This document shows positions 1 through 64,000 of a stretch of DNA of 64,000 bases, piece by piece; position 1 is the stretch's first letter, and each line of letters starts with the position of its first letter. A program made the translations under genes and the position numbers. The DNA lies in contig NC_091188.1 of the NCBI RefSeq assembly GCF_040958095.1, forward strand, positions 1,710,962-1,774,961, written 5' to 3'. The notes beneath the pieces were generated by a model. That model saw nothing but the letters and a program-made list of their open reading frames with translations, ran no database searches and had not been told where the DNA came from. Origin of the DNA: Procambarus clarkii. Taxonomy: Eukaryota > Arthropoda > Malacostraca > Decapoda > Cambaridae.

Positions 1-216
1 CATCAAGAAGAGCCAGTAGGGCCCTCGCCAGCAGACATTTCCGCGTCACTCATCATCATATGTGACACAATTATTGCCTCTCGGTGGCATTTATTAAAAG
101 TGTTGTGTGAGCGGGAGACGAATCTTCTCATCATTCAGCAGCCTCAACCAGGTAATTATAGTGAACAGTTAGTGCTTTTTATGTCCTCCAGAGCTGTGAT
201 GGTGATGGGTCTTGTT

Positions 217-572
217 GATGGTGATGGTGGTGGTGGCTGTCGTTGATAGGAATGGTGATGGTGGTGGCTGTCGTTGATAGGAATGGTGATGGTGGTGGCT
301 GTCGTTGATAGGAATGGTGATGGTGGTGGCTGTCGTTGATAGGAATGGTGATGGTGGTGGCTGTCGTTGATAGGAATGGTGGTGGTGGTGGCTGTTGTTG
401 ATAGGAATGGTGATGGTGGTGGCTGTCGTTGATAGGAATGGTGATGGTGGTGGCTGTTGTTGATAGGAACGGTGATGGTGGTGGCTGTCGTTGATAGGAA
501 TGGTGATGGCGGTGGCTGTCGTTGATAGGAATGGTGATGGTGGTGGCTGTCGTTGATAGGAATGGTGGTTGG
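217..572. repeat. 31-bp minisatellite
   Basis: About 11 units of ggtgatggtggtggctgtcg plus ttgataggaat. The unit is not a multiple of three, so three overlapping open frames on the minus strand cycle through the same peptides. They are not genes. Confidence 0.92.
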
Positions 573-737
573 TGGCGATGGTAATGATAATGGTGGCAGC
601 TGCTGCTGCTGCTGTTGTCTGCAGTGCTGGTGGGCGGTGAAGCTGAGGCAGTGACACATGGACGCGTGGCAGCACCGTACATGCTGACGACAGTGAATTA
701 ATTCCGAGCTGATTGTCACTGTAAGTACAGTGAAGAA

Positions 738-895
738 GACCCCCCCCCCCTGTTACCTAGCAGTAAAATAGGTACCTGGGTGTAAGTCAGCTGTCTGGGG
801 CTGCTTCCTGGGGGTGGAGGCCTGGTCGAGGACCGGGCCGCGGGGACACTAAAGCCCCGAAATCATCTCAAGATAACCTCAAGATAACCTTTAAC
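738..895 (+). mobile_element. SINE family A, body and tail only
   Basis: The tRNA-like head is absent and the element begins in a C run at the tgttacctagcagtaaaata block. The GC-rich hairpin and the duplicated tail (atctcaagataacctcaaga) are intact. This is a 5'-truncated copy. Confidence 0.82.
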
Positions 896-1065
896 GCCGA
901 CAGACGAGAATAACAAAGAGTTGAACAAAAACATGTGTTACAGAGACAGACACAGAAGCACAAGAAGTTCACGAAGAACAAGAAGAACGAAGGATGAACA
1001 AAATGACTACTAAACACAACATAGACAGCGTATAGAAGAGGTAGATAATGGCGAATATAACACAA

Positions 1066-1556
1066 ATAGAAGACTTTGATCTAGAAATAGAAGACTTTGA
1101 TCTAGAAATAGAAGACTTTGATCTACAAATAGAAGACTTTGATCTAGAAATAGAAGACTTTGATCTAGAAATAGAAGACGTTGATCTGAACATAGAAGAC
1201 TTTGATCTAGAAATAGAAGACTTTGATCTAGAAATAGAAGACGTTGATCTAGAAATAGAAGACTTTGATCTAGAAATAGAAGACTTTGATCTAGAAATAG
1301 AAGACTTTGATCTAGAAACAGAAGACTTTTATCTAGAAATAGAAGACTTTGATCTAGAAATAGAAGACTTTGATCTAGAAATAGAAGACTTTGATCTAGA
1401 AATAGAAGACTTTGATCTAGAAATAGAAGACTTTGATCTAGAAATAGAAGACTTTGATCTAGAAACAGAAGACTTTTATCTAGAAATAGAAGACTTTGAT
1501 CTAGAAATAGAAGACTTTGATCTAGAAATAGAAGACTTTGATCTAGAAATAGAAGA
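1066..1556 (+). repeat. 21-bp minisatellite, open as an acidic heptad repeat (IEDFDLE)
   Basis: About 23 units of gaagactttgatctagaaat. The plus-strand frame 1048-1611 is open for 187 codons and would give repeated IEDFDLE. A variant pair (gaaacagaagacttttat) recurs 147 bases apart, showing amplification in blocks of seven units. The base differences seen change the amino acid (F to V, I to T, D to Y, E to Q), so there is no sign of protein-level constraint. I treat it as a minisatellite, not a gene. Confidence 0.85.
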
Positions 1557-1611
1557 CTCCCCTCACAGCCACGCCCTCTACCTCACCTCTCAGAAGACAT
1601 ATCCGAAGTGA

Positions 1612-3154
<1,543 letters not shown>

Positions 3155-3285
3155 CTGAAAACTCACACCCCAGAAGTGACTCGAACCCATAATGCCAGGA
3201 ACACACTGCTGGCGTACAGGATCCCGTAACCGCTCGACCAACACGACCGGACAAAAGAGGATGGTAGCCGAGGCTATTTCCATCC

Positions 3286-3358
3286 CCCCGGCACAGGAGC
3301 GGGGCAAGTAGCACGGGCTATGGCGAGCCCGTAGTGGACTTACCCGGCACAGGAGCGG
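3286..3358 (+). repeat. Two-hairpin dispersed repeat, copy 1
   Basis: It contains cacgggctatggcgagcccg, in which ACGGGCT pairs with AGCCCGT, flanked on both sides by ggcacaggagcgg. Spacing matches the 56-bp unit of the array at 11605. Confidence 0.75.
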
Positions 3359-3494
3359 TGCTGTGTGACACCTACTCTCTTCAGCCCGTCTATATATACT
3401 CCCACGGGTTCAGATCCTCGTCTCCAGCAGGTAAACTTGCTCCTTCTCTAGCTCCGAGAAGGGATACATCCACCGAGAGGTATACTATCTGTGT

Positions 3495-3660
3495 ATACAC
3501 TGAGAGTATACTTTAGTCCTGGGACAATGTCCAGATCTAAAGTATACTTCCTGGCTGGTCAGTCAGCACTTGTGGTGGCCTTAATAACCCTCCAGAGGCT
3601 GATAAGACTGCGCCCAATACCACCACCAGCTCCCCGCTCTCAATCGCAAATGCCAGGCGA
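3495..3660 (-). repeat. Dispersed repeat, copy of the 55520 family
   Basis: The minus strand carries gaagtatactttagatctgg, ccagccaggaagtatac and ctctggagggttattaaggc, matching the other dispersed copies. Confidence 0.55.
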
Positions 3661-4495
3661 CTTACCCTGCGATATTCCCCCCATTAGGGCGGGGAAGGAA
3701 CGGTCTTACATTACCCACATCCATGCGTCTATATGCACGTTCGTGGGTCCAAATATACATACGAATTGGCGAGGGCATCCGTGCGTGCCCAGCTTGCACA
3801 AGCGTGTACGCCTTGACGCTGCCCGGGCAGCTGATTGGTCTGACGGATGCGGTGTGCGTATGATCGGCAGCGTCCCGAAGCTTCTCCACTTACGCTTACT
3901 CAGTTTCATCCAACGCTCTAATTTTGACAGCTTACTAGACATTAATTTGTTACCGAAGTATTGAATTCATCTGTGCTGTTAAATCATCATATGTGGGATT
4001 TAGACGTTTGATTCACGCACTGCCAAATGCGACCCAGGCAATAATTCGAGGATACGAACAGAGTTAACATAAATGTCCTCTGAGGAGTCTGAGCAACGGT
4101 CCATAGCTTGAGAACAATGGTAATGGTGATAGGAGACGACAGTCGCAGCTAAAACTGACTGGGCGGCAAAGGGTTCAAGAAGGGGGGAGAAGAGACATGG
4201 AGAGAATAACTGGTGAACGTAACATCAAGGAACTTCCTAACATAACACTAGCAAAGAGCAAATACGGAGGAAAGAGAAGGAGAGGTTTGGGAAAGGGGGG
4301 AACCAGCAATCAAAGGAAAAGCTAATTTTCACAAACAACAATATGGACATTGAGAACATTAAGCAAGAAATGACAATTGGGTTCATTAGTAACTGATAAT
4401 TAGTCTTTGATTACATAGTAATGCTAAAGGCTGTGAAAAAAGGAGAGACAAGCGTTATATAAAGGGAGTACCAACCTTTTTTTCTTAAAAAAAAA
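3660..4495. other. Unique non-coding stretch
   Basis: I see no gene or clear repeat. A short A-rich run lies at the right end, next to a two-hairpin repeat. Confidence 0.55.
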
Positions 4496-4496
4496 A

Positions 4497-4565
4497 GGCA
4501 CTACGGGCTCGCCATAGCCCGTGTTACTGTGAACTTTTTGTTCCAGGTAGTGAATCTTTTAACAA
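4497..4565 (-). repeat. Two-hairpin dispersed repeat, copy 2
   Basis: On the minus strand: agattcactacctggaac, a five-base loop region, then the second hairpin acgggctatggcgagcccgt. Confidence 0.72.
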
Positions 4566-4956
4566 CAAAAAACAGGTTACAACTTGTCAAGAAGGCCACG
4601 AAGTATACTAATGATCTAAGGAGAAATAACACAATATATCTTGGCCAATATAACTGAACGGAGATTCACACTACCCTCCTAAAATATATAGGAACCTATA
4701 ACACAGTAGCCAAAGTCAAGGACCAGCATAAACTATTCTATTTTTTCATTAGTAAGAAGTTGTCAGTGATCGGGCAACATATATGAGAAGAATGACACAT
4801 AGATTAATAACGTAGCATGCGATATGCTACATGGAAATTGAAAAGACGTTTCCAAACTGGAGAGGATTGGTCAGATCATTTTGTCCTTGATAAAGCTTTT
4901 TTTCACAAGAGACGCCTGCTCAAGCTAAGAAAACTATCTGGTAGTACTATCGACCG

Positions 4957-5193
4957 GGAGCCGGTCGGCCGAGCGGACAGCACGCTGGACTTGTGATCCT
5001 GTGGTCCTGGGTTCGATCCCAGGCGCCGGCGAGAAACAATGGGCAGAGTTTCTTTCACTCTATGCCCCTGTTACCTAGCAGTAAAATAGGTACCTGGGTG
5101 TAAGTCAGCTGTCACGGGCTGCTTCCTGGGGGTGGAGGCCTGGTCGAAGACCGGGCCGCGGGGACACTAAAGCCCCGAAATCATCTCAAGATA
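4957..5193 (+). mobile_element. tRNA-derived SINE (family A), near full length
   Basis: The head is tRNA-like: ccggtcggccgagcggacag fits a Pol III A box, and GGTTCGATCCC at 5010-5020 is a B box. The body carries gagtttctttcac and gttacctagcagtaaaatag, then a GC-rich hairpin (ggcctggtcgaagaccgggcc). It ends with atcatctcaagata. The same order is repeated at 42682-42926. Confidence 0.88.
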
Positions 5194-5424
5194 GTATTGG
5201 GAAGAATATCAAGTTGGGAGACTTGAGATTCTCTCAGGAAGGCGGCAAAGGATCTCAGAGCTTTGGTAGATTTAGTTAATTTATTATGCAATCTATACCC
5301 ATCCAGTGGGCGGTAGTGGACTCAATACCCATTCAAGTTCAAGTACGTTTATTTAGGTTATAAAATACATCTCAAAAGGATAGAGAAGCGTAGGCTATTT
5401 CTACGCTATCTTGTGCTGTAGTGG

Positions 5425-5602
5425 ATCCCATACGTATTCTGTGGAGGGTAATGGACCCCATACCCATCTTGGGGCAGTAATGGACCCCATTCCCACCCTG
5501 TGGGTGGTAACGTACCCCATACCCATCCTGTGGGTGGTAATGGAGCCCCATACCCATCCTGTGGGCGGTAATGGAGCCCCATACCCACCCTGTGGGCGAT
5601 AG
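5425..5602. repeat. About 33-bp tandem repeat
   Basis: Five imperfect units around cctgtgggtggtaatggagc and cccatacccat. A partial unit lies upstream at 5296-5332. Confidence 0.85.
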
Positions 5603-5776
5603 CAGATCCAACACCTAAGCGCTTTCGCCTGATCGCTTCTTTTCCTTTCCGTCTATAGCCTCTAAAGTAGGTAAAAAATGAAGAAAGTTGATGGAAATCT
5701 GTTGCAATAGGCGGGGCCCAGGAGCTAATACTCGCCCTGCTATCACATAAAGGTAAGCACGCAGGGAACAAGGCCC

Positions 5777-5780
<4 letters not shown>

Positions 5781-5853
<73 letters not shown>
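5781..5853. repeat. (GA)n microsatellite
   Basis: Uninterrupted GA tract of 73 bases. Confidence 0.97.
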
Positions 5854-5855
<2 letters not shown>

Positions 5856-6164
5856 CTCAACTGGCTCCGTCAGGAGACCTCAGACGGGGCTCTCCTCCGC
5901 GCCTCCTCCATCAGCCGTGGCAGCGTGCCATTACCCTAGACAGCGGGCCCCGCCCCGTCCCGCCCCGCTCCGCCCCGCAGTTTGCACTGCGACTAATAAA
6001 TGTGGTTAAATTACCGGGTATCGTCATGTAAATTCAATTGTGGTGGTCAGTCGAGGTCCCGCCCTCCCCCGCCCACCCCGGCCCTCTAACAAGCTAATTA
6101 TCACCCGGAAATGAGTGGACCAGCACCGGTACCTAGATGCCTCGTCGGCTGAATGGGCGGGTGG

Positions 6165-6925
6165 TTGAGTGGCTGGTTGGTTGGTTGAGTGGTTGGTTGG
6201 TTGGTTGAGTGGCTGGTTGGTTGGTTGAGTGGCTGGTTGGTTGGTTGAGTGGCTGGTTGGTTGGTTGAGTGGCTGGTTGGTTGGTTGAGTGGCTGGTTGG
6301 TTGGTTGAGTGGCTGGTTGGTTGGTTGAGTGGCTGGTTGGTTGGTTGAGTGGTTGGTTGGTTGGTTGAGTGGCTGGTTGGTTGAGTGGCTGGTTGGTTGG
6401 TTGAGTGGCTGGTTGGTTGGTTGAGTGGCTGGTTGGTTGGTTGAGTGGTTGGTTGGTTGGTTGAGTGGCTGGTTGGTTGGTTGAGTGGCTGGTTGGTTGG
6501 TTGAGTGGCTGGTTGGTTGGTTGAGTGGTTGGTTGGTTGGTTGAGTGGCTGGTTGGTTGGTTGAGTGGCTGGTTGGTTGGTTGAGTGGCTGGTTGGTTGG
6601 TTGGTTGAGTGGCTGGTTGGTTGGTTGAGTGGCTGGTTGGTTGGTTGAGTGGCTGGTTGGTTGGTCGAGTGGCTGGTTGGTTGGTTGAGTGGCTGGTTGG
6701 TTGGTTGAGTGGCTGGTTGGTTGGTTGAGTGGCTGGTTGGTTGGTTGAGTGGTTGGTTGAGTGGCTGGTTGGTTGGTTGAGTGGCTGGTTGGTTGGTTGA
6801 GTGGCTGGTTGGTTGGTTGAGTGGCTGGTTGGTTGGTTGAGTGGTTGGTTGGTTGGTTGAGTGGTTGGTTGAGTGGCTGGTTGGTTGGTTGAGTGGTTGG
6901 TTGAGTGGCTGGTTGGTTGGTATGG
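6165..6925. repeat. 20-bp minisatellite, about 38 units
   Basis: The unit is ggttggttggttgagtggct, with variants that lose one ggtt or carry ttgg for ctgg. The unit is not a multiple of three, so two minus-strand frames stay open with Asn/Gln/Pro/Ser/Thr repeats. These are artefacts. Confidence 0.95.
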
Positions 6926-7583
6926 TGAGTGGTAAGATGGTTGGTTGGTACACGGTGTGATTGGGTGGTAAGATGCTAGGTAGTTGGTTGAAAATGTTCC
7001 AATAATTAGGAATTCTACGGTTGTCTGTCTGGGTTGCCCCCTTGGCTGTTGTGGCTGGTATATTTGTTGGTTTGTGGTTGTCTGAATGATTGGAGGCCTC
7101 ACAGCGTTTGGTTGGTCGGTGGAAGGTGTCTGTGAGACATGTTGTTTGAGTGATGTTTGCCTGAATAACTGATTAGCAAGTTGGGTGGAATAGTTTAAAA
7201 AATAGTTCACGGTTGTTTGGGATGGGTGGTTGGTGGTTCAAAGATTATCCTCTCATCTGAGTGGCAATATAGGTAGCAAGCTGAGCTAGCTGCTAGCAAG
7301 GTAGTTTGTCGAACCGGAGGCAGGTCAGCTAATTGGCCGGTTTTCTGTCTGACCGACCAGGTGATTACGAACTTGCTACCTATGCCATTCAAGTGGCTGT
7401 TTGGGCTACCTGCCCAGGCAGTAGATATCAAACTAGCCTAACCCATGGACTATATACGACCTGTGAACAAACTAGTACAGTAACCTCTGCTTTGCGGCAA
7501 CAGGAGTCAAGAGAACTTCCCATTCTTGTCACATTGCCTACACGTTTCCGCTGAAGGGCTGAAAGTGATCTTTGAGAAGGAAG

Positions 7584-7660
7584 GAAGGAATTATCAGAAG
7601 CGCCAAGCCATTGCGACTACATAGCACTGAATCAGGATAATCATTTGAGATGGGACAGAA
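7584..7660 (-). mobile_element. SINE family C, tail fragment
   Basis: On the minus strand it reads tatcctgattcagtgctatg then atggcttggcgcttctgata, matching the tail of the two other copies. Confidence 0.6.
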
Positions 7661-8093
7661 CTCGCTGTGATACTAAAAGAGTGTTCGCTAGTCGCAGGTA
7701 AGCGCAGTTGGTGGGTCAGGTAGCGAGGCCAGCTTCCGCAGAGGGTCGCAGGCGGCGTGAGTTGAAAAATGAACGCGGGCTGTCTGACAGCCCGGCAGAA
7801 CATAGGGCGAAGAGTAATCAAGAGAAATAGAAAGAGTGTGGCGGCGGCGGGCCAGATGCTGACCCAGGAAAGACAAGGAATTAATCGCGCCATCTGACGT
7901 CTAACCGGTTCATTCCTCCTCTTTCTACGGAGATAGACGTTGCTTGAACTTCTGTGCGATGGTCTCTGCTCTTAATTAATATACAGTAGTCTATTAGCCA
8001 TACATTTCAGGCGTTGTATATTTTTATAATGAGTAGTATTATTTCCTTTTGGTTTTTTCTTGGTCGTAATATGACTTTTTTCTATTAATTGTG

Positions 8094-8227
<134 letters not shown>

Positions 8228-8281
8228 TCGGTTGTGTACATGGTCTCATACTGCTTCTCACTACACTGATACACTCTAACA

Positions 8282-8425
8282 GGTCCTCACGGCCGAACAG
8301 ACAGCGTTCGGGATTTGCAGCCTGCAAATCCCGAAATCACGGACATGGGCTCTATTCCTGTCAGTGGCAGAAACAAATGGGAACGTTCTTTCACCTGAGA
8401 ATTAGTCAGCTGTCGCGGGTTGGAT
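8282..8425 (+). mobile_element. Diverged SINE remnant
   Basis: The motifs cacggccgaacagacagcg, gggaacgttctttcacctga and ttagtcagctgtcgcggg follow the order of SINE family A with many changes. A local palindrome, cgggatttgcag against ctgcaaatcccg, sits at its head. Confidence 0.45.
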
Positions 8426-8519
8426 CCTAGGGATGTGTGTGTGTGTGTGTGAGGAAAATAGAAATATATATGTGGTAGATATAACAGGGAAAACAGATCG
8501 GGGGTTAGTATAGTACTGC

Positions 8520-8662
8520 CCCTTCTACACCTCCTGTTGTCCCTTCTACACCTCCTCCTGCCCCTTCTACACCTCATCCTGCCCCTTCTACACCTCCTCC
8601 TGCCCCTTCTACACCTCCTGTCCCTCCTACACCTCCTCCTGTCCCTCCTACACCTCCTCCTG
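8520..8662. repeat. 21-bp tandem repeat (ccccttctacacctcctcctg)
   Basis: About seven units with small changes. It lies just downstream (on the minus strand) of the possible exon at 8801-8942. Confidence 0.88.
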
Positions 8663-8800
8663 CAGCTGCTGGTGCGTGGAGTGGTCCTGGGCTGCGGGGC
8701 CCAGGCTGGAGGTGTCTGGTGTAGTGCTAGTGACAGGCGGGGCAGCCTCCGACACGGGCAAGAGCGCGCACGCACCATAACTGTGGGTGTAATTACTCAC

Positions 8801-8942
8801 CTTCTGATCGTTACCTTCTGAGAGTCTCTTCCTGCCGTCGTCGACCCGGTCAAGCTGCTGTTCCTGCCGCCTCTTCTTGTAGATCCTGCCGCGAGGCGCC
8901 TCGTCAAAGGGAGACGGCGAGGGGGCAAGGCTCTCCACGGCC
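8801..8942 (-). CDS. Possible unidentified coding exon (47 codons)
   Basis: A non-repetitive, GC-rich open segment on the minus strand would encode 47 residues. These include ESLAPSPSPFDEAPRGR and the basic run IYKKRRQEQQLDR. It ends at an excellent donor (AAG|GTGAGTAA, GT at 8799-8800). A second donor, AAG|GTAACG, lies 14 bases inside. A plausible acceptor (cctctctgcgccag) ends at 8943, giving a first phase with one base followed by whole codons. The frame stays open upstream past 9030, so another acceptor is possible. I do not recognise the protein. The composition stands out against the neighbouring 21-bp tandem repeat and SINE remnants. It could be a real exon of an unknown gene or a chance open frame. 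Confidence 0.35.
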
Positions 8943-9515
8943 CTGGCGCAGAGAGGCTGGCTCCGGATCGAGGTATCGCGCGCGGCCTCGTGTTGCGGGA
9001 TTTGAGGCAGACGAAATTGGTTTAAAAGTGGACGGTTTGGGCAGGGAAGAGGTTCAGGTAGTGTGTATCCACGCCGCCGCCCCTGGCTATGACCAGGCGC
9101 TACCCATCTACTCTATGGTGCACTGCTCCTTGTTCGTGCACTGCTCTCACTGTCTCAACACAGCCAGCAGTGCCTCACACGCCGGCTACACCACACTAAC
9201 TATACCTCTACTGAAATTGAACCTGAAATATTCTATTCGTAAATGTTCGCCTTGTACATGTATAGTTGGGTTAGTTTACACAAATTTACAGTAAGTTATT
9301 TAGCTAAGAGAATGTCATAATAATAACAAAACATGTCATATCTCTAATTATAAACTGTATATCAAGATTTAGATTTAGAAGCGACGTTTATCAGTGATCT
9401 GAAAATCATTACAGATGTCAAATTCAGAATGAGAAATTATTTCCGTAATAAATTTTACAATACGTTACACTAATGGTTGAACTAAACAAGTGAACATCAG
9501 TCTACATCTTATCTT

Positions 9516-9780
9516 CTTGAGGGTTATCTTGAAATGATTTCGGGGCTTAGCGTCCCCGCGGCCCGGTCCTCGACCAGGCCTCCTTTTTGTTACACATCCC
9601 CAGGAAGCAGTCCGTAGCAGCTGTTCTAACTCCCAGCTACCTATTTACTGTTAGGTGAACAGGGGTATAAGGGTGAAAGAAACTCTGCCTATTTGTTTCC
9701 GCCTCCACCGGGAATCGAACCCGGAACCTCAGGACTACGAATCCGAAGCGCTGTCCACTCAGCAGTCATTACGCCATGGA
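9516..9780 (-). mobile_element. SINE family A, diverged
   Basis: A full-length relative on the minus strand. It has tail (ttatcttgaaatgatttcgg on the plus strand), hairpin, body, B-box complement (gggaatcgaacccgg) and a diverged A-box region. Confidence 0.78.
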
Positions 9781-9889
9781 TGGTGTCCTCAAACTTAACA
9801 TTTTGTCTTAAAGTGAGTAACATTTTAGCTTACAATTTTGAAAGTTGCTATACATTAGAAAAATAAAATCTGGTTTTAACTTGTAGATC

Positions 9890-10889
9890 TCTAATTGACA
9901 CAAAACAAATTACAAGCGGGCGCTTTGAGGAAATAATTTTCCCCCAGATGCTTTTTTGAATCTTTACAGGAAACATGAAACGAATCCTGTGAATTAAAGA
10001 GAACTGCAGCACATTTGACAGGATTCAACATTAGATTGTATTCTGTATTATATCTTTCACATATCAAGATTGCCAAAGCATCTATGGCAGGTGCGAGTTG
10101 AACTAAACCGTCAACATTACAGACAATATTGACCTTAATACTATCTATACGACAGTCAACTTGACTGGTTCTAAATTTTTCAATAATGGGTCAAGATAGC
10201 AAACTGCACCTTGTTTGACCCCATTTTGTTGTGAAAAATAATCAGAGAGGAAATTACTCCATTTCACAGTTAATTTGCATTTCTGATATATAGATATTGA
10301 GCGATGACAGGACATATGTTTCTGCTAAGCAGTTCTCTAAAAGGTTTGGCGTGTTCAACTTTGTCAAAAGCTTTGGAATCATCAAGAAACAGGGAGAGAG
10401 CAAAGCCATCTTGTGAGCTGCAGTACTGAATATGCAGACGAGGAGTCACAATAACGTGGCTGAAATATGTTGACCAAATCACACACTAGAAAGTGAAGGG
10501 ACGACGACGTTTCCGTCCGTCCTGGACCATTCTCACAATCGACTTGAGAATGGTCCAGGACGGACCGAAACGTCGTCTTCCCTTCACTTTCTAGTGTGTT
10601 TTTTTGGTCAACAGTACTGAATAGTTTCCGCCACCACGAAACTGTATAGAGTTGTTTAGTAACCAGTTTCGTATGCAAACTGAAAGTCAGAGGTGTCTAA
10701 TTCGTCAGCTAGAAAGTCATTGAATGTATAATCAAATATTTTATGTAATAGTATAATTAGGGCAATAGCTCTATAATTATCAGAAAAGGACATACAACAA
10801 GCTAGGCAGTTTTTTTTTTTTGAAAGAAAATAAGTACTGAGGTGTTTATTATTGGAGAGAAAGCCTCTAAGACACATACAGTAACCCAA
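9890..10889 (-). pseudogene. Degraded LINE reverse transcriptase, interrupted by a fold-back retroposon
   Basis: Minus-strand pieces match reverse transcriptase blocks in order: NYRAIALIILLHKIFDY, then DSKAFDKVEHAKPF (motif A region, FLDDSKAFDKV), then YNTEYNLMLNPVKCAAVLF. The frame is broken by stops and indels. A 179-bp fold-back element at 10433-10611 splits it and is flanked by a perfect 12-bp duplication cagtactgaata. The motif style matches the fragment at 46040-46450, so both may be one LINE family distinct from the intact copy. Confidence 0.75.
10433..10611 (-). mobile_element. Fold-back retroposon, copy 1 (179 bp)
   Basis: Two inverted arms contain cgacgacgtttc...gtccgtcctggaccattctc and its complement, followed by a unique tail (tcagccacgttattgtgact when read on the minus strand). 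Perfect 12-bp duplications cagtactgaata lie at 10421-10432 and 10612-10623. It sits inside an older LINE pseudogene. Confidence 0.85.
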
Positions 10890-11007
10890 TACACTAACAA
10901 AATCTTACCATACACTCACAAACACAACCATCCTACTATCTCCCTCCAGTCATAATAACGACTGTATTCCTCCAACCATCCATGGCGATTGGCTTCACCG
11001 ACTATCC

Positions 11008-11341
11008 ATGGCGTCTGCCTCACTCCAAACATTCATGGCGTCTGCCTCACTCCAAACATCCATGGCGTCTGGCTCCCTCCAAACATTCATGGCGTCTGCC
11101 TCACTCCAAACATCCAAGGCGTCTGGCTCCCTCCAAACATTCATGGCGTCTGCCTCACTCCAAACATCCATGGCGTCTGGCTCCCTCCAAACATTCATGG
11201 CGTCTGCCTCACTCCAAACATCCATGGCGTCTGGCTCCCTCCAAACATTCATGGCGTCTGCCTCACTCCAAACATCCAAGGCGTCTGGCTCCCTCCAAAC
11301 ATCCATGGCGTCTGGCTCCCTCCAAACATCCACGAAGACAT
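11008..11341. repeat. 27-bp minisatellite with a 54-bp alternating pattern
   Basis: Units of atggcgtctgcctcactcca plus aacatcc alternate with gtctggctccctccaaac-type units. Because 27 is divisible by three, frames on both strands stay open without any coding function. Confidence 0.93.
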
Positions 11342-11604
11342 GTTCAGAGCCAATAAAGGGCTCACTATCCCTCCCACGAGACATTAAATCTGGACTTAAG
11401 TATTTTAAGGCTGAGGTATAATGCCAGTCAGGTCGAGGTAGGAGCCACGGAAGGAGTGGCTCTGAGGGCCATCAGTGCCAACTTCTCAACCATTAGGATG
11501 AAGGATCGGGGCCTCTGGTGGCCAGTTTGGGCACGGCTGGATAACACACTCATCACCCCTCTGCAATGTTCAAAGTTTTAATTACCTAATTTATCTATTC
11601 AACA

Positions 11605-11897
11605 GAATAGTTCCAAGTAGCACGGGCTATGGTGAGCCCGTAGTGGACTTACCTGGCACAGGAGCGGGGTAAGTAGCACGGGCTATGGTGAACTCGTAGT
11701 GGACTTACCTGGCACAGGAGCGGGGTAAGTAGCACGGGCTATGGTGAACTCGTAGTGGACTTACCTGGCACAGGAGCGGGGTAAGTAGCACGGGCTATGG
11801 TGAACTCGTAGTGGACTTACCTAGCACAGGAGCGGGGCAAGTAGCACGGGCTATGGTGAGCCCGTAGTGGACTTACCTGACACAGGAGCGGGGCTGT
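11605..11897 (+). repeat. Two-hairpin repeat expanded into a 56-bp tandem array
   Basis: About five units of gtagcacgggctatggtg plus gtagtggacttacctggcac and aggagcgggg. The first and last units keep AGCCCGT. The inner three read gaactcgt, which breaks the hairpin, showing that the inner units were copied from one variant. Confidence 0.82.
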
Positions 11898-12105
11898 AAC
11901 TTAAGTTGATAGGTCTTAGGCCCAACAGATAGTTCGTTTAAACTATCTTCTCAAAATTGCATTTTTTTATAATATGTTGTATTTTTCTTACTAAATCTTC
12001 TGTAATATATTTTAAATTGTTATTAATTCACGAATTATAGTTCTCCGGTGAGTGTTAATTCATTACGTGTTGTAAATAAAATATTATAGCCATTTATATT
12101 AATAG

Positions 12106-12215
12106 ACGCGTCCAAGTGGTTGGGCACCATTCCTTTCCCCCGTCCCTTCCCAAATTCTTATCGCTTCTCAGTGCTATATAGTCGTAATGGCTTGGCGCTT
12201 CTCCTGATAGTTCCC
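12106..12215 (+). mobile_element. SINE family C, 5'-truncated
   Basis: It starts at tccaagtggttgggcaccat and ends at ttctcctgatagttcc. It shares most positions with the copy at 23057. Confidence 0.65.
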
Positions 12216-13205
12216 GACCCCCCTTGTTTAATACACAGATTCATGTTTTATACACGACTATTATTCAGAAATACATAACGAATTTGAAGTGAAACGATAT
12301 AAGGTCAAAAGAAATGATTCAAATACGTTAATCTATTTGTGTGAAGACTTATTTTAACTTATTTTATTATAAGTTAAATCAGGAAAACTAATAATATGTA
12401 ATAGTTTAATAAAATTTCAGCAGCTGAAACAAGCTGAAAATTTCCGTAAATATTTTTGTTTAGCATTAGGCTTAAAGCCTATCAACCTCTGGAGGGTTAA
12501 GGCCTCCACAATTGCTCCCTTGACTAATCAGCGAGTATACTTTAGCCCTGAGAAGGAACTTGTACGTCTGCTGCTAGTATTATGATATATTATATAATAA
12601 GGGGTGATAGGAGAGGAAAAGATTAAAGTGTTCAGTGAGAATCCACAAAGTCTTCTCTAAACACTCTTTATTTTCTTCTTCGAGGATGTGGGTCCCTTCA
12701 ATTGGGGTACCACCACTGGTTGGTACCAGTGGTGGTACCCCTAAATTATACAGATATTATGATCTGTGTCTCTGATCTTAATATCTATATCCCTGTTTCC
12801 TAGTTGCTGTACCTCTGTTTCTAGTTGCTATGCCACTGCTCCTAGAAGCAATGTCTCTGTTCTTAATAGCTGTGTGACATTTTGTTTCTTTTCAAAATGC
12901 ATGCTTGTATCACACATATATAAATATTGTAAATGTAAGTGTTGAGATGACATTAAGGAGCTGTCAGATGCCCCAAGACGACCTGAGGGAGAGGGGGGGG
13001 GTCCCCTGGCTGACCTAACTAACTAGCAGTCTTCAAGAGGGGCAGAAGGCGGGATAATCGAGCAAGACTGCCACCTAATTGAAAGATGATTTATTATGAA
13101 ATAAATTAAACAAGGTATAATTTGATGCTGCTTAGATTTCATAGTTTGTTTAAGGGGGATTTCCAAACACGGCGGGGACACGACACGGACGTGATCAAAC
13201 TGCAC
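12216..13205. other. AT-rich non-coding stretch with a hairpin and one dispersed-repeat copy
   Basis: It holds the aacctctggagggttaaggc dispersed repeat (12483-12560) and the hairpin at 12704. No gene is visible. Confidence 0.55.
12704..12741. other. Perfect 17-bp inverted repeat with 4-base loop
   Basis: ggggtaccaccactggt (12704-12720), loop tggt, then its exact complement (12725-12741). It could form a stable hairpin in RNA. No target or transcript is known. Confidence 0.8.
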
Positions 13206-13207
13206 TT

Positions 13208-13332
<125 letters not shown>

Positions 13333-13964
13333 GAGCCTTGCTAGTGTCACCTCTGTTGGCGATGGTCCGCGCCTTCCGTCCTGACTGGCCGCTTCCCTAC
13401 ACGAAGTCCCATAGTACTGATAACCCATGATACTTCATTTAATTTCTTTATTATGCATATACCCATCGCGGGGGCATTGTGGAAAGGGGGTTTACAGGGG
13501 CACATAATAGGTCCAGGAACTAAAACCCGGTTTATTTTTTGATGGTCACAAGACCGTGGCATAGATGAGTTGTCACCGTGCCATGGGTCTGCCTCGGGTG
13601 CCAAGTGGGCTGAATGGGAGGTCTGGTTAACTCATCATTTGATGATGCTTAAGGTGTGGGCTTTGCTCTCGTTCTCAGGGATGTCAAAAATGGGAGATGA
13701 GTTCGAGTTTGAGCTATTTTTTTCCGCTCCTAATAGACCCAAAGACCCACAGGTGCCTGGATTTGTTTTTTTCCTAACAGAAATCTTCCTTAGCAGGCAC
13801 TTGGTCTCACCTGTTTCAAGGGATAATCGCTCTTGAAGTGTTTGGGAGAGCAAACACTTTACCATACATTAGAAAGTCATTCAAAAAACGAAATGTGTTG
13901 ATTATTACTTGTGGGATGATGGAGACTTAGTTTTTTTCATTGGGGGGTCTGTGAATAATTCTGG

Positions 13965-14121
13965 GGAGTCTGTATGATTATTTCTGGGGAGTCTCTGTGA
14001 TTATTTCTGGGGAGTCTCTGTGATTATTTCTGGGGAGTCTCTGTGATTATTTCTGGGGAGTCTCTGTGATTATTTCTGGGGAGTCTCTGTGATTATTTCT
14101 GGGGAGTCTCTGTGATTATTT
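13965..14121. repeat. 23-bp tandem repeat
   Basis: Seven units of tgattatttctggggagtct plus ctg. Confidence 0.92.
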
Positions 14122-14236
14122 TATCTATGTTTCTAAACTTCTCGTGGAGATGAATACGGTCACTTGTCTACACACCAACTCCAAGAAATGTTACATTGAA
14201 TCATGTAGCCTGATCAAGCAGTCTGCCTTCTACTCC

Positions 14237-14322
14237 TTGCCCTCCACAACCTGCCCTCCACAACCTGCCCTCCACAACCTGCCCTCCACAACCTGCCCTC
14301 CACAACCTGCCCTCCACAACGC
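14237..14322. repeat. 14-bp tandem repeat
   Basis: Six units of ccctccacaacctg. Confidence 0.92.
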
Positions 14323-14669
14323 TGCACTTTCACAATTTGCACAACATTTACACAACTTAATTTTGAAGTCAGCAAACTGAATATCAGACTCCTAACGAGT
14401 AAATTACGACGAGAAATGTCCGAGTACGGTAGTGGAATTGTTTATACTGCGTTAACAAGTTTGAGTAGCGAAACCCCCGTGCCATGTATTCTGTATCATT
14501 TACAAGCAGTGGCGCGCCCCGGCTGTGCTGTTATTTACAGCTTAAGGGGGAGTGGGGGGGGGGAGGAAGAAACACAGAGATGCACCCCCAATTTCTGTGT
14601 TCAGACACTTTTATTTTTGTCCTGGACTCTGTTCAGGACTAAAGAATAATTGGCAGTTGATGGAGCGTT

Positions 14670-15420
14670 AAAGAGGTGAGATTCGAACGCAGGAAGTGAG
14701 CGAAGCAATGTTCGAACAAAATATGAAAGGCATCAGCTGTAAATTGTGTGTGTAAATTATTTTTCAGGCATAGACAGGAGTGGGTAGCAGATTGACAAGC
14801 ATTCAGTCAATCTTTACGAGGATAGGATGAATTATTTCCATTAAATTTACGTTGCTGAAATATATAAAGCAACCCGTCCTCGACTCAAGTTCATTCCATC
14901 CAGCAGTTGACCCCACAAACGCATTCATAAATCTTTACATGCTGTTCATTCAAAACGGGAATTTTCTCAAGTATAAATTAATATTATAATATATGATCAT
15001 ATTGTGCATATATAGACATAGGTTAGGTTACGTTAGGTGTTTAGACTCTGTTGGCGATTATTTGTATTTGAAGTACGTGGGTGAAGCATTTATAGCGTTG
15101 TGGTTCGAACAAAATTCGTCAGTGAAGCATTTGTTCCGGAAGTGTTCGAACGAAATGAGTTGTGAGTCGTGTGTAAACCGTTTTTCATTCATAAACAGGG
15201 GGTTTGGCGGGTGCATGGAATCACTTTTGGATCTTTGTTTGGAGGACGGGCTACATTTACAGCGTTGTGATTCGAACAGAGGACGCCAGTGAAGCGTTGC
15301 CCGAGAAATATTCGAACGTGATCAGCTGTGAGTCGTGTGTGTAATCAATTTTACATTCATAAACAGGGAGTTTTGGCGGCTGGATTAGCGAGTATTTGAC
15401 CTTTGTTAACAAGGACGGAC
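14670..15420. repeat. Three diverged copies of a longer repeat rich in TTCGAA half-sites
   Basis: Blocks near 14685, 15100 and 15270 share, in order, attcgaac, (g)tgaagc, gttcgaac or attcgaac, (a)gctgtgagtcgtgtgtgta, ttttcattcataaacaggg and ggcgg. Spacing is irregular (about 415 and 170 bases). No coding function is evident. Confidence 0.55.
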
Positions 15421-15644
15421 TGCTGCATCAACGAGCATAGCCCGAGGATTGTTTGGAGGAAGCACCACTTGGCTTCGAATGGGTTGACGAACGAGTTCAC
15501 TCGAAGCTCGAATGTAAGAACATTCGAGCCTTTTACCTGCGCGGGTGAGGTGATCAAGTCACTTGTTGTGACTGCACTGTGATGAGTGTTACGGGGACAT
15601 GGTGACCGTAACTAAGTAATTCTCCTGCCACTGTCGTGTAGGAG

Positions 15645-15812
15645 AAGCAAGTGTTGAGTTACAGTGACTGAGTGTTAAGTCACAGTGAGTTACAGTGACT
15701 GAGTGTTAAGTCACAGTGAGTTACAGTGACTGAGTGTTAAGTCACAGTGAGTCACAGTGACAGAGTGATGAGTTACAGTGACAGAGTGAGGAGTTACAGG
15801 GACTGAGTGCTG
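15645..15812. repeat. Imperfect tandem repeat (gagttacagtgactgagtg)
   Basis: About six units built from agttacagtgactgagtgtt and aagtcacagtg. Confidence 0.85.
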
Positions 15813-16204
15813 TAAGAATGAACTGAGAGGTGTATACACACACACACACACCGAGCAGTGTACAACCCCCCTTCTTCCTGTTTATTAGTGTATACCCTTG
15901 AAAGTTTACTCAAATACTGGACTATGTCCAGGACGAGGTTTTATTGTTTGTCAGTGCGCCATTGTTGTCGGCCGCCTTAAACACCCTCCACGGGTTGTTA
16001 AGCCTCAGGACCAACTCCACAGCGGACTTGGCGTGTCATCACCTGCTTATTCGCTAGAAATTGCTAGTGTTTGCTCCGGTGCTTTAATGATTCCTTCCTT
16101 CTCTAGCAAGGATTGAAAAGTGTTACTCAATTTATCAATGTGGATTAAAATCAAGGCAAGGAAACCGCGCTTGTTCTGTACGTTGGTAATGTCTTAGGCA
16201 TTGT

Positions 16205-16275
16205 TGGGTTACCCACTTATGCTCACCTAGTTGTGCTTGCGGGGGTTGAGCTCTGGCTCTTTGGTCCTGGCAGAC
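16205..16275 (-). mobile_element. LINE 3' UTR fragment
   Basis: On the minus strand: ggaccaaagagccagagctc, aacccccgcaagcacaacta and ggtgag, matching the UTR at 54760-54805. No AC tail remains. Confidence 0.7.
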
Positions 16276-16654
16276 TTGTGCTCATCCGACAGCATAGGTA
16301 CTCCAGCGCCCTCGTCCTCCAATTGAAGGTAAGCAGTTTGCTGATTCTCAAGCATCACCTTAACCCGAGATTTTTTTCTATATGGATTAAAGTGTGATCG
16401 ATCATATGGTGGCTGTGTTATATTTACCATGGATGATATTGACAAATATAAAGAAATTTTTTTAATGTACATTAATAATTTGCTTTCATACCATTACAGG
16501 TAAGAATAGTTCGTCGAGGGAACAGAAGTCCACCGAGTTTGAGGTACGTTCCCATTTCCTTATGTTCCCGTAGCTTTATTTGAGAGTTCTGGCCAACCAG
16601 GAGTGTGAGAGATGTTCATCAAGTTCTGTAGAACTTCTAGTTTCAATTCTTTTG

Positions 16655-16730
16655 ACCATGTCGTAGGTCAGTCGATTAAGGCAGCGTCTGGGATGCTCTC
16701 GGACGTAGGTTCGAATCCTCGTACACACAC
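16655..16730 (+). mobile_element. tRNA-derived SINE family B, fragment
   Basis: The sequences gtcagtcgattaaggcagcg (A-box-like) and gacgtaggttcgaatcctcg (B box) are spaced as in a tRNA. The B-box half also occurs as a palindrome at 44947-45064. Confidence 0.6.
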
Positions 16731-16766
16731 ATACAATCTATCACATTCAATGCCAACAGAACAATG

Positions 16767-16917
16767 GGGGGAGATGGGTGGAAGCTTAAAACTCAGATGA
16801 GCCATAGAGATGTTAGAAAGGTTTAATTTAGCATGAGTAGTGTGAAAATGGAATAAGCTACAGGAGCAGGCTGTGGAGGCAACCTCTATTCATAATTTTA
16901 AAATTAAATATGATACG
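16767..16917 (+). pseudogene. LINE ORF2 C-terminal fragment
   Basis: The frame around WKLKTQMSHRDVRK matches WKLSTQMSHRDVRK of the intact LINE. The rest of the domain follows with frameshifts and stops. Confidence 0.7.
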
Positions 16918-16919
16918 GA

Positions 16920-17775
16920 AATAAAACAGGACTTCAATAAACTTTAATAACCGGTTATTAATAACCTATAAACCTATAGGTTTATAGGCTATAATGACCT
17001 GTAACCGGTTATAAGTTATTAATAACCTATAAACTTTAACAAACCGGTTTTATCTTTAAACAGCCGACGGCTAGAAAGAATGGAATCCAAGAGCTCAAGC
17101 TCGATTCTGCAGGCCAAATAGGTGAGTACACTGAAGACACAACATTCATCTTGTGATGATGCATCAAAACAACTTTTTCTCAGCAAACTTGTTGACATCT
17201 TGTCAAATTTTGCCGGAGATATATTCAAAGGTGCTTTTAGTGTGGTGAGAATGGAGGGAAAGAGATGATTGTTACGAAGAAATTCATGGAAAGGAAGTGC
17301 TGTGTCCTGGAATAGGTGCTGGAACAGGTATAGTTGGTGATCGTGAACCCGAAAATGAACGATTGGGTAATTTAGTCCTGGAACAAGGACGATTATCGGG
17401 TATTAAAAGGAGTGTCAGGAACCCGGAACAGGGTTGGGATGTTCGTCTTTGTACAAGACGCTTGACACAGCCTCGCAATGACGAAATGGCGGTTCTGAGG
17501 TTCTACGGAGCCACGACTCTTTGACACCGCTGTGTCCGGCATCACAATGCCAGCATCCGAGCCCCACGATGTACCCGAGATGATGTCCAGCAGGGAGGTA
17601 ATGACACCTTAGGTATTCATTAGCCCCGTCTGGGCTCCCGCAAGCATGCTATATCAGCCCAGTTGTTCGTCTCTCCCAGCTCCCTCAGGGAGAGACATTA
17701 CAGAGACCTCTGTAGTCCAGCCGGCTCGGGTACAGGAACCTGGAACACTCCACCTAACCTCGTAGTTATTTTAGA
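16920..17775. other. Non-coding stretch with ACCGGTT/TTATAGG inverted repeats
   Basis: Between 16945 and 17050 the motifs aaccggtt and aataacctataaac recur in both orientations. Beyond that the sequence is unique, with no supported gene. Confidence 0.5.
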
Positions 17776-17868
17776 TACAGCTACTTGGAACGAAACGTTC
17801 CAAGTAGCCACGGGCTATGGTGAGCCCGTAGCGGACTTACCAGGCATAAGAGCGGGGCTGTAACTCCG
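17776..17868 (+). repeat. Two-hairpin dispersed repeat, copy with perfect first stem
   Basis: The first hairpin is a perfect 12-bp stem, gctacttggaac against gttccaagtagc, with loop gaaac. The second hairpin is acgggctatggtgagcccgt. The tail is ggacttaccaggcataagag. Confidence 0.8.
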
Positions 17869-18130
17869 CCTAACCTCATCCCTCCCGCCTTTTGTATTCC
17901 TCTCACCTGCCGCGAGTCATGTGAGGAAGACAAACTAGTTTAGCCGTAAACGGTTAACCCACAGGAAATGTCCGATTGCTTCGTGCCAAGCCGGATAAGC
18001 AGACCTTCAAGGTCGACCACATCTGGATAGATGATAATAAATCGGACTAAACTTGGGCCGTAGCAGCGGCGGCTGGTCTGAAAAAAAGAGCTCTTGGAGG
18101 ATATTATGGCGGCTCCTTCACCACTTTTAA

Positions 18131-18194
18131 GTCTACTACGGGCTCACCATAGCCCGTGCTGCTTGGAACTTAATGTTCCAGGTAGCGAGTCTTA
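18131..18194 (-). repeat. Two-hairpin dispersed repeat copy
   Basis: On the minus strand: aagactcgctacctggaac, loop attaa, gttccaagcagc, then the acgggct hairpin. The 3' part is truncated. Confidence 0.75.
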
Positions 18195-18576
18195 AACAAC
18201 ATCCTTCACCTCTCAATCTCCAGAACACACTGAAAGCCAGGAGAAAAGAACTATTAACGACGTTCCGATAACTTGTAGTCGTCGTGTTGAGCAACTCTAT
18301 AGGTTGTTAACAGGCTATTAGGCCGTTGTTAACAACGCTCCTTTAATCAGCTATCAGCGCCGTTATCTTAGGACAGTGATGGATGACTTGTTCCGTTGAT
18401 AAAGTCTCCTAATGTGACGTAATTAGCTTCTCTCAGAGGTAACCAGCGTGTCGTTAAAGACGACACGAGGCAATTAAGGAAGCAGCTTTAGCGAGTCGAT
18501 TTTCTTTTTTATGAGACGTGATTCACAAAGTCGGATCAGATTATTGGTGGTTTGTTGATGGTTGTTGAATGTTGCT

Positions 18577-18577
18577 G

Positions 18578-18638
<61 letters not shown>
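18577..18638. repeat. (TGAT)n microsatellite
   Basis: About 15 uninterrupted units, followed by GAT-rich sequence to 18840. Confidence 0.95.
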
Positions 18639-18639
<1 letters not shown>

Positions 18640-18927
18640 ATGTTGCAATTTGATGTTGGTTGATGCTGCTGCTGCCGTTGATGGTGATTTAAATGTGTTT
18701 GATGGTGATTGTTTTCATTATTCATGTTATTATTGTCATTATAAGTCTCATTATGAAGATGATCTGATGATTACCATGATGAATAAGGATAATGATCATT
18801 ACCATGGTTCATGATGATGATGATGATGATGATCAGTAGTGACAATGACAATGACAATGACATTTGTCACTTAGCTTTACACCATAAAGATTCATCTTTC
18901 CATCCCGGGTTACCTTAAGTGTCATTT

Positions 18928-19027
<100 letters not shown>

Positions 19028-19263
19028 AGTTCTGTCTGTCTCTCTGTCTCTCCTTTTATCTGTCCCTCTCTCTATATCCATTTATTTATTACCTACAACT
19101 AGAGTTTAATAGGTGATTCACCAAAAATCATTAGTGACTAGTGAAACTGCAAGCAAGAGCTGTTATCCTACATCAGCTCTTTTGAAGGCTGGGCCCCTAT
19201 TTTATGAGCTTATACATTTTATATATTAGGAATATATTTCAGATACTCAGACAAATCACACTG

Positions 19264-19290
19264 ATATATATATATATATATATATATATA
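19264..19290. repeat. (TA)n microsatellite
   Basis: About 13 TA units. Confidence 0.93.
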
Positions 19291-19534
19291 CAGGCCTCCT
19301 GTCCCGGACAAAACGAAGTATAATTATATAAGATATCGCCTTTCGTTGTGCTATAAGTTATCCTACGATAACGAATTAATACGAGTATTGACACTACGAA
19401 GTCTCATGATACAGCATCGCTAATTTCCACGTAACAACGAAGAAGTCTATTGAAATCTGTCAGCCTGGATCATTAGAGACTGTCAGCCAACTCCAGAGAG
19501 TTGTCAGTTAGTATTAGATAATGTCAGCCAGCAT

Positions 19535-20070
19535 TGTAAGGTGTCGGCTAATATTAGCTGGTGTCAGTCAGCATTATAAGGTGTCAGCTAATATTAGCTG
19601 GTGTCAGTCAGCATTAGAAGGTGTCGGCTAATATTAGCTGGTGTCAGCCAGCATTATAAGGTGTCGGCTAATATTAGCTGGTGTCAGTCAGCATTATAAG
19701 GTGTCGGCTAATATTAGCTGGTGTCAGTCAGCATTATAAGGTGTCGGCTAATATTAGCTGGTGTCAGCCAGCATTATAAGGTGTCGGCTAATATTAGCTG
19801 GTGTCAGTCAGCATTATAAGGTGTCGGCTAATATTAGCTGGTGTCAGTCAGCATTATAAGGTGTCGGCTAATATTAGCTGGTGTCAGCCAGCATTATAAG
19901 GTGTCGGCTAATATTAGCTGGTGTCAGCCAGCATTGTAAGGTGTCGGCTAATATTAGCTGGTGTCAGTCAGCATTATAAGGTGTCGGCTAATATTAGCTG
20001 GTGTCAGCCAGCATTATAAGGTGTCGGCTAATATTAGCTGGTGTCAGCCAGCATTATAAGGTGTCAGCCA
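19535..20070. repeat. 40-bp minisatellite, about 13 units
   Basis: The unit is gtgtcggctaatattagctg plus gtgtcagtcagcattataag. Each unit holds the 12-bp palindrome gctaatattagc. A T/C variant (cagtca or cagcca) alternates irregularly along the array. Confidence 0.95.
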
Positions 20071-20522
20071 TCACTATTACATGATTGCTATTAAATATTA
20101 GGAAAGGGGCCTCTGGCCTCCACAAAGCGTCAGCCCATATCAGGACGCGTCAGCTGGTAATGAGAAGCGTGTCAGCCAAGTATGAGGGAGTGTCAGGTAG
20201 ATTCAGTGGGTGTCAGGAGACAGGGGTTGGGAGGGGGACGAGGCAGCCGGGCTACACTACAGGCTGCCACCCGTCTGACCAATATTTCCGCCCTCAGAGC
20301 AGCTGGAAACACCGGGCCAGATCCCACGATGCTCTGGCCCCACAGGTGGTGTGGCGGGGTGTGGCAGGGTGTGGCAGGGTGTGGCGGGGTGTTTGACGTT
20401 TACTATGTGAATTAGTCCCGAGTCTGTGGGTTAATATCAGCTCTGGGATTGATGATCTTGTCGCCGCTTTGGTTACTATTCCCTCCTGCCAGTGGTGGTC
20501 AAGACCATTGTTGTTGACCATC

Positions 20523-20557
20523 TTGCTGCTGCTGCTGCTGCTGCTGCTGTTGCTGAC
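20523..20557. repeat. (GCT)n microsatellite
   Basis: About ten GCT units with one GTT. Confidence 0.9.
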
Positions 20558-20591
20558 GCCGCTAGTGTGAACTGCTGCAACAGGCGACGGA

Positions 20592-20853
20592 TCGAGGCTC
20601 ACCCACGAAGCAGTTACGCAAGCACTTACGAACCTGTATATATTTTCTCAATCTTTGGCGGCTTTGTTTACAATTATTAAACAGTTAATGAGCTCCGAAG
20701 CACCAGGAGGCTGTTTATAACAATAACAACAGTTGGTTGGCAAGTTTTCATACTTCTAAACTGTTTAATAAACGTAACCAAAGCCGTAAAAAGATTGACG
20801 AAAGATGTATACGTTCGTAAGTGCTTGCGTAACAAATTCGTGAATCTGAACCC
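20592..20853. mobile_element. Second copy of the long-armed fold-back element
   Basis: It shares the ends (acgaagcagttacgcaagca and tgcgtaacaaattcgtgaat) and the central block around caggaggctgtttataac with the 26039 copy. The centre is in the opposite orientation. Confidence 0.72.
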
Positions 20854-20865
20854 GGGTCTAGGCTG

Positions 20866-20918
20866 TGACGTCACACCATATCGCTGACGTGTACCGTTCG
20901 TGACAGATTGTGACGTCA
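20866..20918. promoter_or_regulatory. Pair of palindromic CRE sites (TGACGTCA)
   Basis: Perfect TGACGTCA occurs at 20866-20873 and 20911-20918, with a half site (tgacgtg) at 20885. Both perfect sites sit in the longer match tgtgacgtcaca. They may be part of an unrecognised repeat adjoining the fold-back element that ends at 20853. Confidence 0.4.
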
Positions 20919-21301
20919 CATCCGGCAGCCACACCAGGGCAGCCAACCTGTGCGAGGTCCGCCGCAAGCGCTGTTGTCAATTTTCTCCCGAACAACAAAA
21001 AACGCGGACATAACTTAAAATTACCCAGCTTGAGCCTTGATAGTAATGCCGTAACTTCCCCCCGTGGTAAGTTAATTGGCCCGATCAGGTGATTACCGAT
21101 GACGGTAACTACACGCGACCAAGGTGTACTTAGGGATAATTATGATTTGATCACTTAATTGGCCTAAGCTGATTGGGAACGCCTCCCTGACGTCAAATGA
21201 TCTTCAACTCGTCAAAGTCTGGCATAGAGAGCGTGTTATCAATTAAATTTAGATTTTGTTTCTAAATTATGCCCGTTTATGTTGTGACTGAATTGTCGCC
21301 A

Positions 21302-21776
21302 GGCTACTGATCCGTCGGTCAGACATTGATCTATCAGCGGACTACTGATCCGTCGGTCAGACATTGATCTATCAGCGGACTACTGATCCCTCGGTCAGAC
21401 ATTGATCTATCAGCGGACTACTGATCCCTCGGTCAGACATTGATCTATCAGCGGACTACTGATCCGTCGGTCAGACATTGATCTATCAGCGGACTACTGA
21501 TCCCTCGGCCAGACATTGATTTATCAGCAGGCTACTGATCCCTCGGCCAGACATTGATCTATCAGCGGACTACTGATCCCTCGGTCAGACATTGATCTAT
21601 CAGCGGACTACTGATCCCTCGGCCAGACATTGATCTATCAGCAGGCTACTGATCCCTCGGCCAGACATTGATCTATTAGCGGACTACTGATCCCTCGGCC
21701 AGACATTGATCTATCAGCGGACTACTGATCCCTCGGCCAGACATTGATCTATCAGCAGGCTACTGATCCCTCGGCC
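21302..21776. repeat. 38-bp minisatellite, about 12 units
   Basis: The unit is ctactgatccctcggtcaga plus cattgatctatcagcgga. Variants (gtcggtc, ctcggcc, gcaggct) group along the array, with ctcggcc concentrated in the right half. Confidence 0.95.
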
Positions 21777-22214
21777 GGATGTCAGGCAGGCCGTTGCTAT
21801 AAGAAATTCAGGCATATTTCAGTTTTAGTACGAGTTTAGCGGCGAATATTTGCACCCGATTAGTTATATTGTTTTCTAATCCAGGTTGTTTGGCTTATAT
21901 TGTAGTGCATCGCCTAGTATTGGTCTCACGTACGTGATACATACTTCAATGTGACCCCCTCTTCCTGTCACTGTTTCTTCCTGTTAGGTATTCTTTCGCC
22001 CCCATTTTTAGCATCTCTGTTTCATGTTCTTTCTTTTTGTACATCAGTCTGTAGCGGGGAGCGATGTTAAAGAATTTTTGGCCGTCTATGAAATACAATC
22101 TGAGTTATCATTTTGCATTTTATTCACTGTACCGTTGTACCATTGTACGTTGTATTATATCTGAAGTTGCTTTACCTCGATGTTCCCTCTCTCTTAACCC
22201 AGCTTAATACTTTT

Positions 22215-22428
22215 AACAACCGTGGACATTTTCAAGAGGAAACTAGATTTATTCCTCCAAGGAGTGCCGGACCAACCGGGCTGTGGTGGGTATGTGGGCC
22301 TGCGGGCCGCTCCAAGCAACAGCCTGGTGGACCAAACTCTCACAAGTCAAGCCTGGCCTCGGGCCGGGCTTGGGGAGTAGAAGAACTTCCAGAACCCCAT
22401 CAACCAGGTATCAACCAGGTATAAAGTG
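22215..22428 (+). pseudogene. LINE C-terminus and 3' end (different family)
   Basis: One frame reads DIFKRKLDLFLQGVPDQPGC then GGYVGLRAAPSNSLVDQTL and stops at TAG near 22378. A UTR follows with a doubled tail unit (tcaaccaggtatcaaccagg). The 27-bp minisatellite starts immediately afterwards. The coding end differs from the intact LINE, so this is another non-LTR family. Confidence 0.7.
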
Positions 22429-22429
22429 T

Positions 22430-22701
22430 TGGGTGTCGTGTACACCACACAGGGTGTAGGTGTCGTGTACACCACACAGGGTGTAGGTGTCGTGTACACC
22501 ACACAGGGTGTAGGTGTCGTGTACACCACACAGGGTGTAGGTGTCGTGTACACCACACAGGGTGTAGGTGTCGTGTACACCACACAGGGTGTATGTGTCG
22601 TGTACACCACACAGGGTGTAGGTGTCGTGTACACCACACAGGGTGTAGGTGTCGTGTACACCACACAGGGTGTAGGTGTCGTGTACACCACACAGGGTGT
22701 A
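22430..22701. repeat. 27-bp minisatellite starting at a LINE 3' end
   Basis: Ten near-identical units of ggtgtcgtgtacaccacaca plus gggtgta. The core gtgtacac is a palindrome. Frames on both strands are open because 27 is divisible by three. Confidence 0.95.
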
Positions 22702-23056
22702 GATGGCTGTAAACAGGACCCGCCTCGTGAGGGCCAGTAGGCCTCCTGCATTTTCCTTCCTTCCTTGTATATTCCGTCATTGTACCTCCGCTTCAGTCTC
22801 GGAGTATCCATGGATACTCTACGTGCGCGTCTTGGTGTCAGGAGAAACGTCGAGGTAAACCACGATTTTGGTAAATCTGTAGGTTTACCTCAGCAAGACT
22901 GGTAAGAGATGTCACCTCCCTGAGAGCAGGTCCTGGGGTTTACCTCGTACTCCTAGTTACTTGTATAAGTTACCTGTGTAAGTATAAGTATAAGGCTATT
23001 ACTCCAGAAAATATTACTTGTTCAAGCTATTACTCCAGAAAAGAAATGTGTTTTTG

Positions 23057-23225
23057 GACGGTACAGCGACGGTCTCTCTTCATGCAGGTCAGCGTTCAAT
23101 CCCCGACCGTCCACAAGTGGTTGGGGCACCATTCCTTACCCCCCCTGTCCTATCCCAAATCCTTATCCTGACCCCTTCCCAGTGCTATATAGTCATAATG
23201 GCTTGGCGTTCTCTCCTGATAGCTC
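23057..23225 (+). mobile_element. SINE family C (tRNA-like head plus conserved tail)
   Basis: The head contains gcgttcaatccccgaccgtc, a B-box-like stretch. The tail contains cagtgctatatagtcataat and ggcttggcgttctctcctga. The same tail occurs at 12106-12215 (+) and 7584-7660 (-), defining a separate dispersed family. Confidence 0.65.
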
Positions 23226-23434
23226 GTTTCAGCTGTTCAACATTTTGGTTCGAGTTGAATGGATTGTTTAGTAGACTCGTCACACAGCCACCCACACCAC
23301 CACCACCTCATATGTATTTACGTATGTAGGTTAGCTTAGCATTTTAAAAGCACCGAATCACCTTCTGTGGTTGAGTGTTCAATAAACCCTTGAACTATAT
23401 GTTTAACACTTCTCTAACCCTGTCCATGGAGCAC

Positions 23435-23617
23435 AGAAGAAAATGTATATATGCTGGTTAGCATTGTAAATGTGTGGCCACGTCTGTGGTAGAAAATAAT
23501 AATAAAAAAAAAAAAAACATCTGGAGCCTCGAGATGGCTCCGTGGATCTTATTTTTTTTCTACCACAGACGTGGCCACACATTTACAATGCTAACCAGCA
23601 TATATACATTTTCTTCT
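23435..23617. mobile_element. Perfect 62-bp inverted repeat (fold-back element)
   Basis: The left arm 23435-23496 and right arm 23556-23617 are exact complements over 62 bases. The 59-base centre holds an A run and a smaller inverted repeat (ggagcc ... ggctcc). The right arm is followed at once by the end of the other fold-back family (gcttgcgtaactacttcg). Confidence 0.85.
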
Positions 23618-23650
23618 GCTTGCGTAACTACTTCGTGAATCTGGCCCCTT
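23618..23650 (+). mobile_element. Isolated terminus of the long-armed fold-back element
   Basis: The sequence gcttgcgtaactacttcgtg followed by aatctggcccc equals one end of the 26039 element. The rest is missing, perhaps replaced by the 62-bp inverted repeat. Confidence 0.6.
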
Positions 23651-23821
23651 GGTTACTTACCGAACTAGAGCGGTTGAGAATTATGTTGCCGCCTTGGGGG
23701 TCATTATCCTTGAAAACATTTTTTTTTTTTTTGTCTTGTAAGACAATTTAATTTATTTGTAATAATAATATTCGGTGGGGGTTGTATCCCCCCCCCCCGA
23801 GGATACACCCCCCCCCACCCC

Positions 23822-23960
23822 CCAACAAGCCGAATTAACTCTCGGATACCTATTTACTGAGAAGGTGAACAGAGGCATTAGGTGAAAGAAAATGTGCCCA
23901 ACCACTTCTCTGGAGTCCAGCCAGTGAGGAATCTGGACCCGGCCCTCGGGGCGGCCTGGA
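23822..23960 (-). mobile_element. SINE family A, strongly diverged
   Basis: The body motifs tacctatttactgagaaggt and ggtgaaagaaaatgtgccc are recognisable on the plus strand. Both ends are eroded and bordered by C runs. Confidence 0.5.
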
Positions 23961-24173
23961 CTAGTCAGCCAACCAAAACAGGTTTTTATATATGAATCAT
24001 TATGAACAAAAAGTGGACGTGGGCGTCCCATACTGCTCCTCCGAGGACTGACAGACACCCCCCCCCCCCCCCCCCGCGGTAATAAGAACAATAATAATAA
24101 AGAAATTATTATTAATGTCTTAAGTAAACTTTATTAGAGAACGTGAGCACGGCTGCAGGAATGATAAGACCTG

Positions 24174-24380
24174 TTGACCAGACCACACACTAGAAGTTGA
24201 AGGGACGACGACGTTTCGGTCCGTCCTGGACCATTCTCAAGTCGATTGTGAAGTCGATTGATTCTCACAATCGACTTGAGAATGGTCCAGGACGGACCGA
24301 AACGTCGTCGTCCCTTCACCTTCTATTGTGTGGTCTGGTCAACATACTTCAGCCACGTTATTGTGACTCATCGCCTGCAC
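24174..24380 (+). mobile_element. Fold-back retroposon, copy 2 (207 bp, full form)
   Basis: The element starts TTGACCAGACCACACACTAG and runs through the arm to a central segment with a partly repeated tcgattgtgaagtcgattga. It then goes back through the complementary arm and ends with the unique tail finishing actcatcgcctgcac. Perfect 13-bp duplications atgataagacctg flank it at 24161-24173 and 24381-24393. This copy best defines the family. Confidence 0.88.
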
Positions 24381-24430
24381 ATGATAAGACCTGCTTAACA
24401 GACCTGAGAGAGAGAAGTAGATACTAAGTT

Positions 24431-24606
24431 AACCAGACCACACACTAGAAGGTGAAGGGACGACGACGTTTCGGGCCGTCCTGGACCATTCACAATCGAC
24501 TTGAGAATGGTCCAAGATGGACCGAAACGTCGTCGTCCCTTCACCTTCTAGTGTGTGGTCTGGCCAACTTACTTTAGCCACGTTATTGTGACTCATCGCC
24601 TGCAAC
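24431..24606 (+). mobile_element. Fold-back retroposon, copy 3
   Basis: It has the same left arm, shortened centre, right arm and tail as copy 2, starting about 50 bases after that copy's right duplication. I see no convincing target duplication. It may be an independent insertion or a segmental duplication of copy 2. Confidence 0.8.
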
Positions 24607-24619
24607 TAGACACTGAAAC

Positions 24620-25525
24620 GACGTCAGTTTGACAGAAATGAGAAGGATGGGTAGGCTGCATGTTTCTAGGACTGCCAGAGAGCCTTTAACACAGGAACAC
24701 GTTGCACTAGTTGGGGGGGACACAGACGGGAGTTACCAGTACGTTGAGTCATTACCCGTCACTCATCTGTCGTTCATTTCCTCATCAATCGCTCGTAACT
24801 CACCCGCCACACATTACCTTATAGATCAATCGGAACTCAATCATCCGCCACTCATTCCCCCCTCACCCATCACCTGTCACTCATTCGCTCACCCGTAACT
24901 CGCACCTCATCCATCATGCACGCCGTCACTCACCGCCATCCATCACTACACATAATGTACATATATTATGCTAAGTCCTGCCAACAGAAACATATTAAAC
25001 CTCCACAAGTGTCATGTTCGTACGCCGAACATACTCAAAACTTCGTATTAGGAATCATTGTACGAAGAGAATAACATGTTGTTTTTTCAACACAAGACTC
25101 TAACACTGTCTTGCTCCAACGAGGAGGACTTTGAGTCTACTGCCTCGTTGTCATAAGCAAAATACTGTCCATAGGAATGTCACCAAACGTGTACCGGATA
25201 TGAGAGGTATGAGTACGAGGAACTAACAGAACAAAACGTCACGTTAATGTAAGAGGAAAAATAAAACAAGGGAGACATGATCGTTGCATACAAAGTAATG
25301 AAGGTAAATAATCTACGAATTTTGAAAACCTGTACACCTGTCCACTGAAGTATGACTGTATGCCACTTCATTTACCAATACGAGCCTTGATTACCTGTTT
25401 AATACTTTAAATACATTATCTAACATGCCTAATTTCTCTCGTTAATTAGGACTAGTTATTGCAATCGGACCTGAATGATTAATTATCTTTGTGTCTCAAG
25501 TTTTGGTAATTTACCAGCCAGGTGG
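24620..25525. other. Unique non-coding stretch
   Basis: A weak tcactcat-type repetition runs from 24750 to 24950. No gene or mobile element is recognised. Confidence 0.5.
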
Positions 25526-25528
25526 AGG

Positions 25529-25746
25529 GTTATCTTGAGGTTATCTTGAGATGATTTCGGGGCTTTAGTGTCCCCGCGGCCCGGTCATCGACCAGGCCTC
25601 CACCCCCAGGAAGCAGCCCGTGACAGCTGACTAGCACCCAGGTACCTATTTTACTGCTAGGTAACAGGGGCATAGGGTGAAAGAAACTCTGCCCATTGTT
25701 TCTCGCCGGCGCCCGGGATCGAACCCGGGACCACAGGATCACAAGT
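25529..25746 (-). mobile_element. SINE family A, lacking the A-box end
   Basis: Tail, body and the B box (gggatcgaacccggg on the plus strand) are intact. The copy stops just beyond the B box at ggatcacaag. The duplicated tail unit is present (gaggttatcttgaggttatc). Confidence 0.82.
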
Positions 25747-26038
25747 GGGTTAGTGACTTTATTTAAGTAAATAAGAATATTGACACAAGGGATTATATAA
25801 TATTAACTTAATTAATTAAAAAATAATTAATTAATTAATTAAAAAATAATTAATTAATTAATTAAATTAACTAATAATATAAACAGTAAGATATATGACA
25901 GACAAATGAAGCCGAGATATTAACTATAAACAGAGATGTTAAGTTTTTAATTCACATGTGTAAGTTTATTTAAAAACACATTAACAAATTGTCTACACTT
26001 CCCACCACACATTTCTCTACCACAAGTAGACAATAGAC

Positions 26039-26300
26039 CGGGGCCAGATTCACGAAGCAGTTACGCAAGTACTTACGAACGTGTACATCTTTCCTCAATC
26101 TTTGACGGCTTTGTTTACATTGATTAAACAGTTTTCAAGCATGAAAACTTTCCAATCAACTGTTGTTATTGTTATAAACAGCCTCCTGGTGCTTCGAAGC
26201 TCATTAACTGTTTAATAATTGTGAACAAAGCCGCCAAAGATTGTGAAAAGATGTACAGATTCGTAAGTGCTTGCGTAACTGTTTCCTGAATCTGGTCCCA
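26039..26300. mobile_element. Fold-back MITE-like element with long inverted arms (262 bp)
   Basis: The ends are ggggccagattcacgaagca and, on the other strand, gggaccagattcaggaaaca. The inverted arms run about 100 bases and include ttacgcaagtacttacgaa and ggctttgtttac. I see no clear target duplication. A second copy lies at 20592-20853 and an isolated end at 23618-23650. Confidence 0.75.
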
Positions 26301-26582
26301 AGTTATCAACTGGAAACAGAGGTCCAGAACGCTTATTAAATATCGTCTAATTCATGAGCTTAACAACCGACCCTTTTGAGGTAATCACCTCATTCCTTAA
26401 CACCCTATTAAGCTGAAAGCTTAGTCAACAATGACTTGTTCTTCCTACTAACATTTTTTTTATAACTGGACACTAAATATCTGAACTCAACTAGTAAAAA
26501 AGAATCGTGGCAGCTCTACAGTGAACATATCATAAAAATCTGTTTGGGAAAAGTTGTAAAAAAGTCTGTCAACACTGACTTG

Positions 26583-26583
<1 letters not shown>

Positions 26584-26665
<82 letters not shown>
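26584..26665. repeat. (AC)n microsatellite
   Basis: Uninterrupted AC tract of about 82 bases. Confidence 0.97.
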
Positions 26666-26668
<3 letters not shown>

Positions 26669-26831
26669 GTCCGCGTTCAGGGCAGCTGACCGGGGAGTAT
26701 TAGTCTCTCTTCAGTGGCTTGAAACGTCCCAATTCAACTCAGCATTTCTGACAAATGGTCGTTAATTCGCTACTCTCTCGCTGTTAACGGGATACCACAG
26801 TCTGTGGGGCACTCTTTCATGCCCCTCACTC

Positions 26832-27028
<197 letters not shown>

Positions 27029-27511
27029 CACCTTTTCTGCCTCTGGCCCCCTGGCACCCCTTCCCCTATCTGGCACTCCCCCCCCCCCTACTATCCAATA
27101 TCCCCCACCAGTAACCCCCCTAAAAACACCGTCCCCACCCCCTCCCCTCTTTACCACGGAACAATACCGCGCCAATACCTCTAATGTCCACTATCTTGTC
27201 CCGTCACCTAACAACCCACAACCATCCGTCCCTTGGGACTAGGCTCTGTCCACACCCCAGGTCCTCGCGCTAAATAGACGGTCTATCCCCTAGGGAAGAG
27301 GGGAGGAGGGGAGGATTAGGACAGGGGGCGGCTATCGTAGACAGGGTTGATCGTGAATATGGAGCCGGTGGTACCGACAGAGGTGGTGGTGGTGGGGGGG
27401 GGGGGGTGATAGACAGAAGATACACGTGCGAGACAGGTAAGCGAGAAAGGGTTAGTTAATTATAGTCAGGACGGGGAGTAAGATAAAATGACGACATTTG
27501 GGGGTAGACAG

Positions 27512-27762
27512 GAGAGGGGGGTGAGACAGGAGAGGGAGTGAGACAGGAGAGGGTGAGACAGGAGAGGGTGAGACAGGAGAGGGTGAGACAGGAGAGGGAG
27601 TGAGACAGGAGAGGATGAGACAGGAGAGGATGAGACAGGAGAGGGGGGTGAGACAGGAGAGGGTGAGACAGGAGAGGATGAGACAGGAGAGGGGGGTGAG
27701 ACAGGAGAGGGTGAGACAGGAGAGGATGAGACAGGAGAGGGGGGTGAGACAGGAGGAGACAG
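27512..27762. repeat. 15-19 bp G-rich tandem repeat (gtgagacaggagagg)
   Basis: About 16 units, some extended by gggg. The long minus-strand frames over this array are artefacts. Confidence 0.92.
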
Positions 27763-28129
27763 AAGGTGCCGTACCAGACGAGTAATGTGATAATGGCGGG
27801 AGTTATTACTGCTCCATCCAGTCCTGATAACCTCATTAGTGGGGAATGAGGCAGGGGGGGAGGTGAGGGAGTGAGGCAGGGGGGTGAGGAGTGAGGGGAG
27901 AGAATGAGAAGTGAGGGAGAGAATGAGGAGTGAGACAGGGAGTGGATAGTGAGACACAAATTGCCAGTACACCACGGGCTAACAAGCGAAGTTGGAACCC
28001 CGCAAAAGACTCTAATCTCCCCTAACAGGAAAAAACAAATGAACCCAAAGGGTTGAACAGCTCGCAAGAAGCTAGACACACTAGGCGAGTAGATCAAGAC
28101 TGTTTGAACTAAGAGGAGCGTCTCTATAA

Positions 28130-28480
28130 CCCCGTTGGGTTGAGCCTCAGCTGCTGGGCCCCGGCTTTCTAACGCTTATAATTGCTTGGTGTAGTGAAGT
28201 GATTCAGTTTGCAAGTGTTTCCGCTTGTGTACACTCACCTAATTGAGCTTGTCGGAGTTGAGCTTCAGCTCCTGTGTCCCGGGTATGTGTGTGTTCTCAC
28301 CTGAGCTTGCAGAGTCGAACATCTGCTCTTAAAGCCTCGCGTATCGACCATCATTAATTCAATGCAGAGTATTTAACATTTGTGTCTGCAGGATCAAGCT
28401 CTTAGCTCTTGGATCCCGCCTTTCTAACCTTCGGTTGTCTAATGTAGACTCCCGAACTAATTTTCTCTATCGTATCTAGT
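28130..28480 (-). pseudogene. Diverged LINE 3' region fragments
   Basis: Short blocks such as cacctaattgagcttgtcgg, gttgagcttcagctcctgtg and cccgcctttctaac recur two to three times. They resemble LINE 3' UTR sequence in reverse orientation. No coding potential remains. Confidence 0.45.
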
Positions 28481-28489
28481 ACACATTTC

Positions 28490-28493
<4 letters not shown>

Positions 28494-28546
<53 letters not shown>
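28494..28546. repeat. (AC)n microsatellite
   Basis: AC tract next to LINE and SINE fragments. Confidence 0.96.
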
Positions 28547-28548
<2 letters not shown>

Positions 28549-28551
28549 GGG

Positions 28552-28600
28552 CCTCGCGGCTGAGTGGACAGCGCTTGGAGTCGAAGGAATCAGGTTCAGT
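28552..28600 (+). mobile_element. tRNA-like SINE head fragment
   Basis: The sequence ctcgcggctgagtggacag resembles the family A A-box region and is followed by a B-box-like aggttcagttcc. The body is missing and LINE sequence follows. Confidence 0.45.
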
Positions 28601-28692
28601 TCCTTCAGTCGCTCTTCATATCCAATCCCTCGCAACTCTAGAACGAGCTTCGTCACAAATTTCTGAGCCTTTTCCAGTTTCGTTATGTGTTT
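28600..28692 (-). pseudogene. LINE reverse transcriptase thumb fragment
   Basis: The minus strand encodes KLEKAQKFVTKLVLELRG then YEERLKELNL. This aligns with KLEKVQRYATRLVPELRG and YEERLREMHL of the intact LINE. The upstream side ends at a (GT)n tract. Confidence 0.72.
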
Positions 28693-28707
28693 CTTTCACC
28701 CTTTAGG

Positions 28708-28710
<3 letters not shown>

Positions 28711-28760
<50 letters not shown>
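28711..28760. repeat. (GT)n microsatellite bordering a LINE fragment
   Basis: GT tract that marks the upstream edge of the reverse transcriptase fragment at 28600-28692. Confidence 0.96.
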
Positions 28761-28765
<5 letters not shown>

Positions 28766-28885
28766 TGCGCGCGCGCTCCACTAACATGCTTGAGACGCAT
28801 ATTAATGGACTGTTTATATTCTTACAGGAAATCCGGGGTTTTGTACAAGTTCATGTTGCGTTCAAGAAACTATTTTTCTTGACAG

Positions 28886-28889
28886 AGAA

Positions 28890-28934
<45 letters not shown>
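28886..28934. repeat. (GACA)n microsatellite
   Basis: About 12 GACA units. Confidence 0.95.
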
Positions 28935-30525
28935 GACTTGGGGCGTGGAGGTGGTCTTGAAAGAAGACAAGGAGCTGAATGAGGCCACGACGAAGACATA
29001 CCCACATTTCCAGGTATCCAGATCCAATTCGATGGTTCACCTCATCTGCGTAATTTATGTATAAACCTCCGGCGTTCTCTTTGCCTAACCTTCGGCGTTC
29101 TCTTTCCACTGCATTGTGTGAGATTTACGCCCATCGTTAGCTCGTAAACGCTTACGACTAGCGTTCAGATTTACTAAGCTGCGTCATGGAACCATTTCTC
29201 ACGCCATCGTCTATCCGGAAATGCGTAATTCGTGGCGTATTCCTCCCCCTAGCAATACAGAGCTTGACGTGACCGTCCACCGAAGAGCAATAGTCAGAGC
29301 CAGTTCACCTGAGAGTCAGGTAAGTCAGCTCACCTGAGAGACAGGTAAGCCAGCTCACCTGAGAGACAGGTAAGTCAGAGAGAGACTAACCAATCATATC
29401 CACGCTCCAGAACAGGTGTTGAGTAGCTCCTGGAAGACACAGTGATCTATATATCCACACATTATGTTCTAGATTGCAAACCAAACACCCGACAGGGAGG
29501 CCCCATCCCCCTGCGGTGCTCTTCCCACACCCCAGACCAACCCCCACACACCCCCAGACACCAGCACCAACCCCCTACCCCTCAGACCCCCCCAGACACC
29601 AGCACCAACCCCCAACCCCCCAGATCATAGACGTACAACCCTAAAGAACACCTGACAAGCACCCCAAGGTCGAAGCGAGAACAGGAACAGAGAACAACAA
29701 TGTTCTGGAAGTCCTTCAAGGCGCTGACCTTCCTCAATGGTGCTGTCGTTGACCTGTTTCTATGTGGCTGATGTGGATCTGACTCTTTATGTTGCTGACT
29801 ACGCCGTCTATGTTTGCTGACGCTGACTGCACCTATGTTTGCTGACATAAACACCTGAACTGTCTGTCAGGTCATGATTCATATGGGTAAATCATTTATT
29901 TCAAATTTGAGGTCATGAGTTTTTAACGGTGTGGTTGACAGGAGGGGGCAGCTGTTAGTGGTTCACAGGAGGGGTGACTGCCTGTTGCAGTCGCACATAG
30001 CTTCACCGTAAACCAACACCCCCCCCCCCCCCTCCTGTAAAGCACCCTTCCCTCCCTCCCTTCCCCTTGACCCAACACCTCCTTGTGAGACAGTTTGAAC
30101 ACTAATCACAGCAACACCACCCTCGTCCGCTGCTCCCTCAGCCCCGTCAAGCCAACAATTGATGGCTTCCTCAGAGGATGCACTAACAACGCTACATGGA
30201 AATGGGCAGCAGCAGCAGCAGCAGCAGCGGCTTCAGCGCTACGTCCCGCAACCCGGCAGCCAACTACGCTGCTTCTAAATTGTCCTTAAAAAACAAATGG
30301 GAGGTAGTAAGATTCAACGTTCATCTTAAGCTTGTTATAGTGCCCGTTGCTTCCCGGTACAGGAATTGCAAACGGCAATTGACCTGAATTGCTACTGTTT
30401 AATACTCTCGGTTTGGTTTATAGGCGCCGTAACCAATTTTTATTTTCGCAGATTTGTCCATTTTTTTATATATGCTATGGGATGATCAGTCATGCAGGGG
30501 AAGAGAGTATAAGAACATCAGTGAT

Positions 30526-30601
30526 GTTGACCAGACCACACACTAGAAGGTGAAGGGACGACGATGTTTACGGTCCGTCCTGGACCATTCTCAATTCAAG
30601 C
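30526..30601 (+). mobile_element. Fold-back retroposon, copy 4 (single arm, 76 bp)
   Basis: Only the left arm is present (gttgaccagaccacacac to ggaccattctc). It is flanked by perfect 13-bp duplications gaacatcagtgat at 30513-30525 and 30602-30614. A tandem 30-bp repeat array begins about 45 bases downstream. Confidence 0.85.
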
Positions 30602-30645
30602 GAACATCAGTGATATATGGGTTCAACAACATTATTGATGCATTG

Positions 30646-30925
30646 TGAGAGTACCTCAAGAACAGTAATGCACTGTAAGAGTACCTCAAGAACAGTAATG
30701 CACTGTAAGAGTACCTCAAGAACAGTAATGCACTGTAAGAGTACCTCAAGAACAGTAATGCACTGTAAGAGTACCTCAAGAACAGTAATGCACTGTAAGA
30801 GTACCTCAAGAACAGTAATGCACTGTAAGAGTACCTCAAGAACAGTAATGCACTGTAAGAGTACCTCAAGAACAGTAATGCACTGTAAGAGTACCTCAAG
30901 AACAGTAATGCATTGTGAGAGCCTC
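30646..30925. repeat. 30-bp minisatellite, about 9 units
   Basis: Near-identical units of gcactgtaagagtacctcaa plus gaacagtaat. The unit is divisible by three, so frames on both strands are open without function. Confidence 0.95.
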
Positions 30926-31182
30926 ACAAGATCATCAACGATGTATACAACATCGCTGGATGAAAGCATCAATTCATCTCATCCCACCTGCAGGAGCTGG
31001 ACTTGCCCCGCATACAACGGAGGCTGTGACTACTAATTTGATTATAACACACTGCCACACGTCCCACATGTAAAACAGCGGCACTGTTCAAGATGACGTA
31101 GGAACAGTGATTGAGGTGCCACAGGCGAGAGGACAATGGAATATTAAAGTGGATTGAGGCGTGTTGTGTGGGTTGACAGGCC

Positions 31183-31292
31183 CGGTTCATGTGGATCCAG
31201 ATAGGCCCTAGTCCATGTGGATCCAGGTTGGACCGGTCCATGTGGATCCAGGTTGGACCGGTCCATGTGGATCCAGGTTGAACCGGTCCGCG
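31183..31292. repeat. 26-bp tandem repeat (ggtccatgtggatccagg)
   Basis: Four units around a BamHI-type ggatcc core. Confidence 0.88.
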
Positions 31293-31388
31293 AGGAGACA
31301 ACTAGACCTGCTTTATAACGTGACAGAAATTAAAACTTAAGCAAATATACACACGTACATGACAGATTTTAAAATGATTTTTTCTCCC

Positions 31389-31505
31389 ATCTCCTCACCC
31401 TCTTCCTCCTCCTCACTCTCTTCCTCCTCCTCACTCTCTTCCTCCTCCTCACCCTCTTCCTCCTCCTCACTCTCTTCCTCCTTCTCACCCTCTTCCTTCC
31501 CTCCC
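31389..31505. repeat. Pyrimidine-rich tandem repeat
   Basis: About seven units of ctcactctcttcctcctc. One strand is almost purely C/T. Confidence 0.9.
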
Positions 31506-31914
31506 ACCTCAAGCCTTCTCTCTCCTGCTGCCTCTTCCTGACCCCCAAGATGCACTCGCTCTGAGCTGGAGATTAGCTTTACCGGGGAGCCAACATGAGG
31601 GTTCGACCCCCTCTGCGAGTCATGAAAGATGGCTGTAATTTGGCCCACATGTACTTCAGGGCCCTGGTGGGCCCGTCTGGGTCAGTGGAGGCGGCATCTC
31701 CCTCCGCTGGCCGGTGGTCGGGCATCAAGGCGTACGGAGGAAACTCATCATGTGATGATACATGCCCTAAATGATCTCTGGGTGAATGGATAAGTGTCTC
31801 GATGGATAAGGTCTGGATGGGTAATGTCTGGATGGATAAGTGTCTGGATGAAGGTAAGTTCAAAGACGTAGGTGCCATTGAGATGAAGCCAGAGTCATTC
31901 ATTGTTAGTATAAT

Positions 31915-32327
31915 GCTCCCTACACCTATCTTCATTACATTTGCTTGGGTTAAACTCTAACAACCATTTGTTCGACCATTCCTGCAGCTTGTCCAGGTCT
32001 TCTTGAAGCCTCAAGCTGTCCTCTTCTGTCTTAATAATTTTCATAATTTTGGCGTCGTCAGCAAACATTGAGAGGAATGAGTCAATACCCTCCGGGAGAT
32101 CATTTACGTATATCAGAAACAGGATATAGGTCCGAGTACAGAGCCCTGTGGGACTCCACTGGTGACTTCACGCCAATCTGAGGTCTCACCCCTCACCGTA
32201 ACTCTCTGCTTCCTATTGCTTAGGTACTCCCTTATCCACTGGAGCACCTTACCAGCTACACCTGCCTGTTTCTGCAGCTTATGCATCAGCCTTTTATGGG
32301 GAACTGTGTCAAAAACTTTCCGACAGT

Positions 32328-32330
<3 letters not shown>
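31915..32330 (-). pseudogene. LINE reverse transcriptase fragment beginning at an (AC)n tract
   Basis: The minus strand reads DCRKVFDTVPHKRLMHKLQ, RQRVTVRGETSDWREV, SGVPQGSVLGP, then after a frameshift FADDAKIMKIIKTEEDS and WSNKWLLEFNPSKC. It is close to the intact LINE at 52040 (motifs A, B and C). The 5' boundary on the minus strand is the (GT)n at 32329-32392, which cuts motif A. Confidence 0.82.

Positions 32331-32392
<62 letters not shown>
32329..32392. repeat. (AC)n microsatellite at the LINE breakpoint
   Basis: AC tract that abuts reverse transcriptase motif A of the 31915-32330 fragment. A short GT run follows at 32396-32412. Confidence 0.96.
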
Positions 32393-32395
<3 letters not shown>

Positions 32396-32615
32396 GTGTG
32401 TGTGTGTGTGTGGCACAGGTGTTGTTAAAGTGTTACAAATACACATGTGTGTGTGTTGTATACCCTAATCGTCATGATCTTTATTTTTGTTTACTTCTGC
32501 TTTTATAAAAGGCTTTAAACTGCTGTCGATGAACAGCACATAACCCCCGTTTTCTGTTTCTTCCTGGTGCTATGTGCTCTCTCGCATTGTTAGAATGAGC
32601 TGTAGTTTTGTTTAA

Positions 32616-33602
32616 GGGGGCGTCTGGTTGGCATCTGGGTCCAAAAATGCAAAAATGAAAACTCATTCGATTTCAATCAAACTTTTTTGACAAGTTCTAT
32701 ATGAAAAGTGTTTCATCTGGTCCAAGTTTCAGCATTGTAGCATAAATAGGAAGGGAGAAAAAAAATATTGAAGTAGTTGTGAAAATTATGCAAAAATGGT
32801 CAAAATCGATTATCAATCAAAAGTGTCAACTGAAATCATAACTACAACTCTTTGCTATCACAATAGCATATATTAAACAAATATTATTATTAGTTTAATT
32901 GGAAAAAAATTTTAAGGAAAAAAAAAAAAAAGGATTTTTTTTTCTTTTTTTTTTTTAAATATTTTTTTTTTCATTTTTTTTGGGGCGATTTGCATCAAAC
33001 TTACACACCTGACTGTACGTAAGCCTATCTGTAAGGATGCCAATTTTGGAGAAAATTGGTTGATGTCAACCCCAGCCACAGATTTTAGAACCTTAGACTT
33101 TATTCATTTCTGTTTTTTTTTCAATTGACACAAACGTTTACAAAACTCATTCTTTTTTTATTCAATTTACATGAAACTTACACAGTATATGTGGAGGGCA
33201 TGTCTCTACATTGGGGGGCTTTCATTTTTCTCTAAGTTCATTTATTGATTTTATAATAGCAATAAACATGCCATATTTGCAAAAAAATTTTGGGGAACTT
33301 TGAACATTTGTATTAGGAAAACTAAAGATGTTTTGGAAATTCTAAATCCCCAAATCCTTTATTATATGCTAATGTGTCAGAAAAGTGTCACAGAATAATT
33401 TTATCTGAAACGTGTGTTCTGAAGTGTGGACTTGAAAATGTGTAAAAAACGTTCAAAAAAAAAAAAAAAAAAAAAAAAAACTCCCTTTCTATTTACGCTG
33501 CAGTACTGAAACTTGGGACAATTTAAGCACTTTTCATATACAACTAGAAAAATAATATTGGTTGACATTGAACAACTTTCATTATAATAACCAGACGCCC
33601 CC
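32616..33602. mobile_element. Non-autonomous TTAA-flanked DNA transposon (piggyBac-like), 987 bp
   Basis: The termini are a perfect 14-bp inverted repeat, GGGGGCGTCTGGTT at 32616-32629 and its complement at 33589-33602. TTAA flanks both ends (32612-32615 and 33603-33606). Imperfect sub-terminal inverted repeats of about 65 bases follow (32693-32757 against 33482-33546, both containing tatgaaaagtg and aagtttcag). The interior is A/T-rich with long A and T runs and no significant open frame, so the element needs a transposase from elsewhere. TTAA duplication is the piggyBac hallmark. The G-run terminus is less usual, so the superfamily is inference. Confidence 0.8.
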
Positions 33603-33609
33603 TTAAGGT

Positions 33610-35055
33610 TTAAGAAAGAATGGGAAATGAATTAGCCAGCGTTCTTAAGGGTAAACTCTCAACAAATCCTATCAATCCCCCCCCCCTCCAAAAAAAAAAA
33701 GAATTGTATCCCTCTGCTCTCGTAACGAGACTTGAAGTGGACGAGGCTGTTCCTGGCAGCAGGTTCCTGTAGAGCTCGCTACAGGCCTCGTCATTGTTGT
33801 ATTTGAAATTGAAATTGAAATAAGTTTATTGAGGTAAAATTGTATTTGTGGGGGAACAGGAAGATATGGTTAGGTTAGGGTAAGTCAGATGGACCTTTTA
33901 TCATCTGAAAGGGATACGAGGACACGGAGCTGAGATAGGTGGACAAGGAGCTGGGATATGAGGACAAGGAGCTGGGATATGTGGACACGGAGCTGGGATA
34001 TGTGGACAAGGACCTGGGATATGTGGACAAGGAGCTGGGATATGTGGACAAGGAGCTGGGATATGTGGACAAGGAGCTGGGATACGACGTAGGAGTAGAC
34101 AAAAGGTGCACAACCACTTCTACCATCGGGGATCGAAGACCGACCTTGCAAGATACGAGGCTGTTGTGGTGCGGATATCATCTTTACATATTTATATAGT
34201 CAACTGTATAGTTGATTCTACTTCATTGGGTCTGCCCCTCTAGTTATCCTGGCCGTTTTGTCATGACCGAAATTTTGTGAACATGACGAAATTTATTGAG
34301 AGTTGAGAACGTTTGCTGGATAACAGCCCGGTTAAAAGAGGCTTTTTGCAGTAATTATCAACATTCCATTATCACATCGTCAACAAATCAACATGATAAT
34401 AGAGTCTCCAGTTAGTTCAGAACATTAAATTTATCCAGAAATCTATTTTTTTTTAACATTAGAATTTATAGATCTCGTTTACATCGAGAAAATCAAAATA
34501 AAAAATCAGGTAAGAGTTCGAGCAGCGATATTTGACCGGACTAATAATTTATCTATATAAATAACTGGTGTTCAGTGCTCATATCTATGTTGATAGTCGA
34601 ATGTTAAAATCTGTACTCAAAAAAAAAAGAAAAAACTTTTATCTGAAGCCTCATGGCTGGCTGCACCCGCCCCTGAGTCATCAGCCATAAACCATAAAGA
34701 GTATCAGTGTGAAGCCTGATACTCTTACCTAATCAAATCTTTTCATTATTGATTTCAAATGGTTTGAATATTACTATTGCTGGTACCTTTACTACATGTA
34801 ATAATTCTACTAGCAACTACTACTACTACTACTGATACACATAGCAAGGTGAATAAATAGACCTGGGACTATTGAGAAACAAATTGATGGAAGTGGTCGA
34901 CCGACAAACACGCTCAAACTATTTGATGGCGCGTCAAATGAAAAGTAATAGAAAAAAAAATATTAGTCTTCAAATACAATATTACAAATGGAGCAAACTT
35001 TATATATGTGACGACCTTTGCATGCAGAGAGCTAACATTATCCTCCAAGATTAAC
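33610..35055. other. AT-rich non-coding stretch around the 21-bp array
   Basis: Outside the minisatellite at 33930-34095 the sequence is AT-rich with A runs (33689, 34618). No gene is visible. Confidence 0.5.
33930..34095. repeat. 21-bp minisatellite, about 8 units
   Basis: Units of ggacaaggagctgggatatg plus t, with variants in one or two bases. Confidence 0.93.
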
Positions 35056-35057
35056 AA

Positions 35058-35640
35058 GAGAGAGAGAGAGAGGGGAGAGAGGTGAGAGAGTGAGAGAGAG
35101 GGGGGGGGAGAGGTGAGAGAGTGAGTTACAAAACCCTAATAATCATTCTAACAAGACACAGGAAGGCGAGTGATACACACCCAAGGTGACACAGGCTACG
35201 TGAAGGTGACACATAAAGTGACACACCAGCAAAAGGAAGATATATAACAACAGTAGGCAACATAAGAGGATAGTGAGGTGTGTTGCCAGTCAGGAACATG
35301 ATGACAGTGACGATGATTGTGAGAGAGGAGGAATAGAGGGGAAGAGATAAAGGGTGAAGATGAGTAAGAGAAATGCAGCACAATTAGAGGAGCGCCGGAG
35401 ACCGCACAGACACAACACATAACCCTCACAAGGACACGAGGACGAGGGCTGGTGAGAGGTGAGGAAGAGAGGAAGAGGAGGGGGGAAGAGAGAGGTGAGG
35501 AACACGGGAGAGAGAGAGGGTGATAGGAGAGATGGGAACGGTGAGAGAGGGGGTGCTAGGGGATGAGAGGTGAGGTAGAAGCCCAGGAGAGAGAGAGAGA
35601 GAGGGGGGGTGTGGGGGGAGGGAGAGGGGTTTGTGAAAGG
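35058..35640. repeat. Purine-rich (GA-rich) region
   Basis: Long plus-strand stretches are mostly A and G (gagagagagag, ggggaagagagaggtgagg). Frames on the minus strand here are composition artefacts. Confidence 0.75.
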
Positions 35641-36134
35641 TGATGTAGGAGGTGGCTGGGCCCCCTGGCGGCCAGGGCAGGATTTAGTAGTCAGGGCACT
35701 GATCCGGGCGTCACATGGGTGGAGTCCAGTGATAGGAGAAGCCAGTTAGTTGGCAACGCTCATAACTTGATAGTTTTACTCGCCTCTAGACACACTCATC
35801 ATCCCCCCCCATGCACCCCCCTACCTCCCCCCTCTCCCTTACCCCCCCCCAACTACCCTCCCCCCCCTGTTCTTCCTCCTACTGCTTATGCCCCTGCACC
35901 TTATGCTCCTGCTTTTCAGATGGTGGTGAGTGTAGTGATTGTGGTGAGTGGTGATGAGTGTGGTGGTGAGTGTGGTGATTGTGGTGAGTAGTGAAGAGTG
36001 TGGTGAGTGGTGATGAGTGTGTTCTTCAGCTACTGCTCACGACAGGCATTGCAATAAAGTATTTTGTTTTGATTTTGTGGTAATTTTATGCACAAGTGAA
36101 CAACTTACTGATAATTGTGGGCTTTGTGGTGAGA

Positions 36135-36136
<2 letters not shown>

Positions 36137-36204
<68 letters not shown>
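36137..36204. repeat. (GA)n microsatellite
   Basis: Uninterrupted GA tract. Confidence 0.97.
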
Positions 36205-36206
<2 letters not shown>

Positions 36207-36298
36207 CATTCAGAAAAATAGAGGCAGACAAAAATAATTAGGGATAGACAGACATAAACAGACAGGCACACAAACATAATATGAGAGAAGATAGGAAA

Positions 36299-36356
<58 letters not shown>
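36299..36356. repeat. (AC)n microsatellite
   Basis: Uninterrupted AC tract. Confidence 0.96.
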
Positions 36357-36359
<3 letters not shown>

Positions 36360-36747
36360 GTTAAAGCCAATAATGGTCAATACAGAGAATATTGGTCACC
36401 GGCTCCACTTCAAATCCTCTTGACGTAAAATCAAAAATTGAAAAATCTAAATTTTCTCCCTCATAACACTCCATTTTCCTCTGGCTCACACTCCAGGAGA
36501 GACAAATTCATTGTTTATTCAAAGGCTATATACATGATATAAGGAGTCACATTAAAGCTTATATCACGGACTGGTAATTCGAATGCTTCATAAACACCCT
36601 AACGCACACTCCCCTCACGCCGATCACGCTCAACAGATGGCGCCAGTGACATCCGTCTCTTCTCATTTTCTTTGATCACGTCAACCTTTTTGTGTACAAA
36701 AATGTCAAGAGTTCTCACCATCAGCTGGAACAATTGTGATACATTAA

Positions 36748-37172
36748 ATAGGGGATTACTATTTAATTTATCACAATAGGGGGATTACTATTTAATTTAT
36801 CACAATAGGGGGATTACTATTTAATTTATCACAGTAGGGGATTACTATTTAATTTATCACAATAGGGGGATTACTATTTAATTTATCACAATAGGGGGAT
36901 TACTATTTAATTTATCACAATAGGGGATTACTATTTAATTTATCACAATAGGGGGATTACTATTTAATTTATCACAATAGGGGGATTACTATTTAATTTA
37001 TCACAATAGGGGATTACTATTTAATTTATCACAATAGGGGGATTACTATTTAATTTATCACAATAGGGGATTACTATTTAATTTATCACAATAGGGGGAT
37101 TACTATTTTATTTATCACAATAGGGGGATTACTATTTTATTTATCACAATAGGGGATTACTATTTAATTTAT
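36748..37172. repeat. 29/30-bp AT-rich minisatellite, about 14 units
   Basis: The unit is ggggattactatttaatttat plus cacaatag. Length alternates through one extra G, and two units near the end carry attttattt instead of atttaattt. Confidence 0.95.
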
Positions 37173-37439
37173 CTATTTAACTTAAGTGGGATTTAACCCT
37201 TTTATACAAGTTCGATGTTTCATATTTGTCGACCTTTTTTTTCAATTTTTAACCTGTAAATAAAAGCCTTTATATTGTTAGTTTAAACATAAGGTTAATA
37301 AATATTTCTTCAAGTATTTTGTTAATATCCAACATGTCATCATGCTAGGCTCGTCTAAGCGGCAGCCGACCCTAAACATCATTCATCAAATTTATCAACT
37401 GTGTATAAATAATCAATTTTGTTTTCTGATAGAAAAAAA

Positions 37440-38105
37440 TGAAGCCCACCAAATCTCCGGGGTACAAAGTACTTTCCAGGGTGCTTAAAGACTAATAAGA
37501 AGAGCCTAGTGATCCCTTGTCCTACGTGGTTATTAAATCATTAGGGGGTCGAACCGGAATCGTCGAAGGTTGCTAATGTGGTGCCGACTTTATGAAGGGA
37601 GACAGATCACTTGTGTGACAGTATCTTCCAAGCAGCTTAATGTCTTTTGTAGGGAAATTGGTTGAATCGATCATCTTAAAAAGCCATTAATCCCCACTGA
37701 TCTTGAAACCCTCAGATTAATAAAGAATTCACAACATGGTTATACAATGAGCCGCTCGTGCTTAGCAAATTTACTCTTATTCATTTCTAGTATATTTCAG
37801 GCTGTTGATAGTGGAAATATTGCAACATGCTATATCATGACTTTAATAAAACCTTTGATAATGTATCTTATGAGAAGTTGATGAGAAAGTTAGAGGTATG
37901 TGGTATTAGCAGGGAGGGAGAGACTGACCTAAGGTGGATTAGGCTGTGGTTATTTAAAAGAAAACTGAGAGAATTGCCATAAATAGATCACAACCGACTT
38001 GAGAATGGTCCAGGACGGACCGAAACGTCGTTCGTCGTCCGTTTACTTTCTAGTGTGTGGTTTGGTCAACTTACCATAAATGGAGTTATATCCATATATA
38101 TATAT
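37440..38105 (+). pseudogene. Old LINE reverse transcriptase remnant split by a fold-back retroposon
   Basis: It carries recognisable blocks: ANVVPT, the QHGYTMSRSC finger region, DFNKTFDNVSYEKLMRKLEV (motif A) and INGVIS after the insertion at 37988-38073. Many stops and shifts mark it as old. Confidence 0.7.
37988..38073 (+). mobile_element. Fold-back retroposon, copy 5 (single arm, 86 bp)
   Basis: Only the right arm is present (cgacttgagaatggtccagg to gtgtgtggtttggtcaac). Flanking 11-bp duplications, ccataaataga and ccataaatgga, differ at one base. The surrounding LINE reading frame resumes after the insertion (INGVIS). Confidence 0.85.
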
Positions 38106-38113
38106 ATATATAT

Positions 38114-38311
38114 CAAGCTGACTCCATACACAGTTTCAAATGTAGATATGATAGAGCCCAGTAGGCTCAGGAATCTGTACTCCAGTTGATTGACAGTTGA
38201 GAGGCGGGACCAAAGAGCCAAAGCTCAACCCCCGCAAGCACAAATATGTGAGTACACACACACACCCGGACCAAAGAGCCAAAGCTCAACCCCCGCAAGC
38301 ACAATTAGGTG

Positions 38312-38315
<4 letters not shown>
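38114..38315 (+). mobile_element. LINE 3' end with duplicated tail running into (AC)n
   Basis: It matches 54664-54805 of the intact LINE, including the last codons (SIHSFKCRYDRAQ). The last ~60 bases (accaaagagccaaagctcaa ... gtgagtacac) occur twice in tandem. The copy then continues into (AC)n at 38316-38406. Confidence 0.82.

Positions 38316-38406
<91 letters not shown>
38316..38406. repeat. (AC)n microsatellite at a LINE 3' end
   Basis: Directly continues the LINE tail ggtgagtacac. Confidence 0.97.
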
Positions 38407-38408
<2 letters not shown>

Positions 38409-38904
38409 AAATCCTCAAGGTGGCAACTCACCCTGACACCCACAATTAAACAGGCAGACAAGTCATAACAACTGGAGGCTTACGACTCTCTCATGAGTGC
38501 ATAATGTACTCAGATGGGCGAGGAGAGCCGAGGAGAGAGAGACCTGACCCTCCACACCTACTGTGGAGGAGCACTAGAGGAGTGGAGTGGAGAGTGAATG
38601 TAGTGTGTCGTGACGACCTTACTAACGTCTCCAACATCACCAAATACAACAACAATATGCAACTACCAACCACGCACCGTTAGCCTCCACGTTGTCAGTC
38701 ACTCACTCACTCACTAAGCCACTCCAGACTCACCGTATTCCTTCGTCTCACGACCCCAAAGATGGAACTGAAACTCGTAATTGCAACACGTAAATCCCAT
38801 GCAATTCTTTTGACCTAATATGTATTATAATGTATTCAGACTTGCATATACATCTCCAGCCTCCTGATGTATTAAACTAACTCTCTATTAGTGTCTACCA
38901 TACA

Positions 38905-39095
38905 CGCGGTCTCGTAGCACAGTTGGCTACGGTCTCGGCTCACAAACGGGGGATTCCTGGTTCGATTCCCGTGCGGGACAGAAATGTTTTAGACACGATT
39001 TCTTTCACCTAATACCTCTGTTCACCTAGCAGTAAACAGCTATCGCAGGAGTTGGGTAAATGTTGTGGGGGGTTACATCCTGGGGGGACATTAGT
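38905..39095 (+). mobile_element. tRNA-derived SINE, related body but different tRNA head
   Basis: The head gcggtctcgtagcacagttg and the B box GGTTCGATTCCCG look like a different tRNA. The body (tttctttcacctaatacctc, cacctagcagtaaacag) matches family A. This is probably a sister SINE family or a head exchange. It does not fold as an intact tRNA gene by eye. Confidence 0.65.
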
Positions 39096-39346
39096 AGTTT
39101 GATCTGGGGGGGTAGGGGGGGGATGAGACATGGCATGTGTATACCAATGGGCCCAAGAGCCGGAGTCCAACATGAGCTGAGACCCCTGGAGCTAGTATTC
39201 GTGAACTAGCTACTCATTTTCGTTATACAAAGTGTATAACATAGGGAGCAAGTGATATGATCTTGCAAGTAATCTCTCTTGCTCCCTATATGTAATATAG
39301 GGAGCAAGAGAGGGAGCTCCCTATATGTAATATAGGGAGCAAGAGA

Positions 39347-40087
39347 GACACACAAGTCAGCGCCGTCAGCAGCGAAAGAGACACACAAGTCAGCGCCGTC
39401 AGCAGCGAGAGAGAGACAAGTCAGCGCCGTCAGCAGCGAGAGAGACACACAAGTCAGCGCCGTCAGCAGCGAGAGAGAGACAAGTCAGCGCCGTCAGCAG
39501 CGAGAGAGACACACAAGTCAGCGCCGTCAGCAGCGAGAGACACAAGTCAGCGCCGTCAGCAGCGAGAGAGAGACAAGTCAGCGCCGTCAGCAGCGAGAGA
39601 GAGACAAGTCAGCGCCGTCAGCAGCGAGAGAGACACACAAGTCAGCGCCGTCAGCAGCGAGAGACACAAGTCAGCGCCGTCAGCAGCGAGAGAGACACAA
39701 GTCAGCGCCGTCAGCAGCGAGAGAGACACAAGTCAGCGCCGTCAGCAGCGAGAGAGAGACAAGTCAGCGCCGTCAGCAGCGAGAGAGACACACAAGTCAG
39801 CGCCGTCAGCAGCGAGAGAGACACACAAGTCAGCGCCGTCAGCAGCGAGAGAGAGACACACAAGTCAGCGCCGTCAGCAGCGAGAGAGAGACACAAGTCA
39901 GCGCCGTCAGCAGCGAGAGAGAGACAAGTCAGCGCCGTCAGCAGCGAGAGACACAAGTCAGCGCCGTCAGCAGCGAGAGAGACACACAAGTCAGCGCCGT
40001 CAGCAGCGAGAGAGACACAAGTCAGCGCCGTCAGCAGCGAGAGAGAGACACACAAGTCAGCGCCGTCAGCAGCGAGAGAGAGACACA
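39347..40087. repeat. Composite satellite: 22-bp core with variable GA/CA spacers, about 24 units
   Basis: A constant core caagtcagcgccgtcagcag plus cg is separated by (AG)n(AC)n spacers of about 5-14 bases. The core hardly varies while the spacers change length from unit to unit. Open minus-strand frames (Ala-Asp-Gly-Ala repeats) follow from the array. Confidence 0.94.
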
Positions 40088-40089
40088 CG

Positions 40090-41065
40090 TGGACACGACA
40101 AAGTCAGCCAGGATGATGAAAGCGATAAGGAAGGGCAGCTGCTCCCAGCACAAAGCTCCAGGAGGAAGCAGCCAGCGAATTAACTCCCGGAAATGTATAA
40201 GTCACCAAGTAAGTCCAAATGCGTAGCAGAATTATGGTAATAGAGAAATTATCTGATAAAACGAAGAATAAGAACGGAATTGTGTGTGTGTATGAGAGAG
40301 AGAGAAAGAGATGAGGGTTTATGATATTGTATTTAGAAAGCAAGCATTAATACTCAAAACGCTCGCACGCACGCACGCCAATTAAACAGTTAAACACACT
40401 AAGCAATTCACAGACTGAAGTAGTAACTACCGTTGGTAACAGAGTGCACAGACCGTTGTCACCTAACCAAAGACTCCTTAACCTAACCACTCAAGCCAAC
40501 ATAAAATTAACCAAACTGCATAGCCTAATCAAGCCACCTAACCCATCGACCCCCACCTAGCCTAACAAACGCATCCGTCACCCACCAAATCTCATTACCT
40601 AACGAAGCCACCTAGGCTACAAATGACGATTCAGTTGGCTCAATATTTTATTTCGTGGCCTGATTTCGTAGCCTGATTTCGTGGAGTCAAGCATATTGTT
40701 CTGAGTGGCGTCAACGTTCACCAGAATATTCGGTACATTCGCTAGTTCACTAAGAGAAAGTGTCCGCAATGTGTCTACGTAGCGTGATCGCTACTAACGG
40801 TGGTCGCTAGAGACAGCAGTCTCTAAATGCGATGGACACTAAAGATAGTGGCTCACAGGAAATATATATTTTTTTGTATATATAAATTTCAATGTCTTAC
40901 CTGACCTGACACACTCAGACGCCGGTAAACAGCACTCAAATTTTTTTTTGAGTGTTTTGAGTCACTCACACACCCAAAGTTTTGTTTGGGTGTGAGTGTC
41001 GCGTGATCCACGAATTGTGTTTGTGGGTAGGGGTATGCTTCCTACACTCACATACACTAAACAGT
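40090..41065. other. Unique non-coding stretch
   Basis: Contains many cctaac-type words between 40460 and 40620 but no regular array. No gene is visible. Confidence 0.5.
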
Positions 41066-41066
41066 C

Positions 41067-41067
<1 letters not shown>

Positions 41068-41116
<49 letters not shown>
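41068..41116. repeat. (GT)n microsatellite
   Basis: Uninterrupted GT tract. Confidence 0.96.
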
Positions 41117-41118
<2 letters not shown>

Positions 41119-41324
41119 ACGACAGTGGGACGCTGACGGAGAAAGAGAGGTGAATGCTTGTTGCGTCAGACAGGATCACACGTATTGAATTTTTATGTCA
41201 ATTATGAACGCAAGTACTAGCTTTTGCTTTGGTCAAAAACGGACGTACTTTAGAAATGTTGTATCATTCAGGGACGCAGGGAGGAATACAGCAGAGCCTG
41301 CTGGATGTTGTTATTGTTGTTGTT

Positions 41325-41392
41325 TAAGATTCGCTACCTGGAACAAAAAGTTCCAAGCAGCACGGGCTATGGTGAGCCCGTAGTAGCTGGTA
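41325..41392 (+). repeat. Two-hairpin dispersed repeat copy
   Basis: It reads aagattcgctacctggaac, loop aaaaa, gttccaagcagc, then the second hairpin. Confidence 0.75.
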
Positions 41393-41850
41393 ACTTACCC
41401 AGGGGGCGTTATGTCTAATGCAACAATGTCTACAAACGTGTACATTTGTACCATAAAGTAGACATGCCTCTACCTCTACTTTATTATAAACTTAATAATT
41501 CAAGAGCAACACAGGTATAGACGGAAAAATGCATGTTTTAACAATTTAATTAAAAGTTCTACGACAAGATTTCCTAAATACTAGAAACAAAAAACACAAT
41601 CCTGAATTGCTTGGAAATCATTGAATACCTAACAGACATAAAACAAATGGTCATTGTCACAAGTGGTGTCGAGCTTGAAGGGACGTGACAAGGAAGTGAA
41701 TTAAAATGTAAAAACTGAGGATAATTGCAAAGAATGACAGGAAGAGCTTAACAAACTCCAGCCAAAGGTAGAGACATGGCCGCTACTAGAGTTCAAACCC
41801 AGCAACGGAAGATAAAGAAACTGGTAAAGGGAGACAGGAGACAGAAATAT

Positions 41851-42006
41851 GTTGACCAGACCACACACTAGAAAGTGAAGGGACGACGACGTTTCGGTCC
41901 GTCCTGGACCATTCTCAAGTCATCATTCTCAAGCCGGCTTGAGAATGGTCCAGGACGGACCGAAACGACGTCGTCTCTTCACTTTCTAGTGTGTGTGGTC
42001 TGGCCA
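41851..42006 (+). mobile_element. Fold-back retroposon, copy 6
   Basis: Both arms are present and meet at ctcaagtcatcattctcaag. The unique tail is missing. The flanks (acagaaatat and catcagaaagaata) suggest but do not prove a target duplication. Confidence 0.75.
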
Positions 42007-42320
42007 TCAGAAAGAATAAATCACTTGAAAGTGAATGCAATTTCAGCATTAACCTTGCAACAGTGTGTGGCAGGGACGTAAATGTGGATGTATATTTGTT
42101 TTGTGTAAGAAAGGGAGAGTTTGTGAACGAAAGAAAGTATTAAAGGACGAGTGACAGCGAAGAGAGAGAGAGAGAGAGAGTGTGAGGGTGGTGTGAGCTA
42201 ATAAGAGGGGGAGAGTGTGGGGGGACAGGGAGAGTAGGGTGAGAGGGGTAGCTACGACCCAGGAAGTAGACGACACCCTGACATACGACTCTATAGTACC
42301 ATGTTAAGAGAGCGCAGCCG

Positions 42321-42321
<1 letters not shown>

Positions 42322-42410
<89 letters not shown>
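42322..42410. repeat. (AC)n microsatellite
   Basis: Uninterrupted AC tract of about 90 bases. Confidence 0.97.
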
Positions 42411-42411
<1 letters not shown>

Positions 42412-42681
42412 ATAAGCCGCCCCCGGGACTAACTACCTAGCCACTGAGCCGTAATGTGAAGCAGAACATCAGAGCTAATAGCTCTCCATTATCTTGTTAC
42501 CGCCAGTCACCGCCTCCACTGATAAATATCACCCACTGGGGAGAGAAACAACAACATAAAAACCCACCCACTGATCTGCATGGCTGCGGGAAGGCCAGTG
42601 GCTCTGAGTGGCCTGAAACCCGTCCTCGAAGTTCAAGCACCTGAATGGCCACGCTTGAGACACGCGTATATAGGTAGTATA

Positions 42682-42926
42682 GGGAGCCGGTCGGCCGAGC
42701 GGACAGCACGCTGGTCTTGTGATCCTGGGTTCGATCCCAGGCGCCGGCGAGAAACAATGGGCAGAGTTTCTTTCACCCCCTATGCCCCCTGTTACCTAGC
42801 AGTAAAATAGGTACCTGGGTGTTAGTCAGCTGTCACGGGCTGCTTCCTGGGGGGTGGAGGCCTGGTCGAGGACCGGGCCACGGGGACACTAAAGCCCCAA
42901 AATCATCTCAAGATAACCTCAAGATA
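42682..42926 (+). mobile_element. tRNA-derived SINE (family A), full length
   Basis: It is nearly identical to the copy at 4957. The differences are an 8-base deletion just before the B box (GGTTCGATCCC at 42728-42738) and a duplicated tail unit (ctcaagataacctcaagata). High similarity between the copies suggests recent activity. Confidence 0.88.
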
Positions 42927-43589
42927 GGCAAAACAACACTTTTGTTTTTCACCAAAGGTTCATACCTACCTACCTTGAGGTTACCTACCTACCTCTATGG
43001 ATATTTATACCTGGATTCTTGACTATATGAAGAGTTGCATATGTGTCGAGAGTCAGGTGTGTGTGACACCACAGTCCCCATCTCGCAGGTCAGTCATACA
43101 GGGACAAGTGTTTAGTAGTCCTGTAGAAGAGGGTACCCGGCTCCACCCGGGTCTCTTCCTTCTTCTTTCCACCCTTGCTGCAAATGTCTTATTATTCAAC
43201 ATTTTCATCGTCGTGTAGAGAATGCTAAGGTGGAGGAGGAGGAGGGGTGTGGGGGTGTGGGGTGGAGCTGTCTGTTCCAGTGTGAGGTGTTGACAGTGTC
43301 GAGGGGTGGGGGTGTGGAGGGTTGAGACAGGTTGTCATCTTAGTGTGGAGGATTGTGGGAAGATGCCAGTGGACCTGTCACTCTTGTGGTACATGTTCTG
43401 GGTACGCGATTTCTTGAGAAGCACGAGTCCAGCTGCTCCCCACCTCTCCTCCCCTCCTCCTTCCCTTCTCCTTCTCCTGCCATTACCTCTCACTCCCCAA
43501 CAGTCTCGTTCAGGCCTACCAACCCCACTAGCCTCTCCCAGCTCCGTCAACCTCAACACAGGAGGCCGGCGGTTTGTCTAAGTTCCTCC

Positions 43590-44520
43590 TCATTTTTCAG
43601 ACTATTTTGTCAGCTGGAATTTGGACGGCGGCAATGTTATGGCATTTACGGCTTCGGCGGGTAGGCGGTTCCATGGGTTTATAACCCTGTGGAGTGAAAA
43701 AGAATCTCCAGTTTTCTGTTCTACATTGTGGCTTGTTGAGCCTGAGACCGTTGCTCCTTGTTTGTGTTACATCTGACCTTTTAGAAAAAAAGTAGTTTGG
43801 ATCATTATCCTACCAAATTGTTCGACGTTTTAAAAGATCCAATAAGATCAGCCTTGTCATTTCTAGTTTGAAGTGTCGTTAGCCGAGTGGCCCTCAACCG
43901 TGCCTGGTATGAGAGTTGAATTAGTTCTGGAATGAATTTTGTCACTCAAGGTTGAACTTTGTCCATAACAGATATGTCCTTATGAAGATCAGGTTTCCAT
44001 GCTTGGATGCAATAGACCAAATGGGGGATGTAATAGACCGCACCACAGATTTGTACAGATCAATCACCACCTTCCTTTTTTCTTGAAGTCAAAGGTTCTA
44101 TTCCTAGGGTTTGGCTGTGTTTGCAGACGATGAGTCACAATAACGTGGCTGAAGTATGTTGACCAGACCACACACTAGAAGGTGAAGGGACGACGACGTT
44201 TCGGTCCGTCCTGGACCATTCTCAAGTCGATTTGGCTGTATTTGTCATACTGGATCTCCTATATCTTGTGGAAACTTTCAATGATTAGTGTAGTCGGATT
44301 CCAAGGTTCCTTTCTTCATCAATATTGCAGTAAGGTAAAGATGATTTGGTAGTTGTGATGTGTACCGATATGTCCCATAATCAACGTCTTACAGGTTTTC
44401 TGTATTAAAAGTCATTTGCCAGACTTCTGACCATTTGTGCAGTTCATGTGAGGTAATATCATTTCCATTTCATTTTTTATCATAATTCATGGTGTCATCT
44501 ACAAATCTGATGATGTAGTG
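43590..44520 (-). pseudogene. Degraded CR1-like LINE C-terminal half, interrupted at 44124-44230
   Basis: Minus-strand pieces include VINPWNRLPAEAVNA (typical of the CR1 C-terminus) and GLRLNKPQCRTENW. Nearer the upstream end are NIDEERNLGIRLH-like and HKWSEVWQMTFNTENL-like blocks. The frame is shattered. Confidence 0.62.
44124..44230 (-). mobile_element. Fold-back retroposon, copy 7 (single arm plus tail, 107 bp)
   Basis: Read on the minus strand it starts in the middle of the palindrome and runs through the right arm to the unique tail, as a 5'-truncated copy would. Flanking 14-bp duplications tttggctgtgtttg and tttggctgtatttg differ at one base. It interrupts a LINE remnant. Confidence 0.82.
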
Positions 44521-44529
44521 TTGTGTTAA

Positions 44530-44823
44530 CAACCACTGGAGGGTTATTAAGGTCTAGTAATCTCTGGAGGGTTACAAAGGCCTCATAACCACTGGAGGGT
44601 TATTAAGTTCTATCAACCTCTGGAGGGTTATTAAGTTTTGTCAACCTCTGGAGGGTTATTAAGTTCTATCAACCTCTGAAGGGTTATTAAGCCCTATCAA
44701 CCTCTGGAGGGTTATTAAGTTCTATCAACCTCTGGAGGGTTATTAAGCCCTATCAACCTCTGGAGGGTTATTAAGCCCTATCAACCTCCGAAGGGTTATT
44801 AAGCCTTATCAACCTCTGGTTAC
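44530..44823. repeat. 28-bp tandem repeat derived from a dispersed repeat
   Basis: About ten units of aacctctggagggttattaa plus gttctatc. Single or few copies of the same sentence occur near 3580 (-), 12480 (+), 15985 (-) and 55525 (+). At several of these it is followed by aaccagcgagtatac or its complement. Confidence 0.88.
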
Positions 44824-44946
44824 TAAGCCTGTCGCAATGACTTACTGACCAACCATCATTTGGTCCTATAAGTAAACTCTAGGTGTAAATACACCAAAGA
44901 CATACTTACACTACACAGAAATCACAATAGCGTGATGCATCAAATG

Positions 44947-45064
44947 AACAAATCCCCAAGGGCCGTGATGAGGATTCGAACCTACATCTGAGAGGGTTGT
45001 GCAACGTCTGGGATCCTCTCAGACGTAGGTTCGAACCCTCATCACGACCCTTGTGGATTTGTTC
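44947..45064. mobile_element. Inverted pair of SINE family B halves (fold-back)
   Basis: Two arms of about 49 bases (44947-44995 and 45015-45064) are inverted copies with a few mismatches. Each contains a B box (ggttcgaaccc on the right arm). The loop is about 20 bases and itself holds part of the tRNA-like head (gcaacgtctgggatcctctc). Confidence 0.7.
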
Positions 45065-45248
45065 AGATACTTACACTTTTCAGTGTATTATACAGCTTCC
45101 ATATACTGACCTAACGAGCCGGTCCTTAAAGTAGGGTTTAAAACCTGAGATAAACACGTCTAATCTAACCTAGCCTAATCCTAACTCATCCTAACCCTAA
45201 CCAAACCCTCCAATTAACTAACATAAGAGATATAAGGGTGTGTGTGTC

Positions 45249-45286
45249 ACCTGTGTCACCCTCACTATACTGAGGGTGACACAGGT
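45249..45286. other. Perfect 16-bp inverted repeat with 6-base loop
   Basis: acctgtgtcaccctca and its complement are separated by ctatac. Confidence 0.8.
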
Positions 45287-45603
45287 TTTAGTGCCTATAA
45301 TTGTCCCTCGTGGGACGTGGACTATTGATTAGGCGAGTAGAGTGCCCCGAAGGTGAAGGTCAGGGTGGCACCTTGTGGCACACAGACGCAATGCTTCTCG
45401 TTTGCGCCCCTGTTGCATGCCAGTTGCGTCCTAATTGCGTCCCAGTTGCATGTCAGTTGCGTCCAGTTGCCAAAAGGCTTTTAATTTCCTCCTATTTATT
45501 TTCATTTTATCTTATGTTGTATTACGTCTTACCGAAGTGCAGGTACCGGGTGTGGCGAAGCTAAGTCAGATCAGGTTTGTTAAGAAGGCTAGAACATTTA
45601 ACC

Positions 45604-45740
<137 letters not shown>

Positions 45741-45754
45741 ATTTGACTTTCTGT

Positions 45755-45800
45755 ACACGACTTGAATGGTCGAGGACGGAGCGAAACTTCGTCACTTCCT
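45755..45800 (+). mobile_element. Diverged fragment of the fold-back retroposon
   Basis: The sequence cgacttgaatggtcgaggac followed by ggagcgaaacttcgtcac matches part of the right arm with several changes. It directly follows a (TA)n tract. Confidence 0.5.
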
Positions 45801-46039
45801 CTATTCCAGATGGGAGGGTTTTTTATACAGTAATTTAAACAAAAAAATTCACAAAATAGTTGCACATTTATAATTAGTTTACATAAAGATGTAAATGTTC
45901 ACAGTTTAATTTACCAGATCAGCATTTTCGTAGATCCCGTAATTCACACCCATACATGCTGAGGCTTTTATTATTGCAAAAACTTTACTTCCAACCAAAT
46001 ATCAAGATGATCACATTCACTTGTGATAAATGGTCGTGT

Positions 46040-46450
46040 CTTGACTTTCAGCTCTCTGGCAGCATCAGAAAAATCTACAAGTGGGTCCTTTGAGAATATG
46101 ACGTGACCCAGATGCCTTGCGAAATACTTTACTGGCATCTGTCTGCATAACTATTTTAGTCCAGAGTCTGGATGAAGCGGATGCCGCGAGCCAAACGTAC
46201 TTACAGTCTAACAAGATTAAATGTGAGGTTGTATTCAGCACTAAATATATTACACATCTGTTATTTTTGTCCACAGCTGTTAATTCTTTCGACAAGGACT
46301 CCAGATAGACATTAAATAACAAAGAACTAACATGAGTACCTTGTGTGACCCAACTTTTTAGTGGGAAGTTTTCAGAGAAGACATAACTCGATTCCCAGCT
46401 ACAGTGCATACCTGATAAGAAATATTTAAGTATCTACCAACTACAGGACA
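46040..46450 (-). pseudogene. Degraded LINE reverse transcriptase fragment
   Basis: The minus strand encodes WVTQGTHVSSLLFNVYLESL (motif B region), then LILLDCKYVWLAASASS (a decayed catalytic loop without an intact YADD) and a following RLWTKIVMQTDASKVFR. It probably belongs to the same family as 9890-10889. Confidence 0.65.
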
Positions 46451-49400
46451 TAAGTTTTTGAAGCGGAGGGCGACATTAGAGCTTAATATCGTACGGCTGG
46501 CAGCGGAGCGAAACAAAAGGCGTATCGGGAAGAAGTGTTATACGGTGAGGAAAACACACAAATACAAAATAATTACAGAAGTCGAATGGTAATGTTTATA
46601 TTGTCATTATACCACACGACTTAGACTTCCACGAGTAATTAAGAAGTATAACAATAAAAGTGAGACAGAATAAGAATGAATGAAAAACAAAGAATGAAAG
46701 AAAGACGAAGGAAGACTAAGTGTGGAAAAACTGCTCTCGTAAGAGTTTCAAGCAATGTTGAACTCAGAACTTTGAGCAAGTTTTTGAAAGCAAGGATTTA
46801 TGAGAGGGGGGGTGGAGGGAGGAGGAACCTCTCCGGGGGAGGAGAGGCACCTTGAGACTGAGAAAAAGTCTAGTATGTGAGAAGGAAGCTCAGTATGTGG
46901 AAGAGAGGAGCTCACAATGAGAAAAGAGCTCACGATAAGCACTGTTCCTGTGAGTCGTGACTCATAACTCTCACCTGTCTCAGACTCAATATCGGTGGAG
47001 AGTTTGGATTTGGATTTTGCGTATATGAAAAAAATAATCAGCATGTTTTGTATAAGCACCTATAGCAATATTTTTTTTTTTAGTCTGGTTTGAGAATCTT
47101 GTGCGGTGACGTTCTTTGTAATCTTCCTCAAAGTAACGTTATTGATGAGGGGATTTTGCCCGTTTTAGAGTTCAGTTTTGATGAGTCTGATGAGGCCGGC
47201 TTCCTTCAAGAGCATTGCTGGGGTCTCTATTATCCCTCCCCCCCATTCAATGCCCTTATTGCTGATATTTAATTCACTGAACTGCAAATGCCGTCGTGAC
47301 ATTTTCTTTGGGGGGACTTAATATATCGTAATGGTGGTTTCGGTATCTATTGGCTGAACTTCTCAGGAGATGTAAGGCGTTTTGTAGTGTGTGTGTGTTT
47401 GATTATTCCCGTTTGATTCCCCTGATATACAACTTCTGCTTTCGTTCCTGCGGTCATCATCAACACACACCCATCACAACACTCACCAGCACACACCCAC
47501 CAAAACAATCCTCATCAACACACCCACACACACTAAACCAGACCAGACGGGCCAACACAGCCGTCAGGAATGCTGTCTGTATCGCGCCACGGGACGAGCC
47601 AGCGCCACGAACGCTTGTTTTCGCGCCTACAATATAATACCGGTACGGAGTACTGAAATATAATACATGGGGAGGCTGCGTGTGACAGGCTAAACGGGGA
47701 GAGGGAGAGAGAGACAGAGAGAGAATCACCGAAGCAAAGAGGATGTACCTCCACTTGTAGCTCTAGCCCACCATCATTTACCCGAATGTTGGATAAGGTA
47801 CGAGAAGATTTGTCTCTAGTCGTGGCCCAGTGTGGTCGGACTGGGTCACTACATGAGAAACTTCAACATGACGAGATACCGACAGCCTCACTGTCACATG
47901 TCAGGCCAATGTTGACAAGACTGACAGCCCCGGCCCCCAGCTTGGTTGACAACCCGGAAGTTGGCCACCACAACAGTGGTTGCTCAGCCATCAACATCCT
48001 CATCCGGACTTGCCTTGCTCTATACTCTTCCACCAGGACTCTTGGGCTGGCTCGCATTTGGAACACATTCGCTCGACACGTGTAAAATCCACTCAAGTGA
48101 CCATATGAAGGCTCTGGTACGCAGTTGCTTCTAGCTGCACTCTGTTGCCAACACGATTGTAACTTAGCCCAAAACAAAGTTCATTTCTACTGGAAACAAG
48201 TTATAGCTCTACAACTCTTTTACGTGTTTCTAGAGTCTTGCTACAACTGGGCGGATATAGGATAACAGCTTGAAGTTTGACTGGGAAAATCAATGAATAC
48301 TAGTATTAAAATAAGAAAATCAGTGAGAGAGAGAGAGAGAGTGAGAGAGAGAGGGAGGGAGGGGGGGGGAGGGGTGACGCTAGGTGCTGCAGTAGTCAGG
48401 ATAAAACACCTTTGACCGAGTCATGAAACCTAATACAGCCTCTCATTTCCTTGTGTGATGAGACCAGACCGTCTACCACCAGTCCCTTCATCTCGGCTGC
48501 TGCTGCTGCTGCTGCTGCTTTTGTTGATGTTTTCGTTGTTAATGTTGTTGTTACTGCTGCTGTTGTTGTCGCTGCAGCTATTATTGTTGCTGTTGCGACT
48601 GAGATTTCGACTACGTCTCGGGGTCTGGCGCCTCAACCTTCGCCGAAGCACTTTCCTATTTTTCGAAGCATTTCCTGAATGAGGAACATTTTGTTGTGTT
48701 CGACGGATGAGGTCTGCGGTGTCCGAAACGTGGAGGGAAGTGGCGATACATGTTGATAAAAGGTGTTGTGAGTGGGCAGGTGGGCGGCATGCGCTGGGCC
48801 GCTGGCGCATTCCTGTAGCTGTGTATGTAACCTCCACGCCCACCCCCGCCCCACCCCGCCCCACCACTGCCCACCCTGCCCCACCACCGTCCACCCACAA
48901 CCAACTCCTCCTAGTTGAAAACAAAGCTGAAACTTTACTACTAACAATGACATCAAACCTTAACAACTTACGCTATAATTTCCACTCCATTAACAACTTA
49001 ACCATCGAAGAGGCTTTACCACCCCCCCCCCCCGTACCCCCACCCGAACACACACACACACACACACACAAACAAACAATTACAAAGCTCCTAGCATTAA
49101 CACACAACAAACTGACACCAACCAACCCACCAGCGAAGGTACTCAATCAATATACGAGTATTAAATGCTGTTCCGGCCTCCAGTATGTTCCTTATCTACT
49201 TCAGGAAGGTAGGGATTAAACCATTAATCCCTCAGATTAATCCATTAGCCAGGAAATATCCCCCCCTCAAACTCCAACAAGAAAATACTGACTCATTTCC
49301 TTTCTCGAGATAATAGGTAAAAATGCTCGTAAAATAATGAACGCACACTGACAAATGTTGATATGCTTGCCTGCACACTCACATATGTCAGTGTGCATGC

Positions 49401-50130
49401 AAGCATATTAACATATGTTGATATGCGTCCCTCATATACTACTGTGTTCCCCCCAGCTCATATTCCCCCGTCTGATATTCTTGGCTTTCTCGAACTGGAG
49501 AGGAATATATACACAAAATACATATTATACAAGGAATTGACTAATCATCACAGTAGCATCCATAAGGAACTCGTTCAATAATTGCTCCCTTCATGCAAAT
49601 CCATCGTTGTATTAACATACAGAGCGAGTTATAATTGTTCATAAAGAAATACAATTTCATATATTAGATGAATTATGCCGACCGACAATCATTATCGCAG
49701 TACGCTCGCTATAACCTTCACCTTTTTTAATTTACATAAAATTACTGTATCCTGTATACAATATATGCAAGAAGCACAGCTTGAGCCCGTAGGTCGGGGG
49801 GTGGTGTCAGTGGTGTGTTTTGTTATAGTATACGATGCATGTAATGGTACGTTATTAATGTGGTATTTCAAGGGGTAACTGCAAAGTTTATTAAACCGAA
49901 TGGTGCCTTTTGTTATGATACCATTGGTTACATCTTGTGATGAAGGTAAGAAATGTAATATCCCTTATTGAAATGTCCTTCAAGTCCCTCCCTCAAGATT
50001 AAACAAGGAAATAAATGCTCCTTTTGCAGGAACACAACAATTTTAAGGCGCTAGTTACCCGAAATACGCAACACTATGGAACGTATTTATAGCAGCAAGT
50101 CTGCAGACCAAAACATACTGTCACTTCAAC
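46451..50130. other. Mostly unique non-coding DNA
   Basis: Scattered short low-complexity runs: GA at 48325-48370, GCT/GTT at 48497-48600, AC at 49051-49070. None of the open frames here (for example around 47090, 47786 or 48707) has recognisable motifs or good splice sites. Confidence 0.45.
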
Positions 50131-50134
50131 AATA

Positions 50135-50200
50135 CTGTGGGCTCACCATAGCCCGTGCTACTTGGATCTTTTAGTTCCAAGTAGCGAATCTTTAATAACA
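50135..50200 (-). repeat. Two-hairpin dispersed repeat copy
   Basis: On the minus strand: aaagattcgctacttggaac, loop taaaa, gatccaagtagc, then acgggctatggtgagcccac. One base of each stem has changed. Confidence 0.7.
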
Positions 50201-50792
50201 ACAACAACTTAAATCTTGTAAATGATTGACGTATCACACACAATAAAATCCAATGAAAATATAGAATTCCGCCACTCCTAGATTGCTGTACAGAAAATGT
50301 GCCGCACTAGATTGTAAACTTCATAGTAAACTCTGTACTTTACATTTATAGAAGTTACAAGTAGGCGGTTCCAACGACAGTTTGAAGACGTTAATGTCAT
50401 GGCGCATCTCAGACCCCGAGCAGGAACCAAGGATACAACAGGCGGTTTCCCCTCTGGATCGCCACACTGAGACGCTGAAACGAAATTAGAAGCCCTTTGG
50501 TCTCTGGTAATATATATATACCTAGAATCCAATTTGAGGAAGCTCCTGGCACACACTTGTCACAGGGATCCCAGATGCTATAGGGATAAACATGTACCGT
50601 TTCCAGTTGCTTGTACTTATTAAATTTGACACTGCTTCCCTATGGCGCATGCCTCGCCAACGCTGCAGGAGATGCAGGTGTCAGCCAGGGTGGATACACA
50701 CGTGTATCACGCTGATACGTGACACGTGCCACGCACCTGTCTGCCCCTCTTCCAGGGATACATTGTGATACAATCTGGACCAAGTGAAGGAC

Positions 50793-50794
<2 letters not shown>

Positions 50795-50884
<90 letters not shown>
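50795..50884. repeat. (TA)n microsatellite
   Basis: Uninterrupted TA tract of about 90 bases. Confidence 0.97.
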
Positions 50885-50889
<5 letters not shown>

Positions 50890-51955
50890 TGTAATTATAT
50901 TATTGAATAATATTTACAACTTATACTTGTGTGTAGCAGTGAGAGTGTGCTCAAAATACATTAGAAAACCATTATATATAATAGGTACAAAGATAGTGCA
51001 GAAGGGAAGGGGTCGTGGCCGATGAATAGATATAAATTAATTCATTTACACGATGTATGAATTTCTGAGGGGTGTAGGGGGGGGGGGACCGTGTATGGGC
51101 TGACAAGCGTAATACTCCGTAATTGTTTTTTTTTGGGGGGGGGGAGGGAGGGGGACCAGCCTGGAGATTACTTTCGACATGGCGAGGAAACTTTTGAGGA
51201 AACTGAGAGTGTTTGGGTAGCACTTGAGAAGTGTACATTTGGAGGTGGTATAGCAAGTATACTGTAAGCAAGTATACCTCTTGCTTACAAGTAGTTTTCA
51301 GGCGTAACTAAGGAAGATTATTAATAATATGTAACGGTATTATATAATATTAATGTTTAATATTATTGATTTGTATTATAAAATATTAATATATTATATT
51401 AATTTGTGCTATAAAATATTAATATTTTATGTTATTTATTTGTATTATAAAATAATAATATTTAATATTTATTTGTATATTATAATTTTAATTTTGAATA
51501 ATAATAATATTTAATTGTAATATTTATTAATGTTAAATATCATATTGTAATATAATTATTAACATTCACTAACATTACTTCATTACTTAGGAAAATTTAA
51601 TGTTATTATTTATTAGAATTAAGTTTATTTAATAATAATAATATTTAATAATGTAATTACTATTATTATTTATGCTGCACTTGTTATGCACTTTTATGTA
51701 TTTTTATTTCTGAAGTAATGCTGGGATTCTATATTTTGATTGTAAACTATTGTGTGGGATTATCCATACATTTACAAGATTTATGTATTGCTTAAGTGAA
51801 AATATGTTCTGGTCGGCAGACTGTTGCCAAAATGCGTTGCATTATTTTGCGCATTTCACGCGATTCGAACAAAATTTGACGAAATTCGAACGATTCGTCA
51901 AAATTGGTGTGTTGGTGCCAGAGACGAATTACCTGGAGGTGACGTGTCACGCCTG
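50885..51955. other. AT-rich stretch left of the LINE
   Basis: From 51300 to 51700 it is almost pure A/T with repeated aatattaat and attataaaata words. It may be scaffold-attachment-like DNA or an old AT-rich transposon. No gene is visible. Confidence 0.5.
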
Positions 51956-51956
51956 C

Positions 51957-52024
<68 letters not shown>

Positions 52025-54715
52025 AGGAACACACACATAAGGAAAGAGAGGGAAGGTAGAGGAGGAGGCGGAGTGGCCCTACTCATGAGAAGGGAATGGA
52101 GTTTTAAGGAGATGGCCATCCCGGGCTGTGAGGAGTTCAGAGACTACATAGCAGGCACCATAACAATGGGAGGACCAAGAATAGTAGTAGCAGTAATATA
52201 CAACCCTCCACCAAATGACAGGAGACCCAGTCAAGAGTATGAAAACAACAACAAGGCAGTTAACACTATAATTGAGAGGGCAGCCTCTGCTGCCTGTAGA
52301 AATAGATCCCACCTGCTCATCATGGGCGACTTCAATCACGGAAAGATTGACTGGGAGAACAAGGAACCGCATGGAGGCGAGGATACGTGGAGAGCCAAAC
52401 TATTGGAGGTAGTGACAAGCAACTTTTTAACCCAGCATGTCGGAGAACCCACAAGGATGAGAGGCAATGACGAACCAGCGAGACTCGACCTAGTCTTCAC
52501 TCTGAACGACTCCGACATAAGAGAAATCGGTTTTGAGGACCCAGTAGGAATGAGCGACCACAGTGTACTGGTGTTTGAGTACTTGATTGAAGAAGGGTTA
52601 TTGAACTCGAGGAGGGATACCGAAACCAAAAGGTTAGCATACCGAAAGGGAAACTATGAGGGGATAAGAAAATTCCTAACAGATATAGCATGGGAAACAG
52701 AGCTCAGGGGAAAGACGGCCCAAGATATGATGGATTACATCACGCAGAAGTGCAAGGACGCAGCAAACAAGTTTGTCCCAGTCCAAAAGGAAAACAGAGA
52801 AATGAAGATGAGAAACCCATGGTTTAATCAAAGATGTAGGCTAGCTAAGCAGCAAAGTAAAAGGGCATGGAGAAACTATAGGAATAACAGGACACTGGAG
52901 AGCAGAGAAAGATACCAGAATGCCAGGAATGAATATGTCAGGATGAGAAGAGAGGCAGAAAGACAATACGAAAATGACATCGCAAGCAAGGCAAAGACTC
53001 AGCCTAAATTGTTGCATAGCCACATTAGGAGAAAAACGACAGTAAAGGAACAGGTTATGAGATTAAGGATAGGGGCGGAAGGATTCACTACAAATGACAA
53101 GGAAGTGTGTGAGGAATTGAATAAGAAATTCCAGGAGGTCTTCACCTTAGAACAAGGAGAAATTCCAGAGGTAAGTGAGGGAATAGCTAACCAGGAACCA
53201 CTGGAAGAGTTTGAGATTACCAGTGGGGAAGTAAGGAAGTGTTTACTAGAGTTGGACGTGACGAAGGCTATAGGCCCAGATGGAATCTCCCCTTGGGTTC
53301 TAAAGGAAGGAGCAAGAGAACTGAGCCTACCACTCTCCATAGTGTATAACAAATCACTGGCAACAGGGGAACTGCCAGATATTTGGAAAGCAGCTAACGT
53401 AGTCCCGATATACAAGAAAGGGGATAGACAGGAGGCACTGAACTACAGGCCAGTGTCCCTAACCTGCATACCATGCAAGCTGATGGAGAAGATTGTGCGA
53501 AAAAAACTAGTGGAGCATCTGGAGCGAAGGAACTTTGTAACACAGCATCAACATGGGTTCAGGGATGGCAGGTCCTGCCTCACAGGGTTACTTGAATTCT
53601 ACGACCAGGCAACAAAAATAAGGCAAGAAAGAGAAGGGTGGGCAGACTGCATATTTTTGGATTGTCAGAAAGCCTTTGATACAGTGCCACACAAGAGGCT
53701 AGTGCGAAAGCTGGAGATGCAGGCTGGAGTGAGAGGGAAGGTACTCCGGTGGATAGAGGAATACCTAAGCAACAGGAGACAACGAGTCTGTGTGAGGGGT
53801 GAGGTCTCAGATTGGCGAGACTTCACAAGTGGAGTCCCGCAGGGGTCAGTCCTTGGACCTATACTGTTTCTGGTATATGTAAATGATCTCCCAGAGGGTA
53901 TAGATTCGTTCCTCTCAATGTTTGCCGACGATGCAAAAATTATGAGGAGGATTGAAACAGAGGATGATAGTAGGAGGCTACAAGATGACCTGGATAGACT
54001 GAGTGAATGGTCCAACAAATGGCTGTTGAAGTTCAACCCGAGTAAATGCAAAGTAATGAAACTAGGCAGTGGAAACAGGAGGCCAGGCACAGGATACAGA
54101 ATAGGAGATGAAGTACTTAATGAAACAGACAGAGAGAAAGATCTAGGAGTTGATATCACACCAAACCTGTCTCCTGAAGCCCACATAAAGAGAATAACGT
54201 CTGCGGCATATGCGAGGCTGGCTAACATCAGAACGGCGTTCAGGAACCTGTGTAAGGAATCATTCAGAATCTTGTACACCACATATGTAAGACCAATCCT
54301 GGAGTATGCGGCCCCAGCATGGAGCCCGTACCTTGTCAAGCACAAGACGAAGCTGGAAAAAGTCCAAAGGTATGCTACTAGACTAGTCCCAGAACTAAGA
54401 GGCATGAGTTATGAGGAAAGGCTGCGGGAAATGCACCTTACGACACTGGAAGACAGAAGAGTAAGGGGGGACATGATCACAACCTACAAAATCCTCAGGG
54501 GAATCGACCGGGTAAACAAGGATGAACTATTCAACACTGGTGGGACGCGAACAAGGGGACACAGGTGGAAGCTGAGTACCCAAATGAGCCACAGAGACGT
54601 TAGAAAGAACTTTTTCAGTGTCAGAGTAGTTAGTAAATGGAATGCATTAGGAAGTGATGTGGTGGAGGCTGACTCCATACACAGTTTCAAATGTAGATAT
54701 GATAGAGCCCAATAG
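51824..54715 (+). CDS. Non-LTR retrotransposon ORF2: truncated endonuclease plus reverse transcriptase (CR1/Jockey-like)
   Basis: This 963-codon frame is uninterrupted. The first ~75 codons read through unrelated sequence and a CT/AC microsatellite, so the real element begins near 52049 (GRGGGGVALLMRREW), inside an APE-type endonuclease. Endonuclease motifs kept are MGDFNHGKIDW (about residue 165) and GMSDHSVLVF (about 242). The reverse transcriptase follows: NYRPVSL, QHGFRDGRSC, motif A FLDCQKAFDTVPHKRL, motif B SGVPQGSVLGPILFLVYVND, catalytic FADDAK, and the thumb-side LGVDI. The C-terminal domain includes RPILEYAAPAWSPY, KLEKVQRYATRLVPELRG, and a last block with FFSVRVVSKWNALG. The stop is TAG at 54713. 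ORF1 and the N-terminal endonuclease are missing, as in a 5'-truncated insertion. The open frame suggests recent arrival. The clade assignment (CR1 group within Jockey-like LINEs) is inference from motif style. Confidence 0.9.
51959..52022. repeat. (CT)n(AC)n microsatellite at the 5' edge of the intact LINE
   Basis: CT then AC tract, followed by acataaggaacacacacata and LINE sequence. Confidence 0.95.
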
Positions 54716-54844
54716 GCTCAGGAATCTGTACACCAGTTGATTGACGGTTGAGAGGCGGGACCAAAGAGCCAGAGCTCAACCCCCGCAAGCACAATTAGGT
54801 GAGTACAATTAGGTGAGTACACACACACACACACACACACACAC
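52040..54844 (+). mobile_element. 5'-truncated LINE copy with 3' UTR and (AC)n tail
   Basis: The element contains the ORF2 described separately plus about 105 bases of 3' UTR. The UTR holds a conserved block (gcgggaccaaagagcca, then ctcaacccccgcaagcac) and ends in a doubled unit aattaggtgagtac followed by (AC)n at 54821-54844. The same 3' UTR occurs at 38114-38315 (+) and at 16205-16275 (-), so this is a dispersed family. The 5' boundary abuts a (CT)n(AC)n tract at 51959-52022. Confidence 0.85.
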
Positions 54845-54980
54845 GAAGGTGAGAAGATGGTGGAGGCCAAGACCGTCAGTAGTTTCAAAGCGTTATATGA
54901 CAAAGAGTGCTGGGAAGACGGGACACCACGAGCGTAGCTCTCATCCTGTAACTACACTTAGGTAGTTACACACACACACG
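54845..54980 (+). mobile_element. 3' end of a second LINE family, directly adjacent
   Basis: A short segment reads as the C-terminus of a related non-LTR ORF (VEAKTVSSFKALYDKECWED, stop soon after). A UTR follows that ends cacttaggtagttacacac. The tail resembles that of the neighbouring LINE (TTAGGTgAgTAC then AC), although the coding end differs. It is either a nested insertion or a second element that landed in the AC tail. Confidence 0.6.
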
Positions 54981-55519
54981 GACCAGCTACAGCTCTTCAG
55001 TGTGGCAGACCTCGGTACTGGATCACCTACATAGATTGACTTTCCTCCTCAATCAGATGTGCGGCTCCACTCTTCATCTTTTTATTTGAGAATTGTCCAT
55101 AGGCTGGTGAAGAAAAGGTCCCACTTTAGTGGTGACAATCCTCCGTAAGTAAGATACAAGTCTCCTATCACATTTGCTTGTAATATTTTTCCCCCGAGTC
55201 TTATAAGGGGGACACATTTTCATCAGTTTCCACTCGTAATCATGGATGGGCTGTGCATATCAGTGTTCTATTATCTAAGTCCTATGAGAGACGACTGGTA
55301 TGTTTTGACTGTGTTTTGCTAGCGTGAGACGTTTATCAGTGGTGTTCCCGCTACGGCAACATAGTCTGACGACCTCGTCCTCCTAGACTAAATGGTTTCC
55401 TCAGGGTTTCATTGATGCGATTTACGTCTACCGTCTTGTCTCCTGAAAATGTCAGCGTTTTGTTGTTTAATACCGACTATTTCAATAATTTAATATTATT
55501 TTAATTTGGAGTTGGTCTC

Positions 55520-55690
55520 AAGGCCGATCAACCTCTGGAGGGTTATTAAGACCTATGAACCTCTGGAAGGTTAATAAGGCCTATTGATTTCTAAAGGGCT
55601 ATTGCTCTATCGAGGGTCATTAAGGCCTATTGACTTCTCGAGGCCACCACAATGGCATACTGGCCAACCAGCGAGTATACTTAAGCTCTG
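55520..55690 (+). repeat. Dispersed repeat carrying the aacctctggagggttatta unit
   Basis: Three diverged units, then aatggcatactggccaacca and gcgagtatacttaagctctg. The same end occurs at 12475-12560 (+) and, inverted, around 3500-3615 and 15890-16010. Confidence 0.65.
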
Positions 55691-55699
55691 AATATTTTT

Positions 55700-56460
55700 C
55701 AGAACTAAACTAAAATCTAAATGTATATTTTAGAACCAAACTAAAATGTATATGTTCAGTGAATATATAGAATTAAACGGGGTATATCTTTCCGTGTTTA
55801 TATTCATTGCTTTATTTATCCTGATTACAAATTTATATAATTAATTTATTAATTTGTATCAATATTATTTAAACAAAAAATTAATTATATATTACTAATA
55901 ATATTATTTATCATAACATTTTAATGTTATTTAAAAGCGATATTTTAATATTATTTAATGACAATATTTTTGTTTATTATATAGTAAAACTAATATTTCA
56001 ATATTATGTCTATACAATCGGATCGAACGTGCGTACCCTGGCCTTCTTAGGCACAATATAGTGTCATAGATATATATATATATATATCACATTTTAACAA
56101 CATTATATTTTAGCATTATTCTAAAAATCATTGACATCCCCCATAATCATGACTTCTGTGGGCGACACCGCTTTTTTAAGAGACTGTGAGAGTATTCTTG
56201 ATTAATCCCATGAATAGGGGGCGTGGGTTGCCCATGAATAGGGGCGTGGCTCCCCTATGACTAGGGGGCGTGGTAGCAAGGTCTCGTGTCACTGGGTAAT
56301 TATACTTTAGATTAAAACTGCTAATTGTTCTCCACTCATCTGTATTTCCCGTCATGAAAAGAGTTTGTGTAAATATTACTCATTTAAATATTGTTGTAAT
56401 TAATCTCTTCATATTCTGTACTGTAGGCTACAGCTAGTTATGTCATAGGTTGACCTAATA
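55700..56460. other. AT-rich non-coding stretch
   Basis: Very AT-rich from 55730 to 56010, then three copies of the word ataggggcgtgg-type sequence at 56213-56275. No gene is visible. Confidence 0.5.
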
Positions 56461-56483
56461 CGTCTCTCTGCATGCGTGCGTGT

Positions 56484-56485
<2 letters not shown>

Positions 56486-56557
<72 letters not shown>
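56486..56557. repeat. (GT)n microsatellite
   Basis: Uninterrupted GT tract, 78 bases before a (TA)n tract. Confidence 0.97.
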
Positions 56558-56559
<2 letters not shown>

Positions 56560-56632
56560 CACCACTTAAATATGCTTACCGGGCCGAGGTTTGGTTCCTG
56601 CGCCAAACATGCAATGAATCCTCACCATTGTT

Positions 56633-56634
<2 letters not shown>

Positions 56635-56727
<93 letters not shown>
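56635..56727. repeat. (TA)n microsatellite
   Basis: Uninterrupted TA tract of about 93 bases. Confidence 0.97.
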
Positions 56728-56729
<2 letters not shown>

Positions 56730-56939
56730 TGAGGGTATACGTGCATGTACCCTCATCCGCATGCGTATGTTTGCGCGCAAGCTTGTGCATGTGAATGAGT
56801 GTCTGTACTTGTGCACGCGAGTGAGTGAGTGTGTTCAGAGTTGCGTGCATGAAGGGAACAGACTCCGGCATCATCATCATCATCCCGGCCCCGCCAACAT
56901 CTTCACAAAACTCGCCGATGTTGAACGAGACGTTTAACG

Positions 56940-57160
56940 ACACAGCCAATAGGCGGATGACTTGAGATGAGGTGGGGGCAGCGGGGTACTCATCCCTCCC
57001 ACTGATGTTATCGTCTTGCTCATCGAGCTCCACCAATGACAGGCGCCTCGGGAGGTGTCAATTGAGGGGGGTGAACCAATCAGGGCAAAGGGTGAGCTGT
57101 CGACGTCATCCTTTTGGGCGGGGTTTAGGTGTCTGTCAATCATTATATCATTCAGCGGTG
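56940..57160 (+). promoter_or_regulatory. Candidate promoter/enhancer: three CCAAT boxes, CRE and GC box
   Basis: CCAAT boxes lie at 56946-56950, 57033-57037 and 57076-57080 (the last followed by CAG, the best NF-Y context). GACGTCAT (CRE/ATF type) is at 57102-57109 and GGGCGGGG (Sp1/KLF type) at 57116-57123. An AT-rich cattatatcattcag follows at about 57142. The order and roughly 200-base span fit a Pol II promoter firing to the right or an enhancer. No gene is recognised downstream. It lies about 2.1 kb past the Zic 3' end. Confidence 0.4.
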
Positions 57161-57179
57161 AGCCGGAGTGACGGCTTTT

Positions 57180-57725
57180 GGGGTTTCGTGTTTGGTGTGT
57201 GTTTGTCAAGTCGTATTTTCTCTCGCTAATGCTAGGATTTATGGTGATTATATTTGTTTTTGTTTGTTTTTGCTCATGATTGGTTTGTAATACGCGAGTA
57301 GACTTTGCGTGACAGCCAGAAATCGATGGTATATATATATTTGTTTTTTCTCTAGTTCGGACAGATGAGTTGACCCGCCACAGTCAGTTTTAATGTTTAC
57401 CAATAGACAATTATCTACTAATTTATGTTTACTACTTATATAATAAAATAGCATAAATTGTCATGTAATTTGTCACACATGACGTGTAATGATAAATCTA
57501 TACATTTATCTCTACAAAAAAAAAAATTGCCAATTTATTCACTTATATAACAAAAAAACATGAATTTGTAATATATTTTTTTAATTAAATAAATTGCTCA
57601 CTTAGCACAATCGTTCCCAAAGCCTCGTGTCTCAGAAAGTTCTTTGCAAGCGAATTTCCTCAATTGCCAAGGAATAATTTGTTTCAATTTTAGTAACAAA
57701 CTCACTTAACCCACATGTAATGCTA

Positions 57726-57769
<44 letters not shown>

Positions 57770-58900
57770 TTTTTTATATCAGCAACATTTACGATGAAAA
57801 ATCAGGATATCTCTAATACCATTAAGGACGGTAAAGACTTTGGCCGAGAATGGCTATCTAAACTCGACGTTATCCTGAGCTCTTCGGTCTCCTCAGCTCT
57901 ATTTAGGTCACCTCAGCTCTGTTTAGATCTGAGCTCAACGCTGTCATGAGCTCTATTGAGATCTTAACTCTGCATTAACCTAGCCTCCACGTTACGTTGA
58001 ACTCAAAAATTATTCTGATCTAAATAAATTAATAGAGCTCAATATTATTGATCGCTTGGACATCTGGGACTTCGCCCTGGTCAACAAAAGGAGGAGTCGA
58101 GCCACTCTCTAAGTATATCTATTTAAAACTATACATTTTTTTTCAACATACAAAAGCAAACTTGTTTTAAGCCAAAGTTTCAACTGGAAGCTGTTGAGTC
58201 AAACTGTACCCATATTTACCCAAGTAGAGTTACAAGCGTATGAAGACCCGTCACTCACTCTAGTTAAATTAATTGACTGATTTTTAACCCTTTTGTTAGC
58301 TAGAAGCAAATATCTGAGCTTTTGTTTAACATGGGTTCTTCCCCTGTTTATAATAGTCGCTAGATTAATGCTAAGTCTTTTGTAGCTTTGGCTGACATTC
58401 AGTATTCATAAAGTGTTAATCTGACCTGTTTTAAAATGTATTAAGAAATGAATCATAACTCAGGTTATGTGTCGAGTAAGATATTTTGTGTATTATTATT
58501 ATATAAGATATTATGTGTTGAGTAAGAAGGGGGGGGGGGGAGTGTTGAGTCTGTATGTGTCATCATGGTCCCTCCATGCAGTTAAGACACATGTCAAGTT
58601 ATGTATCATGCGAAGACACTAGAAATAAAACATAGATGTTTTATAGGACTCTCGGTGGCCTTCTGTACAAGATATCTATTGTTCTTAGCACTTTGTACCA
58701 TAATAAACTTGGATCACTTCAATGTGTGAAGTCTAAATGGACTTTATTTTACACCTATTATCTACTTATCTATTATCACTTTTGTTACTATCTACCACCG
58801 TTGCCAACGTGAGATTAGTACAGTGTTGCAGGATAAGGAGAATTAAACCAGGAACTCTGTCAATCACGTGACTTATGACGATGGACATGATGTCCCTGAG
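57180..58900. other. Unique, mostly AT-rich non-coding stretch
   Basis: It contains the AAT microsatellite and a cluster of GAGCTC-type words (57870-58040). No gene is visible. Confidence 0.5.
57729..57768. repeat. (AAT)n microsatellite
   Basis: About 13 AAT units. Confidence 0.95.
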
Positions 58901-58904
58901 ACAA

Positions 58905-59182
58905 GGATGTGCCACTTCCCCTGGGGGTCAAGGGATGTGCCACTTCCCCTGGGTGTCAAGGGATGTGCCACTTTCCCTTGGGTGTCAAGGGATGTGCCAC
59001 TTCCCCTGGGGGTGTCAAGGGATGTGCCACGCCCCCTGGGGTGCCAAGGGATGTGCCACTTTCCCTTGGGTGTCAAGGGATGTGCCACTTCCCCTGGGGG
59101 TGTCAAGGGATGTGCCACGCCCCCTGGGGTGCCAAGGGATGTGCTACGTCCCCTGGGGGTGCTAAGGGATGTGCCACACCCC
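58905..59182. repeat. 28-30 bp minisatellite downstream of Zic
   Basis: About nine units of gatgtgccacttcccctggg plus tgtcaagg. It lies just beyond the predicted Zic poly(A) site. Frames are open on both strands. Confidence 0.93.
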
Positions 59183-59245
59183 CTCATGACCTTGAACAGT
59201 GTCTAGTCACGCGATCTCAAGCCTCTCCGAGCAGTTGTAAAGTTT

Positions 59246-59251
59246 TTTATT
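59246..59251 (-). promoter_or_regulatory. Candidate polyadenylation signal AATAAA for Zic
   Basis: The plus strand reads tttatt, which is AATAAA on the gene strand about 385 bases after the stop. A T-rich run and a GT-containing stretch lie nearby. The position suits a modest 3' UTR, but other signals further down are possible. Confidence 0.45.
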
Positions 59252-59635
59252 TGTTTTAATGGAGGAAAAAACAAGGACTGTACATATACATGAAGGAAGG
59301 GAGGTACAACACGCGCGTCCTTTCACGGACTGAACGTACGGTAATAAATTAGAGTGATGAGCACCTTGGTTGGCCGTAGAAAAAAATGTAGAATTCAGGT
59401 CTCGGTTGTGGACGGCTGGCTCCGGGAGTTAGAGTCGACCGCCCACACGTCGCGCGGTACAAACTTAGCAATATATCCTGTCTGTACACTATGTACACTG
59501 TACACCTTTGTACACACTATGTACATCACTGAGGACGGGGGACAGACGGGGCCCTCCACGGTGGGTTGACGTGGGTGGGGGAGTGGGTGGGTGTCAGGTG
59601 GGGGTTGTGTGGGGGGCCCCACAGGCCGCCCACTG
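59252..59635 (-). other. Probable 3' UTR of the Zic gene
   Basis: This stretch lies between the Zic stop codon and the first AATAAA on the minus strand. It includes a short G-rich segment (59560-59620) and a GTACAC-rich segment (59480-59530). The end is inferred only from the poly(A) signal. Confidence 0.5.
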
Positions 59636-60165
59636 TTAGTACGCCGTGGAGGTGGGCGGTAAGACGTGCGTCAAGCCGCCCACAGGACTGTGTTCGTTGC
59701 TGGGCGGCGTGGGCATCCCCGCGGCACTCTGACACACGTACCATTCACTTAGATTAGTTGAGTGTCCCCCGACGGCCGTGTTCCCGCCACCGCTGCCACC
59801 CGTGTTGCCGCCGCCCGCGCCGCCGCCGCCCGCGCCACCCGCCCCCGCCCCGCCCAGACCCGAGCCGGAGACGAGCGCCGTCTGACCCGTGTTGGACGAA
59901 GACACGAGCGAAGACGACGTTGAGGTGCCGTTAGTGGTGGTGGAGTCGTCGCTCTCGTAGCCAGAGCCCGAGGGCGGCGGGGACTTGCCGTGGACCTTCA
60001 TGTGCTTCCTGAGGGAGGACGGGTGGGTGTAGGACTTGTCGCAGCCTCGCACCTTGCAGTTGTAGGGCTTGTCGGACGTGTGGACGTGCGAGTGTTTCTT
60101 CCTGTCGGAGGAGTTGGCGAAGCGTCGGTCGCAGCCCTCATACTCGCACCGGAACGGCTTCTCTC
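59636..60165 (-). CDS. zic: Zic / odd-paired family zinc-finger transcription factor, terminal coding exon (partial gene)
   Basis: Zic proteins are nuclear DNA-binding regulators of segmentation, neural and mesodermal patterning (odd-paired in insects). The exon encodes 175 residues plus a split codon. It opens with the linker EKPF, then finger 4 (C-x4-C-x12-H-x3-H, containing [16 protein letters not shown]), the linker TSDKPYN, and finger 5 ([18 protein letters not shown]). These last two fingers are close to invariant in the family. A Ser/Thr-rich stretch and a Gly/Ala run follow, then the conserved C-terminal motif SEWYVCQ and the stop (TAA, complement of 59636-59638). The acceptor reads tttgtgtttcag on the minus strand, and the exon starts at phase 1 inside the Gly codon of the TGEKP linker. 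Fingers 1-3 and the start codon must lie upstream, beyond 60165; I could not find them in this window. The exon is clearly GC-richer than its surroundings. Family identity is very secure; which Zic paralogue this is cannot be told. Confidence 0.96.
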
Positions 60166-60300
60166 CTGAAACACAAAACTCACATTACTCACAATTGAAA
60201 GATGGCGGACCTGTAAACATTAATTCTCGACCATTTTTCCGAAACCAAAAAACGGTAATGAAATACATAGAAGTCATACATATATATATATATATATTAT
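60166..60300 (-). promoter_or_regulatory. 3' end of the last Zic intron, with splice acceptor
   Basis: The acceptor AG is at 60166-60167 on the minus strand, preceded by a T-rich tract (gttttgtgtttcag). Further into the intron is a short (TA)n at 60281-60298. The intron continues leftwards on the gene strand towards 64000 with no recognisable zinc-finger exon. Confidence 0.7.
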
Positions 60301-61003
60301 ATGTATAAAAGGTCATGTAATTTAATGTGATTAACGACCATTGCGTACACCATAGGACAGAGTATACATATACACCACACTGGATACACAGGCTGGTGAA
60401 GCCCCGTGTCGCGATACATGTGTACTGGCTACATTTTTTTTTTTGGGGGGGGGAAGGGGGGTGTAGCAACCGGAAGCAATCAACAATTACTTCTAACCTG
60501 CACTTCTTATAATGATAATATTGGCTAGTTTTAAAACAATATTTTCGTTACAATATCTATGTATTTACATAAATTATTATAATAAATCGATGCCAAGTCG
60601 TTTGTTAATACATAACATATTTAGATTATGGGGTTATTACAGGATCATAATAAAAATGTGCTGCATATTATTATTGAAAATCTATGGAAAAATCAGTAAC
60701 TGATTTTCCCCCCATTGATACATCACGTTAATCTGACTACTTCGTGTATTTGAAGAGAAGCGATGGAGGTGGAATTTCTAGACCACAAACCATAGTGCAT
60801 GGAAGGGGGAGGGGAGGGCGTTGTGTGAAACCCTGGTTAGGCTTCATTGGAAGCCTCAGGAACCCTAGAGGATTCAGTTGAATCTCAGGTTACATTGCTC
60901 TTTTTGACCATGTGTAGTGGTCTAAGACGTGTGCTTGGGAGTACCTGGAGTACCCCCCAAGGTACTAAAGGTACTGTGTCATCACTCCCATGGTCATTAA
61001 GGT

Positions 61004-61066
61004 ACTGTATCATTAAGGTACTGTATCATTAAGGTACTGTATCATTAAGGTACTGTATCATTAAGG
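61004..61066. repeat. 16-bp tandem repeat (ggtactgtatcattaa)
   Basis: Four to five units in the putative Zic intron. Confidence 0.9.
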
Positions 61067-61701
61067 TACGTCATAACCCCTTGAGAGGTTGGCAGGCCTG
61101 AGGCCCAACACTAAACCTGCAGCAGTGCCAGTAACAGTGCCACTGAGAACAAAACAAAGGGCCTGTACATGCGGGCCAACCATCAGGCCAGAAAACCGTA
61201 ATTCCCGCCATTTATCAGAAGCCCTGAGGGGCGGTAAATCATGGCACTGTACCCCGCCTGTAATGGTGGCAGGCCAGGCCTCCATATTTCTCTCCCATGT
61301 TCCTGCCGCTGCCTCCAGTAATGTATAGGTGGCCTGGAGCTCTTCGCTGAAGCCTCCACTGCGCCTTCCTCGCACTCAAGGCCTCCACGACGCCTGCTCG
61401 CACTCAAGGGTACTAAGGCCCGAGTGAAGAGAAACACTGGGTTTAAGAGCCCCTCCATAAAACACCTCAACACCGACTCTTTGAGACAACACAATATGGA
61501 ACGGAGACCTGTGCCCGCTGCCCCTCATTCTTCGGGTTACCTTGTCCACAGGTACCTCGGTACCTCGGCCACAGGTACCTCGGTACCTCGGCCAAGGGTA
61601 CCTCATTATCTCGTGCAATAACACCATGGGATGAAGAAGCGTCCAGCAAGTCCCAGATCAACACGGGAGGAAGGTCAAGGGAACTGGAACTAGGGGCGTG
61701 C

Positions 61702-61808
<107 letters not shown>

Positions 61809-62578
61809 CACTAAAAGAAACTGGCAGAGTGGAAGAAAGGGAAGAAAAAGGTCAGTATGAACAAGAGAACCCCTAGCGGCCATGAATGGAGGCTGTAGAC
61901 ACAGATGAGCCGTGAGAGTAGCTCACTCCATCGCCGTGGAGTAAAGTAGATGAAGGAGACAGTAGAAAAAAAACAATTAACTCCATTCGTATTCCATTTG
62001 GCGGTAGAGAGCTGAGATGGCGGAGGACCAGGAGGTAGAGGTCAACTCTATAGACGTTAACAAAAGGGACTGAGTACCTAACACACCACTATACTCATAC
62101 CAAATCGAGCCCATGTCCCCAAACTCCACCCAGTCAATACCGCCCACGCCCCCACCCCGCCCACACCACGCAACACACCACACACCAGCCTAACCCACCA
62201 CCCAGATCTCAAGCTTTCACAACACTCCAAAATTCCATTCCTGGCCATAAGCCACTCTAGGGGCTGGCTATGCCCCCGGGGGCGACCCTGCGCCCGGCTG
62301 TATGGTCGGTAATCTCCTCTAGATGGTCACCATTCAGGGGCATAGAGGCGCACCCAGGCCCTGGAAATTGTCGACTGTGTAACACTCTCGCTCAGGACCT
62401 GCGGTGACGTCCTCAACAGCTAATTTATGAGCCTCCGGGATAACTGCTGGTGATTCATTCAAAGCACTCTGAGCTTTGTTTGTGTCGAGTAATTATCCAT
62501 TAAGCAAGATGTAGCATGATACGATAACTTCTAAAAAAAATGCAGACACATCCCAGATCAGCCTGAGGAGGGTGACAG

Positions 62579-62640
62579 CTGCAGCACCAGCAACACCAGC
62601 AGCAGCAGCAGCACCAGCAGCCGCAAAAGCAGCAGCTTGC
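62579..62640. repeat. (GCA)-rich low-complexity repeat
   Basis: Mixed gcagca/ccagca units. On the minus strand a frame gives an Ala-rich peptide, but it has no flanking splice signals or homology I recognise. Confidence 0.8.
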
Positions 62641-63417
62641 TGCTGTGTTAAAGCTTCGTGGTTCAAGCCCCGTGTGTTGGGAGTGACTTCCACGCAGCGG
62701 ACGGGTGTGTAACAAGAGTCGCGGGGACCAGCACGCTTCGCAACGATGCACTCGCGCAAAGCTCAAGAGTTGAGTGCGCTCTCTGCACAGAGCCGCAAGG
62801 CACCGTGCCTCACCCTTCACCACAGTGCCACACGTGCCTCTAGTGCCGGCGTGTGGCCCCCTAAGCCAACCTCAACCAGCACTAACACAACTATAACCAA
62901 CTTCCTCCCGAGACACATTTAATCCCCCCCCCCCCCGGCTTCCAGTGCTGAGTTTTCATTTCAAATATTTCTCTCTTGGGCTCTTAACAAAAGCTGAATA
63001 GCGGAAGACGACCAAGAAGTTTACATAATCAATTCTCCCAAGAAGAAATGGGCCATTCTGTCAAGGGTTCGCCACTTGAAATACGGTCCAATAACAGCCA
63101 TTCAGCTCACTAGGAACAGGAAGAATGGGGCGAGGGAATGAATGAATGGCCGAGGTTATACTAACGGAAAGCAGGTACGCCACTGCCGGCTATGTCAGCT
63201 TCGGCGCCCCATTTCCGACCTGGAGAGTTATTAATTATTATCTTCATCGTCATGCTAAACCACTGGCCAAGCCAAGCACCCCAAGCCACTTAAGCACACG
63301 TCGCCACTCGCCAAAACAACAGGACAAAGCCAAACCAAACGAACTTGAAGACTTTTACGATCCAGTCTCTTTCAGGCGAGGAGTTGGCAGCTCCGGAGGG
63401 ACCGACACCTGAGGGGG

Positions 63418-63565
63418 AGTGTTCCGACACCGAAGGGGAAGTGTTCGGACATCGGGGGGAGTGCTCCGACACCGGGGGAAGTGCTCCGACACCGAAGGGA
63501 AGTGTTCGGACACCGGAGGAAGTGCTCCGACACCGGAGGGGAAGTGTCCGGACACCGGGAGATCG
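63418..63565. repeat. About 21-bp G-rich tandem repeat
   Basis: Seven imperfect units of gtgttccgacaccgaagggg. Open frames on both strands reflect the unit length. Confidence 0.88.
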
Positions 63566-63797
63566 TATAGGCAACTCTTCTCCAAACAGCAGCGCGTGGC
63601 CCACGATAAACAGGGTACTCAGGAGCTGGTAGTGCCCGCCGGCCGTCGCTCCGGATCCTTATCTTGACAACGGGAGGCTGGTGCTGGTCCTCCTCGTCCT
63701 CCTCCCCGTTAGTAATTCATTAACGCGTCGACCTTTTCAATTGTATGAATATAGGAGAACGGTGCACTGTGTACTGGAGGCTAATTTGGTTCATAGA

Positions 63798-64000
63798 GAG
63801 AGAGGGAGAAAGACAGGGATGGAGGAGAGGGAGTCAGAGAAGAAGAGAGAGAGAGCGAGCGACAGAGAGGCAGAGAGAGAGAGAGCTAGAGAGAGCTAGA
63901 GAGAGCAAGAGAGAGCTAGAGAGAGCTAGAGAGAGCAAGAGAGAGCTAGAGAGAGAGAGAGCTAGAGAGAGCTACAGAGAGCAAGAGGGAGCGCTAGAGA
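63798..64000. repeat. GA-rich repeat with gagagctagagagagct units, running off the window
   Basis: Starts as GA-rich DNA and becomes a tandem array of agagagcta and agagagcaa units to the last base. Confidence 0.9.

Follow-up and report, generated by a model that had tools for sequence, protein, structure and literature searches.

The fold-back repeats found in the window (the whole 64-kb stretch of Procambarus clarkii DNA analyzed here) very probably represent short inserted copies of the leader at the 5' end of a Penelope-like element (PLE), a member of the family that we call PLE-C, made by priming on both target strands at two start sites within the leader RNA and by joining of the resulting ends. 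What is copied is the pLTR of a PLE, a leader of 80 nt to which a 35-nt tail may be attached, and its mirror image is formed at each insertion. Penelope elements make up a mean of 2.3% in Astacidea according to the available text of PMC10454600.

A 20-mer of the arm matches the window 11 times at up to 3 mismatches and none of 100 shuffles, and BLAST of the window places the arm at eight positions, A to H, in keeping with the preliminary description, which had reported a palindromic arm in at least seven copies. Copies A (10430..10618, minus strand; exact 12-bp target duplication), B (24161..24393, plus strand) and C (24425..24605, plus strand; an insertion separate from the adjoining B) consist of a double arm and the tail, and F (41844..42010, minus strand) is a double arm whose right end runs a few bases into the tail. 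Single arms without tail are found in D (30524..30597, minus strand; exact 13-bp duplication) and E (37988..38074, plus strand; 11-bp duplication with 1 mismatch), a single arm with tail in G (44120..44234, minus strand; 14-bp duplication with 1 mismatch), and a 36-bp relic of the arm core in H (45758..45793, plus strand; BLAST E 5e-7). That full copies carry a non-palindromic tail, as had been proposed, is borne out by a pattern search for the tail end, which is present in A (3 mismatches), B (0), C (1) and G (2); the same search gives three more 3-mismatch matches elsewhere in the window, about the number expected by chance. By eye, A, E and perhaps G adjoin RT-coding-like remnants and are possibly nested insertions.

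Copy B displays the full anatomy. The left copy of its target duplication, ATGATAAGACCTG (24161..24173), is an exact 13-bp repeat of 24381..24393 and leads into the left arm (24172..24251, minus strand), which we read as leader cDNA without tail: 80 nt long and 98% complementary to the right arm, it has its outer end TGTTGACC at putative start site 1, and the first two bases of this end also belong to the duplication. The 13-nt centre AGTCGATTGATTC (24252..24264) is a filler unlike those of 36 other copies compared. The right arm (24265..24344, plus strand) is the 80-nt leader from TCACAATCGAC to GGTCAACA and includes a hammerhead-like motif of the PLE leader (24272..24310, plus strand), with the core UUGAGAA, a stem II and GAAACGUC, and without stem III. 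The tail search locates the optional 35-nt tail at 24345..24379 (plus strand), ending in CGCCTGCA at putative start site 2, and the right copy of the duplication closes the insertion at 24381..24393.

The window also holds a non-LTR retrotransposon frame, open over 971 aa, that includes endonuclease and RT (51800-54715, plus strand; RVT_1 9e-34) and a C2H2 zinc-finger exon (59639-60184, minus strand), which we take to resemble part of a ZIC/odd-paired gene. Minisatellites and dinucleotide arrays are very dense, with 129 Tandem Repeats Finder rows in 64 kb.

The five target duplications reported earlier, those of A, B, D, E and G, are real: re-measured against a null in which the top score is 6 among 42 mismatched flank pairs and 99% of 4,000 random position pairs score at most 7, they score 12, 13, 13, 8 and 11, with lengths of 12, 13, 13, 11 and 14 bp. 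The best register for E lies 3 bases off the one first given, with length and mismatches unchanged. The duplication of C (11 bp, 2 mismatches, score 5) falls within the null and is decayed, and F offers 6 bp only and no clear duplication. Among 39 double-arm copies scored (36 fetched loci plus A, B and C, with F excluded), 34 exceed 99% of 1,482 mismatched pairs (99% point 7, maximum 13), at lengths of 10 bp (3 copies), 11 (4), 12 (5), 13 (11, the mode), 14 (6), 15 (1), 16 (3) and 17 bp (1), values that may count up to 5 bases common to the element end; the remaining 5 of the 39 have no duplication above the 99% null, and the boundary of C was mis-set in that run. Further loci have duplications of 12 bp (L103), 11 bp (L106), 13 bp exact (L111), 15 bp (L112 and L113) and 16 bp (L114). 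Retroposition with variable target duplications, as first suggested, is thereby upheld, and the lengths of 10-17 bp and the existence of single arms differ from the fixed length and always intact ends that the preliminary description had named as the mark of a DNA transposon. Its derivation of single arms by arm loss does not stand: D and E, without tail, and G, with tail, are primary insertions, since each has its own duplication.

The genome searched comprises 4.03 Gb in 2,308 contigs. A first sample was drawn from 2,877 first-look candidates for copy B: the best 40 underwent scoring, and the 39 besides B were fetched; without the segmental duplicates L020, L042 and L046, this gives 36 loci and B, that is, 37 copies. 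As best matches to B, they favor short centres, TCACA ends and a right tail; the selection should not conceal two-tailed copies, which would score equally. Each copy has the layout left arm, centre, right arm and tail, and the centre fillers, of 3-28 nt (median 13), are distinct in 37/37. An inherited fold-back would keep one centre, and we therefore conclude that the fold-back arises at each insertion, so that neither the fold-back as the copied unit nor the ~75-bp hairpin as an inherited unit, both implied by the preliminary description, can be retained: the hairpin is the insertion product. The fillers are largely built from scraps of arm sequence, with 310 of the 453 bases in the 32 fillers of at least 7 nt lying within arm 6-mers (shuffled mean 47, maximum 111 over 1,000 shuffles). 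In this sample, the outer left end falls at the exact base of TGTTGACC in 32/37 copies, the right end at CGCCTGCA in 35/37, and the inner ends at the exact base of TCACAATCGAC (TCACA) in 27/37 left and 33/37 right arms. The flank after the tail end TGCA prefers (C/T)AT, with A at +2 in 27/37 and T at +3 in 24/37, either because the endonuclease favors this sequence or because microhomology assists priming. At site 1, microhomology with the primer was sought and is not clear.

The link to Penelope-like elements, offered at first as a guess, is supported: in L111 and L112 the arm is the end of an RT/GIY-YIG element. The arms of L103 continue upstream as CTATTTATTGCCTGTCTYTACCTCCTCA, and this extension together with the arm start occurs at 2,088 places at up to 2 mismatches (0 for the reversed control), the places listed including inverted pairs 44 bp to 4 kb apart. 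In L111, of which 4.8 kb were fetched, an exact 13-bp duplication and an inverted arm with tail accompany an inverted 1.2-kb PLE 3' part that shares 97.7% identity with the direct copy over 1,210 bp. The direct PLE, whose 3' end is the pLTR arm, has a 416-aa open frame that extends from the RT motif YVDDIF across the GIY-YIG region; further upstream the ORF lies in another frame, so that the copy is broken. From the RT motif to the GIY-YIG end, this frame aligns collinearly with a PLE ORF of 792 aa in the same genome (40% identity over 339 aa), which matches the Pfam models RVT_1 (2.1e-11) and GIY-YIG (2.2e-4, 21.9 bits vs a cut-off of 22.6). The L111 frame alone matches RVT_1 only (0.017), without a GIY-YIG match, and L112 has a GIY-YIG match at 2.4e-4 and 21.8 bits, 0.8 bit below the cut-off. 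L112, L113 and L114 are shorter versions of the L111 design, and across insertions the fold-back design spans ~180 bp to 4 kb. Judged by ORF, inverted pLTR, tail and duplication, the fold-backs are the product of a Penelope-like element. The search for a partner sharing the tail has thus succeeded in part, in that a coding family with leader and tail exists (L111 and L112), whose copies obtained are all frameshifted or partial, none of them intact. By eye, the centre of the 4-kb PLE-C copy (L111 ~1409-1668) holds a nested, tRNA-derived-looking (SINE-like) repeat.

Two other PLE families were encountered. Arms beside the GIY-YIG loci L050 and L064 were considered as the partner and dropped: the arms are diverged, and the PLEs belong to PLE-A, an abundant intact family whose one copy examined whole (L110) is without the PLE-C leader. 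This copy (L110:1274-5425; genome C5:36546800-36553200) has an open 792-aa RT/GIY-YIG ORF, lies beside a TA repeat and is accompanied by a truncated copy inverted head to head, with 99.85% identity over 1,329 bp; 150/150 scored PLE-A places match at E <1e-51, many as minus/plus pairs. The third family, PLE-B (L103:3020-3150, L057, L056 and L076), has its own hammerhead-like leader and an ORF start, in L103, of MSFGELLFQLSPDAKK, and several of its copies terminate, by eye, at TA repeats.

In the double-arm copies examined, the tail is confined to one side of the fold-back, F apart. A second tail on the left side is found in 0/37 copies of the first, query-selected sample, and we therefore place beside it a second sample, not chosen for the tail: 20 loci from the first 21 exact arm-core places listed on contig C1, two of these places being one locus, which after removal of L120, L122, L123, L133, L134 and L137 as segmental duplicates (L123 merged with L121 by eye) comprise 14 insertions. 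Seven of these are double-arm (L118, L121, L124, L126, L127, L128 and L130), and in 7/7 tail sequence is present on one side only, the tail of L121 ending at position 100 of 115 and the arm opposite the tail in L130 ending at 54, within the arm. The tail is likewise one-sided in 6/6 of L103, L106, L111, L112, L113 and L114. None of the double-arm copies examined carries it on both sides; F is without a full tail, and the diverged L078 arm was left out of the double-arm count. Duplications in the second sample are exact in L118 (12 bp), L126 (13 bp) and L128 (13 bp), have one mismatch in L121 (13 bp) and L127 (17 bp), are ambiguous in L124 and without a clear instance in L130; L136 is a single arm with an exact 13-bp duplication. 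Six further insertions (L119, L125, L129, L131, L132 and L135), fetched at their arm-side ends, run at least 38 nt further upstream. The inner ends of the short arms lie at leader positions 1-7 except in L128, whose left arm is only 44 nt long; both arms of L130 extend ~25 nt further up, and L124 contains an additional partial copy. The extra partial copy of L124 and the 44-nt arm of L128 mean that two clean cDNAs are not the whole story.

Genome-wide, the 37-nt arm core occurs 35,431 + 35,313 = 70,744 times and the tail (35 places) 17,894 + 17,617 = 35,511 times, each at up to 3 mismatches and each with a control of 0. The tail to arm-core ratio of 0.50 fits one tail per arm pair, as a figure that also counts single and long copies and is no proof. 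Among 100 exact arm cores listed, 14 pairs lie at most 100 bp apart, all of them head to head (minus then plus), and among 100 exact tails listed (0 mismatches only) none lies less than 1 kb from another.

The anatomy of the insertions, their duplications and distinct fillers, the one-sided tail, the concordance of the arms described below and the PLE reading frame are all visible in the sequence. From them we infer a course of events in which staggered cutting, priming, the RNA start and joining are the reconstructed steps and a PLE protein the presumed agent. The PLE RNA would start at the initiator TCACA in the pLTR and carry the hammerhead-like motif. The PLE protein would make a staggered cut in the target, the breaks in the two strands lying ~10-17 bp apart, and reverse transcription would begin within the RNA from each of the 3' ends: at site 1 (following GGUCAACA) from one end and, 35 nt downstream of it, at site 2 (following CGCCUGCA) from the other. 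Both cDNAs would extend to the RNA 5' end, giving arms of ~80 and ~115 nt, whose ends would be joined head to head with a short templated filler, and gap filling would yield the target duplication. A single arm would result where only one side was extended and joined, and read-through RNAs from upstream PLE sequence would give the longer versions, up to 4 kb with ORF. A TATA-like TATTTAT begins 29 bp before the A of TCA in TCACAATCGAC, a distance typical of a TATA box and its initiator, so that the short arms probably end at the RNA start; their inner ends would then mark the RNA 5' end at TCACA. The leader ATG is at position 18 and its frame stops after 14 codons, and the start sites lie at +63 and +98 of this ATG. 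The 5' heptamer TCACAAT (24265-24271) is perfectly complementary to ATTGTGA in the tail (24360-24366), by which the RNA 5' end might pair near start site 2.

The arms of one insertion agree with each other beyond expectation. A diagnostic dinucleotide is the same in both arms in 33/40 copies, a set to which A, C and F belong (permutations give 11 on average and 21 at most), and the arms differ at 72 positions within copies (permuted mean 107, minimum 93). The arms of one copy differ by 2.3% on average and 9/40 pairs are identical, so that part of the concordance is recent. Such concordance is what a common template would leave, and it could also arise if two RNAs were transcribed at a single source locus or if gene conversion later acted between the arms. 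We give somewhat less than an even chance to the reading that one RNA is held on a PLE protein dimer, each protomer starting obligatorily at its own site on opposite DNA ends; a single RNA so held would explain the strictly one-sided tail of the genomic copies. If this were true, the fold-back would be the regular product of PLE integration and the tens of thousands of leader insertions its fossil record. A serious possibility, if on balance improbable, is a compatible variant of the same scheme in which two RNAs template the two arms and the one-sided tail follows from the geometry of the DNA ends. It would account for the 7/40 copies that are discordant at the diagnostic bases (for example, CACCTT vs CACTTT in L016), but the 33 concordant copies speak against it unless both RNAs came from one source locus or the arms were converted.

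Arm concordance would also be expected if one cDNA snapped back on itself, on an antisense template, and the second arm were copied from the first, as has been suggested for Penelope of Adineta. Head-to-head repeats and palindromic junctions in Adineta were read as such self-priming in the accessible part of PMC3846280, and the centre of F is, by eye, palindromic and without a loop. Yet a self-copied arm would share its start site with the first and the tail would stand on both sides or on neither, so that self-priming is contradicted by the one-sided tail observed in all double-arm copies examined but F, and most centres hold filler of scrambled arm pieces; we consider it quite unlikely.

The hammerhead-like motif reads CGAC-UUGAGAA-U-GGUCC-AGGAC-GGACC-GAAACGUC-GUCG, without stem III; helix III is usually absent from PLE hammerheads, as stated in the available text of PMC6155905. 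The 39-mer folds into the expected hammerhead-like shape by minimum energy (z -0.8), which the L079 and PLE-B versions do not reach, and the fold of the whole 115-nt leader is not better than shuffles (z 0.37). The motif lies at the leader ATG, a position that agrees with the pLTR/ORF junction where PLEs carry their minimal hammerhead, and the predicted cleavage site would lie 25 nt from the A of the ATG. The core UUGAGAA differs from CUGANGA at two bases, with C3 and G8 replaced by U and A, possibly as a compensated pair; in the accessible part of PMC11167929, the double change C3G/G8C is partly rescued. PLE-B (L103, L057 and L076) has the same core with different stems, and in an alignment of six PLE-B and PLE-C rows, 47/48 cells are paired; 0/500 shuffles reach the alignment's percentage paired, its 9 doubly changed cells or its covariation score, 239/500 reach the three doubly changed pairs and 477/500 the number of pair types, the six rows being in effect two lineages because rows within a family are related. 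Variation in the hammerhead columns (31/3118) is only slightly lower than in the rest (40/3056) and decides nothing. Rfam at gathering scores gives no match in the whole window, and in E-value mode positions 24100-24650 give no hammerhead and 10 matches, all of them to microRNA hairpin models below gathering scores, such as a long hairpin would yield.

A hammerhead-like motif within a short repeat also invites the reading that the family is a hammerhead retrozyme or circular-RNA element merely parasitic on the PLE, and the available text of PMC7229834 lists crustaceans among the sources of small type I retrozyme-like repeats. The likeness to metazoan retrozymes extends to short repeats with a type I-like hammerhead; as described there, retrozymes are tandem repeats of 150-450 bp with circular RNA, whereas the window contains no tandem array of the unit. 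The insertions, moreover, end at the start sites and the initiator and not at the predicted cleavage site, and the core departs from the consensus without an Rfam hammerhead match, which makes this reading very unlikely. A transposase-mobilized fold-back DNA transposon or MITE would place inverted arms between target duplications, but its likelihood is practically negligible given duplications of 10-17 bp instead of a fixed length, ends unequal by the 35-nt tail, an interior that is not inherited (37/37 fillers distinct), single arms with duplications of their own and an arm that is the end of an RT/GIY-YIG element.

How PLEs integrate is an open question, to which this family contributes tens of thousands of short, readable end products. 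The insertions point to both-strand priming in vivo, at one site per side, on a common template and with end joining by filler, and both the leader RNA and its two start sites are of a size that permits direct testing. Two arm patterns have no exact match in viral contigs, a collection from which records of this or a near genome may be omitted; six sequence strings have no occurrence in the literature searched, and no title in that literature, its papers available in part, describes this fold-back family.

In LINE-1 twin priming, the second strand end also primes on the RNA, which gives an inversion. There each cDNA covers a separate part of the RNA; in the present insertions both would span one leader to its 5' end, from two fixed sites. 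The closest parallels are other PLEs. In vitro, according to the available text of PMC11167929, a PLE protein cuts and extends both strands from two internal start sites that bound the tail, with no difference in start site between the strands; one full-length PLE protein was studied, and later integration steps are described there as still to be validated. Like the element of that study, Anolis PAc of the Penelope/Poseidon clade, the present leader has its ATG where stem II begins, preceded by the C3/G8 positions, and two RT start sites bounding the tail, and both DNA strands would likewise be cut and extended. The start sites of PAc lie 111-118 bp into the ORF vs +63/+98 of the ATG here, and, unlike PAc, the crayfish leader has U/A at C3/G8, an ATG frame that stops after 14 codons and, in genomic copies, one start site per side. 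Penelope of Adineta vaga, as far as the accessible part of PMC3846280 goes, resembles the present insertions in its head-to-head inverted pLTRs, with a 31-bp tail optionally on one of them, in its target duplication (8-10 bp) and in its TATA box and initiator. The Adineta insertions are full elements with a pLTR of 181-218 bp and low copy number, whereas here there are tens of thousands of arms, many insertions hold only the 80- and 115-nt leader, and the filler is templated. The new point is that the genomic copies look strictly one-sided in their start site, and it is in this one-sidedness, together with the size and number of the leader-only insertions, the templated junctions and the U/A core, that the family differs from known PLE products.
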